From Bacteroidia bacterium (GTDB lineage Bacteria; Bacteroidota; Bacteroidia; Flavobacteriales; Flavobacteriaceae), in the NCBI GenBank assembly GCA_030425285.1, contig JAUIAY010000005.1, forward strand, positions 1 through 64,000: a DNA stretch of 64,000 nucleotides, given 5' to 3'. Positions 1 to 64,000 of the stretch are shown here, in pieces (position 1 is the first letter of the stretch; every line of letters begins with the position of its first letter). The position numbers were made by a program, and so were the translations under genes. The notes under the pieces were generated by a model, which did no database searches, was not told the origin of the DNA, and saw only the letters and a list, made by a program, of their open reading frames with translations.

Positions 1-776
1 TTTCCTCCTCTCAAACCATTTATATTTTTAATCAGGTGGGAACCTGCTCCAATGAGAGTAGTTTTATGGTGACCATTACTGGCATTCCGGACGTGGATAC
101 ACTTCCCGATTATTCAGACTGTTCCAGTTACACGCTTCCTACACTGACAAATGGTGCTTATTTTACGGGAACCAATGGCTCGGGAATGCAACTCAACGTG
201 GGAGATGTTATTTCGTCATCTCAAACCATTTATATTTTTAATCAGGTGGGAACCTGCTCCAATGAAAGTAGTTTTATGGTTACTATCTACCCATCTACCG
301 ATTTCACTTTAGATGAATCCAATATTACAATAAATGATGATGACATAGTTGTAGATATGACAAACACAGCTATTAGCTATGAATATGCAGTTGACAATTC
401 GAACTTTCAAGTCAGCCCAATGTTTAATAACCTAACCTATGGGTCTCATACCCTATATGTTCAAGATAGTAACGGTTGCATCATAAAATCATTACAATTT
501 GAAATCGTAAATGCTCAAGATATCCATATCCCTTTATTTTTTACTCCTAATAGTGATGGTCAAAATGATGATTGGCAAATAACAGATAATCAAAATTCGA
601 TTAAAGAAATTTACATTTTCGATAGATATGGTAAGCTTTTAAAACAAGTTTCCCCACAAACCAAACGTTGGGATGGTAATTACAATGGTCACCCTATGGA
701 AACTAATGATTATTGGTATCTGATTACTTTAAAAACTGGCGATCAGCTTCGTGGGCATTTTACTCTCAAAAGGTAA
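1..776 (+). CDS. T9SS type B sorting domain-containing surface protein, C-terminal part
   Basis: The reading frame is open from base 3, so the gene starts outside the window and only about 257 residues are seen. The last ~85 residues form the gliding-motility-associated C-terminal domain (CHU_C type): FFTPNSDGQNDDW, then IFDRYGKLL, a WDG turn and a final FTLKR. In Bacteroidota this domain directs export through the type IX secretion system and surface attachment. Upstream are two copies of a ~70-residue module that share the peptide QTIYIFNQVGTCSNESSF, so the full protein is probably a long repetitive adhesin. The following gene, uvrB, is 70 bp away and functionally unrelated. Confidence 0.9.
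   Translation, partial: SSSQTIYIFNQVGTCSNESSFMVTITGIPDVDTLPDYSDCSSYTLPTLTNGAYFTGTNGSGMQLNVGDVISSSQTIYIFNQVGTCSNESSFMVTIYPSTDFTLDESNITINDDDIVVDMTNTAISYEYAVDNSNFQVSPMFNNLTYGSHTLYVQDSNGCIIKSLQFEIVNAQDIHIPLFFTPNSDGQNDDWQITDNQNSIKEIYIFDRYGKLLKQVSPQTKRWDGNYNGHPMETNDYWYLITLKTGDQLRGHFTLKR
9..276 (+). repeat. 210-bp in-frame direct repeat inside the T9SS protein gene
   Basis: Bases 9 to about 70 recur at 219 to about 280, offset by exactly 210 bp (70 codons). I count one mismatch (GAG versus GAA) over the first ~60 bases. Near identity at synonymous positions points to recent duplication or gene conversion between adhesin modules. More copies may lie upstream of the window. Confidence 0.85.
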
Positions 777-846
777 ACATCCATTCGGTTTTTTAACTCG
801 TAAAGAATAAGTAATTTAGTACTTCAGAATAATCTGAAATCTTGTT

Positions 847-2850
847 ATGAAATTCAAAATAGAATCCGAATTCAAACCCACAGGAGACCAACCTGAAGCT
901 ATCAAACAATTGGTTGGAGGCATAAGCCAAAATGACAAATACCAAACATTATTAGGTGTTACGGGTTCTGGTAAAACTTTTACAGTTGCCAATGTTGTTC
1001 AAGAAGTCCAAAGACCTACTTTGGTTTTGGCCCATAACAAAACTTTAGCTGCACAGTTATATTCAGAGTTTAAACAGTTTTTCCCTAACAATGCAGTTGA
1101 GTATTTTGTTTCCTATTATGACTACTATCAACCCGAAGCTTATATTCCTGTTTCAGGCGTTTATATTGAAAAAGATCTTTCAATAAATGAAGAAATAGAA
1201 AAAATGCGGTTAAGCACGACCTCTTCCCTGTTGTCAGGTCGTCGTGATGTTTTGGTAGTAGCGTCCGTCTCATGCTTGTACGGTATTGGTAATCCTGTAG
1301 AATTTCAGAAAAACGTCATCACATTAAAACGTGATCAAGTTATTTCACGTACTAAACTGCTGCATCAATTGGTTCAAAGTCTCTATTCACGTACAGAAGC
1401 CGAGTTTAATCATGGTAACTTTAGAATTAAAGGTGATACAGTGGATATTTTCCCAAGTTATGATGACCACGCCTTTCGCATTCACTTTTTTGGAGATGAA
1501 ATTGAAGACATTGAAGCTTTCAATATTCAAACAAATGAAATTATTGAAAAATATGACCGCTTGAATATTTATCCAGCAAATATGTTCGTGACATCACCCG
1601 AAGTATTACAAAATGCCATTCGTGATATACAAGATGACTTGGTAAAACAATATGACTATTTTAAGGAAATTGGTAAACACCTAGAAGCCAAACGCCTTAA
1701 GGAACGTACAGAATTTGATCTGGAAATGATTCGAGAGTTGGGCTACTGCTCTGGAATTGAAAACTATTCACGCTACTTGGATGGCAGACAACCAGGAACC
1801 AGACCGTTCTGCTTGTTGGATTATTTTCCGGATGATTATTTAATGGTAGTTGATGAAAGCCACGTAACTATTTCACAAGTACATGCGATGTATGGAGGTG
1901 ACAGAAGCCGTAAGGAGAATTTGGTGGAATACGGTTTCAGACTGCCTGCTGCAATGGACAACCGTCCGTTGAAATTTGAAGAGTTTGAAGCATTACAAAA
2001 TCAAGTCATTTACGTGAGTGCCACACCTGCCGATTACGAACTTCAAAAAACCGATGGTGTTTATGTAGAACAAGTTATACGCCCTACTGGCCTTTTGGAT
2101 CCTGAAATAGAAGTTAGACCAAGTTTAAATCAGATAGATGATTTGATAGAAGAAATACAACAGCGTGTTGAAAAAGATGAACGTACTTTGGTTACCACGT
2201 TGACCAAGCGTATGGCAGAAGAATTAACCAAGTATTTGGCACGTATTCAGATTAGAGTTCGCTACATCCATAGTGATGTAGATACGTTGGAACGTGTAGA
2301 AATCATGCAAGATTTACGTAAAGGCCTTTTTGATGTGTTGGTTGGTGTCAATCTCCTACGAGAAGGATTGGATTTACCTGAAGTATCTTTGGTTGCCATT
2401 CTAGATGCCGATAAGGAAGGGTTTTTACGTTCCGCAAGGTCATTGACACAAACGGTTGGTAGAGCTGCCAGAAACCTTAATGGTAAAGCGATTATGTATG
2501 CGGATAAAATAACCAACAGCATGCAAAAAACCATTGACGAGACTAACTATAGACGGGAAAAACAAATTCAGTATAACACAGAAAATAATATAAAGCCAAA
2601 AGCCCTAAATAAAAGTCTGGACAATGCTTTGGCTAAAAACTCGGTTAGTACTTACAGTTATGAATTGGAAGCAGCCAAAGCAGCAGAACCCGAAAGCGAG
2701 TACCTGACCAAAAGTCAATTGGAAAAGAAAATCCGTGAAAAACGCAAAATGATGGAAACCGCAGCAAAAGCTCTGGATTTCCTTGAAGCTGCGAAATTCA
2801 GGGATGAGATAAAAGTCTATCAGGATAAGTTGGAGAAACTTAAAATCTAA
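847..2850 (+). CDS. uvrB: UvrABC excinuclease subunit B
   Basis: UvrB is the damage-verifying helicase-like subunit of nucleotide excision repair; it takes damaged DNA from UvrA and recruits UvrC. The 667-residue protein has the family length. It opens with the typical GDQPEAI Q-motif, has Walker A GVTGSGKT at residues 37-44, the beta-hairpin segment YYDYYQPEAYIP near 91-102 that clamps DNA, VVDESH as Walker B, the helicase motif with QTVGRAARN, and a C-terminal UVR domain (LEKKIREKRKMM...AAKFRDEI) that contacts UvrC. The ATG is preceded by a short 70-bp gap with no recognisable promoter. The stop overlaps the convergent small gene downstream by 4 bp. Confidence 0.98.
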   Translation: MKFKIESEFKPTGDQPEAIKQLVGGISQNDKYQTLLGVTGSGKTFTVANVVQEVQRPTLVLAHNKTLAAQLYSEFKQFFPNNAVEYFVSYYDYYQPEAYIPVSGVYIEKDLSINEEIEKMRLSTTSSLLSGRRDVLVVASVSCLYGIGNPVEFQKNVITLKRDQVISRTKLLHQLVQSLYSRTEAEFNHGNFRIKGDTVDIFPSYDDHAFRIHFFGDEIEDIEAFNIQTNEIIEKYDRLNIYPANMFVTSPEVLQNAIRDIQDDLVKQYDYFKEIGKHLEAKRLKERTEFDLEMIRELGYCSGIENYSRYLDGRQPGTRPFCLLDYFPDDYLMVVDESHVTISQVHAMYGGDRSRKENLVEYGFRLPAAMDNRPLKFEEFEALQNQVIYVSATPADYELQKTDGVYVEQVIRPTGLLDPEIEVRPSLNQIDDLIEEIQQRVEKDERTLVTTLTKRMAEELTKYLARIQIRVRYIHSDVDTLERVEIMQDLRKGLFDVLVGVNLLREGLDLPEVSLVAILDADKEGFLRSARSLTQTVGRAARNLNGKAIMYADKITNSMQKTIDETNYRREKQIQYNTENNIKPKALNKSLDNALAKNSVSTYSYELEAAKAAEPESEYLTKSQLEKKIREKRKMMETAAKALDFLEAAKFRDEIKVYQDKLEKLKI

Positions 2851-3248
2851 TTGTATTGAACTCTAAAAATATCAATCAATACATCTGGCGGAACAATTTT
2901 GTTTGGAAAACTTTCCATCAAATACAGCACCTTATTGATAGATTCATGACTTAATCCCATGCGTAAACCAAAATTATGCAATTTTGTTTTGTCCTTTGGG
3001 CTATTCTCTTCATCAATATTCATCAATAAGACCAGCCTATGAAACTGAACAATACGCTCACTATGCGATTCTAAATGGATATAGTTAATGGGATGTTCAA
3101 TTAAATAATCGAAATCCTCCCTAGAGATATCCAGTTGCTTCGCTATCGCCAATAGAAAATTATACTCAATAGGTTTTAGATGACTTTCATTTTTTGCAAA
3201 TGATATCATTTCAGATAGGAGGCTTAATTTTTCAACCCTGTTTATCAT
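2847..3248 (-). CDS. conserved hypothetical, possibly TerB-like helical protein
   Basis: A 133-residue, all-helical-looking cytosolic protein, convergent with uvrB and overlapping its stop by 4 bp. The frame stays open 17 codons further upstream (to 3299), but that extension is a hydrophobic stretch unlike the rest, so I chose the ATG giving MINRVEKLSLLSEMISFAK. The order of helices (a 'LLSEMISFAKNE..LKPIEYNFLLAIAKQLDI' pattern) recalls TerB/DUF533-like tellurite-resistance folds, in which an early helix pair is followed by 'E..ll..ia..l.i'. I do not see the acidic metal-binding residues of true TerB. Function unknown. Confidence 0.7.
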   Translation of the reverse strand: MINRVEKLSLLSEMISFAKNESHLKPIEYNFLLAIAKQLDISREDFDYLIEHPINYIHLESHSERIVQFHRLVLLMNIDEENSPKDKTKLHNFGLRMGLSHESINKVLYLMESFPNKIVPPDVLIDIFRVQYN

Positions 3249-3496
3249 TGTGAGGAGTGGATTATTAATTAGTGTTATAAAGATACAGAGAATGACCATT
3301 TAATAATCCGCTATAAATTGTAACTTGTCGAAAAATGACGTGCGTTTAATCGATATTTTCCTACATTTACTCAAAATAAATTATTTATACATCTGAATAT
3401 GAGATAATTACTGAATTTTTGCATTTCGTCGAGAAATTCAGTTTCACAATTTTCAACTTAAATTTTTAATGTGAAAAATATGACCATTATTACTAT

Positions 3497-3787
3497 ATGA
3501 CAAACAATGATATTTTTAAAAAGCTTCGTGTAGCCTTGAAACTTCGCGATGATGAGATTGTAAAAATTTTAGAATTAGTAGATTTCAGAATTTCCAAAAG
3601 TGAATTGGGTGCTTTTTTCAGAAAGGAAGACCACCCAAAATACAAAGAATGTGGTGATCAAATTTTACGTAATTTCCTCAACGGATTGGTAATCCACTTA
3701 AGAGGGCCTATGCCTCAAAAACAAAAAAAACAGGTTAAGCCTAAAACAGAAACCCTTAAAAAAAACATAAAACATAAAAAAAACTAA
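3497..3787 (+). CDS. DUF1456 (YehS-like) family protein, single repeat
   Basis: 96 residues. The segment NDIFKKLRVALKLRDDEIVKILEL, followed by KSELGAFFRKEDHPKYKECGDQILRNFLNGL, matches one DUF1456 repeat as found in E. coli YehS. YehS has two such repeats (about 150 aa); here only one is present, followed by a lysine-rich tail (QKKQVKPKTETLKKNIKHKKN) that may bind nucleic acid. The biochemical role of the family is not known. It is divergent from the gene at 3248 and 69 bp upstream of the cysH-like gene. Confidence 0.8.
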   Translation: MTNNDIFKKLRVALKLRDDEIVKILELVDFRISKSELGAFFRKEDHPKYKECGDQILRNFLNGLVIHLRGPMPQKQKKQVKPKTETLKKNIKHKKN

Positions 3788-3856
3788 CCGTTTTCTTTTA
3801 TTCCAAAAGCCTTCGCATTAATATTGTAAATTATTAATAGTCGTAATTAAAAATTT

Positions 3857-4549
3857 GTGCCTGTAAATCATCATGACAAAACCCTGTTTACAGAACAGGA
3901 AGTTCGTTTATTGAATAAAAAATATAAGCCTTTAACTCCTAGCAAGCGTTTAGAGACTTTATATCACGATTTCGATGTGGATGAAGTTATGTTAACCAGT
4001 TCCTTTGCTGCAACTTCTGCCTTTTTATTAAAATTAGTTTCCGAAGTCAACAAAAATCAAGAAGTATTTTTTATTGATACGGGCTACCACTTTGATGAAA
4101 CATTAGATTACATGGCGAAGCTTGAGGAACTTTACGAGCTTAATGTAAAATCTATAAGAGCCATAAAAGAAGAATACCTATTTACATTGAAAGATGAAAC
4201 CTGGAAAAAAAATCCAGATTTTTGTTGTTCCATAAACAAGGTGAGACCACTGGACATCATAAAAAAACAATATAGCGTTTGGGTTTCCGGTTTAATGGAA
4301 TGGCAAAGTGACCATAGAGCAACTCTGGATATTTTTGAACAACGTGGCGACATATTAAAATTCTATCCTTTATTGGATGTGACCAAGGAAAGACGCGACA
4401 GCTATATTGAAAAACACAACCTGCCATTTCACCCATTGGTCGCCAAGGGTTATCATTCTATAGGCTGTAAACATTGTACAGTTCCTGGTGAAGACCGAAG
4501 TGGCCGATGGAATAACAACCCAAAAACAGAATGTGGTTTACACTTATAA
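3857..4549 (+). CDS. cysH: phosphoadenylyl/adenylyl-sulfate reductase family protein
   Basis: Reductases of this family convert PAPS or APS to sulfite in assimilatory sulfate reduction. The 230-residue protein has the adenylyl-binding beta strand with the SSFAATSAFLL loop near 48-58, a Cys pair at 123-124 and C204-x2-C207, which together ligate the [4Fe-4S] cluster of APS-type enzymes. The mobile catalytic C-terminus ECGLHL (Cys226) is intact. The conserved Arg in the usual 'SGxRrxQS' motif is Met here (SGLMEWQSDHRA), so substrate preference is uncertain. The start is GTG, the only start that keeps the family N-terminus. No sulfate transporter, cysD or cysN lies nearby. A strong terminator follows immediately. 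Confidence 0.85.
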   Translation: MPVNHHDKTLFTEQEVRLLNKKYKPLTPSKRLETLYHDFDVDEVMLTSSFAATSAFLLKLVSEVNKNQEVFFIDTGYHFDETLDYMAKLEELYELNVKSIRAIKEEYLFTLKDETWKKNPDFCCSINKVRPLDIIKKQYSVWVSGLMEWQSDHRATLDIFEQRGDILKFYPLLDVTKERRDSYIEKHNLPFHPLVAKGYHSIGCKHCTVPGEDRSGRWNNNPKTECGLHL

Positions 4550-4550
4550 A

Positions 4551-4577
4551 AAAAGCTCTCAAAATTGAGAGCTTTTT
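4551..4577. terminator. bidirectional rho-independent terminator between cysH and sucC
   Basis: A perfect 12-bp inverted repeat, AAAAGCTCTCAA / TTGAGAGCTTTT, with a 2-base centre, T-rich on both sides. It sits between the convergent stops of cysH and sucC and probably serves both. Confidence 0.9.
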
Positions 4578-4597
4578 ATTTTAATAGGCTTTTAGTC

Positions 4598-5788
4598 TTA
4601 AGACAATACCTGTTGAACTTTATCAGCCGCTTCTTGGAATTCCGTAGCGCTCATAACGTCTAATCCTGAATTATCTATTAATTCCTTTGCGATGTCTGCA
4701 TTGGTACCTTGCAAACGCACAATAATTGGCACATTGATAGTTCCCATATTCTTATAAGCATCAATAACACCTTGTGCAACACGGTCACAACGCACAATAC
4801 CTCCAAAGATATTAATCAAGATGGCTTTAACGTTTGGATCCTTTAAAATGATTTTAAAGGCAGCTTCTACTCTAGCAGCATCAGCAGTTCCTCCAACATC
4901 CAAAAAGTTTGCCGGCTCACCACCTGCTTGCTTAATTAAATCCATGGTAGCCATCGCCAATCCAGCACCATTAACCATACAACCTACGTTACCATCTAAA
5001 TCTACATAGTTCAAACCAACTTCTTTAGCTTCAACTTCTATAGGATTTTCTTCACGTAAATCTCTTAAATCGGTGTAATCCTTATGTCTGTAAAGTGCAT
5101 TATCGTCAATAGTCACTTTAGCATCTACAGCCATAATTTTATTGTCACTGGTTTTTAGAACCGGATTGATTTCAAACAATGAAGAATCTGATTTCACATA
5201 AGCAGTATACAAAGCCGAAACAAACTTGGTCATTTCTTTAAAAGCCATACCACTTAAACCTAGATTAAAAGCTATACGTCTTGCTTGGAAAGGCATTAAT
5301 CCTACAGCAGGATCAATTTCTTCTGTAAATATTAAATGAGGTGTTTCTTCAGCAACGGTTTCAATGTCCATACCACCTTCGGTAGAATACATAATCATGT
5401 TACGACCAGTACCACGATTTAATAATACTGACATGTAAAACTCACTTGTTTCACTTTCTCCAGGATAATAAACATCTTCAGCAATAAGTACTTGATGCAC
5501 GCGCTTACCTTCGGCAGAAGTTTGAGGTGTTACCAAGTTCATCCCAATGATTTGCCCAGCAATCTCTTCAACTTCCTTAAGGTTTTTGGCAAGTTTTACA
5601 CCGCCTCCTTTTCCACGTCCACCAGCGTGAACTTGAGCTTTTATAACATGCCAACCAGTACCTGTCTCATCGGTTAATTGTTTGGCAGCAGCAACTGCTT
5701 CTTGAGGATTCTGTGCAACAATTCCACGTTGGATACGCACTCCAAAACTGTTTAATATTTCTTTTCCTTGATATTCGTGTAAGTTCAT
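4598..5788 (-). CDS. sucC: succinyl-CoA synthetase (ADP-forming) beta subunit
   Basis: The TCA-cycle enzyme interconverts succinyl-CoA and succinate with ADP/ATP; SucC carries the ATP-grasp and part of the CoA/succinate site. The 396 residues are full length. It starts with MNLHEYQGKEIL, followed by the ATP-grasp segment VHAGGRGKGGGVKLAK, the metal-binding FEINPVL region, and the C-terminal ligase domain with NFLDVGGTA and INIFGGIVRCD. The alpha subunit (sucD) is not adjacent, as is common in Flavobacteriia. A near-consensus promoter lies 25-56 bp upstream of the ATG. Confidence 0.98.
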   Translation of the reverse strand: MNLHEYQGKEILNSFGVRIQRGIVAQNPQEAVAAAKQLTDETGTGWHVIKAQVHAGGRGKGGGVKLAKNLKEVEEIAGQIIGMNLVTPQTSAEGKRVHQVLIAEDVYYPGESETSEFYMSVLLNRGTGRNMIMYSTEGGMDIETVAEETPHLIFTEEIDPAVGLMPFQARRIAFNLGLSGMAFKEMTKFVSALYTAYVKSDSSLFEINPVLKTSDNKIMAVDAKVTIDDNALYRHKDYTDLRDLREENPIEVEAKEVGLNYVDLDGNVGCMVNGAGLAMATMDLIKQAGGEPANFLDVGGTADAARVEAAFKIILKDPNVKAILINIFGGIVRCDRVAQGVIDAYKNMGTINVPIIVRLQGTNADIAKELIDNSGLDVMSATEFQEAADKVQQVLS

Positions 5789-5813
5789 CTTGTAATCAAT
5801 ATTTAAAGTGGCA

Positions 5814-5844
5814 CAAAAGTAATCATACTAATACTTTTTACCAA
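5814..5844 (-). promoter_or_regulatory. Bacteroidota-type promoter of sucC
   Basis: On the minus strand TTG (5842-5844), a 20-bp spacer and TACTTTTG (5814-5821) match the Bacteroidota sigma-A consensus TTG / TAnnTTTG, 25 bp before the sucC ATG. Confidence 0.7.
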
Positions 5845-5937
5845 TAAATTTTAACGGAAGTATTTGCTATGCTTTTTAATTGACTGAAATTTGATATAAA
5901 TACCTGTATATTCTATGGACTGTACCAAATTACTTTT

Positions 5938-5945
5938 TAGCTTTG
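5938..5945 (+). promoter_or_regulatory. -7 element of lysA promoter
   Basis: TAGCTTTG matches TAnnTTTG, 20 bp before the lysA ATG. I do not see a good TTG at the expected distance upstream. Confidence 0.5.
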
Positions 5946-5965
5946 CGAATCTTAAAATTTAAAAA

Positions 5966-7171
5966 ATGAATTCAAGAACCTTATTACAAATTGCAGTGGA
6001 CCATGGTAGTCCTGTTTACGTTTACAACTCCGAAAAAATTGTATCCCAATATAAACGTTTAACAAATGCTTTTAATAAGGTCAAACAGGTTAAGATTAAC
6101 TATGCCGTAAAAGCGCTATCAAATGTTTCGGTATTGAAACTCATGAATTCTTTGGGTTCTGGACTAGACACAGTTTCTATTCAAGAAGTAAAACTAGGAA
6201 TGTTAGCAGGGTTTTCACCTGAAAACATTATTTACACACCCAATGGTGTATCACTTGAAGAAATAGAACATGCTGCCAGTTTAGGTGTTCAAATAAATAT
6301 TGACAACCTATCCATATTGGAACAGTTTGGCACTAAATTTCCAAAAACACCTGTTTGCATCAGAATCAACCCACATGTTATGGCTGGTGGAAACACCAAT
6401 ATTTCTGTTGGACATATAGATAGTAAGTTCGGTATTTCCATACATCAAATCCCTCATATTTTACGTATTGTTGAAAACACAAAGATGAATATCAATGGTA
6501 TCCACATGCATACAGGAAGTGACATTCTGGATATTGATGTGTTTTTGTATGCCAGCGAAATTCTATTTGAAACTGCTAAAAACTTTTCAGATCTAGAATT
6601 TATAGATTTTGGCTCTGGTTTTAAAGTGCCTTATAAAGAAGGAGACATCGAAACCAATATTGAAGAGTTTGGCAAAAAATTGAGCAAGCGTTTTAATGAA
6701 TTCTGCAAAGAATATGGCAAAGATCTCACTTTGGCTTTTGAACCAGGGAAATTTTTAGTGAGCGAAGCTGGCTATTTTTTAACCAAAGTTAATGTGGTCA
6801 AACAAACAACCTCAACTGTATTTGCACAAATAGACTCTGGTTTCAACCACCTTATTCGCCCAATGCTATACGGATCGCAACATGAAATTATCAATATTTC
6901 CAATCCAAAAGGACGAGAACGCTTTTACTCGGTTGTAGGATATATTTGTGAGACGGATACATTTGCCAATAATCGCCGTATAAATGAAATTACCGAAGGT
7001 GATATTTTGGCATTTAAAAATGCTGGTGCTTACTGCTACTCTATGGCGTCTAACTATAATTCAAGATACAGACCAGCAGAAGTTCTATGGCATGATGGCA
7101 AAGCCCATTTAATCCGTAAACGTGAAACGTTTGATGATATTCTCAAAAACCAAGTTGAAATAGCCTTGTAG
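5966..7171 (+). CDS. lysA: diaminopimelate decarboxylase
   Basis: Catalyses the last step of lysine synthesis, meso-diaminopimelate to L-lysine, with pyridoxal phosphate. The 401-residue protein is a fold-type III PLP enzyme: the Schiff-base lysine is Lys49 in YAVKAL, the glycine-rich phosphate loop is in FIDFGSGFKVPY, the EPGKFLV motif binds PLP/substrate, and VGYICETDTFA carries the active-site Cys and Asp from the partner subunit. The final AGAYCYSMASNYNSR is typical of LysA. It appears monocistronic, with its own -7 element; the Rieske gene follows after 88 bp. Confidence 0.95.
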   Translation: MNSRTLLQIAVDHGSPVYVYNSEKIVSQYKRLTNAFNKVKQVKINYAVKALSNVSVLKLMNSLGSGLDTVSIQEVKLGMLAGFSPENIIYTPNGVSLEEIEHAASLGVQINIDNLSILEQFGTKFPKTPVCIRINPHVMAGGNTNISVGHIDSKFGISIHQIPHILRIVENTKMNINGIHMHTGSDILDIDVFLYASEILFETAKNFSDLEFIDFGSGFKVPYKEGDIETNIEEFGKKLSKRFNEFCKEYGKDLTLAFEPGKFLVSEAGYFLTKVNVVKQTTSTVFAQIDSGFNHLIRPMLYGSQHEIINISNPKGRERFYSVVGYICETDTFANNRRINEITEGDILAFKNAGAYCYSMASNYNSRYRPAEVLWHDGKAHLIRKRETFDDILKNQVEIAL

Positions 7172-7259
7172 ACATCTGTCTGTTTGACGAATTCTATTGT
7201 TTTGATTTGCTCATGTGGTGAATTTACTGTAATTTTTATGACCATAAATTTCGGTGCCC

Positions 7260-8345
7260 ATGAGCAAAAAATTCGTTGTCGATCCAGATATAAAAGTTGC
7301 AGAGACTTTGCCTGCCGAGTTTTATAGAAGCCAAACAGTTTTTGAGGATATCAAGGAAAAAGTATTTGTAAAGACCTGGCAATTTATAGGTGATGAAAAC
7401 CTAGTGCCGTTTACACAGACGGTTCATCCATTTATTCTATTAGACAATTATATTACAGAACCATTGGTACTTTCCAGAGACGAAGAGGATAGTATTAAAT
7501 GTTTTAGTAATGTCTGCACACATCGCGGTAATATTGTTATAAACAATCCTGGCAAAGTAAAGCAATTAAGGTGTATGTATCACGGAAGGCGTTTTGCATT
7601 GGATGGAACCTTCAAATCGATGCCTGAATTTGAAGAAGCTGAAAATTTTCCCAGGCCTTGTGATAGTTTAAGAGAGTTTTTGGTGCGAACTCTTGGTCCT
7701 TTTGTTTTTGTAGGATTGAATCCTTCTTTCGATTTAGATGATGTATTAAGTGTGATGATAGAACGCATTGGTTTTTTACCATTGCATCAGTTTAAATTGG
7801 ACACGGGCTCAAGCAAGGATTATCTAGTTAATTGCCATTGGGCCTTATATTGCGATAATTATTTGGAAGGTTTCCATATTCCTTTTGTTCATGATGACCT
7901 TAATAGTGTTTTAGATTATGGAAATTACACAACAGAAATCTACACTCATTGCAATTTACAGATAGGTTATGCTAATGAAGGTGAAGAAGTATTTGATTTA
8001 CCACAATACCACAGGGATTATGGAGAAAATATAGCGGCCTATTACTATTGGATTTTCCCAAATATGATGTTCAATTTTTATCCTTGGGGATTGTCGATTA
8101 ATGTTGTAAAGCCTATCAGCTTGAACAAAACCAAAGTATCTTTTATTACCTACGTTTACGATGAAACAAAACTGAATAAAGGTGCTGGTGCTCTATTGGA
8201 CAAAGTAGAGCGAGAAGATGAATTCGTAGTAGAAGGTGTCCACAAAGGCGTACAATCGCGTTATTATAACACTGGACGATTTTCCCCAACTCGCGAAAAA
8301 GGGGTTCACCATTTTCACGGCCTACTTGCTAAATATCTAAAATAG
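7260..8345 (+). CDS. Rieske non-haem iron oxygenase, alpha-subunit type
   Basis: A 361-residue ring-hydroxylating-oxygenase-like protein. The N-terminal Rieske domain has C-T-H-R-G ... C-M-Y-H-G (CxH, 16 residues, CxxH), which binds a [2Fe-2S] cluster. The C-terminal SRPBCC catalytic domain carries DNYLEGFHIPFVH, whose two His with a later Asp would form the mononuclear iron triad. The frame includes a GTG two codons earlier, but the ATG beginning MSKKFVVD is preferred. Electron-transfer partners are not nearby, so the substrate (choline/carnitine-type or aromatic) cannot be told. An AHSA1-like gene follows 1 bp after the stop, suggesting co-transcription. Confidence 0.85.
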   Translation: MSKKFVVDPDIKVAETLPAEFYRSQTVFEDIKEKVFVKTWQFIGDENLVPFTQTVHPFILLDNYITEPLVLSRDEEDSIKCFSNVCTHRGNIVINNPGKVKQLRCMYHGRRFALDGTFKSMPEFEEAENFPRPCDSLREFLVRTLGPFVFVGLNPSFDLDDVLSVMIERIGFLPLHQFKLDTGSSKDYLVNCHWALYCDNYLEGFHIPFVHDDLNSVLDYGNYTTEIYTHCNLQIGYANEGEEVFDLPQYHRDYGENIAAYYYWIFPNMMFNFYPWGLSINVVKPISLNKTKVSFITYVYDETKLNKGAGALLDKVEREDEFVVEGVHKGVQSRYYNTGRFSPTREKGVHHFHGLLAKYLK

Positions 8346-8346
8346 T

Positions 8347-8859
8347 ATGGAAAAATTACAATGGCACTCATTCGAGAAAAAGATTTACATCAAGTCAAGT
8401 ATTGAAACACTCTACGAATTATGGGCAACCGAAAAAGGTATCACCTCTTGGTTTTTGAGTCAAGCTAAATTTAAGGATTTACAGGGAAACACCCGAAGTA
8501 ATGAGGAGCATATTCAAGTAAAAGATACCTATACTTGGTATTGGCATAATTGGGATGGTGAAGCCAACGGAACCATATTACAGGCCAATGGTAAAGATTA
8601 TTTGGAGTTTACTTTTGAAGGCTCTAAAGTCTGTATAAAATTGGAAGAAAAAAATGGAGTTGTCATTGTTATTTTAAAACAATTTGAAATTCCGGAAGAT
8701 GATGAAAGTAAATTACGCATACATTTTGGTTGTAGTAACGGATGGACTTTTTGGCTCACGAACTTAAAAGCTTTTGTAGAGCATGGCATTTTGCTTAATG
8801 AAACTGAAATTAATTTAAAAGAAAACGAGCTTTCTGGCTATGTGTTTGTGAACATGTAA
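8347..8859 (+). CDS. SRPBCC / AHSA1-domain protein
   Basis: 170 residues of the START-like fold annotated as activator of Hsp90 ATPase homologue 1-like. The N-terminus shows the family pattern FEKKIYIKSSIETLYELWATEKGITSWF, and the C-terminus ends in the long helix with HFGCSNGWTFWLTNLKAFVEHG. Members form a hydrophobic cavity for small lipophilic ligands; their bacterial roles are mostly unknown. It starts 1 bp after the Rieske oxygenase and is probably translated from the same mRNA, so a ligand or product-handling role for that pathway is possible but unproven. Confidence 0.85.
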   Translation: MEKLQWHSFEKKIYIKSSIETLYELWATEKGITSWFLSQAKFKDLQGNTRSNEEHIQVKDTYTWYWHNWDGEANGTILQANGKDYLEFTFEGSKVCIKLEEKNGVVIVILKQFEIPEDDESKLRIHFGCSNGWTFWLTNLKAFVEHGILLNETEINLKENELSGYVFVNM

Positions 8860-8931
8860 TTTACATACTTTTTTTCACTACCTTTAAAATCTCCTCAAGT
8901 CTTTTTAATAGCATATAAAAGACTCGTAATT

Positions 8932-9111
8932 ATGAAACCGACCAAATTTTTTGCGCCAAGTGCTGCAATAAATTTTGTCTCAAATCACTATTCAAAACCT
9001 ACAAATCGTTTCTTGCCGCTAAATTTTGCTATCTACTCAATAGATACTGCAAATAGCACTTGCTTTTCCAATTTTTTAAAAATCACTTTTAACCAATCAA
9101 AACCTATATGA
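8932..9111 (+). CDS. possible 59-aa upstream ORF overlapping the SGNH gene start (doubtful)
   Basis: An ATG-initiated 59-codon frame fills most of the 8860-9107 gap and ends in ATGA, its TGA overlapping the ATG of the SGNH gene, an arrangement typical of translational coupling. Its composition argues against a folded protein: many Asn, Ser and Phe and a single acidic residue. It may be a leader or chance. Otherwise I see nothing in this intergenic stretch. Confidence 0.2.
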   Translation: MKPTKFFAPSAAINFVSNHYSKPTNRFLPLNFAIYSIDTANSTCFSNFLKITFNQSKPI

Positions 9112-10145
9112 ACCTTAAACAATCATTCTTTGTTGCCCTAATCTTAAGCTTTGTTGCTGTAGTATCATGGGAATGCTATTGGCGCTATCAAGGCCTAGAA
9201 CCTAATATTGACGACAATAAAAACCTTTGGGCTAATCAGCGTGCAAAACTGAAAAATTTTAAGCCCAATACAGCTGTATTTATTGGCTCATCCAGAATAC
9301 TCTATGACATTCAATTGGATGTTTGGGAACAAGAAACAAACACCAAACCAGTCATGCTAGCTGTTCAAGGTGCTTCACCGCTACCTGTTTTTAAAGATAT
9401 TGTTGAAAAAACGGATTACAATGGCTTATTAGTTGTTGGTGTGACACCTGGCTTGTTTTTTTCTACCTTATTTCCTCAAGCTTCACCTATAAAACGACCA
9501 CAATCACTTGTAGAATATTATTATGATAGAACCTATGCACAACGTCTTAACCATGCATTATCCGTTCCTCTTCAAAAGTATTTGGCTTTTTATAGAGATG
9601 GTGATGAGGCTTGGGACACCGATGTTGACCTTAAAACACTTATAAGCCGTATTAAACTAGAGCCTCGTTCGGAACCCTTTTATCCACCTTTCAACAATTT
9701 TGAAGAAATTACTTTAGAAAGACATATGAAAATGCCAGAGCGCATGATAACAGACACAGCCTATGCCAACACGGTCAAAGAGGCTTGGAAAGCTATTTTA
9801 GGTGGTGATTTCCCACCTCCAGAACGAGAAGCAACAACGAATGCTTTTGTGGAGCTAGCTAAAAAATTCAAGGAAAAGGGCGGAAATCTCATTTTGGTTA
9901 GATGTCCTTCATCAGGTCTTTTTAAGGAAGTTGAAAGCAAAGGATTTCCAAGAAATGCTTTTTGGGATGGGTTGGTTGAACAAGTAGGAGCCAAAAGCTA
10001 TAATTACATGGACTATGAACAATTCAGTAATTTACATTTACCTGAATGGTCTCACCTTTCAACTGAAGATGCTAGATTCTTCACATCAGAACTCATTAAA
10101 ATAATGAAAGCTGACGGTATTTTGTTTAATTCTAAAACTAACTAA
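9108..10145 (+). CDS. membrane-anchored SGNH/GDSL-like protein, partner of MBOAT acyltransferase
   Basis: 345 residues with one N-terminal membrane segment (about residues 7-22) and a presumably periplasmic domain. FIGSSRILYDIQ near residue 64 fits SGNH block I, with Ser as the nucleophile, and LPEWSHLSTEDARFF near the end fits the block V His position. This is the layout of AlgJ/AlgX/DltD/PatB-type proteins, which accept an acyl group from an MBOAT protein and pass it to a cell-surface polymer. The MBOAT gene begins 2 bp after the stop, which strongly supports the pairing. The block V Asp is not in its usual place (EWSH), so the catalytic set should be regarded as tentative. Confidence 0.75.
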   Translation: MNLKQSFFVALILSFVAVVSWECYWRYQGLEPNIDDNKNLWANQRAKLKNFKPNTAVFIGSSRILYDIQLDVWEQETNTKPVMLAVQGASPLPVFKDIVEKTDYNGLLVVGVTPGLFFSTLFPQASPIKRPQSLVEYYYDRTYAQRLNHALSVPLQKYLAFYRDGDEAWDTDVDLKTLISRIKLEPRSEPFYPPFNNFEEITLERHMKMPERMITDTAYANTVKEAWKAILGGDFPPPEREATTNAFVELAKKFKEKGGNLILVRCPSSGLFKEVESKGFPRNAFWDGLVEQVGAKSYNYMDYEQFSNLHLPEWSHLSTEDARFFTSELIKIMKADGILFNSKTN

Positions 10146-10147
10146 TT

Positions 10148-11563
10148 ATGCTATTTAATTCATTAAGCTTCGTGGTGTTTTTGGTAATAGTTTTAGCACT
10201 CTATTACTCAAAACTATTTAGTTGGACCAATAAAAAGCGAATGTTGTTATTGGCTAGTTATATATTCTATGGTTTGTGGAATCCGCCTTTAGTAATTTTA
10301 CTTTGGATTTCAACCGTAGTCGATTGGACGGCTGGAAAACAATTGGCTATAGAAGAAAATCAGAAAAAGCGTAAAATGTGGTTGTTGTTAAGCATGTTTG
10401 TAAATCTTGGCTTTTTAGCATTCTTTAAATATGGTAATTTCCTGTTAGAAAACTTTACTAGCTGCTTAAATGCCATAGGTTTTGAATATCAAGCCCAACC
10501 TATGGATATTATATTACCAATGGGTATTTCGTTTTATACGTTCCAGACCATGTCTTATACCATAGATATGTATAAACGAAAGATTGAACCAGCAAGAACC
10601 TTTTTGGATTTTGCGCTTTACGTCACGTTTTTCCCGCAACTGGTTGCAGGTCCAATTGTAAGAGCTAAAGACTTGATAACCCAATTTTATGAAGAGAAAA
10701 AAGCAACGGCCAATCAGTTTTTTTGGGGAGCATTTTTATTAACTATCGGCTTGTTTCAAAAAGTAGTTTTAGCCGACACCTTACTTGCTGAAACTTCAGA
10801 TACTGTTTTTGGTTCAAAAGATGTGTTACATAGTTTAGATGCTTGGACAGGAACATTGGCTTTTTCAGGACAGATATTTTTTGATTTTGCTGGTTATTCA
10901 ACTTGTGCTATAGGTATTGCTCTCATGTTAGGGATTATTTTACCGGACAACTTTAGGTATCCTTATGCTGCCATAGGTTTTTCAGATTTGTGGAAACGTT
11001 GGCACATTTCTCTTTCCAGCTGGTTAAGGGATTACCTCTATATTCCTTTGGGAGGCAATCGACATGGAATAACCAGAATGTATGTTGCTTTAATGCTTAC
11101 AATGTTACTAGGTGGATTATGGCATGGTGCCGCATGGACTTTTGTGATCTGGGGAGCCCTTCACGGCATCTATTTGGTGGTTGAACGTTTATTAAAAAAT
11201 AATATTAAAATCAAAATAACACCTGTAAACGGAATCGTTTTGGCATTGTTGACCTATATGCTGGTCAATATTACTTGGGTTTTCTTTAGAGCAAGGGAAT
11301 TTGTTACTGCCAAAAATATGATTGCTTCAATGTTTTTTATGAATTCAGAAGGCAAAAAAGTACTGCAATCATTCGACATTATAAAAGTACTAGTAGTTAT
11401 TACTTTACTATTTATATGTCATTGGCTTATGAGAAATACAAATATGAAAGCCGTATCTAAAAAAACCAACCCAATTATTTTAGGTGTGTTTTGGGCCGTT
11501 TTGGTTTTCCTAATTATCATTGCCCAAGGCAGTGGTGAACAATTTATTTATTTTCAATTTTAA
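10148..11563 (+). CDS. MBOAT family O-acyltransferase (AlgI/DltB-like)
   Basis: 471 residues, polytopic (roughly ten membrane segments). It begins MLFNSLSFVVFLVIV like AlgI/PatA, contains PMGISFYTFQTMSYTIDMYK and LVAGPIVRA, and holds the catalytic His in LLGGLWHGAAWTFVIWG, with a second conserved His shortly before it in RWHISLSSWLRDYLYIPLGG. MBOAT proteins move acyl (usually acetyl) groups across the inner membrane. With the upstream SGNH protein it likely O-acetylates an exopolysaccharide, peptidoglycan or other envelope glycan. No polysaccharide synthesis genes are adjacent, so the acceptor is unknown. Confidence 0.93.
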   Translation: MLFNSLSFVVFLVIVLALYYSKLFSWTNKKRMLLLASYIFYGLWNPPLVILLWISTVVDWTAGKQLAIEENQKKRKMWLLLSMFVNLGFLAFFKYGNFLLENFTSCLNAIGFEYQAQPMDIILPMGISFYTFQTMSYTIDMYKRKIEPARTFLDFALYVTFFPQLVAGPIVRAKDLITQFYEEKKATANQFFWGAFLLTIGLFQKVVLADTLLAETSDTVFGSKDVLHSLDAWTGTLAFSGQIFFDFAGYSTCAIGIALMLGIILPDNFRYPYAAIGFSDLWKRWHISLSSWLRDYLYIPLGGNRHGITRMYVALMLTMLLGGLWHGAAWTFVIWGALHGIYLVVERLLKNNIKIKITPVNGIVLALLTYMLVNITWVFFRAREFVTAKNMIASMFFMNSEGKKVLQSFDIIKVLVVITLLFICHWLMRNTNMKAVSKKTNPIILGVFWAVLVFLIIIAQGSGEQFIYFQF

Positions 11564-11690
11564 ATTATTTCATTCAATTGATTTATTAAATATAAACCAA
11601 AAGCAGAAATAAGTGATTGTTGAGTTATTTATAATGTCATAATTATTAGTTAAAGCACTTCTTAAATTCTTTTAGCTATAACAAAGCCAG

Positions 11691-11698
11691 TATCTTTG
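11691..11698 (+). promoter_or_regulatory. -7 element before the 39-aa membrane protein
   Basis: TATCTTTG is a perfect TAnnTTTG box, 15 bp before the ATG of the small gene at 11714. No convincing -33 TTG was seen. Confidence 0.5.
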
Positions 11699-11713
11699 TA
11701 GCAAATAATTGTT

Positions 11714-11833
11714 ATGGACGGTTTTAGTATAGTTATGGCATTTGCAATTATCCTTTTCGCTAGATTAGGAATGCGACTGATAACTAAATATTTTGAAATG
11801 AAGCGTGAGGAAAAGGAAGAAAAACAACACTAG
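11714..11833 (+). CDS. 39-aa single-span membrane protein
   Basis: A small gene in the 358-bp gap between the MBOAT gene and the DinB-like gene. The product begins MDGFSIVMAFAIILFARLG, one hydrophobic helix of about 17 residues, and ends in a highly charged tail (EMKREEKEEKQH). The -7 box 15 bp upstream and the well-behaved amphipathic layout support a real micro-protein rather than noise. Similar single-span mini-proteins in other bacteria modulate membrane complexes, but nothing here shows its partner. The remaining ~90 bp on each side hold nothing else I recognise. Confidence 0.55.
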   Translation: MDGFSIVMAFAIILFARLGMRLITKYFEMKREEKEEKQH

Positions 11834-11921
11834 CCTTTACAAATCCCTGTTAAAAGTCAATCCATTTTTAAATAAGTTATAAAAAGCGAATGCTTTAGTT
11901 TGCCAAGGTATGTATTTGCTA

Positions 11922-12485
11922 TTATTCTTTTAGCTTCCCATTAAACACACTGACTTTAGAATTGAACGGATTGCCAGACGATCTTCTTAAAAGCACTATT
12001 TGACCACAATGCCAAACCGCATCTTCAATCGGTCCGTTAATTTGATTCCAAAATGGAAATTCTCTAGTTCCAAAAATAAGCTTGTACTGACTAATATCGT
12101 CACTGCTCCTTAAAATATCGGCCGCTGTTTTAAAATTGATTAACGTTGCTTTTCGCATATTTTCAAAACTCAATTCAGATTCATCAGTTTTTTGGGAATT
12201 ATCTTTTTTTAAGGTAGCATTCACAATGACTTTAGACAAACCATAAATATGCTCAATGGTTTCTAAAGAAGAACGCGCATCATCATTCGGTTTAAAATTT
12301 AAATCTTCTGTTCTTAAACCCTCTGTTGCCCAATAATACCGAAAGCCTAAACCATCTATTGCTCTTGCCGCTACGGTTCCAGCAGTAAACGATTCGGGAT
12401 ATTCAGGAATTTCGTAATAAGGTAATTGCTCTTGAGATTGAACGGAAAGAGTAATCAACAAAATTATTAATACTAACTTATTCAT
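11922..12485 (-). CDS. secreted DinB-like superfamily protein
   Basis: 187 residues with a signal peptide (MNKLVLIILLITLSVQSQ). The mature part resembles the DinB/YfiT four-helix fold: LETIEHIYGLSKVIVNA and AVWHCGQIVLLRRSSGNP supply two His at positions used for metal binding in that family. DinB-like proteins bind a divalent metal and often act as thiol-dependent transferases; a secreted version is less usual. It follows the M28 peptidase gene by 1 bp on the same strand, so the two are almost certainly one operon. Function unknown. Confidence 0.7.
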   Translation of the reverse strand: MNKLVLIILLITLSVQSQEQLPYYEIPEYPESFTAGTVAARAIDGLGFRYYWATEGLRTEDLNFKPNDDARSSLETIEHIYGLSKVIVNATLKKDNSQKTDESELSFENMRKATLINFKTAADILRSSDDISQYKLIFGTREFPFWNQINGPIEDAVWHCGQIVLLRRSSGNPFNSKVSVFNGKLKE

Positions 12486-12486
12486 A

Positions 12487-13890
12487 TCAGTCTTTTAATT
12501 TTTCACTATTAGAAATTGGCGATATCCCATACTTATCAATCAAAAACACTAAACTCGTCATGGTTGCTGCACCGAGTTCCAACTCGCGTTTATTAACATG
12601 TTCAAACGTATCATTGGCAGCATGGTGATGGTCAAAATAGCGTTGTGAATCTGGACGTAAACCTGCACAAACATTCGTTTCAGTCTTTAACGGACCAACA
12701 TCAGCTCCACTCCCACCTTTTTCAAAGTAGTGTATTAAATAGGGTTTAAACAAAGACTTCCAGCTTTCTATTTTATTAAAAACTGCATCACTACAGTCAA
12801 AACTAAAGCCTCGAGGCGTAAAACCTCCTGCATCACTTTCCAATGAAAAAATATGGTTTTCACCTTTCTGTTTGGCAACTTCGGCATATTTTGTAGCGCC
12901 TCTCAAACCATTTTCTTCGTTCATAAACAAAACGACTCGGATACTTCGCTTTGGCTTTATGCCGCTTTCCTTTAACAGGCGTAACACATCCATGGACTGT
13001 ACACAACCAGCTCCGTCATCATGCGAGCCATCACCCAAATCCCATGAATCCAAGTGGCCACCAACAATAATATACTCATTAGGAAATTCACTTCCTGTTA
13101 TTTCACCAATGACATTGTAAGACTGAACTTCTTTAAGCTGCTGACATGTTTGATTGAAAAAGAATTTCAAGTTTTTATCTAACGCCAACATACTACTCAA
13201 CTTTTCAGCATCATTGGTACTAATCGCTGCTGACGGTATACGTTGTGAATTAGGTAGGTCACCATAACTCATACTGCCAGTGTGAGGTAAATCGTCTAAA
13301 CGCAAATTCATGGAACGCACTATAACACCAACTGCCCCAAGCTTCCCAGCTTCCATAGCTCCAGCATATCGTTGATTGACACAACCTCCATATGCTTCAA
13401 AAGTTTGGATTAAATCGGCCTGCATAGGTCTATTGAAAAACACAATTTTACCTGTAACTTTTTCTTTGCCCAATGCCTTTAATTCATCAAAATTTTGAAC
13501 CTCTACCACTGGTGCCTTTATTCCTCCAAATGGTGTGGCTATAGAACCTCCCAAAGCACAAATGTTCACTGTGTTTGTGGTACCAGAACTTGCTTCAATA
13601 AAAGCATATTCTTTTGTGCCACGAACCCATTTAGGAACCATAACAGGCTGCAACCACACTTTATCAAGTCCTAATTTTTCAAGTTCTTCTTTAGTGTATT
13701 GCACAGCTTTTTCAGCGTTTAGAGAACCAGAAAGCCTGCCTCCTATTTGATTTGATAAATGATCAAGCCATTCATAACTTTTACCATTGGTAAGTGAAGT
13801 TGTATAAATGGTTCTTAAAGTTTCGACATCTGTTTGGGCCTGTACATTAACAATGAACAAGAAAAGTACAAGCCATAGAGATTGTTTCAT
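12487..13890 (-). CDS. secreted M28 family zinc aminopeptidase/carboxypeptidase
   Basis: 467 residues with a signal peptide (MKQSLWLVLFLFIVNVQAQ). The domain order is a protease-associated (PA-like) insert followed by the M28 zinc core: IVGGHLDSWDLGDGSHDDGAG supplies the first zinc His/Asp and the bridging Asp, LFMNEENGL the general-base Glu and a zinc Glu, SLESDAGG another Asp, and FDHHHAANDTF the last zinc His. This is closest in pattern to plasma glutamate carboxypeptidase (CPQ)-like enzymes, which cleave dipeptides or N-terminal residues. It probably digests peptides in the periplasm. First gene of a two-gene operon with the DinB-like protein. Confidence 0.92.
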   Translation of the reverse strand: MKQSLWLVLFLFIVNVQAQTDVETLRTIYTTSLTNGKSYEWLDHLSNQIGGRLSGSLNAEKAVQYTKEELEKLGLDKVWLQPVMVPKWVRGTKEYAFIEASSGTTNTVNICALGGSIATPFGGIKAPVVEVQNFDELKALGKEKVTGKIVFFNRPMQADLIQTFEAYGGCVNQRYAGAMEAGKLGAVGVIVRSMNLRLDDLPHTGSMSYGDLPNSQRIPSAAISTNDAEKLSSMLALDKNLKFFFNQTCQQLKEVQSYNVIGEITGSEFPNEYIIVGGHLDSWDLGDGSHDDGAGCVQSMDVLRLLKESGIKPKRSIRVVLFMNEENGLRGATKYAEVAKQKGENHIFSLESDAGGFTPRGFSFDCSDAVFNKIESWKSLFKPYLIHYFEKGGSGADVGPLKTETNVCAGLRPDSQRYFDHHHAANDTFEHVNKRELELGAATMTSLVFLIDKYGISPISNSEKLKD

Positions 13891-13964
13891 GAATTTTATT
13901 TTAATTAAATTTTGAAATAAAGATAGGCTTTCTAGTAGACTTCAATTCTAAAAGAAAACTTAAT

Positions 13965-14843
13965 TTATTCGTTTTCCAGTTGACTTTTGTATGCTTCCAA
14001 GTTGGCTTTAATATCATCATCCAACTCTGGTTCTTTAATATCCTTATAGGTTTTTAATGTATCCAAAAGAATTCTGGCAACTATATAACGTGCTGTGGGT
14101 TTATCATCGGCAGGAATAGTATACCAAGGCGCATGCGGTTTGGACGTTCTATTGATGGCATCTTCATAACATTTTTGATAGCTATCCCATAGCTTTCGCT
14201 CTTTTAAATCACCAGGTGAAAATTTCCAATTTTTATCGGGTTTATCAAGGCGTCTTAATAATCGATTTTTCTGTTCTTCCTTGGATAGATGTAAAAAGAA
14301 TTTGAAAATAATTGTCCCATTTTCGGCTATATGCTTTTCAAAATCATTTATTTGACGAAAACGCTTATTCCAAAATTCTTCATTAATATCTGCCATAGAT
14401 GTAACATCCGGTAAGTTTTCGCCTAATATATATTCAGGATGCACACGAGTTACCAAAACATTCTCATAATGTGTTCTGTTAAAAACCCCAAACTTACCAC
14501 GAGCTGGTAAGGCAATATAATGACGCCACAAATAATCATGTTTTAATTCCAATTCTGTGGGAACCTTGAAACTATGAACCACAACACCTCTGGCATTGAG
14601 CTCCTTGAAAACCTCACGAATCATACTGTCCTTTCCCGCTGTATCAGTTCCTTGAATGCAGATTAAAACGGCATATTTACCATGAGCATACATAGCATTC
14701 TGTATCTTGGCCAATTTTTTACAGACATCTTCCAATTCGTCTTCAATATCATTTTTTGAAGCTTCCAAATCTTTTGAAGTTGGAACTTTTTCAATTTGAA
14801 TGGGCTGGGTAACTCTAAAATCCTGAATCGTGATGTCTTTCAT
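13965..14843 (-). CDS. ppk2: polyphosphate kinase 2 family protein
   Basis: PPK2 enzymes transfer phosphate between polyphosphate and nucleotides. The 292-residue single-domain protein has Walker A GTDTAGKD at 65-72 in the form used by PPK2, the lid-region Walker B-like FNRTHYENVLVTRVHP, and the C-terminal WKFSPGDLKERKLWDSYQ segment followed by HAPWYTIPADDKPTAR. The length and motifs fit the one-domain group, which phosphorylates NMP and/or NDP using polyP; the class cannot be settled by eye. It lies alone between unrelated genes. The N-terminal ~30 residues are variable. Confidence 0.93.
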   Translation of the reverse strand: MKDITIQDFRVTQPIQIEKVPTSKDLEASKNDIEDELEDVCKKLAKIQNAMYAHGKYAVLICIQGTDTAGKDSMIREVFKELNARGVVVHSFKVPTELELKHDYLWRHYIALPARGKFGVFNRTHYENVLVTRVHPEYILGENLPDVTSMADINEEFWNKRFRQINDFEKHIAENGTIIFKFFLHLSKEEQKNRLLRRLDKPDKNWKFSPGDLKERKLWDSYQKCYEDAINRTSKPHAPWYTIPADDKPTARYIVARILLDTLKTYKDIKEPELDDDIKANLEAYKSQLENE

Positions 14844-14934
14844 AAATATTCTTTTAAGATTTATAAATATAAGGATTCTAAATTTTAAGATTAAAATATT
14901 TACAAGTGATTATTTGAATATGGAATTACAAAAA

Positions 14935-14956
14935 AAGCACCTTGTTTAAGGTGCTT
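14935..14956 (-). terminator. terminator of the ABC-mscS-ntrC operon
   Basis: AAGCACCTT / AAGGTGCTT with a 4-base loop, followed on the minus strand by seven T. It lies 23 bp beyond the stop of the NtrC-type regulator. Confidence 0.88.
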
Positions 14957-14978
14957 AATTATCTGTAATCTTACTTGT

Positions 14979-16142
14979 TTATTTTGAAGCAAACATCTTC
15001 ACATCGGCTTCACTTACTTCCTTACCACCAAGGATGATTAGACGTTCAACCACATTACGAAGCTCTCTAATGTTACCCGTCCAATCGTACTCTTGTAACA
15101 ACTTGACGGCCTTATCAGAAAACGATTTTTTAACATTTCCTTGTTCTTGCGCAATTTTATTGGAAAAATATTCAATCAACAAAGGTATATCTTCGCGTCT
15201 ATCATTTAATGCTGGAACCTTTATTAAAATAACAGCCAACCTGTGATATAAATCCTCACGGAATTTTCCATCTTCAATTTCTTTCTTGAGGTTTTTATTG
15301 GTCGCAGCAACAACTCGAACATCAACTTTAATGTCTTTATCATTACCGACACGCTGTATTTTATTTTCCTGAAGTGCTCTTAAAACCTTTGCCTGGGCAG
15401 ACAAACTCATATCACCAATCTCATCTAGAAAAATAGTTCCGCCATTGGCAGCTTCAAACTTACCTGCACGATCTTTTACGGCACTTGTAAATGCACCTTT
15501 AACATGACCAAACAATTCACTTTCAATCAATTCTGCTGGAATTGCAGCACAATTCACCTCAATGAGTGGCCCTTTGGAACGTTCACTTTTTTGATGTAAC
15601 CAGTGCGCAACCAATTCCTTACCAGTTCCATTAGGTCCCGTAATTAAAACTCGTGCATCGGTTTGCGCAACCTTGTCTATCATTTCTTTTATTTGCTCAA
15701 TGGCCTTACTCTCACCTACCATCTCGTAATTTTTGCTGACCTTCTTCTTGAGCATTTTGTTTTCAACAACCAACTCTTTTCTATCTAAAGCAATACGAAC
15801 AGTATTCAGCAAACGATTTAAATCAGGTGGTTTTGAGATATAATCAAAAGCTCCCAAACGCATAGTATTCACAGCTGTATCCAAGTCTCCATGCCCCGAA
15901 ATCATAACAATGGGAGTTTCTGGTTTTATTTTTTTTACGGCTTCAAGAACCTCAACACCATCCATTTTGGGCATTTTAATATCGCAAAGCACCAAGTCAT
16001 AATCTTCTTTTTTTATGGCCTCAATTCCTTGTAGTCCGTCCTCGGCTTCTTCTACTTGATAGGTATCACTTTCTTCTGATAATATTTTAACCAATACACG
16101 ACGAATGGCTGCTTCATCTTCAATTACTAGTATTTTAGGCAT
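14979..16142 (-). CDS. atypical NtrC-type response regulator: receiver + AAA+ without DNA-binding domain
   Basis: 387 residues. Receiver domain (1-120) with phospho-acceptor Asp54 (CDIKMP), then an AAA+ sigma-54 interaction-type domain: Walker A GPNGTGKE 169-176, GAFTSA 216-221, Walker B TIFLDEIG and the WTGNIREL sensor-II region. Two departures from the family are visible. The loop that contacts sigma-54 is GAFTSA rather than GAFTGA, and the protein ends at KMFASK with no Fis-type helix-turn-helix. The regulator at 47611 has both features intact. It overlaps the upstream mscS gene by 8 bp and is the last gene of that operon; no histidine kinase is adjacent. It may work without specific DNA binding, or through a partner. 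Confidence 0.9.
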   Translation of the reverse strand: MPKILVIEDEAAIRRVLVKILSEESDTYQVEEAEDGLQGIEAIKKEDYDLVLCDIKMPKMDGVEVLEAVKKIKPETPIVMISGHGDLDTAVNTMRLGAFDYISKPPDLNRLLNTVRIALDRKELVVENKMLKKKVSKNYEMVGESKAIEQIKEMIDKVAQTDARVLITGPNGTGKELVAHWLHQKSERSKGPLIEVNCAAIPAELIESELFGHVKGAFTSAVKDRAGKFEAANGGTIFLDEIGDMSLSAQAKVLRALQENKIQRVGNDKDIKVDVRVVAATNKNLKKEIEDGKFREDLYHRLAVILIKVPALNDRREDIPLLIEYFSNKIAQEQGNVKKSFSDKAVKLLQEYDWTGNIRELRNVVERLIILGGKEVSEADVKMFASK

Positions 16143-17037
16143 CTTTTTTTATTTCTTGTTTTTCTATAATATGAATGTCCCTCTGCGGGAATGGTATGGT
16201 AATATTGTTTTCCCTAAACAATCTGTCTATTTCAAAACGAATATCGCTTCTGGGAAATTGTGCTTTGAAACTATCATTAATGGTAAAAACCACCTTGAAA
16301 TTTAGAGAACTATCTCCAAAATCCGTGAACAACACAGTTGGTTCTGGGTGACTGATAACATCCTTATGTGAACTAGCTGCTTGAAGCAACAATTTTTTTA
16401 CCAATTGTACATCACTTCCATAGGCAACACCAACCGAAACACTCTCTCTTGTTGAGACACCGTTTTGGGTCCAGTTATACAAACTGTTGGTTAAGTATAA
16501 ATGATTGGGTATAACCAAAACTTTGTTGTCAATGGTTACAGCTCTTGTGGTACGTAGTTTAATTTCTTCAACACGACCAACTTTCCCTTCCATTTCAATG
16601 ATATCTCCAACGTGAACTGTTTGGTCAATTAATATAAAAACCCCAGATATAATATCCTGAAACAAGGTTTGAAGTGCCAGACCAATACCTATCAATAAAG
16701 CTGCAGAAGCCGCAAAAATAGCAGTCACATTAACTCCTACCGAATCAAAAACAATCAATAAAACTACGACGTAAACAACCCATCTGGCAAACGAAAAGAC
16801 CGTATTAAATTTAGCTTTGTCATCTTGAGGCAAATGCCTTGTAAACAGCCGTTTTACAATATTTAAAACAACGGTAGTTACTAAATAAATGACAAAAACC
16901 AGAAGTATCAAACCAATGGTTATCTTGATGGTTTTGTCCTCATTAACATACAATACAGTTCCTAAAAAGTCAACAAAAGATTCCCAAATGCTGCTTTCTT
17001 TCACAATGTCCTCTATATCATTTAATTGACTCTGCAT
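16135..17037 (-). CDS. MscS-family mechanosensitive ion channel
   Basis: 300 residues: three membrane segments (about 30-52, 80-100, 107-130) followed by a cytosolic beta domain. The third segment has the small-residue packing of the pore helix (IFAASAALLIGIGLALQTLFQDIISG), and the beta domain starts with VGDIIEMEGKVGRVEEIKLRTT and VIPNHLYL, both MscS hallmarks. It opens under membrane tension to release solutes on osmotic downshock. It lies 6 bp after the ABC permease gene and overlaps the response regulator downstream, so it is operonic with both. Confidence 0.95.
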   Translation of the reverse strand: MQSQLNDIEDIVKESSIWESFVDFLGTVLYVNEDKTIKITIGLILLVFVIYLVTTVVLNIVKRLFTRHLPQDDKAKFNTVFSFARWVVYVVVLLIVFDSVGVNVTAIFAASAALLIGIGLALQTLFQDIISGVFILIDQTVHVGDIIEMEGKVGRVEEIKLRTTRAVTIDNKVLVIPNHLYLTNSLYNWTQNGVSTRESVSVGVAYGSDVQLVKKLLLQAASSHKDVISHPEPTVLFTDFGDSSLNFKVVFTINDSFKAQFPRSDIRFEIDRLFRENNITIPFPQRDIHIIEKQEIKKDA

Positions 17038-17043
17038 AAAACA

Positions 17044-18357
17044 TTAATATTTAATCCATTTTATAAGCTCCTTATAACTTGGTTTTTTTCCGTACATCAA
17101 AATCCCAACCCTATAAATTTTAGCTGCAAACCAAACTGTGAACATAAAAGTTCCTAACAATAGAATCAAAGACAATGCTTGCTGCCAGATGGGCACACCA
17201 AAAGGTATACGCATAAGCATAACCACAGGCGATGTAAACGGAATAAATGAAAAAACCGTTGAAACAGTTCCATGCGGATCTTCGATAACGGTAAAAATAC
17301 CAATATAAACAGCCAAAATCAATGGCATAAGGATAGGCAATAAAAACTGTTGAGTATCAGTCTCATTATCTACTGCTGCACCAATGGCCGCATATAAAGA
17401 ACTGTACAACAAATAACCGCCTATAAAAAAGAGAATAAATGCAAAAATCAAATTGGTAATAGGCAAGTTATAAAAGGCAACCATAATATTTTGCATTTCC
17501 ATAGCCATATCACTATTGTTCATAGCCTGATTCATAATTTCCTCCTGTGGCATTTGGGATTGCATCAAGTCTAACCCAAAAATAGCTGAAACCAAAGTAA
17601 GCAAAACACCTCCCAATACAATCCAGATAACAAACTGTGTAATTCCTGCCAATGAGGTTCCAATAATCTTGCCTAACATAAGTTGTACTGGCTTGACCGA
17701 CGAAATAATGACCTCGATAATCCTGCTAGTCTTTTCCTCTATAACGCTTCGCATAATCATGTTACCATAAATAATGATAAACATAAAGAGTAAATACCCT
17801 GCTGCACCACCAAAAGCCAATTTAATAATACTATCTATTTTGGATGTTTTTTCGCCTTCAAAACTTTCCTGCTCGATAGCAACTCGAATGCTTGCTGATT
17901 TAATTTTTTTAACATCAACACCCTCTCGTTCTAAATTTAGATCGGTTAAGCGTCTTTCCAATTTATTTTCCAAATCCGAAATCAAGGTTATTGATGGCGA
18001 TTCCTTTGAATAAAACTTAATTCCTTTGGATATAGCGTTAGCATCGGTGTGTTCTTCAACATACAACAACCCATAGTTTTCTTGCTCCTCAACAATTTGT
18101 TTGGCTTCATCAAGACTAACCTGTTCCAAAATAGAATACTTAATGTTTTCTGTATCCTCTAAAACAGGACTTAAAACACCTGACTCATCCAAAACCGAAA
18201 TATGTCTTTCCGAATTACTATTCAATTGGGAGAGGTATGCGACTACAGCAATAAGCGCAATCATAATGACCGGACTTAAAATAGTCATGATTAAAAATGA
18301 CTTATTTTTAACCTTGGTCAAATATTCACGTTTTATAATAAGGGGTAAATGATTCAT
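17044..18357 (-). CDS. ABC-2 type exporter permease (NatB-like)
   Basis: 437 residues. One membrane helix at 20-42, a large external domain (about 45-170), then five to six helices in the last 260 residues, the layout of NatB/YhaP-type ABC-2 permeases. IEEKTSRIIEVIISSVKP is the conserved coupling helix seen in that group. The ATPase gene ends 2 bp upstream, so the pair forms one exporter. In Bacillus the NatAB type exports Na+; the substrate here is not shown by sequence. Confidence 0.9.
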   Translation of the reverse strand: MNHLPLIIKREYLTKVKNKSFLIMTILSPVIMIALIAVVAYLSQLNSNSERHISVLDESGVLSPVLEDTENIKYSILEQVSLDEAKQIVEEQENYGLLYVEEHTDANAISKGIKFYSKESPSITLISDLENKLERRLTDLNLEREGVDVKKIKSASIRVAIEQESFEGEKTSKIDSIIKLAFGGAAGYLLFMFIIIYGNMIMRSVIEEKTSRIIEVIISSVKPVQLMLGKIIGTSLAGITQFVIWIVLGGVLLTLVSAIFGLDLMQSQMPQEEIMNQAMNNSDMAMEMQNIMVAFYNLPITNLIFAFILFFIGGYLLYSSLYAAIGAAVDNETDTQQFLLPILMPLILAVYIGIFTVIEDPHGTVSTVFSFIPFTSPVVMLMRIPFGVPIWQQALSLILLLGTFMFTVWFAAKIYRVGILMYGKKPSYKELIKWIKY

Positions 18358-18359
18358 AT

Positions 18360-19286
18360 CTAACTATTCTTAACGGCTTGAATAAAAATATCATTTGCCG
18401 AAGGCACCAATTCTACAAAATGTGACACTTCGCCTTTGGAAGTCAAATAACGCAACAAATCGTTTGGCGATGCATTATTTGATAACTTAACATTTAGTTT
18501 AAGCTCGTCTTCAATTGTTTTAAAGTTAGCAGGAGAAACCACAAACCTGTCAGCCATTTCCTTCTGAAGAGCCGCTTCGTCATTGGTTCGAATACCAACT
18601 TCAAATGTATTGGTCTTAAACTGCTTTTTTATATCTGTTAGCTTACCATCCAGTATTTTATTGGATTGATGAATCAACGCAATATGGTCACACAGTTCTT
18701 CAACCGATTCCATACGATGTGTTGAAAAAATAACGGTAGCTCCTTCATTTTTTAATCGTAAAATTTCATCCTTAATCAAATTAGCATTTATGGGATCAAA
18801 CCCTGAAAAGGGCTCATCAAAAATCAACAATTTGGGGTTGTGCAAAACAGTGACTACAAACTGTATTTTTTGAGCCATCCCTTTTGATAACTCTTGAATC
18901 TTTTTATTCCACCAATCGCCAATTTCCAATCTATCGAACCAATATTTTAAGCGGGTTTTGGCTTCCTGCTTGCTCAAACCTTTTAATTGAGCTAAATACA
19001 ATGCCTGTTCTCCAACTTTCATCGACTTGTATAAACCACGCTCCTCTGGTAAGTAACCAATATCCTTAATATGGTGAGTTTGTAAAGGTTCATTATCTAG
19101 AATAACGTGACCTGTATCAGGCATCGTTATTTGATTGATGACCCTAATAAGTGTTGTTTTTCCAGCTCCATTTGGTCCCAACAAACCAAAGATACTGCCT
19201 TTGGGAACTGCAATAGAAACGTTGTTCAAAGCTGTAAAATCTCCAAATTTCTTGGATACAGCATGCGCTTCCAATAAGTTTACCAT
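18360..19286 (-). CDS. ABC exporter ATP-binding protein (NatA-like)
   Basis: 308 residues. Walker A GPNGAGKTT near 37-45, signature ELSKGMAQKIQF (LSKGM instead of LSGGQ, usual for this subfamily), Walker B LLIFDEPFSGFDP and H-loop FSTHRM. The C-terminal ~80 residues form the extra domain of ABC-2 exporter ATPases. It is the first gene of the four-gene minus-strand operon ATPase-permease-MscS-response regulator. Confidence 0.93.
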   Translation of the reverse strand: MVNLLEAHAVSKKFGDFTALNNVSIAVPKGSIFGLLGPNGAGKTTLIRVINQITMPDTGHVILDNEPLQTHHIKDIGYLPEERGLYKSMKVGEQALYLAQLKGLSKQEAKTRLKYWFDRLEIGDWWNKKIQELSKGMAQKIQFVVTVLHNPKLLIFDEPFSGFDPINANLIKDEILRLKNEGATVIFSTHRMESVEELCDHIALIHQSNKILDGKLTDIKKQFKTNTFEVGIRTNDEAALQKEMADRFVVSPANFKTIEDELKLNVKLSNNASPNDLLRYLTSKGEVSHFVELVPSANDIFIQAVKNS

Positions 19287-19374
19287 ACGTGTTTTTTGTT
19301 TGTTGTAAATATATTAAATGTAAGCCGCAAACCGAATTAAATTATACTTTAATTAGGCTCCATAAAAAACAAAA

Positions 19375-19404
19375 CCCATCCTAAAAAATTAATTAAAGGA
19401 TGGG
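19375..19404 (-). terminator. probable terminator of grpE-dnaJ
   Basis: CCCATCCT / AGGATGGG 8-bp stem with a 14-base AT loop, followed on the minus strand by TTTTGTTTTTT. It lies about 170 bp beyond the dnaJ stop and also just upstream of the ABC operon start. Confidence 0.6.
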
Positions 19405-19573
19405 AAAAAATTGCTATGAAAAAGAAAAATTACCACTATTATCAAATAGTGATAAATCAAATATAGTATTATTTTCTGATATAGCGGCAAAAAGAAAAAA
19501 AATATCTTTAATAAAAATCTTACAAATCCTTTTAAACATAGGATTTACAAAGACTTCAGGCGCCTCAATTATT

Positions 19574-20701
19574 TTAAGAAAACATATCTTTTACCTTTTC
19601 AAAAAAGGACTTATCGCTACTTTCTGGTTTTGGAGTAAAATGGTCATCTTCGCGCATAGATTCAAAAAATTCCTTTTGTTGCTTATTCAAGGTTTTTGGT
19701 GTCCAAACATTCACATGAACCAATAAATCTCCTTTACCATAACCATTAATAGAAGGAATACCCTTGCCTCGCAATCGTAATATTTTTCCTGACTGTACAC
19801 CAGCTTCAATTTTAATCCTAACCTTTCCGGTTACGGTATCTATCTCTTTAGAAGTTCCCAAAACAGCATCAGGTAAGCTGACATATAAATCATAATGCAG
19901 GTTATCACCTTCACGCTGAAGTGTCTCATGGGTTTCTTCCTCAATCGCCACCAACAAATCACCCGAAATACCATTTCCAGGAGCTTCGTTTCCTTTGCCA
20001 TTAACTTTTAACTGCATGCCGTCAACCACTCCAGCAGGTATTTTGATTGAAACGGTTTCTTCCTTTACAATCATACCTTGGGCATCGGCATCATTAGGCT
20101 TTTTATCAATAGTCTGTCCTGCACCACCACAAGTGTTACAAGTAGTAGCCGTTTGCATACGGCCCAAAATGGTGTTTGTTACACGGGTAACCTGACCAGA
20201 GCCATTACAGGTTGAACAGGTTTTATAAGTTGTTCCAGGGGCTTGAACTTTACGTCTTACCTTAACTTTTTTCTCTACACCATTGGCTATTTCTTCTAAA
20301 GATAATTTGACACGTATTCTCAAATTACTACCTTTCACACGACGTTGGCCTCCGCCGCCAAAACCGCCTCCGAAACCTGAAAATCCGCCACCACCAAAGG
20401 CTCCACCAAATATATCTCCAAACTGGCTGAATATGTCATCCATATTCATGCCTCCGCCACCAAAACCACCTGCTCCTTCAAAGGCCTGATGTCCAAATTG
20501 ATCGTAACGCGATTTTTTGTCAGCGTTGCTTAAAACCTCATAAGCTTCGGCTGCTTCCTTAAATTTAGCTTCAGCATCCTTGTCATCTGGGTTTTTATCC
20601 GGATGGTATTTCAAGGCCAATTTTCTGTACGCCTTTTTTATTTCGGCAGCACTGGCACTTTTATCTACTCCTAATATTTCGTAATAATCTCTTTTCGTCA
20701 T
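19574..20701 (-). CDS. dnaJ: molecular chaperone DnaJ (Hsp40) with a reduced zinc domain
   Basis: DnaJ delivers unfolded clients to DnaK and stimulates its ATPase. The 375 residues show a J domain with HPD at 33-35, a Gly/Phe-rich linker (about 70-120), a zinc region, two C-terminal client-binding domains, and a dimerisation tail. The zinc region contains only two CxxCxGxG motifs, C162-STC-NGSG and C188-NTC-GGAG, where classical DnaJ has four. Motifs 1 and 4 build zinc centre I and motifs 2 and 3 build centre II, so centre II appears to be absent. The rest of the domain joins smoothly with no sign of a frameshift. Follows grpE by 3 bp. Confidence 0.97.
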
Positions 20702-20704
20702 ACC

Positions 20705-21232
20705 TTATTGTCCTATAACTACTTTTGGGAATCTAATTATCTTTTCGCCTAACTGATAACCTTTTTCAACAACATCAATTATCTTACCTTTCAAATCCTC
20801 ATTTGGTGCTGGAATTTGCGTAATGGCTTCGTGAACATCTGCATTAAAACTATCACCACTTGCCACCTGTAAAGGCTTCAAACCTTTTTGCTCCAAAGTT
20901 TTCATCAGTTTTTGATAAATCAACAAAACACCTTTGCGCAGCTCTTCGGCTTCTTTATCCTCTTCAATGTGTGTTAAAGCACGCTCAAAATCATCCAAAA
21001 CTGGCAGCATGGCTAACATAACCTCTTCACTAGCTGTTTTAAACAACTCGATACGCTCTTTTGCCGTACGTCTTTTATAGTTTTCAAATTCTGCAAATAA
21101 CCGCAGAAATTTATCTTTTTCCTGTTCTAATGATTCAGTAAGCTTTTCTTCAACTGTTGGTTCGTCTTTTTGCAACACTTGCTCTTCAACTTGTTCTGAA
21201 GCTACTGCTTCTTTTTTATCCTTTTTGCTCAT
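20705..21232 (-). CDS. grpE: nucleotide exchange factor GrpE
   Basis: GrpE releases ADP from DnaK. The 175 residues comprise a charged, disordered N-terminus, the long dimerising helix (EKDKFLRLFAEFENYKRRTAKERIE), the four-helix part with MLPVLDDFERAL, and the small beta domain ending VVEKGYQLGEKIIRFPKVVIG. It is first in the grpE-dnaJ operon, served by a consensus promoter. dnaK is not in the window. Confidence 0.97.
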   Translation of the reverse strand: MSKKDKKEAVASEQVEEQVLQKDEPTVEEKLTESLEQEKDKFLRLFAEFENYKRRTAKERIELFKTASEEVMLAMLPVLDDFERALTHIEEDKEAEELRKGVLLIYQKLMKTLEQKGLKPLQVASGDSFNADVHEAITQIPAPNEDLKGKIIDVVEKGYQLGEKIIRFPKVVIGQ

Positions 21233-21269
21233 TGCTGTACAATCAATTATTTTAACATAAAAACGATGG

Positions 21270-21301
21270 CAAAAGTACTGCCATTATCCTTAAAATGTCA
21301 A
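21270..21301 (-). promoter_or_regulatory. Bacteroidota-type promoter of grpE-dnaJ
   Basis: Minus-strand TTG (21299-21301), a 21-bp spacer and TACTTTTG (21270-21277), 38 bp before the grpE ATG. I see no CIRCE-type inverted repeat. Confidence 0.7.
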
Positions 21302-21338
21302 AATGTCACCATATTTTTTTAAGTTTTTTTTTAGATTA

Positions 21339-21364
21339 TTGTCGCCAACAAATGCTTATTTTTG
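21339..21364 (+). promoter_or_regulatory. probable promoter of the YceI gene
   Basis: TTG (21339-21341), a 15-bp spacer and TATTTTTG (21357-21364). The -7 box is perfect and the spacer is shorter than usual. It lies 25 bp before the ATG at 21390 and argues against the upstream in-frame start at 21303. Confidence 0.5.
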
Positions 21365-21389
21365 TTGTTTAACACTAAAAGAGATTATT

Positions 21390-22049
21390 ATGACAAAAAG
21401 TTTTTTGAAATATGCTGGTATTGCATTGTTCGCATTGGCATTAACAAATTGTAAAGACAAAGCCAAAGAAGCTGAAACAACTGCGGCTGAAGAAACTGCA
21501 GAAACAACTGCTGTTTCAACTAAATATTTAGCCGATGCTAGCAATTCAACAATTGCTTGGAAAGGCTTCAAACCTACAGGTACTCACACGGGTACTATTT
21601 CTATTGAAAACGGTGTATTGACCATGACAGGCGATGCCATTGAAAGTGGTACGTTTTTAATTGATATGAATTCAATTACTGTTACTGATATTCCAGTTGA
21701 AAAAGAAGGAAATGCAAAATTAGTTGGTCACTTAAAAAGTGATGACTTCTTTGCTGTTGAAACGTACCCTTCTTCTGCATTTACAGTTACTGGTTTTGAA
21801 ATGAAAGATGGGAAAGGCATGCTTTCTGGAAATTTAAAAATGAAAGATGCTGAAAACAATATCACGATTCCAGTAAGTGTTACTGAAAATGGTGACACAC
21901 TTACTTTAACAAGTGATACATTTACAATTGATCGTTCTAAATGGAATGTAACCTATGGTTCTAAATCGTTCTTTGATGATTTAGGTGACAAGTTTATCAA
22001 CGATGAATTTGAATTACAAATTACAGTGGTTGCAAACAAGCAATCTTAA
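21390..22049 (+). CDS. YceI family lipoprotein
   Basis: 219 residues. The start chosen gives a lipoprotein signal MTKSFLKYAGIALFALALTNC, with the lipid-bearing Cys followed by KDK and a low-complexity Glu/Thr/Ala linker. The mature part is a YceI lipocalin-like barrel: SNSTIAWKGFKPTGTHTGTI at its start and the family ending DTFTIDRSKWNVTYGSKSFF. YceI proteins bind polyprenoid or amphiphilic ligands in the periplasm. Monocistronic, between its own promoter and a strong terminator. Confidence 0.92.
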   Translation: MTKSFLKYAGIALFALALTNCKDKAKEAETTAAEETAETTAVSTKYLADASNSTIAWKGFKPTGTHTGTISIENGVLTMTGDAIESGTFLIDMNSITVTDIPVEKEGNAKLVGHLKSDDFFAVETYPSSAFTVTGFEMKDGKGMLSGNLKMKDAENNITIPVSVTENGDTLTLTSDTFTIDRSKWNVTYGSKSFFDDLGDKFINDEFELQITVVANKQS

Positions 22050-22066
22050 GAAGATAGATTTTAGAT

Positions 22067-22098
22067 AAAAAAGCCGCTTCGACTGAAGCGGCTTTTTT
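22067..22098 (+). terminator. terminator of the YceI gene
   Basis: AAAAAAGCCGCTTC / GAAGCGGCTTTTTT, a 14-bp stem with a 4-base loop, then more T. Also suited to the convergent gene ending at 22118. Confidence 0.92.
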
Positions 22099-22117
22099 TA
22101 TTTCAAACATTAAAAAT

Positions 22118-22531
22118 TTAAACTTCAAAACGCTTATCAAAGTGATTTTTTAATAACGGAATTTGTACCAAAAGCATAACTCCAAACAGTAGAATAGTAT
22201 ACATAACCGTTTTTGAAACACTCATAGAAAACAAGCTATCCATAAATTTAAAATCAAATAACCTATCAAAATTAATAGTCTGCAACCAACCGGACTCTTG
22301 AGAAGATGAATTGGTAAAAATGACATACATTATTAAGATAAAAGCTAAACCAATACCAATCCAACCTTGTTTGGATATTAAAGGCTTGTATTCGGTTATA
22401 TGGCTCGCTTTAATGTTATGAACACTTTGCATCACGGAATCCGTAAAGTTGAAAGACGGTTTTTCAATGCTGCTTTCTTTCATTAACTTGTCCGTTACGT
22501 GTTCTATCTTTTTATCTAAATGCTTTTCCAT
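22118..22531 (-). CDS. two-span membrane protein co-transcribed with ECF sigma factor (putative anti-sigma)
   Basis: 137 residues from the ATG giving MEKHLDKKIEHV; an upstream TTG is less likely. A ~50-residue cytosolic N-terminus precedes two membrane helices (about 55-75 and 108-128) separated by a loop. Its start overlaps the sigma factor's stop by about 20 bp. Position and topology fit a membrane anti-sigma factor, but no zinc-finger (HxxxCxxC) or FecR-like motif is visible, so the role is inferred from context only. Confidence 0.75.
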   Translation of the reverse strand: MEKHLDKKIEHVTDKLMKESSIEKPSFNFTDSVMQSVHNIKASHITEYKPLISKQGWIGIGLAFILIMYVIFTNSSSQESGWLQTINFDRLFDFKFMDSLFSMSVSKTVMYTILLFGVMLLVQIPLLKNHFDKRFEV

Positions 22532-23102
22532 ACAATTCAATAGTTTCTGGTCCTAATTGCTGACTAAAAATAACCGCCAGCTTCTTACGACTTCTGAATA
22601 ATTTTACTTTAACATTATTGGCTGTTAGGCCCGTAATTTTCGATATGTCTTCCAAAGACTGCTCCTCAAAATAATACAAGGTCAATAAAAAACTGTCTTC
22701 ACTGGGCAATAATTGCAAACAGTTTTGAACGGCTTGTTTTCTTTCCTCCTGTTCAAGTTTATCCAATGCTGTTTCAACGGTCTTTATATGATGCTCGGTA
22801 AAAGTATCAATAGGAATATGTGTCTGACTCCGTTTATGCTTCTTAATTCTATCTAAACAGGTATTATAAGCAACCCGATAAACCCAGGTTGAAAATTTAG
22901 AATCCCCTTTAAATTTATTTAAGGATTTGTAAATTTTAATAAAAGAATCTTGAGACACCTCTTCAGCTTCCTCTCGATTCTTTAACATTCTAAACGCCAA
23001 CGTAAACACCATATCCTTATAATTGTCAACCAATACAGCAAAGGCATTAGTATTGCCTGCTATAATGTCATTGATTACAGTCTGTTCGTTGTTGGTGGTC
23101 AT
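22512..23102 (-). CDS. ECF-type RNA polymerase sigma factor
   Basis: 196 residues from MTTNNEQTVINDI; the frame runs 25 codons further upstream, but that part has no family resemblance. Sigma region 2 is clear: YKDMVFTLAFRMLKNREEAEEVSQDSFIKIYKSL followed by FSTWVYRVAYNTCLDR. Region 4 holds FLLTLYYFEEQSLEDISKITGLTANNVKVKLFRSRKKL. ECF factors direct a dedicated regulon, usually under a co-encoded inhibitor; the overlapping membrane protein downstream is the candidate. Confidence 0.95.
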   Translation of the reverse strand: MTTNNEQTVINDIIAGNTNAFAVLVDNYKDMVFTLAFRMLKNREEAEEVSQDSFIKIYKSLNKFKGDSKFSTWVYRVAYNTCLDRIKKHKRSQTHIPIDTFTEHHIKTVETALDKLEQEERKQAVQNCLQLLPSEDSFLLTLYYFEEQSLEDISKITGLTANNVKVKLFRSRKKLAVIFSQQLGPETIELYGKAFR

Positions 23103-23241
23103 CTGTGTTTTAGACGACACCTCATGCATAGTGGTTACATCAAGAAATGAAAAAAAGTTTGAAAAAGTTGTAACCATAAATTAAAAGTTGTCGTCATAAG
23201 CTATGAACACATTAAAAGTAATCAATTAAAAACAAACACTT

Positions 23242-23589
23242 ATGGGATCAGAATTAATTATTATACCGGTTATTTTCGGGGCAGTATTTGGCGTATTTTA
23301 CTTGTACTTCTCAACTAGAAACAAAGAACGATTAGCATTAATAGAAAAAGGTGCCGATGCCAGTATCTTCATGAAAGGTAAGCAGCATACGGCTCCAATC
23401 TGGAAAGTCATTATTTTAAATTTAGCTTTACTGTTAATGGGTATAGGAATCGGAGTTATTATAGGCGGAATTATCAAAGAGAATCTTAATGTTGATGCAG
23501 AAATAGCTATGCCAGGAACAATCTTTCTAATGGCTGGTATTGGATTATTTATCGGCTTTAACATGACCAAAAACTTGGACAAAGACTAA
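23242..23589 (+). CDS. DUF6249-type small membrane protein
   Basis: 115 residues with three membrane helices (about 5-24, 52-76 and 88-107) and a short cytosolic loop NKERLALIEKGADASIFMKG, which is the recognisable part of this Bacteroidota family. It is divergent from the ECF sigma factor; such proteins are often found next to ECF sigma genes, so it may belong to the same membrane-stress circuit. Function unknown. Confidence 0.8.
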   Translation: MGSELIIIPVIFGAVFGVFYLYFSTRNKERLALIEKGADASIFMKGKQHTAPIWKVIILNLALLLMGIGIGVIIGGIIKENLNVDAEIAMPGTIFLMAGIGLFIGFNMTKNLDKD

Positions 23590-23613
23590 CCAATTACAAT
23601 TAAACACGCCTTG

Positions 23614-23646
23614 AAGCTACAGTCTTTTAGATTGTAGCTTTTTTTT
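23614..23646 (+). terminator. terminator of the DUF6249 gene
   Basis: AAGCTACA / TGTAGCTT 8-bp stem around an 11-base loop, followed by a run of T, 25 bp after the stop. Confidence 0.85.
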
Positions 23647-23650
23647 GCTA

Positions 23651-23679
23651 TTGATTGAATAATAGAATGTGTATCTTTA
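23651..23679 (+). promoter_or_regulatory. promoter of the DUF885 gene
   Basis: TTG (23651-23653), an 18-bp spacer and TATCTTTA (23672-23679), 26 bp before the ATG at 23706, one base off the -7 consensus. Confidence 0.6.
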
Positions 23680-23705
23680 GCTTTCAAATTTTGATTTTAA
23701 ACTTT

Positions 23706-25499
23706 ATGAGAACCTTTTTAACTGTTTTTTGCCTTGTTTTTGTTTTAACAGCCTGTAAAAACGAAAAAACTGAAGAAAATACCGAAACAACCATGATTAT
23801 GCCAAATGAAGCCTTTGACACCTTATTGGACAACTATTATGAAGACGGTTTGAAGTTAAACCCTGTGAGTGCTACCTTTGCCGGAGATAATCGTTACAAC
23901 GACCAATATCCCAACGCTTTGTCTGATGAGCATATTTTAAAAAGCAAAAACCATTTCAACAAATACTTAAATGACCTCATGGCGTTTCCTGACAGCACTT
24001 TGACCGATAGTCAAAAAATGTCTAAAGCTATTTTAAAATGGGAAGTTGAAATTGCTCTGGAAGATTTTAAATTCAAACAACGTGAATTGGTTCCTATTGA
24101 TCAAATGTGGTCGCCACATCTTTCTGTAGGCCAGTTGGCTAGTGGTGCTGGTGCACAGCCTTTTGAAACAGTTGAAGATTACAACAATTGGTTAAAACGT
24201 TTGGATGGCTACACCGAGTGGTTGCAATCTGTTAAAAATAATATGGAAAAAGGAATAACCGAAGGTTATGTATTGCCAAAGTCATTAATTGTTAAAGTAT
24301 TACCGCAAATAGAATCTGGCGCTTCAGAAGATATTGAAAATCACCTGTTCTACTCACCAATCAAAAATATGCCTGATAGCTTTAGCGAAGAAGATAAAAC
24401 AACCCTAAAAGAAGCTTACACGGCCAAACTCAATGACAAAGTTATTCCTGCCTACAAAAGCCTTTATGATTTCTTAAAAACGGATTATCTGCCTGCTGGT
24501 CGTGAATCCTCTGGAATTAATGACACGCCTAACGGTTCTGCTTATTACAACCACATGATCAAGTTGTTTACCACAACCAATATGACAGCCGATGAAATTC
24601 ACAAACTTGGTTTAAGTGAGGTAGCACGTATTTCGGCTGAAATGGAAAAAGTGAAGGAACAAGTTGGCTTTGAAGGCGATTTAAAAGCGTTTTTTGATTA
24701 TGTGAGAAACAATAAAGAATTGATGCCATTTACCGAGCCTCAACAGGTAATAGATAATTTCAATGCGATTCATGAAACCATGAAACCACAGATAGAAAAG
24801 TTATTTGATGTCAAACCTAAAACACCTTTTGAAGTGCGACGCACAGAAGCTTTTCGGGAAGCTTCCGCTAGTGCGGAATACAATCCAGGGTCTTTGGATG
24901 GCACCAGACCAGGTATTTTTTATGTGCCAATTCCTGATGTAACAACTTACAACACCTTTAGTGACGAAGCCTTATTCTTGCACGAAGCCATTCCAGGGCA
25001 TCATTACCAAATTTCGCTACAACAAGAAGATACCGATTTACCTGAATTCAGAAAAACCCTGTGGTACAGCGCCTATGGCGAAGGCTGGGCTTTATACTCG
25101 GAGTCATTGGGTAAAGAATTGGGTTTATATACCGATCCGTATCAATATTTTGGTATGCTGGGCATGGAAATGCATCGCGCAATCCGTTTGGTGGTTGACA
25201 CAGGTATGCATACCAAAGGCTGGACACGTGAACAAGCCATTCAATATTCGTTGGATCATGAAGCCGAAGGCGAAGCCAGCATCATTTCTGAAATTGAACG
25301 TTATATGGCTATGCCAGCACAGGCACTATCCTATAAAATCGGGCAATTAAAAATTAGAGAGCTACGTGCCAAAGCCGAAAAGGAATTAGGCACTAAATTT
25401 GATATTAGTCAGTTTCATAACGAAGTCCTAGAGCCTGGTTGCGTACCTTTAGCATTATTGGAGGACAAAATCAATGCGTGGATTTCGGCAAACAAATAA
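23706..25499 (+). CDS. DUF885 family lipoprotein, putative metallopeptidase
   Basis: 597 residues from the ATG at 23706, which gives a lipoprotein signal MRTFLTVFCLVFVLTACKNE; an in-frame start 17 codons upstream precedes the promoter. The large DUF885 domain has a zinc-protease-like helix LHEAIPGHHYQI (HExxxGHH), followed by EGWALYSESLGKELG, where the Glu could be the third ligand, and a later HEAEGEASII. DUF885 proteins are regarded as gluzincin-like peptidases; the substrate is unknown. The next gene starts 1 bp after the stop. Confidence 0.9.
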   Translation: MRTFLTVFCLVFVLTACKNEKTEENTETTMIMPNEAFDTLLDNYYEDGLKLNPVSATFAGDNRYNDQYPNALSDEHILKSKNHFNKYLNDLMAFPDSTLTDSQKMSKAILKWEVEIALEDFKFKQRELVPIDQMWSPHLSVGQLASGAGAQPFETVEDYNNWLKRLDGYTEWLQSVKNNMEKGITEGYVLPKSLIVKVLPQIESGASEDIENHLFYSPIKNMPDSFSEEDKTTLKEAYTAKLNDKVIPAYKSLYDFLKTDYLPAGRESSGINDTPNGSAYYNHMIKLFTTTNMTADEIHKLGLSEVARISAEMEKVKEQVGFEGDLKAFFDYVRNNKELMPFTEPQQVIDNFNAIHETMKPQIEKLFDVKPKTPFEVRRTEAFREASASAEYNPGSLDGTRPGIFYVPIPDVTTYNTFSDEALFLHEAIPGHHYQISLQQEDTDLPEFRKTLWYSAYGEGWALYSESLGKELGLYTDPYQYFGMLGMEMHRAIRLVVDTGMHTKGWTREQAIQYSLDHEAEGEASIISEIERYMAMPAQALSYKIGQLKIRELRAKAEKELGTKFDISQFHNEVLEPGCVPLALLEDKINAWISANK

Positions 25500-25500
25500 T

Positions 25501-26484
25501 ATGATTTTAAAAAGAATAGTTTTATTAACATGTATCCTATTGTCATGGATTTCCCATGCGCAAAAAACCAGCATTCAGGACAGTAAATCCAAAACACCCA
25601 TTGCCTATGCCACTATTTCATTTGGTGACGGGCAAGGTATTTTTGCCGATGACGAAGGTGCTTTTGTGTTTACCAAAAAACTCTATCCTGATGTAGACAC
25701 CCTGTACATTTCGGCATTGAGTTATAAAAATGTGACCATTCCCACAGAGCAACTGCCTAGTACTATTTTCTTGGAAGAGGAAATCAGTCATTTGGATGAA
25801 ATTGTGCTGATAGCCAACAACCGAAAGTTCAAGGAAGAAACTATGGAACCGTATCTGGATGATGATTATTACCATTGCTGGTTACCAACCATAGAATCGG
25901 AGATTGCGGTCTATTTTTCCAATCCCAATGACAAGCTTAAAAAATTAAGCACCATCCACTTCCCCATTACGTTAGAATCACGTGACTGGGAACAACGCAA
26001 AAAGAAAAACGCCGATAAGAAACCGTTTTCAACCCTGTTTAAGGTCAAGTTTTATAAAAACAACAACGGTAAGCCCGGCGAGGTGCTGGTATATGATAAC
26101 ATAGTTTTTAGAGCCACCGAAAAAAATGGCGACTCCTATGATTTAGATGTGACTGACTACAACATCATCTATCCCGAAAACGGATTCTTTGTATCCCTAC
26201 AGGTATTGGGTTACACCGATAAAGCCGGCAAATTGTTGCCCAACAAAAAATACAAGGAACTAAAAGGTCGGGATGGTGGCATCGTAAAAATACCCACCAA
26301 TTTCAGACCACTATTACCATTTACTAGCGAGATTGAAACCCACAACACCTTCATAAAACGCGTGTTTATAAGTGGCAATGATTGGGTACAGTTTAAACCC
26401 GGTAGTATGGACTCCAGTTTGCTTAAAACCGGACTCACCAATTACGGCATTGGTATCACCTACAAGGTTTATAAAGATGAATAA
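25501..26484 (+). CDS. secreted protein with carboxypeptidase-regulatory-like N-terminal domain
   Basis: 327 residues. The start at 25501 gives a signal peptide (MILKRIVLLTCILLSWISHAQ). Residues about 22-85 form a CarboxypepD_reg-like beta-sandwich (IQDSKSKTPIAYATISF..GIFADDEGAFVF), a common Bacteroidota extracellular module; the remaining ~230 residues, with SLQVLGYTDKAGK, are conserved-looking but not recognised. No T9SS tail or TonB plug is present. It is in one operon with the DUF885 lipoprotein (1-bp gap) and overlaps the DoxX-like gene by 8 bp. Confidence 0.8.
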   Translation: MILKRIVLLTCILLSWISHAQKTSIQDSKSKTPIAYATISFGDGQGIFADDEGAFVFTKKLYPDVDTLYISALSYKNVTIPTEQLPSTIFLEEEISHLDEIVLIANNRKFKEETMEPYLDDDYYHCWLPTIESEIAVYFSNPNDKLKKLSTIHFPITLESRDWEQRKKKNADKKPFSTLFKVKFYKNNNGKPGEVLVYDNIVFRATEKNGDSYDLDVTDYNIIYPENGFFVSLQVLGYTDKAGKLLPNKKYKELKGRDGGIVKIPTNFRPLLPFTSEIETHNTFIKRVFISGNDWVQFKPGSMDSSLLKTGLTNYGIGITYKVYKDE

Positions 26485-26830
26485 CCCCTGGCATCTATAT
26501 GCCATGGCAGCCCTGTATATGGTGGCAGGCATCATGCATTTTGTCAAACCCAAAATGTACATGCGCATTATGCCACGGTACTTACCAAACCACAAAACCT
26601 TGGTGCTTTTAAGCGGTTTGGCCGAAATCATGTTGGGCACTGGACTGCTATTTAAAGAAACAAGGACTTGGGCTATTTACGGCATTATGTTGATGCTCAC
26701 CGTATTTTTGTTAGTTCACTTCTATATGCTATCAGGCAAAAAAGCCAGTGCCGGTATTCCCAAATGGATTTTAATACTACGTATACCCCTACAGTTTGTC
26801 CTGATGTATTGGGCTTATGGGTATTTATGA
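26477..26830 (+). CDS. DoxX-like four-helix membrane protein
   Basis: 117 residues, four membrane helices. MNNPWHLYAMAALYMVAGIMHFVKP, then LSGLAEIMLGTGLLF, matches the DoxX/SURF4-like pattern. The ATG at 26477 overlaps the previous gene's stop (ATGAATAA), which fixes the start despite a longer open frame. DoxX-like proteins are associated with oxidoreductase and detoxification complexes, but this branch is uncharacterised. Confidence 0.85.
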   Translation: MNNPWHLYAMAALYMVAGIMHFVKPKMYMRIMPRYLPNHKTLVLLSGLAEIMLGTGLLFKETRTWAIYGIMLMLTVFLLVHFYMLSGKKASAGIPKWILILRIPLQFVLMYWAYGYL

Positions 26831-26954
26831 TTTGAAATTATCAAAAAAATAATCGAACTTCGTTAATCACCTAGAGTATTAGGAATATTAAAATAATTTG
26901 CTTCAGATCGTTGCAATAGTTTTTAAATCGATTTGAATTATTTGATATTATTTT

Positions 26955-26976
26955 CTGCAAATTCCATAAATTGCAG
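26955..26976. promoter_or_regulatory. inverted repeat upstream of the ATPase/nuclease pair
   Basis: CTGCAA and TTGCAG are symmetric arms 10 bp apart, ending 18 bp before the TTG start at 26995. It could be an operator or a leader hairpin; no known regulator is identified. The rest of the 164-bp gap is very AT-rich with no good TAnnTTTG box. Confidence 0.35.
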
Positions 26977-26994
26977 TTATAAACAAAAATAAAA

Positions 26995-28251
26995 TTGACT
27001 GAAAAAAGTAAAATAAAAATAAAGAACTTCGGACCAATTAAGGAAGGATTTGGTGATGAATGGATTGATATTAATAAAGTAACTGTTTTAATAGGGAATC
27101 AAGGCAGTGGAAAAAGCACAGTTGCCAAATTAATATCTGTTTTTTCTTGGCTTGAGAAGTCGTTATTCAAACAAACGGTATTAAAAAGAGAGGTCACAAG
27201 AAAATCTAAATTTGAAAATTTTTATTGCGAATATCAAAATTTAAAAAACTACTTTAAACCTAATACTGAAATTGAATTTTTTGGAATAGCTTATCATTTT
27301 CATTACAAAAAAAACAGATTAAGCATTAGTGAAATTAAAGAGAGAAAATATTCCGTTCCAAAAATAATGTATGTACCTGCTGAAAGAAACTTTGTAAGTG
27401 CTGTTTCCCAGCCAGAAAAGCTTAGGTATTTACCTAAAACTTTATATACTTTTCTTGAAGAATTTGATAGATCTAAACAAGAACTTTCTGAATCTTTAAA
27501 AATCCCAATCAACAACCTTAAATTTTCTTATGATAATAAAAAAGGGGAATCTAAAATAATTGGAGAGAATTACAATTTACCTTTATACGAAGCTTCAAGT
27601 GGACTACAATCGTCAATACCATTGTATTTAGTCTCAAAAAATCTTAGTGAAGGAATTAATAGAAATTTTGACAATTCTGTGGCCAAAGAGAGTTTAGAAG
27701 AGATGAGGTTTTTAAGAAATCGTATTCTTACTATTTTAAAAAATGACAAGCTTACTGAAGAACTAAAAAACCAAGCATTGGAACTACTTTCCTCAGTAAC
27801 AAGAAATGATTGCTTCGTAAATATTGTTGAGGAACCAGAACAAAATCTGTTTCCTACTTCTCAATGGGAAATTCTCAAAAAACTTTTGGAATTCAACAAT
27901 TCTAATGTGGAAAATAAGTTAATAATCACAACTCACAGCCCATATTTAGTGAATTTTATGAGCATTGCAATTCAAGCTGACTATTTAAAAAAGAAGTTAT
28001 TTGATTTAAATAACAATAGTTCCTTAATCAAAAAATTGAATACTATTATATCAAGTGATTCCACTCTCCCGTTTTCAGATTTTGTACTATACCAATTAGA
28101 AGAAAAAAATGGAACGATTATTAAATTACCAAACACAGAAGGTATTCCATCTAGTAAAAACTTTTTAAATCAATCATTACATCATGGAAATGATATGTTT
28201 GACAAGCTATTAGAAATTGAACAAGAACTAGAAGTTCAAAAAAGCTCATGA
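26995..28251 (+). CDS. ABC/OLD-type AAA ATPase, candidate defence protein
   Basis: 418 residues of the AAA_15/AAA_21 (ABC-ATPase-like) group that supplies motor/sensor subunits in several anti-phage systems. Visible motifs: the N-terminal strand IKNFGPIKEGFG, Walker A GNQGSGKST at 34-42, MYVPAERNFV near 125-134, a signature-like EASSGLQSSIPL near 199-210, Walker B with catalytic Glu VNIVEEPEQNLFP near 275-287, and an H-loop TTHSPYL near 312-318. There is no TOPRIM domain at the C-terminus, so it is not a complete OLD nuclease. The start is TTG with no better choice in frame. The DNA is clearly AT-richer than its neighbours, which suggests transfer. The next gene overlaps by 4 bp (ATGA). Confidence 0.85.
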   Translation: MTEKSKIKIKNFGPIKEGFGDEWIDINKVTVLIGNQGSGKSTVAKLISVFSWLEKSLFKQTVLKREVTRKSKFENFYCEYQNLKNYFKPNTEIEFFGIAYHFHYKKNRLSISEIKERKYSVPKIMYVPAERNFVSAVSQPEKLRYLPKTLYTFLEEFDRSKQELSESLKIPINNLKFSYDNKKGESKIIGENYNLPLYEASSGLQSSIPLYLVSKNLSEGINRNFDNSVAKESLEEMRFLRNRILTILKNDKLTEELKNQALELLSSVTRNDCFVNIVEEPEQNLFPTSQWEILKKLLEFNNSNVENKLIITTHSPYLVNFMSIAIQADYLKKKLFDLNNNSSLIKKLNTIISSDSTLPFSDFVLYQLEEKNGTIIKLPNTEGIPSSKNFLNQSLHHGNDMFDKLLEIEQELEVQKSS

Positions 28252-28745
28252 GTTTAAACTTTTTCAAAGATGAATGCCAACATGAACCAATTAATATAGA
28301 AACTTTTGGATTGTGTGATGATGACGATAACAATCAAGCATATCCAGATACAAATATTGACAATCAAGATGATTGGATAGCAACAGTTAAAAACACCAAC
28401 AATTTAGATATTGTTTTTACAGCTATTGATAAATGCGTATTAAAAGATGGCGAATTCCCAAATAGAGGGAGGTGTGATTGTATGTTAACCACAGATCAAC
28501 ATCTATATTTGGTTGAACTGAAAAACCAAAAACCCCCATGGCAATCTAATGCAGTTGAACAACTAAAATCAACTATTCAATTTTTACTTGAAAAACATGA
28601 CATTTCTTCTTTTAACAAAAAAAAAGCATTTGCTTGTAATAAAAAGAAAGGAAAATTTGTTTTTATCGATAATGAAGAAAATTTGATGATGTATAGAAAA
28701 ACTGGTTTTCGAATTGACATTCAATCAGAAGTCCTAATAATTTAA
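28248..28745 (+). CDS. PD-(D/E)xK-nuclease-like partner of the ATPase
   Basis: 165 residues, no family recognised with certainty. The segment GRCDCMLTTDQHLYLVELKNQK reads as a PD-(D/E)xK core: Asp77 on the first strand, then Glu90-Leu-Lys92 on the next, followed by a helix with AVEQLKSTIQFL, the position where restriction-like folds often carry Gln. The N-terminus is acidic (LCDDDDNNQAYPD) and the C-terminus forms a short strand-rich end. Its ATG overlaps the ATPase stop (ATGA), so the two are translationally coupled and probably form a complex. If the fold call is right, this is the effector of a two-gene defence module. It could instead be a non-catalytic adaptor. Confidence 0.7.
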   Translation: MSLNFFKDECQHEPINIETFGLCDDDDNNQAYPDTNIDNQDDWIATVKNTNNLDIVFTAIDKCVLKDGEFPNRGRCDCMLTTDQHLYLVELKNQKPPWQSNAVEQLKSTIQFLLEKHDISSFNKKKAFACNKKKGKFVFIDNEENLMMYRKTGFRIDIQSEVLII

Positions 28746-28855
28746 ACCAAAAAGATACTACAACAACATTCATTACGCTCTTAACACATAACAAAGTAGA
28801 GGATTTAGCGAAGCTAATCTAAAGGATTACCTAATATTATTTATCACGAGAAAGT

Positions 28856-29527
28856 CTTTATTAGTCATGATCCACCTTTGATTGACCATGTTCTACTTTT
28901 GATTGGTCATGTTCCACTTGTGATTAACAATGTTCCACCTTTGATTGACCATGTTCCACTTTAGATTGACTATGTTCCACTTTTGATTAGTCATGTTCCA
29001 TCTTTGATTGACCATGTTCCACCTTTGATTAGCCATGTTCTACTTTTGATTGAGTATGTTCCACTTTTGATTGACCATGTTCTACTTTTGATTGAGTATG
29101 TTCCACTTTTGATTGAGTATGTTCCACTTTTGATTGACCATGTTCCACTTTTGATTGACTAGTACAAAGTTTTGATTAAGTGGTACAAACCTTTGATTAA
29201 GTGGTACAAACCTTTGATTAGATGGTACAAAGTTGTGATTGAGTGGTACAATATTTTGATTGGTCGGTACAAAGTTGTGATTGAGTGGTACAAAGTTGTG
29301 ATTAACCACCACAAAGTTGTGATTAGGTGGTACAAACTTTTGATTGATTGGTACAAAGTTTTGATTAGCTACCACAAAGTTTTGATTGGTCACCGCAAAG
29401 TTTTGATTGGTCACCGCAAACTTTTGATTAACCACCACAAAGTTTTGATTAGTTACCGCAAACTTTTGATTGGATGGTACAAAGTTGTGATTGGTCATTC
29501 CAGTCTTTTGACTATTCACCGCAAAAC
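28856..29527. repeat. array of 32 tandem 21-bp repeats with a core change at the midpoint
   Basis: This occupies most of the 854-bp gap between 28745 and 29600. I can align 32 units of exactly 21 bp (672 bp) without a single indel. Each unit is TTTGATT + a variable triplet + an 11-base core. In units 1-14 (28856-29149) the 3' part reads CATGTTCCACT; in units 16-32 (29171-29527) it reads TGGTACAAAGT or CACCACAAAGT-like; unit 15 (29150-29170) is the junction. The variable triplet is purine-purine-N in units 1-31 (GAC, GGT, AAC, GAG, AAG, AGC...). Frames are open on both strands over the right block: minus-strand 29082-29546 would encode 7-residue repeats like NQNFVPL, plus-strand 29172-29534 IKWYKPL. 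Several left-block units carry stops. Bases 28746-28855 hold nothing recognisable. Confidence 0.95.
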
Positions 29528-29539
29528 CATATAACCAAA

Positions 29540-29600
29540 TAACCAAATCAACAGTCTACCGTCTTCGGTCTTCCATCTTCAGTCTTCTGCCTTCCGTCAT
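29540..29600. repeat. short pyrimidine-rich degenerate repeat (GTCTTC-type)
   Basis: Directly after the 21-bp array: five to six degenerate copies of (C/A)(A/G)GTCTTC/CGTCTTC, including ACCGTCTTCGGTC, a 13-mer that recurs at 50996-51008 in the other repeat-rich gap. Probably a dispersed low-complexity element of the genome. Confidence 0.6.
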
Positions 29601-30508
29601 CAACTAATCAGCAAATCCTCCAAAGCAGGTTTTAAATTCACAAATTGAAATTCAAAACCCTTGTTTTCAATTTTTTTAGAACTCACCCGTTGGCTTTCAA
29701 ATAAGAGAATATGCATCTCGCCCAATACCAGTTTCATCATGGTTTTTGGGATGTTGGGTAATATTAAAGGACGTTTTAAGGTGCTAGCAACCGCTTTTGT
29801 CAATTCGGTATTACTCACTGGGTTTGGAGCTACGCCATTAAAGACACCATCCAATTGATGTTGGGCTACATACATAAATATACCTGCCAAATCATCAACA
29901 TGTATCCAGGATTGCCATTGCTTACCACTGCCAAAAGCCGCTCCCATTCCAAATTTGGTGGGTTTAACAATCTGTGGCAAGGCACCTTCTTGGGCATCCA
30001 AAACCAAACCAATACGCACTTTGGATACTGTTATATCCAATGCTTTAAAAGCATCGGCTTCAGTCTCCCACTTTTCAACAACGGTTCCTAAAAAACTATC
30101 GGAATAGGTTGGAAAAGTTTCTTCGTAATAATTGGTCAGAGAATCAGGGTATGCACCAATGGCACTGGCAGAAATTAACTGTTTAACAGTATGTTTTGTA
30201 GTAGAAAGTTTGCTATGGAGTAATCTTAAAGTGTTTATACGACTATCCAAAATCGTTTGTTTGTAGGATGCCGTCCAACGCTTGGCAATACTCGCACCTG
30301 CCAGATTGATGATAGCGTCCACACCATCAAAACAAGCCTCGTCAATTATTTCATCTTTATGATTCCAATAAAAGCCTTTGTAGGTATCCGAGTTTTCAAT
30401 TTTAGATTTGGAAGTCGTTAAATAATGGACCATCCAACCCTTTGCCAAGCATTGTTTTACAATAGCTTGACCAATTAAACCCGTTGCTCCTGTAATGAGA
30501 ACCTTCAT
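29600..30508 (-). CDS. TIGR01777-type NAD(P)-dependent epimerase/oxidoreductase
   Basis: 302 residues of the extended short-chain dehydrogenase fold. MKVLITGATGLIGQAIVKQ is the nucleotide-binding GxxGxxG start; LINLAGASIAKRWT and LISASAIGAYPD (with the usual Tyr replaced by the YY in TNYYEE) are typical of the TIGR01777/YfcH group, as is the C-terminal DUF1731 segment LPNIPKTMMKLVLGEMHILLFESQRV. Substrate unknown. The ATG at 30508 is preferred over a TTG two codons upstream. Confidence 0.93.
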   Translation of the reverse strand: MKVLITGATGLIGQAIVKQCLAKGWMVHYLTTSKSKIENSDTYKGFYWNHKDEIIDEACFDGVDAIINLAGASIAKRWTASYKQTILDSRINTLRLLHSKLSTTKHTVKQLISASAIGAYPDSLTNYYEETFPTYSDSFLGTVVEKWETEADAFKALDITVSKVRIGLVLDAQEGALPQIVKPTKFGMGAAFGSGKQWQSWIHVDDLAGIFMYVAQHQLDGVFNGVAPNPVSNTELTKAVASTLKRPLILPNIPKTMMKLVLGEMHILLFESQRVSSKKIENKGFEFQFVNLKPALEDLLIS

Positions 30509-30668
30509 AAACAATTTTTTGTAAAGATACGGATTACCAACGCCAAAGGTTTTAGGTTTAATTAAGGTTTAACAGATTTAACGGTTGTTAACAGAAAAGC
30601 TAATACGCTGCTTAAATTTCGCTAATTCTTAATTGCTCGAAGCATTTGGCTCTCAAGCTCACCGAATG

Positions 30669-31343
30669 TTAAGAACTTTTTCTAGCTCTTAACATTTCCC
30701 TCTTACCAGGAGGACCAGGTAAGCGTTCTACCTCAAAACCCACGGATTGCATAGCACGTCTCACACTACCTTTAGCCGAATAGGTTACCAAAACACCTTG
30801 AGGTTTTAAAGCCTGATACATTTTAGAAAAAATGGCTTCCGTCCACAAATCAGGTTGTACGCGTGCGCCAAAAGCATCAAAATAAATCAGATTAAAAGTA
30901 TCTATATCAGTAATATCCTGAAAAAATTGCTGGCGTTTGGTTAAAGTGAAATTAGGTGATATAGATTTAGGAACTTCCCATTCCAGTTCATGTATATTGA
31001 AAAACGTTTGGCTGTCACTTCCAAACAGTGTATCATATTGCAATTGATCAATCTCATCTTGAGATACAGGATAAGCTTCAATACCTACATAGTTAATAGG
31101 TACATCTAGTTTTTGGGCTTCCTGAAAAGTCAACATGGCATTGAGTCCAGTTCCAAAACCCATCTCAAGAATAGATATCGGTTCAGAAACATTCTCATGA
31201 TTAGTCACATACTGTAAACCATGCTTAATAAAGACATGCACCGCTTCTTGGTAAGCACCGTGAATGGAATGGTACTGCTCGTTCCAATCTTCAATTTGTA
31301 TGGTCTTGGAGCCGTCTGCAGTCGTAATGATTTTACGTTTCAA
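30669..31343 (-). CDS. mnmD: tRNA (mnm5s2U34)-methyltransferase MnmD
   Basis: 224 residues corresponding to the methyltransferase half of E. coli MnmC: it makes mnm5s2U at the wobble base using S-adenosylmethionine. ILEMGFGTGLNAML is the SAM-binding loop, FNLIYFDAFGARVQPDLWT the catalytic DAF segment, and GPPGKREMLRA the family C-terminus. The FAD-oxidase half is absent, as usual in Bacteroidota. It follows the haem lipoprotein and DUF4920 genes on the same strand (2-bp gap), so they may share a transcript by position only. Confidence 0.95.
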   Translation of the reverse strand: MKRKIITTADGSKTIQIEDWNEQYHSIHGAYQEAVHVFIKHGLQYVTNHENVSEPISILEMGFGTGLNAMLTFQEAQKLDVPINYVGIEAYPVSQDEIDQLQYDTLFGSDSQTFFNIHELEWEVPKSISPNFTLTKRQQFFQDITDIDTFNLIYFDAFGARVQPDLWTEAIFSKMYQALKPQGVLVTYSAKGSVRRAMQSVGFEVERLPGPPGKREMLRARKSS

Positions 31344-31345
31344 TC

Positions 31346-31792
31346 CTATTTAATTAGTAGCTTCTTGATACGTGGAATAGGTCCTGTACATTCGGTTTGA
31401 TGACAGGAAATACAAACATTTACAGCATTATTGAAACGCTCTTCTACAGGAACTTCAGAGTCCTCGTTGAAAATTTCACGTTCAGCATTTAAAAACACAT
31501 TGGAAAAACTCTCAAAAACCTCATTTCGGCCTTTAAGGTCAGTCATTTCCGCTGTATGGATTTTCATAAAATCCATAGGAAATTCGGTTGGTGTTTTGCC
31601 AGCTAGAATATCTTGTTTAATCTTCAGGTTGTCTGCATACATCTGGTTCATGAGATTCGCCATTTCAGAAGGCTCATACATATCATAAACAAACGCTTCC
31701 TTTTCTTCAGTTGGCTCAACCGGTTCTTCAACCTTATTCTGACAACTAAAAAGGACAACCAAAAAACAACATATAGCTATAAGCTGCTTCAT
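31346..31792 (-). CDS. c-type haem lipoprotein with a single CxxCH
   Basis: 148 residues: lipoprotein signal MKQLIAICCFLVVLFSCQ with the lipid Cys, an acidic linker, helices, and near the C-terminus VNVCISCHQTECTGPI, where CISCH is a haem c attachment site. Placing CxxCH at the end of a helical bundle resembles cytochrome c' (c-prime). It may carry electrons or bind gaseous ligands at the outer face of a membrane. Overlaps nothing; starts exactly where the DUF4920 gene ends (0-bp gap). Confidence 0.8.
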   Translation of the reverse strand: MKQLIAICCFLVVLFSCQNKVEEPVEPTEEKEAFVYDMYEPSEMANLMNQMYADNLKIKQDILAGKTPTEFPMDFMKIHTAEMTDLKGRNEVFESFSNVFLNAEREIFNEDSEVPVEERFNNAVNVCISCHQTECTGPIPRIKKLLIK

Positions 31793-32320
31793 TTATTCTT
31801 CAATCAATAAAACACCATCAGCCATGAAAGAATAGGTACGCTTTGGCTCGGTAATGGCTGCTATTTCTTCTTCAGATTTTCCACCATCTTCAGCATAGTG
31901 ACGTTGCTCTTCTACAGAAACTTCAGAAACATAAGCCTGCCCTTGCATAATAACGTCCTTACCTGCAATGTTTTTTGGCATAAAGAAACCATAATCCTTA
32001 AACTTCACCATAACCTCTTCATCATTCCCTAAATCAACACGCATCCAACAGCCTTTCACCTGGCAAACACTGTTTACTTTGCCTACCAATTTAGCCGAAG
32101 TACTATCGCCAACCTGCATAGCCTTAAATTTTTCAGATAAATCGGTAATACTTAACGCATTATCAGCTTCAATTTTTTCACCAAAAGAAGCATAAGCAAT
32201 CTCTTTAGTTTCAGTTTCAACAGCTTCAACTTCGGTAGTTTCAGTTTCAGTAGTTTTTGATTCATTCTTACAAGAAACTACTATAAAAACTAACAATAAT
32301 AGGGACAATATGTTTTTCAT
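31793..32320 (-). CDS. DUF4920 lipoprotein
   Basis: 175 residues with lipoprotein signal MKNILSLLLLVFIVVSC, a Glu/Thr-rich linker, and an OB-fold-like core matching DUF4920: ASFGEKIEADNALSITDL, VGKVNSVCQVKGCWMRVDL and VMVKFKDYGFFMPKN. The two conserved Cys in the CQVKGCW motif suggest metal or haem handling. Its immediate pairing with a CxxCH lipoprotein (0-bp gap) supports a link to cytochromes or metal delivery, which is an inference. Confidence 0.88.
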   Translation of the reverse strand: MKNILSLLLLVFIVVSCKNESKTTETETTEVEAVETETKEIAYASFGEKIEADNALSITDLSEKFKAMQVGDSTSAKLVGKVNSVCQVKGCWMRVDLGNDEEVMVKFKDYGFFMPKNIAGKDVIMQGQAYVSEVSVEEQRHYAEDGGKSEEEIAAITEPKRTYSFMADGVLLIEE

Positions 32321-32407
32321 AATTCTAAAATTTATTTTTTAAAAATTTGCCTCAAATATACAAATTAAATAAGGAAACATTAAGTTTTTTATAAGGGTGA
32401 AATTAAG

Positions 32408-32415
32408 TACTTTTG
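32408..32415 (+). promoter_or_regulatory. -7 element of the ilvE promoter
   Basis: TACTTTTG, 23 bp before the ilvE ATG at 32439. It lies inside the longer open frame starting at 32397, supporting the downstream start. Confidence 0.5.
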
Positions 32416-32438
32416 CATCACCAAAAAACTTATTTAAA

Positions 32439-33509
32439 ATGATAGAAGCAGACATTAACGAAATCGATATAGTAAAAGCAGAAAAAACTAAAATTCATGA
32501 CGTAGATTTTGACAACATCAATTTTGGTCGTGTGTTTACTGATCATATGTTCGTTTGTGATTTTATTGACGGAAAATGGCAACAACCAAAGATAATGCCT
32601 TACCAAGCCATGACCATTGATCCTTCGGCAAGGGTATTTCATTATGGTCAAGCTGTTTTTGAAGGCATGAAGGCCTACAAGGACGATAATGGAGAGGTAT
32701 TTTTATTTAGACCGGAAGACAATCATAGTCGTATTAATAAATCGTCTGCAAGAATGGCCATTCCTGAATTTCCAAAAGAGTACTTTATGAATGGGTTACT
32801 GACCTTGCTAAATTTAGATAAAGCATGGGTTAAACCTGGTGTTGGAAATTCACTTTATATAAGACCGTTTGCCATTGCAATAGATTCTGCCATTGCTGCT
32901 GCTCCTTCAAGTGATTACAGGTTTATGATTATTTGCTCGCCTGCCAAGGCCTATTACACAGGCAAGGTACGTGTATTGATTGCGGAAAAATACAGTCGTT
33001 CTGCCGATGGTGGTGTTGGTTTTGCTAAAGCAGCTGGAAATTATGGCGCACAGTTTTACCCAACAAGTCTTGCTCAAGCCAAAGGATTTCAACAAATCAT
33101 TTGGACAGACGCTAATACCCACGAATATTTAGAAGAAGCTGGAACCATGAACATTTTCTTTAGAATAAATGACAAATTGGTAACAGCTCCTAATAATGAT
33201 AGAATATTGGATGGGATTACTAGAAAGAGTGTCATTCAATTAGCCAAGGATAATAATATTGATATTGAAGTAAGACGTATCAAAGTTGATGAAATTAAAG
33301 AAGCAGCAGTTAATGGTTCTTTAAAGGAAATCTTTGGTACTGGAACAGCAGCGGTAATCAGTCCGGTTTCTGCTTTTGAGCATGCTGGAACTACTTATGA
33401 AATTCCAGATCTTGATGATTCCTATGCAGCTATGTTCAAGAAACAGTTGCTAAATATTCAACATAACATAACTGAAGACAAATATGGATGGCGATATCCA
33501 GTAAAATAA
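32439..33509 (+). CDS. ilvE: branched-chain amino acid aminotransferase
   Basis: PLP enzyme for the last step of Val, Leu and Ile synthesis and the first of their breakdown. 356 residues of fold type IV: FHYGQAVFEGMKAYKDDNG, RPEDNHSRINKSSARM, the Schiff-base Lys in GFAKAAGNYGA, the EEAGTMNIFF motif with the Glu that contacts the PLP ring, and EIFGTGTAAVISPV. The length fits the ~350-residue eukaryote-like BCAT type common in Flavobacteriia. Monocistronic, ended by a strong terminator. Confidence 0.96.
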   Translation: MIEADINEIDIVKAEKTKIHDVDFDNINFGRVFTDHMFVCDFIDGKWQQPKIMPYQAMTIDPSARVFHYGQAVFEGMKAYKDDNGEVFLFRPEDNHSRINKSSARMAIPEFPKEYFMNGLLTLLNLDKAWVKPGVGNSLYIRPFAIAIDSAIAAAPSSDYRFMIICSPAKAYYTGKVRVLIAEKYSRSADGGVGFAKAAGNYGAQFYPTSLAQAKGFQQIIWTDANTHEYLEEAGTMNIFFRINDKLVTAPNNDRILDGITRKSVIQLAKDNNIDIEVRRIKVDEIKEAAVNGSLKEIFGTGTAAVISPVSAFEHAGTTYEIPDLDDSYAAMFKKQLLNIQHNITEDKYGWRYPVK

Positions 33510-33513
33510 ATAA

Positions 33514-33541
33514 AAAAAGCAGCCAGTTGGCTGCTTTTTTT
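33514..33541. terminator. bidirectional terminator between ilvE and the MazG-like gene
   Basis: AAAAAAGCAGCCA / TGGCTGCTTTTTT, a 13-bp stem with a 2-base centre, immediately between the convergent stops; it overlaps the last bases of the MazG-like gene. Confidence 0.9.
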
Positions 33542-33926
33542 ATTTATTGAGTATCTCCTCAATATGTGGTTTAAAATAGTTTGGCCCTTTTAAGACTTTA
33601 CCGTCTTCTCTATAAATTGGCTGCCCATCTTCACCCAATTTACTCATGTTGCTACGTTGAATCTCTTCAAAGACCTCTTCAATTTTGTACTGCAATCCAT
33701 GTTCTATAATAGTGCCACAAAGTATGTAAAGCATATCGCCCAAAGCATCAGCCACCTCAACCAAATCATCATTATTGGCAGCCTCTAAATATTCCTCATT
33801 TTCTTCGCGCATCAACTTATAACGTAACATGTTCTTTTCCAGACCCAAATCGGCTTTAGGAGTCTCTCGATGCCCAATTTTAAAGGCTTTATGGAACATT
33901 TTAACAGCTTCTATTTTATCCTTCAT
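33540..33926 (-). CDS. MazG-like nucleotide pyrophosphohydrolase
   Basis: 128 residues, an all-alpha NTP-PPase. The Mg-binding motif is EENEEYLEA followed by VEVADALGDMLYIL, the EExxE...ExxD pattern of MazG and HisE. A C-terminal tail has NMSKLGEDGQPIYREDGKVLKG, as in the phage/bacterial 'MazG-like' group. It probably hydrolyses non-canonical nucleoside triphosphates. The ATG at 33926 is preferred to the TTG one codon earlier. Divergent from the small membrane protein gene. Confidence 0.85.
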   Translation of the reverse strand: MKDKIEAVKMFHKAFKIGHRETPKADLGLEKNMLRYKLMREENEEYLEAANNDDLVEVADALGDMLYILCGTIIEHGLQYKIEEVFEEIQRSNMSKLGEDGQPIYREDGKVLKGPNYFKPHIEEILNK

Positions 33927-33963
33927 CAATATATTTTGTTTAAATTTGCATAAAATTAAGGAT

Positions 33964-34149
33964 ATGTTTACAAAAGGTCAATTAGTTTTTGGAATTTTAT
34001 TTGCCATTCTATTTATAGGCGTACTGATTTATGCCTATAGAAAAGATATCCAACTTCACAAAAAACATTACAAGGGTAGCATTTGGGTTTTAATTGCCTT
34101 TATTTCTTTTATCCTATTTATTGTTACTATAAAATGGCTTTTTCAATAA
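33964..34149 (+). CDS. 61-aa two-span membrane protein
   Basis: MFTKGQLVFGILFAILFIGVL forms the first helix, a basic loop YRKDIQLHKKHYKG follows, and the second helix is IWVLIAFISFILFIVTI. The ATG at 33964 sits 15 bp after a TAAATTTG -7-like box (33941-33948); a longer frame to 33829 lies in the antisense of the MazG-like gene and is not credible. Flavobacterial genomes have many such conserved two-span mini-proteins; no function is known. Confidence 0.7.
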   Translation: MFTKGQLVFGILFAILFIGVLIYAYRKDIQLHKKHYKGSIWVLIAFISFILFIVTIKWLFQ

Positions 34150-34193
34150 TGTTAGTTAGTATTTTGTAACCGTTATCATACAGTTAAATTCAT

Positions 34194-34201
34194 TATCTTT
34201 G
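34194..34201 (+). promoter_or_regulatory. -7 element of the SRPBCC/GyrI-like gene
   Basis: TATCTTTG, 19 bp before the ATG at 34221. The nearest TTG is 27 bp upstream, longer than usual. Confidence 0.5.
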
Positions 34202-34220
34202 ATAAACTAACTTAACAACA

Positions 34221-35243
34221 ATGAAAGCATTCAAATACATACTCTTTGCATTATTAATTCTGGTAATTGGTATATCTATTTATATCGCAGTTCAGCCAAA
34301 CTCCTTCGAGGTTACAAGAACGCGAACTATTAACGCGCCTTCAGCAGTTATTTACAACAACGTTATTGACTTTAAAAACTGGGAAGCTTGGTCCAGTTGG
34401 GTAGAAAAAGACCCAGAAACCGTTATCTCATTAGGTAATACAACTGCAGGAGTGGGAGGTTCTTACAGTTGGGTCGATTCCCATGGACCTGGAAAGATGA
34501 CCACATTGGCAACCAACCCTAATCAATCTATTGAGCAAGAATTGCAATTTAGCGATTTTGAACCATCCAAAGTCACTTGGAATTTTGAACCTTCAGAAGA
34601 TGGCAAAACCAATGTAACTTGGAAAATGCACAGTGACAAAGTGCCTTTTATGTTCAAGGCGACATCATTGATGTCTGGTGGTTTTGACAATATGATTGGC
34701 CCTGATTTTGAACGTGGTTTGGAAAAACTGGATAGTATTGTTGTGGAATCCATGTTGAAATACACCATAAAAGTAGATGGCATTGCCAATCATGGTGGCG
34801 GTTACTACATTTACAATACCACATCCTGCAAAATAACGGACCTAAAAGATAAAATGGCTGAAATGCTACCAAAAATAGGCAGTTACGCAAGACAAAACCG
34901 TATAGCCATGGCTGGTGCACCTTTCGTGAGTTATTATAAATGGGATGAACCTAACAACGCGGTTATTTTCTCCTGCTGTATTCCAACTACCAATCAAATA
35001 ATTACTACCGATAGTGATATTTTAAGTGGCCAATTGGAACCATTTAAAGCTGTTAAAACGACATTGAAAGGCAACTATGAAAACCTAAAAGAAGCTTGGG
35101 ACGAAACGTTTAAATACATAGAAAATTACAAACTGGTTCCAAAAGAAATCGGGCCCAATTTGGAGGTTTATTTGACAGATCCTATGACAACACCAAATCC
35201 TGCCGATTGGATTACGGAAATTTATATAGCAATTGAGGAATAA
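34221..35243 (+). CDS. membrane-anchored SRPBCC + GyrI-like two-domain protein
   Basis: 340 residues. An N-terminal hydrophobic helix (about 4-25) anchors it; residues about 30-175 are SRPBCC/polyketide-cyclase-like (RTINAPSAVIYNNVIDFKNWEAWSSWVEKDP), and 185-340 are a GyrI-like or AraC effector-binding domain (AGAPFVSYYKWDEPNNAVIFSCCIP, TLKGNYENLKEAWDETFKYIE, TEIYIAIEE). Both folds bind small hydrophobic ligands. Without a DNA-binding part it is more likely a ligand carrier or sensor than a regulator. crcB starts directly after its stop (0-bp gap). Confidence 0.88.
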   Translation: MKAFKYILFALLILVIGISIYIAVQPNSFEVTRTRTINAPSAVIYNNVIDFKNWEAWSSWVEKDPETVISLGNTTAGVGGSYSWVDSHGPGKMTTLATNPNQSIEQELQFSDFEPSKVTWNFEPSEDGKTNVTWKMHSDKVPFMFKATSLMSGGFDNMIGPDFERGLEKLDSIVVESMLKYTIKVDGIANHGGGYYIYNTTSCKITDLKDKMAEMLPKIGSYARQNRIAMAGAPFVSYYKWDEPNNAVIFSCCIPTTNQIITTDSDILSGQLEPFKAVKTTLKGNYENLKEAWDETFKYIENYKLVPKEIGPNLEVYLTDPMTTPNPADWITEIYIAIEE

Positions 35244-35615
35244 ATGAAAAGTATCCTCTTGGTATTTATTGGTGGAGGTGTTGGAAGCGTACTTCGATAC
35301 CTGATTGGCAAACTCCTAAACAGCCATGAATCTGGAATACCTTACGGAACTTTTTTAGCTAATATTCTTGGCAGCTTATTAATTGGGATCATTCTAGGTC
35401 TTGCAGCAAAAAACAACACCTTTAACTCCAATCAAACATTGTTACTGGCTACAGGTTTTTGTGGAGGTTTTACAACCTTTTCAACTTTTGCCTATGAAAA
35501 CCATATTCTTTTAAAATCAGGTGACTTTACAAGTTTTGCAATCTATACCATTGCCAGTTTTATTGTTGGGTTTTTGGCTGTTTTCTTTGGAATGTATCTT
35601 ATTAAGTACTTATAA
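35244..35615 (+). CDS. crcB: fluoride ion channel CrcB/Fluc
   Basis: 123 residues with four membrane helices, a dual-topology fluoride exporter. Conserved features: GGGVGSVLRYLIG at the start, GTFLANILGSLLIGI, and the pore segment TGFCGGFTTFSTFAYE with the Phe-box and Thr/Ser track. No fluoride riboswitch is visible, and it is translated directly after the SRPBCC gene. Confidence 0.95.
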   Translation: MKSILLVFIGGGVGSVLRYLIGKLLNSHESGIPYGTFLANILGSLLIGIILGLAAKNNTFNSNQTLLLATGFCGGFTTFSTFAYENHILLKSGDFTSFAIYTIASFIVGFLAVFFGMYLIKYL

Positions 35616-35709
35616 TCAGTTCATTTTATAAAATATACGACGTTTTACGTATGTTTTGATGTTGTTTTAAATAGGATTTTTGAACCAATAATCAATAAAC
35701 CTATTTAAA

Positions 35710-36747
35710 ATGAAAAAATTATTACTGTATGTAGCTTTAGGAATTTTTAGCTACACCCAAGCCCAAAACATCTTAATTGTTGACAACAACAATAACATTG
35801 ACACGTCGCCAGCACACATGTACGACACTTTTAATGCAGCCATTTCAGCTGCTGGGAATGGTGACATCATTTATGTACAACCTTCAGAAGCTAGTTACGG
35901 AAATGTCACAATAAACAAGGAGGTTACTATTTATGGTATGGGACACACTCCTGAATTAAACGCAGGACGAAATGCCTTTTTTGGAAATATAACAATTTCA
36001 AGTAGCAATGTAAAGCTAGCTGGGATACGATGTACTTCCAATGTAACCATCACAGGGACAACCCAAAACGTTACTCTTGAAAACAGCTTTTTTAACAATA
36101 TAGCCTTAAATTCAGGAATAACTTCCAACATCACAATCCAAGGAAATCTCATCGATGGTTCTTTGGGGCTTTCAGCTAACAACAACAATAGTGAAAACAT
36201 TACGATAACCCATAACTTTTTTAACACCGTTCCTCAAAACGGATTATCTTATTTGAATAGCACAACTATTTTTAACAATAATATTGTAACGTATTCTGGT
36301 GGTGGAACTACTTCAATATTTTATATCCCGAATGATTTGGTAGCTCAAAACAACATTTTTGCTCCTACCAGTAATTTTAATGGTACCAACTGGCAATCTG
36401 GGGGAACGCCAACACTTTTTAACAACTGCATGACGTATAGTTATAATGGTATTACTCTTGGCGATTTAAATGGAACAGGAAATTTCAACAATACCAACCC
36501 TCAATTTGTAAGTATTCCAGGCACAGATCCATCATATAGTGTTGATAACGACTATAATATTGGCGCAACAGCTTTAGGAACTGACGGCAATGACATTGGG
36601 CTCTTTAATGGCTTTTATGATTTTGATATGAGAGGATATCCTACATTATTACCGTATTTAGAAGAAATGACTATTTCAAATAATATGGTATCGGCTGGTG
36701 CAAACTTACAGGTAAACCTAAAGGCCAACGCCAATAAAACTAACTAA
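35710..36747 (+). CDS. secreted parallel beta-helix protein
   Basis: 345 residues with a signal peptide (MKKLLLYVALGIFSYTQAQ). The rest has Asn-rich, short-period repeats (NVTITGTTQNVTLENSFFNNIAL, NITIQGNLIDGSLGLSANNNNSENITITHN) typical of right-handed beta helices (pectate-lyase-like, often adhesins or glycan-binding). FDMRGYPTLL near the end is a familiar end cap. It has no T9SS tail and stops at NANKTN, 11 bp before the next gene, which does have one. Confidence 0.8.
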   Translation: MKKLLLYVALGIFSYTQAQNILIVDNNNNIDTSPAHMYDTFNAAISAAGNGDIIYVQPSEASYGNVTINKEVTIYGMGHTPELNAGRNAFFGNITISSSNVKLAGIRCTSNVTITGTTQNVTLENSFFNNIALNSGITSNITIQGNLIDGSLGLSANNNNSENITITHNFFNTVPQNGLSYLNSTTIFNNNIVTYSGGGTTSIFYIPNDLVAQNNIFAPTSNFNGTNWQSGGTPTLFNNCMTYSYNGITLGDLNGTGNFNNTNPQFVSIPGTDPSYSVDNDYNIGATALGTDGNDIGLFNGFYDFDMRGYPTLLPYLEEMTISNNMVSAGANLQVNLKANANKTN

Positions 36748-36758
36748 AAAACAAACAG

Positions 36759-37757
36759 ATGAAAGCTTTTTATACCATAGTATTGAGCTGTTTCTGCATA
36801 GGTTTTTCTTGGTCTCAAAACACGTCAGATATTGCCAGCTTGGAATATTACTTTGACCAAGACCCTGGTGTTGGTCTAGGAACAAGCATTGATATCAATC
36901 CAGATACTGAAGTCATAGATCAAAGCTTCAATATTTCCACAACTGGTCTTCTAGAAGGCACACATAAACTTTTTATAAGAGCCATAAATGCTGATGGAGA
37001 AGCAAGTTTAATGGAAAGTAAAACATTCCGTATTACGCCAACTCCTGACAATAACAGCAGTGATATTGTTGAAGCCGAATATTTCTTTAACCAAGATCCT
37101 GGTGTGGGTAACGGAACGGCTATTGACCTCATGGATGCAGAAACCATAGATGAAGCGCTTTCAGTGTCAACATCAGGATTACCTACGGGAACACATCGTT
37201 TGTTTGTTCGCGTAAAGAACAGTAACGACGAATACAGTCTCTATGAACATAAAATTTTTAGGGTAGCTCCCGTTTCTGACATTAATACGGCTAGTATAAC
37301 TGCTGCAGAATATTATATAGATGTTGATCCAGGCGTTGGAAATGGGACCACAATATCAGTTACAGGAGACAGTATTGATGAAGTTTTATCTATTCCAACT
37401 ACGGTTGGTTTGGCACAAGGTGATCATTACCTTCATATTAGAGTCCGTAACACCGATGGAACATGGTCTCTTTATGAAAGACAATTTTTTGAAGTCGATG
37501 GTACACTCGGAATCACCAATGAAATCCTATCTGAAATAAGAATATATCCTATTCCTACAGCAGCAAGTGTAAATATCAAAACACCTAATCACGTTGAGAT
37601 AACTACCATAAAACTGATTGACATGTATGGGAAAGTCATTATCACTACCAATGGAAATCTAAACAAACTGGATGTTTCAACCTTGCCAAAAGGTACGTAT
37701 TTATTACAATTAATTACCAACGAGGGTAACTTGTCCAAACGTATCATTAAAAATTAA
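36759..37757 (+). CDS. T9SS type A sorting domain protein with three internal repeats
   Basis: 332 residues: signal peptide (MKAFYTIVLSCFCIGFSWSQ), three ~75-residue modules each starting EYYFDQDPGVGxGT-like (near 27, 103, 178), and a C-terminal T9SS type A domain with IRIYPIPTAASVNI, IKLIDMYGKVI and LPKGTYLLQLITNEG...KRIIKN. It is exported by the type IX system and its tail cleaved or anchored. Co-transcribed with the beta-helix protein 11 bp upstream; the two may form a surface complex. Confidence 0.93.
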   Translation: MKAFYTIVLSCFCIGFSWSQNTSDIASLEYYFDQDPGVGLGTSIDINPDTEVIDQSFNISTTGLLEGTHKLFIRAINADGEASLMESKTFRITPTPDNNSSDIVEAEYFFNQDPGVGNGTAIDLMDAETIDEALSVSTSGLPTGTHRLFVRVKNSNDEYSLYEHKIFRVAPVSDINTASITAAEYYIDVDPGVGNGTTISVTGDSIDEVLSIPTTVGLAQGDHYLHIRVRNTDGTWSLYERQFFEVDGTLGITNEILSEIRIYPIPTAASVNIKTPNHVEITTIKLIDMYGKVIITTNGNLNKLDVSTLPKGTYLLQLITNEGNLSKRIIKN

Positions 37758-37783
37758 ATTTAGCTAGAGTCAGTAACTATTAG

Positions 37784-37818
37784 GGCGCCTAAACATGTGT
37801 TAGGTGCCTTACTTTTTT
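37784..37818 (+). terminator. terminator of the beta-helix/T9SS operon
   Basis: GGCGCCTAA / TTAGGTGCC (one G-T wobble), a 7-base loop, then TTACTTTTTTTT. It overlaps the 3' end of the convergent DUF1684 gene. Confidence 0.85.
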
Positions 37819-38411
37819 TTAAACGCCTTGACTCCTGCCTCAATTTTGGTCTCCAAATAATTCTCTCTTGGGACAATAGGGCAAGAATACTTCTCATTGT
37901 ATGCGCAATAGGGATTATAGGCTGTATTAAAGTCAATAATTAAAGAATCTCCTTCAGGAATACGGCATTCAACATAACGTCCTCCAGCATAGCTCCCTTC
38001 ACCGTTGGTGTCATCTAGGAAAGGTAAAAACAAATAATCTTCGTAGCCCGGTTTTGTCAACAAACCTAAATTCTGATAAATATTTAATTGATATTTCTTA
38101 CCATGTAATTCAAAAGCAACCACACCATACTTCACATAATCTGGCAACCTTTCGGTGGTTGTCCTCATTTTAAAAGGTTTTTCATCAGGCGTTCGCGTTA
38201 ATGAAGCCTTGACCACATAAGTGGAATCAAATTCAAAAAATTCCAATCCATTAAACTTTTTACGGTCCTTATCCTTTAAAGGCGATTTGGTTGCATCCTT
38301 AAAGTCAGCATTCATCTCACGTTGCCAGGCAGTTTTTCCTAAAATAGGTTCCTTATTTTGAGCACAAGCGCTCAAGGTAACAATCAAAAAAAGGGTAAAA
38401 AGTAGTTTCAT
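37809..38411 (-). CDS. DUF1684 lipoprotein
   Basis: 200 residues. The lipoprotein signal is MKLLFTLFLIVTLSACAQ. The DUF1684 core is clear: FNGLEFFEFDSTYVV, VAFELHGKKYQLNIYQ, FLPFLDDTNGEGSYAGGRYVE and DFNTAYNPYCAYNEKYSCPI(V)P with its Cys pair. The family is common in Bacteroidota and Actinobacteria; no activity is established. Confidence 0.9.
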   Translation of the reverse strand: MKLLFTLFLIVTLSACAQNKEPILGKTAWQREMNADFKDATKSPLKDKDRKKFNGLEFFEFDSTYVVKASLTRTPDEKPFKMRTTTERLPDYVKYGVVAFELHGKKYQLNIYQNLGLLTKPGYEDYLFLPFLDDTNGEGSYAGGRYVECRIPEGDSLIIDFNTAYNPYCAYNEKYSCPIVPRENYLETKIEAGVKAFKKK

Positions 38412-38484
38412 TATTTATTTTTTTGTTTTCAAAAATACAACTTAAAGTTTTTTTACCTAGTTTTGGTTAACATTTAGAGAAATC

Positions 38485-38559
38485 ATGAATAACGGCATCG
38501 TAGTATACACAAAAAGACAAACCTCTTGGGAAAGAAGTTGGGCTTACTATATATTATGA
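38485..38559 (+). CDS. possible 24-aa micro-protein
   Basis: In the 228-bp gap between the DUF1684 and MFS genes there is an ATG frame ending RQTSWERSWAYYIL, preceded by a TAGTTTTG -7-type box (38458-38465) and followed 31 bp later by a strong hairpin terminator. The promoter-to-terminator span of about 150 nt would be a self-contained transcript, coding or not. Weak as a protein call; stronger as a transcription unit. Confidence 0.3.
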   Translation: MNNGIVVYTKRQTSWERSWAYYIL

Positions 38560-38590
38560 TGATCTAAACATATAAATTAACAATATAGAA

Positions 38591-38619
38591 AAGTCCGACG
38601 TCAACGTCGGACTTTTTAT
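38591..38619 (+). terminator. strong terminator without an annotated upstream gene
   Basis: AAGTCCGACG / CGTCGGACTT, a 10-bp GC-rich stem with a TCAA loop, then TTTATTTTT. The nearest upstream plus-strand gene ends at 37757 and has its own terminator, so this hairpin likely ends a short transcript starting near 38470. Confidence 0.85.
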
Positions 38620-38639
38620 TTTTATAACAACAATCAAAA

Positions 38640-39857
38640 ATGAAAACCTTATTCAACAATTATCTAGACACCTTTAAAGGTCTCTCAAGAGAAGTTTGGT
38701 GGTTAGCCTTGATAACACTTATAAATAGGGCTGGGACTATGGTCATACCCTTTTTGTCGCTCTATCTCACAGAGGATTTGCATTTTGAACCCTCTGATGT
38801 TGGCTGGATTATGTCGGCATTTGGTTTAGGTTCCCTTGCAGGTTCGTGGCTAGGTGGTAAATTAACCGATACGATAGGCTACTACAAAGTAATGGTCAGG
38901 AGTTTGCTGGCTACAGGTATCCTATTTATAGGGCTTCAGTTTTTAAATACATTCGTTAGCATTTGCTTGGGCATTTTCTTGGTGATGCTGGTAGCGGATA
39001 TGTTTCGTCCTGCCATGTTTGTAGCAATGAGTGCCTATAGTAAACCTGAAAATAAAACACGTTCGGTAACACTTATCAGGTTGGCCATAAATCTCGGTTT
39101 TTCTGCTGGCCCTGCTTTAGGCGGATTAATTATCACGACCATGAGTTACGGTGGTTTGTTTTGGGTAGATGGTATTACCTGTATTTTGGCAACTTTGTTA
39201 CTTATAAATGTTTTAAACCCTAAAAAAGCTAGGATAGTTGACAATGTCATTAACGATAATCCACAGTCGGCTTATAAGGACAAGGCATTTTGGATATTCT
39301 TGGCATCTATGACCATCTTTGGAATCATCTTTTTGCAATATTTTTCAACGATGCCCATTTATTACAAAAATGTACATACCTTAAACGAATTGGAAATCGG
39401 CATCCTATTGGGACTAAACGGTGCGTTTATTTTTCTATTGGAAATGCCACTCATTAAGTGGTTGGAAAACACCAAGTATTCCAAACCGTTTCTGATGCTT
39501 GTTGGCGCCATGTTAACGGCTGCAAGCTTTTTGGTACTGAATCTCACCCCATGGATAGGTATCCTGCTTATTGGTATGCTATTCATGACTGTAGGTGAAA
39601 TGATTGCGTTTCCTTTTTCAAATGCCTTTGCCATGGAACGCGCCAAAAAAGGAAACCAGGGAGAGTATATGGCATTGTACACCATTTCGTTCTCTGTAGC
39701 CCATATTTTTGGGCATAACGCAGGCATGCAGTTGGTGGATAGTGTGGGATTTGAAAATACTTGGTATATTATGACGGCTCTTGGCGTGCTTTGTGCCCTA
39801 TTATTATGGAGTTTAAAGCGTTATTTAAAAATTAAAAAAGAATTGAATTATGAGTAG
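38640..39857 (+). CDS. MFS transporter (MdtH-like)
   Basis: 405 residues, 11-12 membrane helices. The motif between helices 2 and 3 is present as GSWLGGKLTDTIGYYKVM (MFS motif A variant) and helix 5 holds RLAINLGFSAGPALGG (antiporter motif C type). This pattern points to a drug/proton antiporter of the MdtH type; substrate unknown. Its stop overlaps the next gene's start by 8 bp. Confidence 0.9.
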   Translation: MKTLFNNYLDTFKGLSREVWWLALITLINRAGTMVIPFLSLYLTEDLHFEPSDVGWIMSAFGLGSLAGSWLGGKLTDTIGYYKVMVRSLLATGILFIGLQFLNTFVSICLGIFLVMLVADMFRPAMFVAMSAYSKPENKTRSVTLIRLAINLGFSAGPALGGLIITTMSYGGLFWVDGITCILATLLLINVLNPKKARIVDNVINDNPQSAYKDKAFWIFLASMTIFGIIFLQYFSTMPIYYKNVHTLNELEIGILLGLNGAFIFLLEMPLIKWLENTKYSKPFLMLVGAMLTAASFLVLNLTPWIGILLIGMLFMTVGEMIAFPFSNAFAMERAKKGNQGEYMALYTISFSVAHIFGHNAGMQLVDSVGFENTWYIMTALGVLCALLLWSLKRYLKIKKELNYE

Positions 39858-40356
39858 ACCATGGGAAAAATTACCCTTATTTCAAAAGGCAGAATCCATT
39901 AGAACATTAGTGGACTCTATTGTCGAAATTGCCATGGAAAGTGAAATGGAATATGAATCGGAGGCAGAAGGTGAAATGATTGACAGTAGTATAAATGCCC
40001 TAGTTGATAACTCACTCATCATTCCTGCCAACATTGCAGGTGTTTGGAATGAAGATACGCTTTATGATTTAAGAATGGAAAATGCCACGATCATTAGATT
40101 AGCAGCTAGAGAGATTCTAACCGATTTAACGACTTTGGAAAGCTTTGGCTTTAAGGATGTCGAGTACCTAAACGTGCTTCGTGAAGAAATGGAAGAATTC
40201 CGTGTATTATTTGCCGAGTGGGTTAAAACGTTTGATCCTTGGAACTACATTATTGACCGTTGGGGTTTGTTCAATCCACCTGGCATAAACTATGACGATT
40301 CCGATCCCGATGATGATCTTCCTTTTAATGAATTTGACGAAGATGAAGAAGACTGA
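39850..40356 (+). CDS. conserved hypothetical four-helix protein with acidic tail
   Basis: 168 residues. Several long helices (LFQKAESIRTLVDSIVEIAMES; NATIIRLAAREILTDLTTLESFGF; LNVLREEMEEFRVLFAEWVKTFDPWNYIIDRWG) and an extremely acidic end (DDSDPDDDLPFNEFDEDEED). It overlaps the MFS gene by 8 bp. The N-terminal LP(L)FQKAxxI pattern recurs in the protein at 40920, beyond the Lrp gene, suggesting the two are distant relatives, perhaps of the 23S-IVP/Avd-like four-helix bundle type. Function unknown. Confidence 0.75.
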   Translation: MSRPWEKLPLFQKAESIRTLVDSIVEIAMESEMEYESEAEGEMIDSSINALVDNSLIIPANIAGVWNEDTLYDLRMENATIIRLAAREILTDLTTLESFGFKDVEYLNVLREEMEEFRVLFAEWVKTFDPWNYIIDRWGLFNPPGINYDDSDPDDDLPFNEFDEDEED

Positions 40357-40357
40357 T

Positions 40358-40801
40358 TTATTTCAGCGGCTTAACCGGATTGTGCTTGATAACATGTGAA
40401 AGTACAATCTGCGTTTTAGCTTCACCATAAACAATCAGTTGATCTATGAACGCTTCTAGATGCTTTTGGTTTTTTAAAACCACTTCCATAACAATGTTCT
40501 CATTTCCGGTAATTCGGTAACAATTGATAACCTCATCATAGGTTTTCACCTTATCCAAAAACGGTTTCAACATACCCATAAAAGCGCGAATGGTTATAAG
40601 GGCTTTCAACTGATAACCTGCCTCAAAAGGCGATACGGTTGTATGATAATCCTGAATAATTCCTAGGTCTTCCATTTTCTTAATGCGCTCTGAAACAGCA
40701 GGCGAACTAATCCCAACTTGACGCCCTATTTCAGCATTGCTCATACGTGCATTTTGCTGCAAACAGCCCAGAATTTTCCAGTTTAACGAATCAACACTCA
40801 T
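40358..40801 (-). CDS. Lrp/AsnC family transcriptional regulator
   Basis: 147 residues. N-terminal winged HTH (LNWKILGCLQQNARMSNAEIGRQVGISSPAVSERIKKMEDLGII) and C-terminal RAM/AsnC ligand-binding domain (KTYDEVINCYRITGNENIVMEVVLK). Such proteins form octamers that sense amino acids. It ends 1 bp from the acidic-tail gene (convergent) and is divergent from the helical gene at 40920; a TATATTTG box (40840-40847, minus strand) may be its -7 element. Confidence 0.95.
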   Translation of the reverse strand: MSVDSLNWKILGCLQQNARMSNAEIGRQVGISSPAVSERIKKMEDLGIIQDYHTTVSPFEAGYQLKALITIRAFMGMLKPFLDKVKTYDEVINCYRITGNENIVMEVVLKNQKHLEAFIDQLIVYGEAKTQIVLSHVIKHNPVKPLK

Positions 40802-40891
40802 TTTAAAGATAAATAGCTAAAAATAATTAATAATTAAATCAAATATACAATTTTACCTTAAATATTAAATAACAAATTCATAACTAGTAAG

Positions 40892-40899
40892 TACTTTTG
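40892..40899 (+). promoter_or_regulatory. -7 element before the helical gene at 40920
   Basis: TACTTTTG, 20 bp before the ATG. It lies in the lrp divergent region and may be under Lrp control. Confidence 0.45.
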
Positions 40900-40919
40900 A
40901 TAAAATTGCTATTATAAAC

Positions 40920-41315
40920 ATGTTATCAAACGCTCCATCAAATTTATTCCACTCGCCTATATATCAGAAGGCTATGGAAATCATTATCCTATCAAGAAGT
41001 ATTTCTACCTATTTAAACCAAGATTTAAACGAGTTGTTGGATGATGGTACTGAAGACAGCCACATTTATTTCTCTGGTGACATTGTACAGCAATCGGTCT
41101 CATTGGCTCCTGAAATTGAAAAGGCGGAACTGGAACGTTTCACCGAAAAGAAGCACAAGCACATTGCTTCTATTAAGCGATTAACGTTTCTATTGAATAA
41201 AAACATCAAGCGTTTAGAAAACTGTAACAGCAATGGCAAGGACTATCTTCCGCTATTACGTTCTGAATTACAGAAATTTAAAAAATTGCAGCACAGCTGG
41301 ATGCTGACTCTATAG
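40920..41315 (+). CDS. conserved hypothetical helical protein (four-helix-bundle type)
   Basis: 131 residues: SPIYQKAMEIIILSRSISTYLNQDLN, IVQQSVSLAPEIEKAELE, KHIASIKRLTFLLNKNIKRLENC and PLLRSELQKFKKLQHSWML read as four amphipathic helices. This resembles the S23/IVP-like or Avd-like fold and, in its start, the acidic-tail protein at 39850. No catalytic motif. Function unknown. Confidence 0.75.
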   Translation: MLSNAPSNLFHSPIYQKAMEIIILSRSISTYLNQDLNELLDDGTEDSHIYFSGDIVQQSVSLAPEIEKAELERFTEKKHKHIASIKRLTFLLNKNIKRLENCNSNGKDYLPLLRSELQKFKKLQHSWMLTL

Positions 41316-41357
41316 TTCTTTTTATATATTTGATTCATGTTTCTTCAAAAGAATTCC

Positions 41358-41978
41358 ATGAAAAATATCCTTTTGGTGTTATTTACAATAAGTGCCGTTT
41401 CGGGCTTTTCTCAACACATAAAGATTGACAAAAAGAAGTTAGGTTTTCTAAAAAACGAAACCCATGTTCAGGTCAAGTTCAAGTACGACAATCTATCCTT
41501 TAATGCCGACAACCTTTCGGAAATAGCATTTATTGATTATTTTAAAGACAAGATGGCTTCCAGGCAAATAGATAGTACAGGTTGGACAAATGCCTATTTT
41601 CTTCATAAAGATGCCTTATGGCAAGAGGCTTATGTTTCTAAACTCAATGAAACCCTGGAACGTTATCAAGCACCTATTTTTTCTTTGGACGAATCCCAGA
41701 ATGCTAATTATTATATGCTTGTCGAAGTGAACTGGATTTATGCCGGATACGATATTGGCGTTGCCAAGTCACCATCAAAAGTTAAATTAAATCTGCTTCT
41801 ATTTGACAAAAAAAACAAAACCAAAATAGCAACCATACCTGTTGGCATAAGCACAGCTGATAATGATAAGGAAGACAATGACAGTGAATGGACCTATTTA
41901 AGGCGCATACAAAATGCCTTCACAAATTCTGGATTTAAACTGGGTATTACACTAAAAAGGTTATTTGACAAAAAATAA
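41358..41978 (+). CDS. secreted conserved hypothetical protein
   Basis: 206 residues from the ATG at 41358, giving a signal peptide MKNILLVLFTISAVSGFSQ. A TATATTTG box at 41325-41332 would place the transcript start too close to the alternative ATG at 41337. The mature protein alternates strands and helices and ends with ISTADNDKEDNDSEWTYLRRIQNAFTNSGFKLGITLKRLFDKK. No family recognised. Confidence 0.8.
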   Translation: MKNILLVLFTISAVSGFSQHIKIDKKKLGFLKNETHVQVKFKYDNLSFNADNLSEIAFIDYFKDKMASRQIDSTGWTNAYFLHKDALWQEAYVSKLNETLERYQAPIFSLDESQNANYYMLVEVNWIYAGYDIGVAKSPSKVKLNLLLFDKKNKTKIATIPVGISTADNDKEDNDSEWTYLRRIQNAFTNSGFKLGITLKRLFDKK

Positions 41979-41984
41979 ATACCT

Positions 41985-42031
41985 ATCAAATTTCTTTTCA
42001 GATATTATATTGAAAAGAAATTTGATTTTTT
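41985..42031 (+). terminator. terminator with perfect 16-bp stem
   Basis: ATCAAATTTCTTTTCA and its exact complement TGAAAAGAAATTTGAT (42011-42026) around a 10-base loop, followed by T5. It ends the gene at 41358. Confidence 0.9.
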
Positions 42032-42073
42032 AAAGATAACTTACAAAATGTTCTAAAGTAATTTTCTACAATA

Positions 42074-42205
42074 TCAACTGGCTTTTTCTAAATTAACGAT
42101 AAAACTATCTACTTGATAATACTTTTCAGATTTGATGATATTTAACATCCAATCCAAATGGTTTTCAGACTTTCTACTAAAGTTGTAATTTAAAGTTGCT
42201 TCCAT
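42074..42205 (-). CDS. possible 43-aa small protein
   Basis: In the 488-bp gap 41979-42466 an ATG frame on the minus strand reads MEATLNYNFSRKSENHLDW, then MLNIIKSEKYYQVDSFIVN, with balanced, protein-like composition (Trp, Tyr, His, acid and base). No family or promoter is recognised. A 7-bp inverted repeat lies 38 bp upstream. The rest of the gap (42262-42466) is AT-rich with nothing I can identify. Confidence 0.4.
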   Translation of the reverse strand: MEATLNYNFSRKSENHLDWMLNIIKSEKYYQVDSFIVNLEKAS

Positions 42206-42242
42206 AATAATCTAATTAAATTAAACAAATTATGATTCATTG

Positions 42243-42261
42243 GGACTAATCAAGTTAGTCC
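42243..42261. promoter_or_regulatory. inverted repeat GGACTAA-N5-TTAGTCC
   Basis: Perfect 7-bp arms with a TCAAG centre, 38 bp upstream of the small minus-strand ORF, with no T-run. Symmetry and spacing fit a dimeric regulator site more than a terminator. No regulator is identified. Confidence 0.45.
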
Positions 42262-42466
42262 AGAAAACAACTTTCTCATAAAATATTGGTTAATAAGTCA
42301 TTAAACTCTATTACATGTAAATTTTTGCAAAAAAAACCTACAAACGGTAATGAAGCATATTATTTGTTCCTTATTTTTAGAATACTATGCACCTACATAA
42401 AAAAAGGCATGACAAATTCCTAAACTAAAAAAGGGAATACTCTAAAAAAACTTGATTAAAAAAGAG

Positions 42467-43420
42467 TTACCTACCATGTGGCTCCATATTGGGCAGTTGA
42501 TTGAGGTCACGGACATAGTAATCAAAGTGGCGTTTCATTTCATAAAGCATGTCAGACCTAAACTCTCGGATGCCATGATCGGCACCTTCAAACATAATAA
42601 ATCGGGTTGGATGTTTGGCTTTGTAGAGTTTTTCAACCAATTCCAAGGACTCTTCAGGCAACACGCGCCAGTCTGCACTGCCATGCATAATTAAAAGTGG
42701 TGTAGATTTACATAGTTCGTTAGCCCAAAACACAGCAGAACGCGCTTTTAATACCGCTTCCTTATTTTCCCAATAGTTGGGTATAAGTTCAGCATAGACG
42801 TGTTTTTCCATTTCTGGCCTACTATCAATATTTAAAAAGGCGTTAGCAGCTCCTGCCGTGACGGAAGCAGCTTTAAAATCGCAACTCTCCTTTAGGGCCA
42901 AATAGGTCATCATGCCACCTCTACTACCACCCTGAATACCAATTCTGTTGGTATCGGCTTTAGGAATTTCTTTTAGAGTGCTTACTAAACTCAATACATC
43001 AGTAATATCTTTACCTCCAAACTCCTCTTGACCTTCTCCACCATCAACACCTCGGTATTGACTAGCAATAACTACATAATCCCAACTGGCCATTTTGCCC
43101 AAAAAATAGGCAATACCAATATCAGACCACTGTCCAAAATCACGATTACCACCTCTATTGGAAACAATACAAGGGAACTTACCGTCTTTTTTGGGTTCAA
43201 CTATATAACCCGTAACATGTAATCCATCTGATAAATAAGAAATTTTGTAAAAATTAAGCGCTCGTAACTTTTTAGCTAAATCAGCATCAAAAGTACTGAT
43301 ACGATTAACTATGCTGTCAGAAATAACAAAGGCTTCCCTATTAACAATTTTCCCGTCTTGAGAATGGGATTGGCAACTAAAACTAAAAACCAGTAGTAAT
43401 GCTAAAAAATATCGATACAT
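42467..43420 (-). CDS. secreted alpha/beta hydrolase, prolyl-oligopeptidase-like
   Basis: 317 residues with a lipoprotein-like signal (MYRYFLALLLVFSFSCQ). The alpha/beta-hydrolase core has the nucleophile elbow GIQGGSRGGMMTYLAL (GxSxG form GGSRG), an Asp in LIMHGSADWRVLPEES and the catalytic His in FEGADHGIREF. This is an S9-type domain without the beta-propeller. It is likely an esterase or peptidase outside the cytoplasm. Located downstream of the universal stress gene, 146 bp away, on the same strand. Confidence 0.9.
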   Translation of the reverse strand: MYRYFLALLLVFSFSCQSHSQDGKIVNREAFVISDSIVNRISTFDADLAKKLRALNFYKISYLSDGLHVTGYIVEPKKDGKFPCIVSNRGGNRDFGQWSDIGIAYFLGKMASWDYVVIASQYRGVDGGEGQEEFGGKDITDVLSLVSTLKEIPKADTNRIGIQGGSRGGMMTYLALKESCDFKAASVTAGAANAFLNIDSRPEMEKHVYAELIPNYWENKEAVLKARSAVFWANELCKSTPLLIMHGSADWRVLPEESLELVEKLYKAKHPTRFIMFEGADHGIREFRSDMLYEMKRHFDYYVRDLNQLPNMEPHGR

Positions 43421-43566
43421 CTAAACATGATAAATTGATTGATTTTACAATTTACATATTTCCTAAACATTCTCAACCTTTTCAAAAAAACCTAACAAAT
43501 TCCAAATCGGGTATTTCATTACTTTGTACAATTCTTGACAGTTTAAAATTACATAAAACCTACTTT

Positions 43567-44403
43567 TCATTGATGAAGCATCAACACAGTGTTTCCTTGC
43601 ATATTATTTAGAGCCGTTATTATATTTGATTTAACAAGCCCTGTTTTCCTAAATAAATTAGGTTTTTCATCTATAATGCACATAATACTGTTTAAATGGG
43701 AAGATGCATACCGCCCAAATTGGTCTTTTGAACCAATATAGGCAACCTTAATAGTTATGTTAAAAGTTACTCTCAAACTATCAATGAAAGTCTGTAAGTT
43801 GTCCTTTTCAGATTCAGAAAGCCGTTCCGCTTTCTCCAAAACCAAAACCTGTAGTTCGAAATTGACATGAACCACGGGCAATGCAAATGATTCTAAATCA
43901 TCTATGTTTATTTTTTGTTTAAAACTAGATGCAATGGTAATTTGCATAACGTCACAAACTTCAGTACAAGTTGAAACCAGCAACACAGGACACGATCGAA
44001 TCTTATCCAATATATTTGCCAAAGTTTTATCTACAACTCTTTTCGCTTTGCGGTCGTTTGATAAAATTATAACATCTAAAGACAAGGCATCCACATTTTT
44101 CTTTATCGCACTCACCAAATCTGAACATTCTGAAATAGCATGAAACTTATGATTGTTTTTTTCAGCAATAACGGAATACTTTTTTATTAAATCTCCCAAC
44201 CTATTCATGGACGCTTCTTTTGGCTCATCGTACCAATCATCATAAGCATGGAGTATCTCTAGGGCATTAAGGCTATTTGACACATAATTATAGGTGCTTA
44301 AAAAGTAAAAATCACAAGTTTCATTTTTAAAAAGTTCAATGGCATAGTCTACAGCTTGGTGGTTAAACGTCCTGTAATCAATTGGAATTAAAATTTTCTT
44401 CAT
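43567..44403 (-). CDS. universal stress protein, tandem UspA-like domains
   Basis: 278 residues: a first UspA-like domain (MKKILIPIDYRTFNHQAVDYAIELF ... SLDVIILSNDRKAKRVVDKTLANILDKIRSCPVLLVST) and a second, degenerate one (IDDLESFALPVVHVNFELQVLVLEKAERL ... ). The ATP-binding G-x2-G-x9-G(S/T) signature is not intact in either half, so this is probably a non-ATP-binding Usp. Last of the run GDH - GreA-like - two helical proteins - Usp on the minus strand. Confidence 0.88.
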   Translation of the reverse strand: MKKILIPIDYRTFNHQAVDYAIELFKNETCDFYFLSTYNYVSNSLNALEILHAYDDWYDEPKEASMNRLGDLIKKYSVIAEKNNHKFHAISECSDLVSAIKKNVDALSLDVIILSNDRKAKRVVDKTLANILDKIRSCPVLLVSTCTEVCDVMQITIASSFKQKINIDDLESFALPVVHVNFELQVLVLEKAERLSESEKDNLQTFIDSLRVTFNITIKVAYIGSKDQFGRYASSHLNSIMCIIDEKPNLFRKTGLVKSNIITALNNMQGNTVLMLHQ

Positions 44404-44472
44404 GTTGATTATTTTTTAACGACACATAAAATAGGAAGCCCTGGCATCTTGTATCCTGCTCCCAGTTATTCT

Positions 44473-44865
44473 CTATCTCCTAAATTTCATAAGTGATTTT
44501 AATACCTGCCTTTTTAACACCATACACTCCTCTTGTAGCTTCATAAAATCATTCCGTTTTTGCTCATGGTATTTAGAACGCTTTGTATGATATTCCTCTT
44601 TCCCGTACTCGTACTCCGTTTTTAGTTCTTGTTCATATTTACATAATGTTGCCATCATAAGAACGTTCTTCCGTCTTATGCCCTTAATGTTGTTTGAAAG
44701 GATCGAGTCTTTTATCAATTGCTTTTCCAATACTGTTAAATAACCCAATTCATCACTAAAACATTCCAATGTATACACCCAAGTTTCCAACTCTTTGATA
44801 TCTTTAAGGATACATAGTCTCCTGTTGGCCTCAATTTTATGTCTAGAATCTGTTATCAAATCCAA
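44473..44865 (-). CDS. small helical protein, paralogue of the upstream gene
   Basis: 130 residues, strongly charged and coiled-coil-like, no membrane helix. LETWVYTLECFSDELGYL near the N-terminus and KRNDFMKLQEECMVLK near the C-terminus line up with LENWINHLKYIKKELVNL and IKDDFFNKVQGEFTLLK of the next gene upstream, so the two are diverged tandem duplicates. I do not recognise the family. It lies 10 bp after its paralogue and 69 bp before the universal stress gene. Confidence 0.75.
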   Translation of the reverse strand: MDLITDSRHKIEANRRLCILKDIKELETWVYTLECFSDELGYLTVLEKQLIKDSILSNNIKGIRRKNVLMMATLCKYEQELKTEYEYGKEEYHTKRSKYHEQKRNDFMKLQEECMVLKRQVLKSLMKFRR

Positions 44866-44875
44866 GGATTCATTT

Positions 44876-45295
44876 TTAATTAGTCTTTAAAAGCGTAAAT
44901 TCTCCTTGAACCTTATTAAAAAAATCATCCTTTATCCGCCTATATTTATCCAAATGATATAAATAGCTTCTTCTGTAACTTTCATGTTCCGTAATGTAAA
45001 CCATATCACAAGCAGTGTCCTCACATTCAATAATTTTTGAGCGCGAATTGGCATACTTTAAGAGGGCATTCAGCAACGTTTCATTTTCGCTTTCCTTTTT
45101 CTCAAATCGCTCCACCACACTAAAGTCGTTAATTTTATTATTAAACCCTTGGTTACAAATAGCTACAAGGTTAACAAGCTCCTTTTTAATATATTTAAGA
45201 TGATTGATCCAGTTTTCCAATTCCAAGGTATTTATTTTATGGGTCAAATCAATCTCCATATCATGATTGTATATTTCGGTATTTAAAGTATCCAT
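44876..45295 (-). CDS. small helical protein, first of the paralogous pair
   Basis: 139 residues, all helical, two long amphipathic segments around LELENWINHLKYIKKELVNLV and YRRSYLYHLDKYRRIKDDFFNKV. The gene starts 3 bp after the GreA-like gene, so it is translated from the same mRNA. The pattern LExW(I/V)xxL ... DFxK(V/L)QxExxxLK is shared with its downstream paralogue. Could be scaffold or regulatory partners of the neighbouring GreA-like or Usp proteins; no direct evidence. Confidence 0.75.
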   Translation of the reverse strand: MDTLNTEIYNHDMEIDLTHKINTLELENWINHLKYIKKELVNLVAICNQGFNNKINDFSVVERFEKKESENETLLNALLKYANSRSKIIECEDTACDMVYITEHESYRRSYLYHLDKYRRIKDDFFNKVQGEFTLLKTN

Positions 45296-45298
45296 TAT

Positions 45299-45721
45299 TT
45301 AGATTTTTGCATTTATTCCACTATACGATTCTTCCTGTTTTACTTTTATTATTTTAAAATGTTGTTTACCCTTGGGAAATTCCCACACTAAATTATCCCC
45401 TTCAGAATAACCCATTAAAGCAGATCCCATAGGTGTTAAAACAGAAATCTTATTGTGCTTCAAATCCTTATCCATTGGAGTAACAACCTGAATGGTTTTT
45501 TCCATACCATTGTCAAAAACTATGGTTACCCAACTGTTAAACCTAATCGCATCAAAAGGCATCTCCTCTTCATCAACTATATGTGCCAATTTTAGTTCTT
45601 CAGAAAATCGCTTAAGAGATTTTTGAGTTTCGTAATCTCCCGCATAACCCGATATGTTAAGTAAGCGCTTTAGAAACACATACTCCTTCTTTTCCAATAT
45701 CAAACTTCCGTATTTCATCAT
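45299..45721 (-). CDS. GreA/GreB-family (Rnk-like) factor
   Basis: 140 residues. The C-terminal two-thirds match the FKBP-like GreA/GreB C-terminal domain: IRFNSWVTIVFDNGMEKTIQVVTP, KISVLTPMGSALMGYSEGDNLVWEFPKG. The N-terminus is a short helical pair, not the long coiled-coil finger with acidic tip that GreA puts into the RNA polymerase channel. That is the layout of Rnk-type proteins, which bind polymerase without cleavage activity. 17 bp downstream of GDH. Confidence 0.85.
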   Translation of the reverse strand: MMKYGSLILEKKEYVFLKRLLNISGYAGDYETQKSLKRFSEELKLAHIVDEEEMPFDAIRFNSWVTIVFDNGMEKTIQVVTPMDKDLKHNKISVLTPMGSALMGYSEGDNLVWEFPKGKQHFKIIKVKQEESYSGINAKI

Positions 45722-45738
45722 CTTATATTTTTAATTGT

Positions 45739-47043
45739 TTATGGGAAAATCCCGCGTTGGATATAGGCTTTTTCAATACGCTGTATAGCTATACAGTAAG
45801 CTGCAGTTCGCATGTCTATACCTTCAACTGTGGCATAATCGTATACCTTATCAAAAGATTCCTTAAGCTTTTTATGCAACTTGGCCATAACCTCATCTAG
45901 CTGCCATAGTTCGCCACTTCTGTTTTGTAGCCATTCAAAATAACTTCCTACAACACCTCCCGAGTTACATAAAATATCAGGGATAATAGTAATGCCTCTT
46001 TCCAAAAGAATCTTTTCTCCCTCAACATTGGTAGGACCATTCGCACCTTCAGCTATCAATCTTGCCTGTATGATTTTGGCATTATCCTTTGTTATCTGGT
46101 TACCTAATGCCGCCGGAATACAGATGTCACATTCCGTCCTAAAGAACTTTTCGTTGTCAAGATCAAACGCTTCAGGAAACCCTGAAACATGACCATTATT
46201 TGCTTTTGAGTAGTTAAAAAGATCTTCAACATGAATACCGCTACTATTTCTAATAGAACCCGATGCATCTTGAACAGCAACTAATTTCGCGCCATCCTGC
46301 TCTAAAAAATGAGCAGCCCAATAACCTACGTTGCCAAAGCCTTGTACTATAAATCGCTTGTCTTTTAAGCTTTCATTGTTTTTTTCTGCCCAAAATTTTA
46401 TGGACAAGTAAACACCATAGCCCGTTGCACGGTCTCTACCTTCCAAACCACCACTGCCTGCTGGTTTTCCGGTAACCACATGTTGGTTTGCAGTTCGCTC
46501 TGCTGGTGGTCGTGTACTCATGTAAGTATCTGCCATCCAAGCCATGGTCTGGCTATTAGTATTGACATCTGGAGCCGGTATATCGTGTTCAGGCCCAATA
46601 TTGTCTGCCAATGCAAATGTGAAACGTCTGGTTATACGCTCCAGTTCACCTTGTGAATACTTCGAAGGGTCTAACTTTATACCTCCCTTACCACCACCAT
46701 AAGGCAATCCTGCCAATGATGTTTTCCAAGTCATCCACATAGCCAACGCTCTTGCCGCATCAATATCAACCGTTGGATGATAACGCAATCCACCTTTGTA
46801 TGGGCCTAAAGCATTATTGTGCTGCACTCTATAGCCTGTAAATATCTCAACATCGCCGTTGTCCATCTTTACAGGAAAGTTTACAATAATCTCATTATTG
46901 GTTATGCTCAATATTTTTTTGATATTTGGGTGCAAGTTTATTTTGTTTGCGGCAGTTTCAAACTGCTCCATGACGTTGTCCATCATACCTCTTACAGGTG
47001 CTTTTTTAGATCTTTTTTTTATTTCTGCTGTCAATGTTGCCAT
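45739..47043 (-). CDS. glutamate dehydrogenase (Glu/Leu/Phe/Val family)
   Basis: 434 residues, the length of hexameric small-type GDH. Catalytic segment LAGLPYGGGKGGIKLDP with the active Lys, GPEHDIPAPDVNTNSQTMAWM, the Rossmann turn VQGFGNVGYWAAHFL and the C-terminal AEGANGPTNVEGE. It interconverts glutamate and 2-oxoglutarate; the coenzyme cannot be stated by eye. First large gene of the five-gene minus-strand run that ends with Usp. The 47044-47246 leader is T-rich with no clear TAnnTTTG box and no sigma-54 -24/-12 site that I can see. Confidence 0.94.
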   Translation of the reverse strand: MATLTAEIKKRSKKAPVRGMMDNVMEQFETAANKINLHPNIKKILSITNNEIIVNFPVKMDNGDVEIFTGYRVQHNNALGPYKGGLRYHPTVDIDAARALAMWMTWKTSLAGLPYGGGKGGIKLDPSKYSQGELERITRRFTFALADNIGPEHDIPAPDVNTNSQTMAWMADTYMSTRPPAERTANQHVVTGKPAGSGGLEGRDRATGYGVYLSIKFWAEKNNESLKDKRFIVQGFGNVGYWAAHFLEQDGAKLVAVQDASGSIRNSSGIHVEDLFNYSKANNGHVSGFPEAFDLDNEKFFRTECDICIPAALGNQITKDNAKIIQARLIAEGANGPTNVEGEKILLERGITIIPDILCNSGGVVGSYFEWLQNRSGELWQLDEVMAKLHKKLKESFDKVYDYATVEGIDMRTAAYCIAIQRIEKAYIQRGIFP

Positions 47044-47246
47044 CTTTTATAAATTATTGTTTGTTTTTTTTATGTATTAAAGTTTTTTAACGTTCTTATA
47101 GAAAATACCTATTTATAATACTTCTTTCTTGATACCTTTCAGTTATATACCTTCTTTTGGCCGACACCTTTTTAAGGGTATTTACCTGTTTGGGACATAT
47201 AGATGCTATAATTGTGTTAAGTGTCATGATTGTTATAATTTAAATG

Positions 47247-47423
47247 TTATGCTAGCTCCAAAATGGGTTTATCCTCTCTTTTTGGCTGTTTGGTAGTTTC
47301 TGAAGCATCATCAAACAAATGCGCTTCGTCATATTCACTACAAGACCAAACCTTGTCTTTTTGGGCTGTCAATACACAAGTGCTGCTATGCGAACAACTT
47401 GGGCAAATATTAAATGGGTTCAT
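47247..47423 (-). CDS. 58-aa four-cysteine mini-protein
   Basis: An ATG frame on the minus strand between the sigma-54 regulator and GDH. It reads MNPFNICPSCSHSSTCVLT and then VWSCSEYDE, so Cys7, Cys10, Cys16 and Cys28 could bind zinc or an iron-sulfur cluster, followed by a hydrophilic tail. The protein-like composition and Cys spacing support a real gene below the usual length cut-off. It lies 203 bp upstream of gdh on the same strand. Family not recognised; the remaining parts of the 567-bp gap hold the terminator hairpins listed separately. Confidence 0.65.
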   Translation of the reverse strand: MNPFNICPSCSHSSTCVLTAQKDKVWSCSEYDEAHLFDDASETTKQPKREDKPILELA

Positions 47424-47497
47424 ATAGAAAAATTATTATTAATTACACCTACCTAAAGACAATGCCCGTGCCAAACACCAACACACCACAACCAAAA

Positions 47498-47537
47498 AAA
47501 CCTCAAAACCCATATAATTAAAGGAGTTTTGAGGTTT
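47498..47537 (-). terminator. terminator downstream of the sigma-54 regulator
   Basis: AAACCTCAAAAC / GTTTTGAGGTTT 12-bp stem, 16-base loop, followed on the minus strand by TTTT. Confidence 0.7.
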
Positions 47538-47565
47538 CTTATTATTATTTGCAATTAATTACTAC

Positions 47566-47601
47566 TGGTACTTTTTTACCCAACTGCGTAAAAAAGTACC
47601 A
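47566..47601. promoter_or_regulatory. perfect 14-bp inverted repeat after the regulator stop
   Basis: TGGTACTTTTTTAC and GTAAAAAAGTACCA around an 8-base centre, 10 bp beyond the stop. It may be a second 3'-end hairpin (mRNA stability) in front of the terminator at 47498. Confidence 0.5.
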
Positions 47602-47610
47602 CTAAAAAAG

Positions 47611-48939
47611 TTAGTCAGAAAGTTTTTGCCGAATGGTTTTTCGGTCTATTCCAAGAATCTCTGCTGCCTTGGTTTTATTGTTTCCCGTTGCATGTAGCAC
47701 CTTTTCAATATATCGTTTTTCCATAACCTTAAGCGGAACAAGCTCATCTGTAGAAAAGTCTAGGCTGTATTTTAAATGCTCGGGCAAATGCTCAACATCT
47801 ATCACCTTATCGCACATAATCACGGCACGTTGTATAATATTCTCAAGCTCTCTAATGTTACCGGGCCAATCATATCGTGTTAAAATGGCCAAAGCCTCTG
47901 GTGTTATCTTCAAAAATCGGTCTTTATACTCCACACCATACTTAAAAAGGAATTTATCTACCAAAAGGGGAATATCCTCTTTCCGCTCACGCAAAGGGGC
48001 TATGGCTATCTCAACCACGGTCAAACGATAGAACAAGTCTTCCCTAAACGTTTTGTTGGCAATCATATCCTTAAGGTCACTGTTGGTTGCCGCCACTATG
48101 CGCACATCTATCTTTTCGGTTTTTGTGGCACCCACCTTAACAACTTCCTTTTCTTGGAGCACCCGCAATAAACGCAATTGCACGGCTAGTGATGCATTTC
48201 CTATTTCATCCAAAAATATAGTGCCCCCATTGGCTGCTTGAAAAAAACCGTCCCTATTGGTTTCTGCTCCGGTAAAAGCTCCTTTTACGTATCCAAACAA
48301 TTCCGCCTCTAGCAAATTTTCAGGAATAGAACCACAATTAACAGCAATAAACGGATTCCGCGAAAACTTACCTTGGTAATGAATGGCCCGGGCCACCAAC
48401 TCCTTCCCTGTACCACTTTCACCCTTAATAAAAACCGTTGCCTTATTGTCCTTTATGCGTTCAATAATCTGAATGACATCGTGTATCTTTTCTGAAGCCC
48501 CAATAATGTCACCATAAGCTTCCTTTCTGTCCTCAGTTGTCAGTTTTGAATGCGGCACCTCCTTTTTCGAAATGCTCAAAGCCTTGTCCAAAGCCGCTTT
48601 AAGCTCACTTTTTGTAAAGGGCTTGGTAAGGTAATCAATGATACCCGATTTAATTGCCGCAAGCGAATCCTGTACAGACGGATAACCCGTAACAACCAAT
48701 TTTTGCATTTTAGGGTAGTGATCAGATACAAACTTAATAAGTTCAAAACCATCAACCTCGGGCATCTTTAGGTCCGTAATCAATAAATCAATAGGGGTAT
48801 CCCTCAAAATAGTTACAGCCTCCTTTACCGAAATAGCCTTAAAAACATGATAGTTCCAAGATTGCAAATGCCGCTGCAACAATTCCAAAATATTAACATC
48901 GTCATCAACTATCAATATATTCTCCCTACGTAATTGCAT
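47611..48939 (-). CDS. sigma-54-dependent response regulator (NtrC family)
   Basis: 442 residues: receiver with phospho-Asp56 (ITDLKMP), AAA+ domain with Walker A GESGTGKE 173-180, intact GAFTGA 220-225 and Walker B TIFLDEIG, and a Fis-type HTH at the C-terminus (NNKTKAAEILGIDRKTIRQKL). Phosphorylation by the kinase encoded 7 bp upstream should let it activate sigma-54 promoters. Likely targets are its neighbours in the stress/GDH block, an inference from position. Confidence 0.96.
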   Translation of the reverse strand: MQLRRENILIVDDDVNILELLQRHLQSWNYHVFKAISVKEAVTILRDTPIDLLITDLKMPEVDGFELIKFVSDHYPKMQKLVVTGYPSVQDSLAAIKSGIIDYLTKPFTKSELKAALDKALSISKKEVPHSKLTTEDRKEAYGDIIGASEKIHDVIQIIERIKDNKATVFIKGESGTGKELVARAIHYQGKFSRNPFIAVNCGSIPENLLEAELFGYVKGAFTGAETNRDGFFQAANGGTIFLDEIGNASLAVQLRLLRVLQEKEVVKVGATKTEKIDVRIVAATNSDLKDMIANKTFREDLFYRLTVVEIAIAPLRERKEDIPLLVDKFLFKYGVEYKDRFLKITPEALAILTRYDWPGNIRELENIIQRAVIMCDKVIDVEHLPEHLKYSLDFSTDELVPLKVMEKRYIEKVLHATGNNKTKAAEILGIDRKTIRQKLSD

Positions 48940-48946
48940 AACTCAA

Positions 48947-50053
48947 CTATTGGTCCTTTGGTAATTTCACTATAAATGTAGCACCTTTTTTTGTATTGTT
49001 CTTGGCTACTATGCTTCCCTTATGCGATGCCACAATGCCATGCACAACACTTAAGCCCAAACCAGAACCATCCCCTTGTGGTTTGGTCGTAAAAAATGGC
49101 TGGAACACCTTGTCCAAATCATCTTCCGAAAACCCAACACCTTCATCCGAAATCCGCAAAACCACATCCTCTTTGGTACTATAGGCTTCCACGGTAACCA
49201 ACCCGTCTGTGGGCGAAAAATAAATGGCATTTATCAACAAATTAAAAATTATTTGGGTAACCTGAATGGAATCTGCCCGCAACCACAATGCCTCATCCTC
49301 AATCTTAACAAGGTATTTCACTTGTTCCCTTTTAAAAGTAGCATCCAAAAGGTTAATGGAACTTTTAATACTCGAAATCAAATCAATATGCTTCATTTCC
49401 TGGGGCATTTCACAGGCAAAAAACATGAGTTTCTTCACAACCTCCCTAGAAAAAATAGCATTCTGTATTATTTTATCAAGGTCCGAAACTACTTTTTTAT
49501 TAGATTTCAAATCATCCTTAAGTAACTCACTAAACCCAAGAATATTGGCCAACGGCGTATTAAGTTCATGGGCTATCCCAGCAGTAATCTCGCCTATGAT
49601 ACTCAACCTGTCAGCATGCTCCATTTGTCGCTTTAGGGAAGTTTCGTTTTTTTGAATTTCCAAACGTTCCAAAAGACTGCCAATTTTAAGAGCAACATTG
49701 TCCAACAACTGCTGCTCTTCTTTTAAAAAGTTTATCTCTTTTGCCTCGGTAGTACTCAAGTGGGCAACAATCTCTCCACTTGCCGTATTAAACATATTAA
49801 TGTCGGATGCTATCAATAAATCATCCTCAACAAAGGTGCTCGTTTTTATACAAAAATCCCTATAGGTCAATACAATATCTGTTTTGCTCGGATACTGAAA
49901 AGCCTTTTTCAAACTAAATACAACACCCCTTAATGTATCTTCAATAAGCTCAAAATTAGCATTTACAATAATTGAAGAAACCTCATAAAGACAAGTCAAC
50001 TCCTTAATACGTTCCTGCAATGCCGCTTCAGTACTGTTCTCAATCATTTTCAA
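48947..50053 (-). CDS. sensor histidine kinase with GAF-like sensor region
   Basis: 368 residues, no membrane helices. An N-terminal coiled coil and GAF-like region (about 15-135, LTCLYEVSSIIVNANFELIEDTL) leads to HisKA with phospho-His162 in GIAHELNTPLANILGF, then the ATPase: N box IIFNLLINAIYFS near 270, G1 DEGVGF 303-308, F box FQPFFTTK, G2 GSGLGLSVV near 329. A cytosolic sensor, probably of a small ligand, redox or energy signal. Forms an operon with the sigma-54 regulator (7-bp gap). Confidence 0.94.
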   Translation of the reverse strand: MKMIENSTEAALQERIKELTCLYEVSSIIVNANFELIEDTLRGVVFSLKKAFQYPSKTDIVLTYRDFCIKTSTFVEDDLLIASDINMFNTASGEIVAHLSTTEAKEINFLKEEQQLLDNVALKIGSLLERLEIQKNETSLKRQMEHADRLSIIGEITAGIAHELNTPLANILGFSELLKDDLKSNKKVVSDLDKIIQNAIFSREVVKKLMFFACEMPQEMKHIDLISSIKSSINLLDATFKREQVKYLVKIEDEALWLRADSIQVTQIIFNLLINAIYFSPTDGLVTVEAYSTKEDVVLRISDEGVGFSEDDLDKVFQPFFTTKPQGDGSGLGLSVVHGIVASHKGSIVAKNNTKKGATFIVKLPKDQ

Positions 50054-51015
50054 GTCTAATTTATATCCTTTAACGTTCTAGCTCTAAAAACTACCCTTTA
50101 TAACACCAAAATTAAATGGCTCATATCCAAAAACCTTCACAGCATCTCCCATTGAAACATTTCCTTATATCAAAACCAAAGATAGGCTTTTAAACCCGCC
50201 TGTAAGTGTTTCCATATTCACAATATTACGCCGCTTTCAAAACACTTCACTAATTTAGTGATATTACCCTTCTGTAAAAAATAAGGCAGCAGAACACATC
50301 CCACCACCTCAAATATCTAGCACAACACTTTAAAACCAAACTCCACCATTCCCTAATCCCTAATCCCTAATAATTTAATAACTCAATAATCACCACCTAC
50401 CAACTAAAAACTAAAAACCAAACACCTACGCCACTTCGAGTGATTTGGTATCACAGCAATGATAATAAATAGTATCGAGAAGCAACACAAAAAACACCCA
50501 ATAAACCAACTTGTATAAAACTCCCGAAAACGGCATTTGAGGTGTTACATTGAGCTTGCCTTGCATTAAGCCTCTCGAAAATGTTCTCGAAGTCTGGTAT
50601 CTGGTGTCTGAGGCTCTCGAAGGCACATTGAAACTCTCGAAGACACAATATCCCAACAACCCTAGCTGTCAACCACAAAAAATCATTAACTAAAAGCCAA
50701 AAGCCAACTCACAAGAATTGGCTTTCAGGGGGAAGCTTAAGGTTTCCCCAGCGCTTCATTACAAATATATTAAAATGTCACAGCTTTATTGGCACAAAAA
50801 AACTAATAAATAACGCATCTTAAAACTCTAAAACCATTGTCTGAAATAGCACATCGAAGCTCTCGAAGACACATTAAAACGGAACTTCCCTAATCCCTAA
50901 CAACGAAACCTACCAACTAAAAACTACCCACATCATGTCAAATAGTTTAATAGTATTAAGAAAACACCCATATCAGGAATGTACATCCGTCAACCGTCTT
51001 CGGTCAAACCACCAA
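50054..51015. repeat. 962-bp gene-free, G-poor region filled with short dispersed repeats
   Basis: No convincing gene. Pairs of identical or near-identical elements: TTCCCTAATCCCTAA at 50349-50363 and 50886-50900; CCTACCAACTAAAAACTA at 50396-50413 and 50909-50926 (in the same order); CTCTCGAAGACACA at 50634-50647 and 50860-50873 with a variant at 50614-50627. Long stretches of the plus strand contain almost no G. A 13-mer ACCGTCTTCGGTC at 50996-51008 also occurs at 29555-29567. Two minus-strand frames of 75-77 codons (50426-50678) are judged spurious. Confidence 0.85.
50695..50769 (-). ncRNA. candidate structured small RNA
   Basis: Read on the minus strand: a TATATTTG box (50762-50769), then two hairpins in quick succession, GGGGAA...TTCCCC and AAAGCCAA / TTGGCTTT (50700-50725), the latter followed by TTGGCTTTTAG. 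Promoter box, compact paired core and terminator-like end fit a ~65-nt transcript, but no known RNA family is recognised and the expected TTG is 25 bp upstream of the box rather than 17-23. Confidence 0.3.
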
Positions 51016-51762
51016 CTACCCACTAACACCCAACACCTCAACCCCAAAAGCACCACCACCAGGTAACAAATACCCCTTACCATTCACATCCTGATAAAAC
51101 CCAACACGAGCAACTGCAAACACGTCACCACTACCGGAAGGCAAACCAGAAACCGTTACAGAAAAAGTATCACCATTAAAGTCACGTTCAATGACCAAAG
51201 GTGTTTCAATAACCTGTGTATAAGTATAGGTCTCAAAATCAAACCGCACAACACCCACAAGTAGTTCCATATAAGTCGCTTCAGCAGGAAATCCTGCATG
51301 TCTAACATCAAACCCCGAAACATGAAAAGTCAAGGTATCCCAATCAAAACCATATTGGCAGGGCAATAAACTAGACCGCTTGGGCGTAAATACAAAGTCC
51401 CCAAGCAGCTGCTTCCCACGTTCCGTAGCCATACCAATGGCAACCGCTCGCTTTCCACGTACCGAAACAGAATCACAATCCTTAATCTTTAAAAACAACT
51501 GCATCAACCTACTATGCAATGTGCCATCTTTATACCCAATCAAAAAAGGGCGTATCGCTTGCTTAAAAACCTTATTCACTTGAGAGCAGCCTGCAAACTC
51601 ACTATTACTTTCCCTTACACGTACCATATTAGCACCTGTTTTAATTGCCTTTCTAGTAAAACCTCCTCCAGCTACACGTGCCGTAGGAACACCTTTTCTG
51701 TAGTAAAAATTAATACCTCCCAGAGTACCTTCAAAAAATATAACTCCTCGTTGTTTTGCCAT
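51016..51762 (-). CDS. Bacteroidota-specific protein of unknown function (MAKQRG... type)
   Basis: 248 residues. The start MAKQRGVIFFEGTLGGINFYYRKG and then NMVRVRESNSEFAGCSQ recalls a Bacteroidota protein group I know only as hypothetical, typified by 'MARQKGIIKLEGTIG...FY' and 'RTRENxxEF'. The C-terminal half looks like a beta-sandwich (DWDTLTFHVSGFDVRH; VTVSGLPSGSGDVFAVARVGF). No signal peptide. The DNA is visibly richer in G+C than its neighbours and the plus strand here is G-poor, C-rich, so strand composition is skewed. It is isolated, with the repeat-filled gap downstream and short TATACCGACT-type repeats upstream (51838-51873). Confidence 0.8.
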   Translation of the reverse strand: MAKQRGVIFFEGTLGGINFYYRKGVPTARVAGGGFTRKAIKTGANMVRVRESNSEFAGCSQVNKVFKQAIRPFLIGYKDGTLHSRLMQLFLKIKDCDSVSVRGKRAVAIGMATERGKQLLGDFVFTPKRSSLLPCQYGFDWDTLTFHVSGFDVRHAGFPAEATYMELLVGVVRFDFETYTYTQVIETPLVIERDFNGDTFSVTVSGLPSGSGDVFAVARVGFYQDVNGKGYLLPGGGAFGVEVLGVSG

Positions 51763-51892
51763 AATATCAATATTAATCCAACTCTTAAAAGGGTTAATTT
51801 AATGAAAAACAAACATATAAGTCAAATTTAAGCCATATTTATACCAACTATATGCCGACTTTATACCGACTTAAATTTAGGTTAACTCCATA

Positions 51893-51922
51893 AAAAATCC
51901 CGAGCAAACACTCGGGATTTTT
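51893..51922. terminator. terminator after icmF
   Basis: AAAAATCCCGAG / CTCGGGATTTTT 12-bp stem with a CAAACA loop; T-rich on both strands, 24 bp beyond the icmF stop. Confidence 0.92.
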
Positions 51923-51945
51923 ATATCTTAAGGTGTAAAAACACA

Positions 51946-54900
51946 CTACATATTACGTCTATACTGTCCGCCTACTTCAAATAAAGCTTCAGTAATTTGC
52001 CCTAAAGAACACACTTTACAAACATCCATTAAGGCTTCAAAAATGTTTTCGTTATTAATCGCTTTATGCTGAAGCGCTTTTAGCAATTCCTTGGTATCAT
52101 TACTCTTATGTAAATTCTCAAGAGTTTGTATTTGGTATTGCTTCTCCTCTTCTGTAGCTCTTATTACTTCAGCAGGTTGTACCGTTGGCGATCCTTTACT
52201 ACTCAAAAAGGTGTTTACTCCAATAATTGGAAAATCACCATTGTGCTTTAAAGTTTCATAATACAAGCTTTCCTCCTGAATTTTACTACGTTGGTACATG
52301 GTTTCCATAGCACCAAGTACACCACCACGTTCTGTAATCCTATCAAACTCTAGTAATACCGCTTCTTCAACCAAATCGGTAAGTTCTTCTATAATAAACG
52401 ACCCTTGTATTGGGTTTTCGTTTTTAGCAAGTCCTAACTCCTTATTAATAATCAACTGAATAGCCATTGCTCTACGCACACTCTCTTCGGTTGGCGTAGT
52501 AATTGCTTCGTCATAAGCATTAGTATGCAACGAGTTACAGTTATCATAAATAGCATATAATGCTTGAAGTGTCGTACGAATATCGTTAAAGTCAATTTCT
52601 TGGGCATGCAAACTACGACCCGAAGTTTGTATATGGTATTTCAACATCTGCGCTCTTGGGTTGGCACCATACTTATTCTTTAAGGCTTTTGCCCATATTT
52701 TACGTGCCACACGACCAATAACAGCATATTCAGGATCGATACCGTTAGAGAAAAAGAACGATAAGTTTGGACCAAACTTATTAATATCCATACCGCGACT
52801 TAAGTAATATTCTACATAAGTGAAACCGTTAGATAATGTCAATGCCAATTGCGTAATAGGGTTGGCTCCTGCTTCTGCAATATGATATCCAGAAATAGAC
52901 ACCGAATAGAAGTTACGCACATTATTTTCAATAAAATACTCTTGTACGTCTCCCATTAAACGCAGTGCAAATTCCGTAGAGAAAATACACGTATTTTGCG
53001 CTTGATCTTCTTTTAAAATATCAGCTTGTACAGTACCACGAACTTGTGCAATGGTACGTGTTTTTATATCATTGTAAACATCCTGTGGCAATACTTGATC
53101 ACCAGTAACGCCTAATAAAAACAAGCCTAAACCATCATTTCCTTCTGGTAGCTCACCATTATATTTAGGACGCTCTACACCTTTTTCCTTGTATATTTTG
53201 GCAATCTTTGCTTCAACCTCTTTTTCTAGACCGTTTTCTTTGATGTAAAGCTCACATTGTTGGTCTATGGCAGCATTCATAAAGAACCCTAACAACATTG
53301 GCGCAGGACCATTAATAGTCATACTTACCGAAGTCATCACATCTGCTAGGTTAAAACCAGAATAGAGTTTTTTAGCATCGTCTAAACAGCAAATAGATAC
53401 ACCTGCGTTTCCTATTTTACCATAAATATCAGGACGTAAGTCTGGATCGTTACCATAAAGCGTAACACTATCAAAAGCTGTTGATAGTCGTTTTGCTGGC
53501 ATACCTTGACTCACATAATGAAATCGTTTGTTGGTACGCTCTGGACCACCTTCTCCTGCAAACATACGCGCAGGATCTTCTCCTGTTCGTTTAAAAGGAT
53601 ACAATCCTGATGTATATGGAAATTCTCCAGGTACATTCTCTTGAAGTGTCCATCGTAAAATATCGCCCCAAGCTTGATACTTTGGTAAAGCGACTTTTGG
53701 AATTTGTGTATGTGATAAAGACTCGGTATGCGTGTCTATTTTAATTTCTTTGTCTCTTACTTTAAATGTGTAAACAGGGTTTTTGTATTTGTTGACCTTT
53801 TCATTCCAACCTATTACAACTTCCCAGTTGTAAGGATCTAAATTTAGTTTTACTCTATCAAACTCTGCAATTAAAAGCTTTATAAAATCATCATTGTCAG
53901 TCTGAGCTTGTTTCAGAATCTCATCTTGGTCAATTCCATTTTTATCAAGAAAAGACTTCTCGACTGCGCTCGAAGTGACATTAGCAACAGAGCAAATAGT
54001 CTTATAAATACCATATAGTTTTTGAGCTACCTCAACTTGCTCGTTAGCTGTTTTATCATACGCACGATTGTTTTCTGCTATCTCTGATAAATAACGTGTT
54101 CTGTTTGGTGGAATTACAAAGATTTTCTCACTCATTTCTTTTGAAATTTCAAAAGTAGAATTCAGGTCAGCATCAGTTTTTTCAACGACCTTATCCATTA
54201 TCGCTTTGTAAAGCGTGTTCATTCCTGGATCGTTAAACTGCGAAGCAATCGTTCCAAAAACAGGTAAATCATCTTGATTGGTATCCCACAATTGGTGGTT
54301 ACGCATGTACTGTTTTTTCACATCGCGAAGCGCATCCAATGCACCACGCTTATCAAATTTGTTAATCGCTACCAAGTCAGCAAAGTCTAACATATCAATT
54401 TTTTCCAGCTGTGTTGCTGCTCCAAATTCTGGCGTCATCACATACAAGGACACATCGCTATGCTCTAAAATTTCGGTATCACTTTGCCCAATACCTGACG
54501 TTTCTAAAATAATGATATCGTAGTGCGCTGCTTTTAATACTTCAACAGCTTCGTTTACATATTTTGACAAGGCTAAATTAGATTGACGCGTTGCCAAACT
54601 ACGCATGTATACACGTGGTGAATTAATAGCATTCATACGAATTCTATCTCCTAAAAGCGCACCACCTGTTTTACGTTTTGATGGGTCAACCGAAACAATA
54701 CCAATAGTTTTTTCTGGAAAGTCAATTAAAAAACGACGCACCAACTCATCTACCAAACTAGATTTTCCGGCGCCACCAGTTCCTGTAATTCCTAATACAG
54801 GCGTTTTAGACGTTTTGTTTTTCTCATGAATTTCATCTAAAGCTTCTTTAGCAACTTCTGGGAAGTTTTCAGCAGACGAAATAACACGTGCAATAGCTTT

Positions 54901-55389
54901 TGGGTTTTTCTCTTCTAAAGTCGCTACTTCACCATTAAGTTGGTCTCCAATAGCAAAATCTGATTGCTGTACCAAATCGTTAATCATCCCTTGAAGTCCC
55001 ATTTCACGACCATCATCAGGCGAATAGATTCTAGCAATACCGTAATCCATTAACTCTTTAATTTCTGAAGGAAGGATTACTCCTCCTCCACCTCCAAAGA
55101 TTTTAATATGTCCTGCTCCTCGTTCTTTGAGCAAGTCATACATATACTTAAAGTATTCATTGTGACCACCTTGGTAAGAGGTCAAGCAAATAGCATTAGC
55201 ATCTTCTTGAATAGCAGTATTTACAACTTCTTCAACACTTCTGTCATGTCCAAGATGAATAACCTCAACACCTGTAGATTGGATAATACGACGCATGATG
55301 TTTATAGAAGCATCATGTCCATCAAATAATGAGGCTGCGGTTACAATTCTAACTTTATATTTTGGCTTATAGGGTGCTACTTGTTTCAT
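51946..55389 (-). CDS. icmF: IcmF: fused acyl-CoA (isobutyryl-CoA) mutase with G-protein chaperone
   Basis: 1147 residues, three parts. An N-terminal B12-binding domain with DGHDAS (23-28; His25 replaces the lower cobalt ligand). A MeaB-like GTPase with Walker A GTGGAGKS at 203-210 and NKFDKRG. A C-terminal mutase barrel with the substrate segment [21 protein letters not shown] and [18 protein letters not shown]. This order is that of IcmF, which rearranges isobutyryl-CoA/n-butyryl-CoA using adenosylcobalamin while the GTPase guards the cofactor. Separate methylmalonyl-CoA mutase lacks the inner GTPase. In the linker, residues ~470-479 ([10 protein letters not shown]) are encoded by what looks like an inserted repeat element. 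A TAATTTTG box lies 29 bp before the ATG. Confidence 0.96.
53954..53982 (-). repeat. palindromic-type dispersed repeat embedded in icmF
   Basis: On the plus strand GACTTCTCGACTGCGCTCGA followed by AGTGACATT. From memory this matches the TTCTCGACTGCGCTCGAAaTGACA element found between genes in many Flavobacteriaceae, and it shares CACTTCGAG and TCTCGAAG words with the gap at 50054-51015 (for example CACTTCGAGTGAT near 50432). Here it is in frame in the GTPase-mutase linker. Confidence 0.6.
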
Positions 55390-55472
55390 GAACTATGAAT
55401 CTGATTTTTTAGTGCGGCAAAATTACGAAATATTCAAAAAAATAATCTGGTTTTTGATAATTATCTAACAGT

Positions 55473-56429
55473 TTAAAGCTCAAAAAGACTGCCTTCTTTT
55501 GGAAAACGGAACCCTAAATTTTGAAGGCTATCCATCAAAGGATGAGAATCTTTAATAGCAGGATTGGTATGATTAAAATGTATAAAATGAATCTTGTTTT
55601 TAGTTTCCACAGATTCATTTTCAAATAAAGTAGTTGTTTCAGTAGTAAATGGATGCGGAATTTTACTCATATCTCGTTCAAGTTCACCATCAGCAAAGAA
55701 AGAAGCATCTAAAAAAGCATAATCTACTTGCTTAACTTCATCAATAATATTACGATTCCAAACATTCCACTTATCAATGTCTGGTATAAACAAAGCCGAT
55801 TTGTTTTTTCCCTCAATTTTATAACCAACAGTTTCAGAATATTCATCACGATGTGGTACTAAAAAAGGTGTAACCTTTAAGTTAGAGTTCAAAATTATTG
55901 TTGAGTCGTTTTGTAAGGTTCTAATGTCAATATTATCCAAAACTACCAGTTGGCTCCAAGGACCATTATTTTCAAGATAGGATTTCATTCTAGGCATTGT
56001 GTAAACTGGAATATTCTTTCCTCCAATAGCTTCCTTTCCAAAATACATCAAACCTGTATAATGCCCAATATGAGCATGAGTTAAAAAAACACCGTCTATA
56101 ATTTTATCATTATCTAAATGATTTGTCTTTAAAATGTGTATTTGTTCAGTAATATCAGGTGTTGCATCAAAGAGCCACTTGCTTCTTTTGTCTAAATCCA
56201 CCAACCCCAAACAAGACACCAATTTTCTTTTTTCAAGGCCATTATAAAATGACTCACAACATGTTTTCTCACAACCTATTTGCGGATAACCAGCATCCTG
56301 TGCTATTCCCAATATGGTAATATATTGCTTTGAAGTTTCATCAGATTCCACATGAGTGTTTGTTGTTTTTTCGTCACAGCCAATTAAAAAAGCAAAGACA
56401 ATTAGGCATAATAATTGAATAGGTTTCAT
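55473..56429 (-). CDS. PqqB-like metallo-beta-lactamase-fold lipoprotein
   Basis: 318 residues. Lipoprotein signal MKPIQLLCLIVFAFLIGC. The core is an MBL fold in the PqqB style: ILGIAQDAGYPQIGC with CEKTCC, metal motif LTHAHIGHYTGLMYFGKEA (HxHxxH with Gly in place of Asp), PHRDEYSETVGYKIEG, and IHFIHFNHTNP near the end. PqqB acts in pyrroloquinoline quinone synthesis, but no other pqq gene is nearby and a secreted lipoprotein is unlikely to do that job, so this is an extracytoplasmic relative of unknown substrate. Confidence 0.88.
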   Translation of the reverse strand: MKPIQLLCLIVFAFLIGCDEKTTNTHVESDETSKQYITILGIAQDAGYPQIGCEKTCCESFYNGLEKRKLVSCLGLVDLDKRSKWLFDATPDITEQIHILKTNHLDNDKIIDGVFLTHAHIGHYTGLMYFGKEAIGGKNIPVYTMPRMKSYLENNGPWSQLVVLDNIDIRTLQNDSTIILNSNLKVTPFLVPHRDEYSETVGYKIEGKNKSALFIPDIDKWNVWNRNIIDEVKQVDYAFLDASFFADGELERDMSKIPHPFTTETTTLFENESVETKNKIHFIHFNHTNPAIKDSHPLMDSLQNLGFRFPKEGSLFEL

Positions 56430-56448
56430 GAGAATACTTTTATCTTTG
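56415..56448 (+). promoter_or_regulatory. promoter of the DUF4197 gene
   Basis: TTG (56415-56417), a 23-bp spacer and TATCTTTG (56441-56448), 22 bp before the ATG. It overlaps the start of the divergent PqqB-like gene. Confidence 0.6.
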
Positions 56449-56470
56449 TAAAGATAATAAACCCAATACT

Positions 56471-57178
56471 ATGATACGTAAACTGTTAGCCTTTGTTCTT
56501 GTTTTAAATGTAACCGCCTGTGCCGAATTACAAGAAGTCGTCAACCAGTTGCCGGAAAATACAACCGGAATAAGTAATGCCGATATTGCTTCGGGTCTAC
56601 GTGAAGCTCTAGATCAAGGTATAGACAAACAAGTAAGTAAGCTTACCCAAAAAGATGGCTATTTTAGAAATGAACTAGTCAAGATTTTGCTTCCTGAAGA
56701 ACTACAAAAAGTTGATAAAGGATTACGTGATATTGGGTTGGGGAATTTAGCCGATGAAGGCTTAAAAGTTTTAAACAGAGCTGCTGAAGATGCTGTTGGT
56801 GAAGCCACACCTATTTTTGTAGATGCCGTAAAAGGCATCACTTTTAATGACGCCAAAAACATTTTGCTGGGTGATAATAGGGCTGCCACTACTTATTTAG
56901 AAAGCAGGACACAAACAAGTCTTTACAATAAATTTCATCCTGTAATCAATAACTCCTTCAGTAAAGTTGGAGCGGACGCTATTTGGGAAAATTTAATTAA
57001 TAAGTACAATGCTATTCCTTTCACAGCAGATGTCAATCCCGACCTAACAGATTACGTTACAGGTGAAGCTCTAAAAGGAGTTTATAAAATGATAGCCGTT
57101 GAAGAACAAGAAATACGCACTAAAGTATCGTCAAGAACAACTGATTTATTACGGAAAGTTTTTGCGCTGCAAGATTAG
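56471..57178 (+). CDS. DUF4197 lipoprotein-like protein
   Basis: 235 residues. MIRKLLAFVLVLNVTACAEL is a lipoprotein signal. The DUF4197 body is recognisable: ISNADIASGLREALDQGIDKQVSKL, KDGYFRNELVKILLPEEL, GITFNDAKNILLGDNRAATTYLESRTQTSL, and near the end TDYVTGEALKGVYKMIAVEEQEIR. Helical envelope protein; no known activity. Convergent with the next gene with a 3-bp gap. Confidence 0.92.
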   Translation: MIRKLLAFVLVLNVTACAELQEVVNQLPENTTGISNADIASGLREALDQGIDKQVSKLTQKDGYFRNELVKILLPEELQKVDKGLRDIGLGNLADEGLKVLNRAAEDAVGEATPIFVDAVKGITFNDAKNILLGDNRAATTYLESRTQTSLYNKFHPVINNSFSKVGADAIWENLINKYNAIPFTADVNPDLTDYVTGEALKGVYKMIAVEEQEIRTKVSSRTTDLLRKVFALQD

Positions 57179-57181
57179 ACT

Positions 57182-57688
57182 TTAATTCGCTTTCTTACGA
57201 TATAGACCATCAAAAGCAACGGTAATATCATTACCATTGGTAATGGTCTCCCAATATTGGTGAACCGACCCATCTTTATTTAAAGTCCAAGTAACTCTAT
57301 GATAAATAGTATCCCCTTTTTTGTTGGTTTCATCGTCGGTTCGCAATATCATCTTATTGTCCTCACGATTGCCTTTAAGATGTAAGCTGCCTCCTAAATT
57401 ATCTACCCAAATTTGTTCCCATTGTTTGGTTTTGTAATTGTAAAAATTATTGCTCGTTCCTGTAACCTTACCATTGGCACTTTTCCAGTTCTCCTGCAGT
57501 AAGCAGTTACCCTGACTTTTTGCTATGGTATTGGTTCCAGCTTGAGACCCATCGGGATTGGTAACAGTCCATTCGCCAACCCAAAAGTCAAATTCCGAAT
57601 ATTTTTCACTACAACAATTACAAGGATTTGTTTGGGAGTTTGCAGAAAAAAACAAGAAAAAAAATAAAACTGGTAATATTAGCCTCAT
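57182..57688 (-). CDS. secreted DUF1579-like (lipocalin-like) protein
   Basis: 168 residues with a signal peptide (MRLILPVLFFFLFFSANSQ) and then NPCNCCSEKYSEFDFWVGEW, the DFWxGEW entry of lipocalin-like DUF1579 domains, followed by antiparallel strands including GNCLLQENWKSANG, QIWVDNLGGSLHLKG and the end VAFDGLYRKK. The N-terminal CNCC cluster is unusual and could bind a metal or form disulfides. Ligand unknown. Confidence 0.8.
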   Translation of the reverse strand: MRLILPVLFFFLFFSANSQTNPCNCCSEKYSEFDFWVGEWTVTNPDGSQAGTNTIAKSQGNCLLQENWKSANGKVTGTSNNFYNYKTKQWEQIWVDNLGGSLHLKGNREDNKMILRTDDETNKKGDTIYHRVTWTLNKDGSVHQYWETITNGNDITVAFDGLYRKKAN

Positions 57689-57845
57689 GATTGTTATTGG
57701 TTTAAAAACTAAATTTATTAAATGATTCTTAATAAATTACTAATATTAACATAACATTAGTTTTCAATTAAAGTACCAAATTTGCAGTGTTCTCATTAAA
57801 GTATTTACTTCCAAATAATCAGGACGAGTAAGAGTTAGTTAGTTG

Positions 57846-57877
57846 AAAAAATCGGCACTTTTAAAGGCCGATTTTTT
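57846..57877 (+). terminator. orphan terminator in the 57689-57951 gap
   Basis: AAAAAATCGGC / GCCGATTTTTT 11-bp stem with a 10-base loop, then T and G. No plus-strand gene ends nearby; the transcript it closes is unknown and could be a ~100-nt small RNA or a leader of the gene at 57952. Confidence 0.75.
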
Positions 57878-57951
57878 TTGTTATTTTTTTTCATTTTTAA
57901 TTTGTTGAATTCCAATATTTTAAATATATTTAATTCTCTATATGGACTTCA

Positions 57952-58149
57952 ATGAAAAGTTTGTCAGAAATAACCAGCCAACGTAAAAAACTGCTACAGC
58001 GTTACAAGCAATTGATTGAGAATGCTTATAATTTAAGACAAACCGATTCGGCCGAAAGCGATATTTCAGAATACCAAGCCATTAAATTATTGGATGAATT
58101 AAATCGCTTAAATTACCTTGATAGAGATTCTGTTCAACCCTCTCTCTAG
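57952..58149 (+). CDS. 65-aa helical small protein
   Basis: MKSLSEITSQRKKLLQRYKQLIENAYNLRQTDSAESDISEYQAIKLLDELNRLNYL reads as a two-helix hairpin, close in style to the small Bacteroidota DUF6435/Lacal_2735-type proteins (K.KL...Y..L..EA..L...(R/D)S..SD...A...). That assignment is tentative. It lies 75 bp after an orphan terminator. Confidence 0.65.
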   Translation: MKSLSEITSQRKKLLQRYKQLIENAYNLRQTDSAESDISEYQAIKLLDELNRLNYLDRDSVQPSL

Positions 58150-58158
58150 TTTTTAGTC

Positions 58159-58944
58159 TTAAATTTGTTGATGTAGTTTTTTGAAGTATTCAAAAGATTG
58201 CAACAATCTGCTACCATACCATGAAAACATTTCACCATCTACAATTACAATTTTTGCTTTAGGAAAATAAGGTTGTATTTGCTCAAAATGGGCTTCTTTA
58301 AAAGGATAAGGCTCGCTGGACAAAAACACATAATCTACATCTGAATATTCTTTATCAAAAGATATTTCTGGGTATCGAGATTGTTCCTGAAAACAGTTTG
58401 TAAACCTGTTGATCTTCAACATGTAGTTGATAAAAGTATCGCTTCCAACGACCATCCAAGGTTCTTTCCAAATAAAATAAGCAACATTACGCTCTTGAGT
58501 AGAACTTACGAAATTATCAAAATCCAATTGTTTAGTCTTAATTTCTGCAATCAAGTTATTTGCTTTCTGACGAATATCAAACAACTCCCCATACATCGCT
58601 ATCAACTCCAAACAATCTTCAATGGAATTGATATCACTAACATGCACAGGTGCTACATCTGTTAAAGTGCTTACAATTTCTTTGGTGTTCTCTTCTTTAT
58701 TACAAAGTATAATGTCTGGCTGCAACCTTTCAATTTTTTCAACATGAATCTGTTTAGTGCCGCCTACAATAGTTTTGTCTTTAAAAAGGTTTTTTGGATG
58801 TACGCAGAATTTTGTAATGCCTACAATAGCGTCCTCCAAACCTAAATGACAAAGCAATTCCGTTTGGCTAGGCACTAAAGACACGATGCGTTTGGGAGTA
58901 CTTTTTAATTGAATTTTTCTATGAAGCTGATCTTTGACTAGCAT
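58159..58944 (-). CDS. helical-backbone metal receptor (BtuF/TroA-like) without signal peptide
   Basis: 261 residues with the ABC-binding-protein fold of BtuF/FecB: RIVSLVPSQTELLCHLGLEDAIVGITKFC, VEKIERLQPDIILCNKEEN, VAYFIWKEPWMVVGSDTFINYML, VDYVFLSSEPYPFK and VIVDGEMFSWYGSRLLQSFEYF. Relatives bind cobalamin or haem/siderophores in the periplasm, but this sequence starts MLVKDQLHRKIQL with no signal peptide or lipobox, so it is probably cytosolic. No permease is adjacent. It starts 7 bp after pyrF. Confidence 0.88.
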   Translation of the reverse strand: MLVKDQLHRKIQLKSTPKRIVSLVPSQTELLCHLGLEDAIVGITKFCVHPKNLFKDKTIVGGTKQIHVEKIERLQPDIILCNKEENTKEIVSTLTDVAPVHVSDINSIEDCLELIAMYGELFDIRQKANNLIAEIKTKQLDFDNFVSSTQERNVAYFIWKEPWMVVGSDTFINYMLKINRFTNCFQEQSRYPEISFDKEYSDVDYVFLSSEPYPFKEAHFEQIQPYFPKAKIVIVDGEMFSWYGSRLLQSFEYFKKLHQQI

Positions 58945-58951
58945 CTTGAAA

Positions 58952-59764
58952 CTACTTTAGAATAGCTTCCATTTCTTGCTGCAATTCTTTTGCTTTTAGA
59001 GCGGCAGCTTGAGCAAAATCTTGTTGATTAGAAGCATAAATAATGCCTCGAGAAGAATTAATCAATAATCCAACAGTATCATTCATTCCATATTTACAAA
59101 CATCCTGTAAATTACCCCCTTGAGCACCCACTCCTGGAACCAACAAAAAGCTATCGGGAATTATTTGTCTGATATCTGCCAAATATTCAGCTTTGGTAGC
59201 TCCTACAACATACATTAAGTTATGGGAATTTTTCCAAGCCTTTGAAGTTTCCAAAACCTGCTTATACAATTCTCTGTTATCAATTGTTTTTGTTTGAAAA
59301 TCAAACGCTCCTTGATTGGATGTTAAGGCTAGTAAAATGGTCTGTTTGTCTTCAAACTCCAAAAAGGGTTCTACAGAATCTTTGCCCATATAAGGTGCCA
59401 CCGTCACACTATCAAAGCCTAAATCCTCAAAAAAGGCTTTGGCATACATACTACTAGTGTTTCCAATATCGCCACGTTTGGCATCGGCTATTGTAAAAAT
59501 TTCAGGATGATTGGTATTTAAATAGTCTATGGTTTTTTCCAAAGCCTTCCAGCCTTTGATTCCATAAGCTTCATAAAAAGCTGTATTGGGTTTATAAGCA
59601 ACACACAACTGATGCGTAGCATCTATTATAGCTTTATTAAAAGCGAAAATAGGATCTTCCTCATTAAGTAAATGTTGTGGAATCTTATTTAAATCTACAT
59701 CTAATCCTATACACAGAAAGGATTTCTTTTTTTGTATTTGCTCGGTTAGTTGTTGTGTTGTCAT
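58952..59764 (-). CDS. pyrF: orotidine-5'-phosphate decarboxylase (subfamily 2)
   Basis: Last step of UMP synthesis. 270 residues. Type 2 PyrF features: [15 protein letters not shown] at the start, the catalytic Lys/Asp array in [36 protein letters not shown] and [15 protein letters not shown]. Lies between prfA (33-bp gap holding a terminator) and the metal receptor gene. Confidence 0.95.
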
Positions 59765-59776
59765 GCTATAAAAAAA

Positions 59777-59793
59777 GCCTCAAAAAGAGGCCT
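59777..59793 (-). terminator. terminator after prfA
   Basis: GCCTC / GAGGC with a 5-base loop and T7 on the minus strand, between the prfA stop and the pyrF start. Short stem, so partial read-through into pyrF is likely. Confidence 0.65.
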
Positions 59794-59797
59794 TGAA

Positions 59798-60874
59798 TTA
59801 AATATGTTCGTCACTAGCCTTTAACTTTTCAGTGTTTTCAGCAAGCATCAATTCGTCTATTATTTTTTGAAGGTCACCATTTACAATATTTTGCAAATCA
59901 TAGAGTGTTAAACCAATTCGGTGATCGGTTACACGGCCTTGTGGATAGTTATAGGTTCTAATTTTGGCACTTCTATCTCCCGAAGAAACCATACTACCAC
60001 GTTTAGCAGCATCTTCCTCTTGCTTTTTAGCCAACTCCAAATCATACAATCTGGAACGTAAAACCTTAAAAGCTTTTTCCTTGTTTTTATGTTGTGATTT
60101 CTGGTCTTGACACTGGGCCACCAATCCTGTTGGGATATGGGTTAAACGTACCGCTGAATACGTAGTGTTAACCGATTGACCTCCTGGTCCTGATGAACAG
60201 AAATAATCTATACGCACATCTTTAGGATCGATTTCGATATCAAACTCCTCTGCTTCCGGAAATACCATACATGTTGCGGCACTCGTATGAACGCGACCTT
60301 GTGTTTCTGTCTGTGGAACACGTTGTACACGATGCACTCCAGCTTCAAATTTCAACGTTCCGTACACATCTTCTCCTGTTACCTCAAACTGGATTTCCTT
60401 AAAGCCACCATTGGTCCCTTCACTAAAATCCACTGTATCAACCTTCCATCCCTTATTTTCACAATACTTGGAATACATTCTGAATAAATCTCCCGCAAAA
60501 ATACTCGCTTCGTCACCGCCTGTTCCAGCACGTAATTCCACAACGGCATTTTTAGAATCTTCCGGGTCTTTAGGTATCAACAAGAATCGAATTTCTTCTT
60601 CAAGTTTTGGAATACCTTCTTTAGCCTCTTCATACTGCATTTTGGCCATTTCAACCATTTCAGCATCACTACCATCGGCTAAAATTTCTTCAGCTTCTTT
60701 TAAATTATTGGTCAACTCAACATAAGCATCACGCTTATCCATCAAGACCCGTAAGTCCTTATATTCTTTATTTAATTCTACATAACGTTTTTGATCGGAG
60801 ATGATATCCGGCTGGATAATCAAATCACTCACCTCATCAAAACGCTGTTTTATTATTTGAAGTTTTTCTAACAT
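59798..60874 (-). CDS. prfA: peptide chain release factor 1
   Basis: RF1 reads UAA/UAG and releases the peptide. 358 residues; the GGQ hydrolysis loop is intact in [21 protein letters not shown], preceded by [15 protein letters not shown]. The frame ends with [16 protein letters not shown] full-length RF1 with no frameshift. A TATTTTTG box (60896-60903) may be its -7 element. Confidence 0.97.
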
Positions 60875-60987
60875 CTACTTTCTTAAATTGTGTGGCAAAA
60901 ATACGATAATTTATGAATTCATTGTCTTTTTATAGGCTATCAAAAAAATAGAAAAATAATCAGCCTTTTTTTTCGTTTTTATTAAAC

Positions 60988-61275
60988 ATGCAACGCTTTG
61001 AGGCCATACTACTGTTTTACAGACCATATTTTTTATGGTCTTTGGGAATCAATATTGTTTTATTAACTTTTGGTCCTTTTATACCTCCCATAATTGTATC
61101 TAAATTGTTACTGACCATTTTTCTTTGGTATCTGGTTACTGAAACCAAAGCCAAGCAGAAGCTTATTTTTTATAAAAATTTAGGCATCTCAACTTTTAAG
61201 CTTTTCGCCAGTATATTTTTAATTGATATCTTTATAACACTAATTTTCACCCTACTAATTAGTGAGTTTATATGA
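60988..61275 (+). CDS. 95-aa three-span membrane protein, ABC partner
   Basis: Three membrane helices (about 12-32, 36-53 and 72-93) joined by a short loop TETKAKQKLIFYKNLG. It overlaps the ABC ATPase gene by 4 bp (ATGA). No family recognised; half the size of a usual ABC permease, so it would have to oligomerise to form a transport path. Confidence 0.75.
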   Translation: MQRFEAILLFYRPYFLWSLGINIVLLTFGPFIPPIIVSKLLLTIFLWYLVTETKAKQKLIFYKNLGISTFKLFASIFLIDIFITLIFTLLISEFI

Positions 61276-61934
61276 TATTGGAAATCGATAATGTCGAGCT
61301 TTACTACCAAAAAAAAACCGTACTGAATGGTATTTACCTAAAAGCCGAAACTGGTAAGGTAACTGGAATTCTTGGTAGTAATGGCTCGGGAAAAAGCTGT
61401 TTGCTCAATATCATTTTTGGTTCGCTGGAACCTAAATACAAACTTATTCGAATTGATAACGAACCTGTTCTAAAGCCTTTATTTTTGGATAATCAGACAG
61501 CTTTTTTATCACAGCATGATTTTATTCCAAACAGAATGAAAGTAACGACTGCTTTTAAACTTTTTAAGGTAAGTTGGGATGATTTCGCTGAAGAATTTCC
61601 ATTATTTAAAAAGTATAAGTTTCAGCGTTTTAATAAACTATCCGGCGGAGAACGGCGAGTTATAGAAATTTATTTAATTCTCCACAAAGAAAGTAATATC
61701 GTACTACTCGATGAACCTTTTAATGGTGTAGCACCTTTATACATTGAAAAGATAAAAGCCATGATTCAACTCCAAAAGCAAGAGAAAATTGTGATTTTAA
61801 CCGACCATCGTTATAAAGAAGTAACCGATGTATCGGATACTATATATCTAATAAAAAACGGCTGTACTATTCTAATAAATGAATTGACTGAACTGGAAGA
61901 TTACAAATATGTCAATCAATTTCAAGGCAATTAA
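61272..61934 (+). CDS. ABC transporter ATP-binding protein
   Basis: 220 residues: Walker A GSNGSGKSC near 35-43, signature KLSGGERRVIEIYL, Walker B NIVLLDEPFNGV, and H-loop LTDHRY. The helical subdomain is short and variable (LKPLFLDNQTAFLSQHD for the Q-loop). Coupled to the three-span protein just upstream; convergent with DUF3078 (4-bp overlap). Confidence 0.9.
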   Translation: MILEIDNVELYYQKKTVLNGIYLKAETGKVTGILGSNGSGKSCLLNIIFGSLEPKYKLIRIDNEPVLKPLFLDNQTAFLSQHDFIPNRMKVTTAFKLFKVSWDDFAEEFPLFKKYKFQRFNKLSGGERRVIEIYLILHKESNIVLLDEPFNGVAPLYIEKIKAMIQLQKQEKIVILTDHRYKEVTDVSDTIYLIKNGCTILINELTELEDYKYVNQFQGN

Positions 61935-62899
61935 AAATCAACTACAACGCCAACACCCAACATTTGTTTCCATTGCACTCCTGCACCTTCTTCAACAAAC
62001 TCTATTTCTTCAGTTTCGGCATTATCAACCTCAACCTGCATTTTGACATCGTTGTCATACTTTAAATGTGAACCTAAAGTTGCTTTAACGTAGCTATTGA
62101 CCTTAAAGTCAAAGACAACTTCCCAGTCAACATCTACATTGCCAAAATCATTAATGTAATCTGTATAAAAGCTCACAAAATTTTTAATGGAAATATTTTC
62201 AAACAAGGTTGTTTCATAGGCACTGGTCAACAACATACCCAGCTCTTTGCGAACGCGCTCGCCATCTTTTATTAAATTTCCTTCGCTATCATACTCGGCT
62301 GGCATTACACCAAACGACCCTGCATTGGACAATCTTTCATCCAAAACAAATGTTGCTTTAAGTGTTAACGGCGAAAAATAGGTTGACAACTTTTCAATAT
62401 TTTTTCCATATTCGGCTCCTCCACCAATAAAGAGATAGCCTGGCGCCATAAATTTTGATATAGGATTCGATGTGTTTGGATAATTATATCCATTGGAAAA
62501 TTGGGATTTAAAACTAAATCGTGCTGAATAAAACCAATTAGTGAACTTGTTTTTTCGGAACCCTAAATTAGACCTTAATTCGAACACATCGTCAGTTTTT
62601 CTCAAGACCTGATCCTGCTGACCATTAATACCGTAGCGTGCGGTAAAACTGTTGTCCCATAAAAATTGCCTGAATTCATACTTGAGAATACTACTTAATG
62701 CAAACAGAGCAGATATAGAATTGGTTCCCCCTGCGTTCCAGTTAATAAATGCTACTTCGTTTATATCGACTCCAGCACGATTAGTTTGAGTCCAGATGGG
62801 TTCGTCAATTTTGGTTTCCGGTTTAAAGAATAATGTGTTAGGCTGTGCTACAATCCATTCAAAACATATAAATGCCAAAACAACGAATACTTTTTTCAT
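61931..62899 (-). CDS. DUF3078 outer-membrane beta-barrel-like protein
   Basis: 322 residues with a signal peptide (MKKVFVVLAFICFEWIVAQ). DUF3078 is recognised by NEVAFINWNAGGTNSISALFAL, LKYEFRQFLWDNSFTARYGI, FRKNKFTNWFYSARFSFKSQFSNGY, and the strand pairs that end VQWKQMLGVGVVVDF, a terminal-Phe beta-barrel end. Presumed outer-membrane protein of unknown function. Confidence 0.9.
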   Translation of the reverse strand: MKKVFVVLAFICFEWIVAQPNTLFFKPETKIDEPIWTQTNRAGVDINEVAFINWNAGGTNSISALFALSSILKYEFRQFLWDNSFTARYGINGQQDQVLRKTDDVFELRSNLGFRKNKFTNWFYSARFSFKSQFSNGYNYPNTSNPISKFMAPGYLFIGGGAEYGKNIEKLSTYFSPLTLKATFVLDERLSNAGSFGVMPAEYDSEGNLIKDGERVRKELGMLLTSAYETTLFENISIKNFVSFYTDYINDFGNVDVDWEVVFDFKVNSYVKATLGSHLKYDNDVKMQVEVDNAETEEIEFVEEGAGVQWKQMLGVGVVVDF

Positions 62900-62930
62900 G
62901 CTATAATCAATAAAATATTAGGGTTTTAAA

Positions 62931-64000
62931 CTAGTAACTAAATTCACCAAATTCACTTTGTATGGTTAACTTCTTTTCAGAAGATTTTTCAACTCGTCCA
63001 ACAATTTGCGCAGCAACATTGAATGATTGAGAAATCTCAATAATATCATTGGCTATTTCTGGAGCAACATATAATTCCATGCGATGTCCACAATTAAATA
63101 CCTGATACATTTCTTTCCAAGAAGTCCCAGACTGTTCCTGAATAAGTTTAAATAACGGAGGTACTGAAAACATATTGTCCTTTACAATATGCAAATCATC
63201 AATAAAATGAAGGATTTTAGTCTGTGCACCACCACTACAATGTACCATACCATGAACGGCATCGCTGTCATACTTCTCTAAAATAGCCTTAATAATTGGC
63301 GCATAAGTTCTAGTTGGTGATAGTACTAGCTTTCCAGCATCAATAGGAGAGTTCTCAACCTCATCGGTTAATTTCATATTACCGGAATAGACTAAATTAT
63401 CCGGTACGGAAGCATCAAAACTTTCAGGATACTTTTTGGCCAAATACTTATGGAATACATCATGCCTTGCTGAAGTCAATCCATTACTGCCCATACCCCC
63501 ATTGTATTCTTTTTCATAGGTAGCTTGACCAAATGATTCAAGGCCCACAATAACATCACCTTCTTGAATATTGTCATTATCAATAACATTTGATCTTTTC
63601 ATTCTTGCTGTCACTGTAGAATCTACAATAATAGTTCTCACCAAATCCCCAACATCGGCTGTTTCTCCTCCAGTTGAATGAATAGTAACACCAAAGTTTT
63701 TAAGCTCTTGAATTAACTCTTCTGTTCCATTGATAATGGCCGATATAACTTCACCTGGTATTAGATTTTTATTCCTGCCTATGGTTGATGACAACATAAT
63801 ATTATCAGTCGCCCCAACACATAACAAATCGTCAATGTTCATTATTAAAGCATCTTGTGCAATACCTTTCCAAACGGATAAATCACCTGTCTCTTTCCAA
63901 TACATGTAAGCCAATGATGATTTTGTACCAGCACCATCAGCATGCATAATCAAGCAGTAATCTTCATCATTGGTTAAATAATCAGGAACAATTTTGCAGA
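62931..64000 (-). CDS. purM: phosphoribosylformylglycinamidine cyclo-ligase (AIR synthase), C-terminal part
   Basis: Purine synthesis step FGAM to AIR. The frame is open to the window edge, so ~355 residues are seen and the N-terminus is missing. The ATP-binding region is HADGAGTKSSLAYMYW, followed by DALIMNIDDLLCVGA, STGGETADVGDLVRTI, and VHGMVHCSGGAQTKIL. This is the AIR-synthase fold in its Bacteroidota form. The nearest in-frame start codon (TTG, 63953) is internal; the visible upstream residues continue as CKIVPDYLTNDEDY. Confidence 0.92.
   Translation of the reverse strand, partial: CKIVPDYLTNDEDYCLIMHADGAGTKSSLAYMYWKETGDLSVWKGIAQDALIMNIDDLLCVGATDNIMLSSTIGRNKNLIPGEVISAIINGTEELIQELKNFGVTIHSTGGETADVGDLVRTIIVDSTVTARMKRSNVIDNDNIQEGDVIVGLESFGQATYEKEYNGGMGSNGLTSARHDVFHKYLAKKYPESFDASVPDNLVYSGNMKLTDEVENSPIDAGKLVLSPTRTYAPIIKAILEKYDSDAVHGMVHCSGGAQTKILHFIDDLHIVKDNMFSVPPLFKLIQEQSGTSWKEMYQVFNCGHRMELYVAPEIANDIIEISQSFNVAAQIVGRVEKSSEKKLTIQSEFGEFSY

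Follow-up and report, generated by a model that had tools for sequence, protein, structure and literature searches.

A dispersed family of phased 21-bp repeat arrays at the right border of replaced chromosomal segments in Flavobacteriaceae

Layout of the array and extent of the repeat family

The window considered here is the whole 64,000-nucleotide stretch (positions 1 to 64,000, forward strand) of contig JAUIAY010000005.1 in the Bacteroidia bacterium assembly GCA_030425285.1 (Flavobacteriaceae; genome G000 below). Flanked by the 3' ends of two convergent genes, it carries a tandem array of contiguous 21-bp units with zero indels (Table 1). The original prediction of 32 such units in perfect phase was confirmed by unit splitting and, independently, by TRF, which reports period 21 in two overlapping halves (28866–29159 and 29149–29493). 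In each unit a core NNTKATT (positions 1–7) is followed by a purine-purine-N triplet, then by a word of six bases and a tail of five. The predicted TTTGATT start, with rare changes, is exact in 23/32 units, the remainder starting TGTGATT (six units), CTTTATT, TTAGATT or TTTGACT (one unit each), and purines indeed occupy positions 8–9 in units 1–31, with ATT at positions 8–10 of unit 32. Units 1–14 are CATGTT-like, with unit 1 divergent, while the later units are of GTAC and ACxxC types, and the array can thus be read as a run of sub-types. Neighbouring units are most alike, with unit identity dropping from 0.76 to 0.57 with distance. GTCTTC-type heptamer repeats lie immediately to the right of several arrays, including that of the window (29552–29602) and that of locus L015.

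Table 1. Features of the window at and around the 21-bp array
Feature	Coordinates	Strand	Evidence or remarks
Replaced segment	26850..28855	+	No BLASTN match to the same site in G003 or G004, from about -2006 to the left edge of the array
Cargo gene A	26995..28251	+	AAA_15 ATPase (Pfam); PADLOC PDC-M29A, E 2.4e-165
Cargo gene B	28248..28745	+	PADLOC PDC-M29B, E 3.2e-67; weak Pfam PDDEXK_9 match, below cut-off
Cargo-array junction	28746..28855	+	R''-like motif ACTACAACAACATTC about 12 bp past the stop codon
21-bp array, 32 units	28856..29527	+	31/32 units pass the position-weight threshold
Right edge	29528..29599	+	Matches G004 from the first base (39 bp, 95 %), followed by GTCTTC-type heptamer repeats
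Conserved right-hand gene (NAD-dependent epimerase, DUF1731)	29600..30514	-	Homologue beside an array in G003 (94 % identity) and G004 (79 %)

The array is not a chance occurrence, as BLAST comparison against its own genome recovered seven further arrays (E 2e-75 to 5e-7), giving eight in total. A covariance model based on sequence alone (R1), for which 38 four-unit segments were aligned gap-free, had 61 matches in G000, all inside these eight places. Arrays are present in 5/5 genomes of the genus (G000–G004). The proposal that the unit be sought in other Flavobacteriaceae was borne out by G042, a genome of another genus: among 249 family genomes at least three matched (G000, G004 and G042), representing at least two of 235 genera, and among 395 genomes of the class at least two matched (G000 and G586), these searches having scored the best 18 or 11 candidates per genome, such that weaker arrays may be missed. 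The G586 match, from a distant family, was rejected, being read as a different, ATGAATAATG-type repeat. Two of the four analysed G042 arrays (L100 and L101, on contigs C14 and C29) end contigs; arrays may therefore break assemblies, and array counts from draft genomes may be low.

Across the family, positions 13–17 alternate among a few words (TTCC, TGTT, GTAC and ACxxC), and a 62-bp exact stretch is common to arrays on two contigs. Unit counts at one syntenic site are about 31, 29 and 12 in three species. At a second, before a ychF-like gene, the array has 9 units in G002 and 24 in G042; by eye, G000 and G004 retain about one remnant unit, and G001 and G003 have lost or lack any. The arrays thus combine a tandem unit in the 10–100 bp range with copy number differing between relatives, here between species, as bacterial minisatellites (VNTRs) do.

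A four-unit pattern scan of genome and viral contig collections proved too loose, returning at least 137 loci, of which 74 had a 7-bp self-identity of at least 0.6, the remaining 63 being inspected by eye; no same-family array with its words was recognised by eye among the matches listed. The model check on 61/137 of these loci gave 12 matches at E ≤0.001, the best (3.9e-9) being an array of 9 % GC. Arrays of a Neobacillus (L147), a Chitinophaga bin (L135) and a Bacteroidetes bin (L141) have the TGATTG core in common and were not counted as relatives, given that the scan pattern itself nearly demands this core. In Fictibacillus gelatini (L124, L201 and L223) a dispersed element presents TTATTGTC every 21 bp with differing bases between, and may be another phased repeat family.

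Phase and the distribution of base changes

Phase and base change were analysed in 18 arrays from six genomes (355 units), fourteen arrays being from the genus and four from G042. Position-weight scanning of each array with 80 bp on either side gave 321 spacings, of which 316 are 21 bp, three are 42 bp (a unit below threshold) and two, of 24 and 54 bp, lie at array ends. No phase shift was seen inside any of the 18 arrays, which were themselves delimited by phase, such that an internal shift could escape if it lay over 80 bp from the end of a run. By eye, a 1-bp deletion occurs in two end units (the first on C15 and the last on C16). Over the same arrays, neighbouring units differ by 1554 bases in 337 pairs, type switches included. 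Length variation with loss of phase had been named at the outset as an outcome that would tell against constraint; between species copy number does vary, and phase is kept.

A random spread of changes across the unit, the other such outcome, is likewise far from what the between-species data show. The 128 genus pairs with at most five differences hold 421 changes, distributed very unevenly over the unit (chi-square p about 7e-46). The ATT core (positions 5–7) takes three of these, against 60 expected if changes were even, while positions 8–12 take 216, and 270/421 are transitions. Variation in the family is not confined to the single hypervariable triplet of the original prediction: positions 8–12 and 18–1 vary, 13–17 switches words, and the purine-purine pattern reflects largely transitions rather than a free hypervariable codon.

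Change concentrates in two blocks, near positions 10 and 20, with quiet blocks about one helical turn apart between them, part of the quiet at positions 13–17 arising because pairs with at most five changes are mostly of one type. In the genus a 10.5-bp harmonic accounts for 0.55 of the variance, and in G042, at nearly equal phase, for 0.45. Permutation gave p values of 0.0004 and 0.003, respectively, and an autocorrelated null 0.025 and 0.008, the latter being only moderate and the two genera not independent. This periodicity is suggestive of recognition on one helix face, short of proof. The units also repeat directly and in phase at about two helical turns, as expected of iteron-type arrays. 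With phase kept inside 18 arrays and the same periodicity in two genera, the DNA-level constraint originally proposed as one of two readings gains support.

Replaced segments, cargo genes and attC-like sites

Synteny was assessed at five sites in seven pairwise comparisons, using 4.5 kb on each side, the plus strand and matches longer than 60 bp. Four of the G000 sites recur in sister species, namely those of the window (G003 and G004), C15 (G004), C7 (G001) and C16 (G003), while the fifth is the ychF-like site, with arrays in G002 and G042. The right flank is homologous from 1–169 bp of the array in 6/7 comparisons, and from 85/486 bp in the seventh. On the left, all seven comparisons lack a match over 1.1 kb or more, counted on the shorter side; at the window site homology returns about 2.0–2.3 kb to the left of the array. 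With the right flank homologous and the left unmatched, the array marks the right-hand border of a segment that has been replaced. Wherever a gene upstream of the array is in view (17 arrays), the array follows the stop codon of that gene and shares its orientation, no divergent interval being occupied; orientation is informative in the tandem cases only, because agreement is automatic in convergent intervals.

The two genes at 26995–28745, within the replaced segment of the window, are a candidate PDC-M29 phage-defence system on the basis of their profile matches. PADLOC also matched PDC-M37A/B at C14 and, at G042 C17, a type IIG restriction enzyme; the array-side cargo further includes an nSTAND3 NTPase at C7 and, at the window site of G004, a CoiA-like nuclease. 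Overall, 5/20 cargo proteins scanned with PADLOC were matched and 15 were not; the cargo is thus mixed. In G000 C6 a cation-efflux gene comes with a complete attC-like site, and, judged from the translations, a closely similar gene precedes an array in G042.

The sites of integron cassettes, attC, are composed of R''/L''/L'/R' halves, and the terms attC, R'' and L'' are applied here to sequences resembling them. The 21-bp array itself is not known to belong to an attC or attI. A first attC pattern was out of register and did not rise above the control, and was rejected; a second, of the first-half motif, matched 12 times in G000 and 0 times in the control. By a strict rule, 20/32 first-half matches in the loci examined lack a second half, array-side sites included. 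By eye no second half was seen beside the window array, where the R''-like motif alone remains. Fourteen selected complete sites (ten by rule and four by eye, with L281, at a contig start, and L295, with a long insert, left out) share invariant GGCTATA/ATTGC and GCAAC/CATAGCC halves. The motif [CT]AACA[AT] occurs within 40 nt of the stop codon in 9/12 scorable array-side genes of the genus against 16/157 others (Fisher p 1.4e-6, an optimistic value as the motif was picked after viewing array-side sequences); two of the 14 array-side genes, with uncertain ends, were left out, and G042 stood outside the test. By eye, about seven of the 16 motif-bearing control genes are neighbouring cassette-type genes.

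Pairing of the two cassette ends can be read directly at C7 (GTTGCCAG on the left and CTGGCAAC on the right) and at the G003 window site (GTTGTACAC and GTGTACAAC), and amounts to 7/8 at C8; the G004 window site has a left junction without a matching right end. A left-border hairpin element (ATAAACRC..GYGTTTATCCAA|TTGTTG) is intact before the cargo at 4/17 array loci and at the G000 ychF-like site, is diverged at C15 and at the G001 ychF-like site, was not recognised in the window, and occurs also at array-less sites. The attC-like sites at L011, L014 and L280 stop near one point, after CTACTTCT or a near variant. This point is the start of the array or of its remnant, L280 being the array-less ychF-like site. 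Not every cassette site has an array, since attC-like sites lie outside the array places at L307, L308, L331 and L336. The integron integrase model TIGR02249 found matches in 5/5 genomes, all below cut-off, and likewise in 14/14 control genomes.

Several loci deserve separate mention. L307 (G000 C6:143000-151477; 3160–4431, 5303–5429) has a tyrosine recombinase ORF of 423 codons (Pfam Phage_integrase), which the integron integrase model matches in split form and which lies one gene upstream of a complete attC-like site; similar arrangements occur in G003 C9 and G001 C4. L308 (G000 C4:70000-88000) contains, at 5889–12026, a cluster of genes resembling cassettes, with several attC-like sites that share one orientation; none of the eight array places of G000 lies there. 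L331 (G000 C7) and L333 (G003 C9) represent one address, by eye beside a mannose-1-phosphate guanylyltransferase-like gene, at which the left-border hairpin is present and the cargo, by eye, differs largely between the two species. REP-like palindromic repeats, of the CGTCATTGCGA, TGTCATGCTGAAC and TGTCATTCC types, abut the right ends of the arrays at L012, L010, L016 and L094.

Interpretation and comparison with known systems

The arrays are dispersed, conserved in site and phase, unevenly changed and linked to cassettes. Our preferred explanation, held with slightly less than even confidence, is that they form a dispersed non-coding DNA-level element, probably a protein-binding platform, capping cassette-exchange sites on their downstream side. 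Each unit would be a two-turn DNA module read on one helix face, and the array a cooperative platform for a putative DNA-binding protein at the cassette end. It may act at the DNA level as a boundary, or as an aid to recombination or synapsis in cassette exchange, while arrays would grow and shrink by local duplication and swap units between sites. A fuller version of this explanation, which we consider unlikely as a whole, would make the arrays the functional end-piece of integrase-less, integron-like receiving platforms across these chromosomes. In these, a promoter-like stretch and hairpin would form the left border, followed by one or a few exchangeable cassettes, at times carrying phage-defence systems, and the phased protein-binding array would fix the right border, letting cassettes swap between sites and species.

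The main rival, serious although somewhat less than likely, is that the arrays are relics or selfish minisatellites, by-products without function that arose where decayed attC remnants underwent slippage and unequal exchange. Phase would then be kept because whole units duplicate, and the core would be conserved through common descent and exchange between arrays. The signature of local duplication, the widely different copy numbers at one site, the near-absence of units at the ychF-like site in four genomes and the presence of other tandem repeats nearby are all as such a history would leave them, and an intergenic minisatellite family is known in Porphyromonas gingivalis (PMC4596501). However, relics predict even changes between nearest neighbours, and the ATT core is nearly exempt from them; that no in-array phase shift was seen beside the many base differences also tends to speak against this rival.

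An RNA-level element is improbable. On this reading the cassette transcript would end in the array as its 3' untranslated part, with a role in termination, stability or protein binding, which agrees with the orientation common to the 17 arrays and their upstream genes, an agreement that is automatic in the convergent intervals. Against this, folding energy was not below that of dinucleotide shuffles (30 per test) in 12/18 arrays on both strands, with a single exception among the 24 tests having a z-score below -2 (the sense strand of C8, -3.2). A search of Rfam over 28700–29700 of the window gave one hit, far below the gathering score; neither low folding energy nor an Rfam match thus marks a structured RNA, and an exact 21-nt phase is not needed for RNA binding.

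Still less probable is selection on a heptapeptide repeat, the other reading of the original prediction, which fails in the genus. The in-register frames do have far fewer stops than the other frames, and the sense frame is stop-free in 3/14 genus arrays (9–14 units). G042 has one stop in 89 sense-frame units, a 281-codon ORF and codon-position counts of 48/26/45, and its arrays may be coding. Nevertheless, the two in-register frames hold two and three stops in the window array, and 15 and 24 in the eight G000 arrays (173 units). Both hold stops in most genus arrays, the antisense frame being stop-free in 1/14 and both frames together in none, and the commonest change at core position 3, T to A, creates TAG in the sense frame. 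Changes in the genus fall evenly on codon positions 1, 2 and 3 (136/146/139), and an ORF through the array combined with a codon-position bias is not found there.

Least probable of all is a minisatellite within a miniature transposable element such as BrickBuilt of P. gingivalis, which is similarly dispersed and intergenic with a unit of about two turns and conserved and variable positions (PMC4596501), since an all-against-all comparison of the flanks of 16/18 arrays (160 bp on the left, 300 bp on the right) revealed no common leader or tail. The flank matches found joined syntenic copies, right flanks carrying dispersed repeats (one match of 213 bp, C1 and G002), sequences within or between the two sides of C14 and C16, and left pieces of 43 and 36 bp, at two loci each.

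If the arrays are phased DNA elements bound by a protein, as in the preferred explanation, they would add a new component to cassette-exchange sites and offer a way into the replacement of accessory genes, including candidate phage-defence pairs, at fixed addresses. The array would also be a natural saturation experiment, with hundreds of units from which a binding motif may be readable before the protein is known. If they are relics only, they would still represent an unusually clean satellite that keeps phase while diverging.

Among the matches listed from the repeat and integron literature, with subscription journals mostly outside, no publication describes such arrays at cassette ends. Of the publications found, BrickBuilt and the heptamer repeats are nearest in kind. 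BrickBuilt has a 23-bp unit at 19 dispersed intergenic places in 1 to 22.8 copies, with 0–6 % indels within elements, and many of its copies carry a leader and a tail bearing inverted ends (PMC4596501). The present arrays share with it the dispersed intergenic location, the roughly two-turn unit and the combination of conserved and variable unit positions. They differ in their 21-bp unit, in the phase shift seen in none of them, in the lack of common ends and in forming the right border of replaced DNA; they adjoin exchangeable cassettes, while no cassette link was found in the accessible text on BrickBuilt (PMC4596501). Intergenic heptamer direct repeats are described from Bacteroidetes, Cyanobacteria and Beggiatoaceae (PMC4679880). 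These resemble the arrays as intergenic tandem repeats in Bacteroidetes, and 21 is three times seven, but in the main genome studied there they consist of one 7-bp sequence mostly just upstream of start codons (PMC4679880), in contrast to the 21-bp unit of core and alternative words lying downstream of genes.

The likeness to integron gene cassettes and CALIN (PMC8618304) lies in the often attC-like ends of array-side genes, the replaced contents of fixed sites, and the complete attC-like sites elsewhere in these genomes. Unlike in integrons, the attC-like sequence beside the arrays is cut short. Iterons and other phased binding arrays repeat directly and in phase at about two helical turns per unit, and the 21-bp arrays resemble them in just this arrangement.
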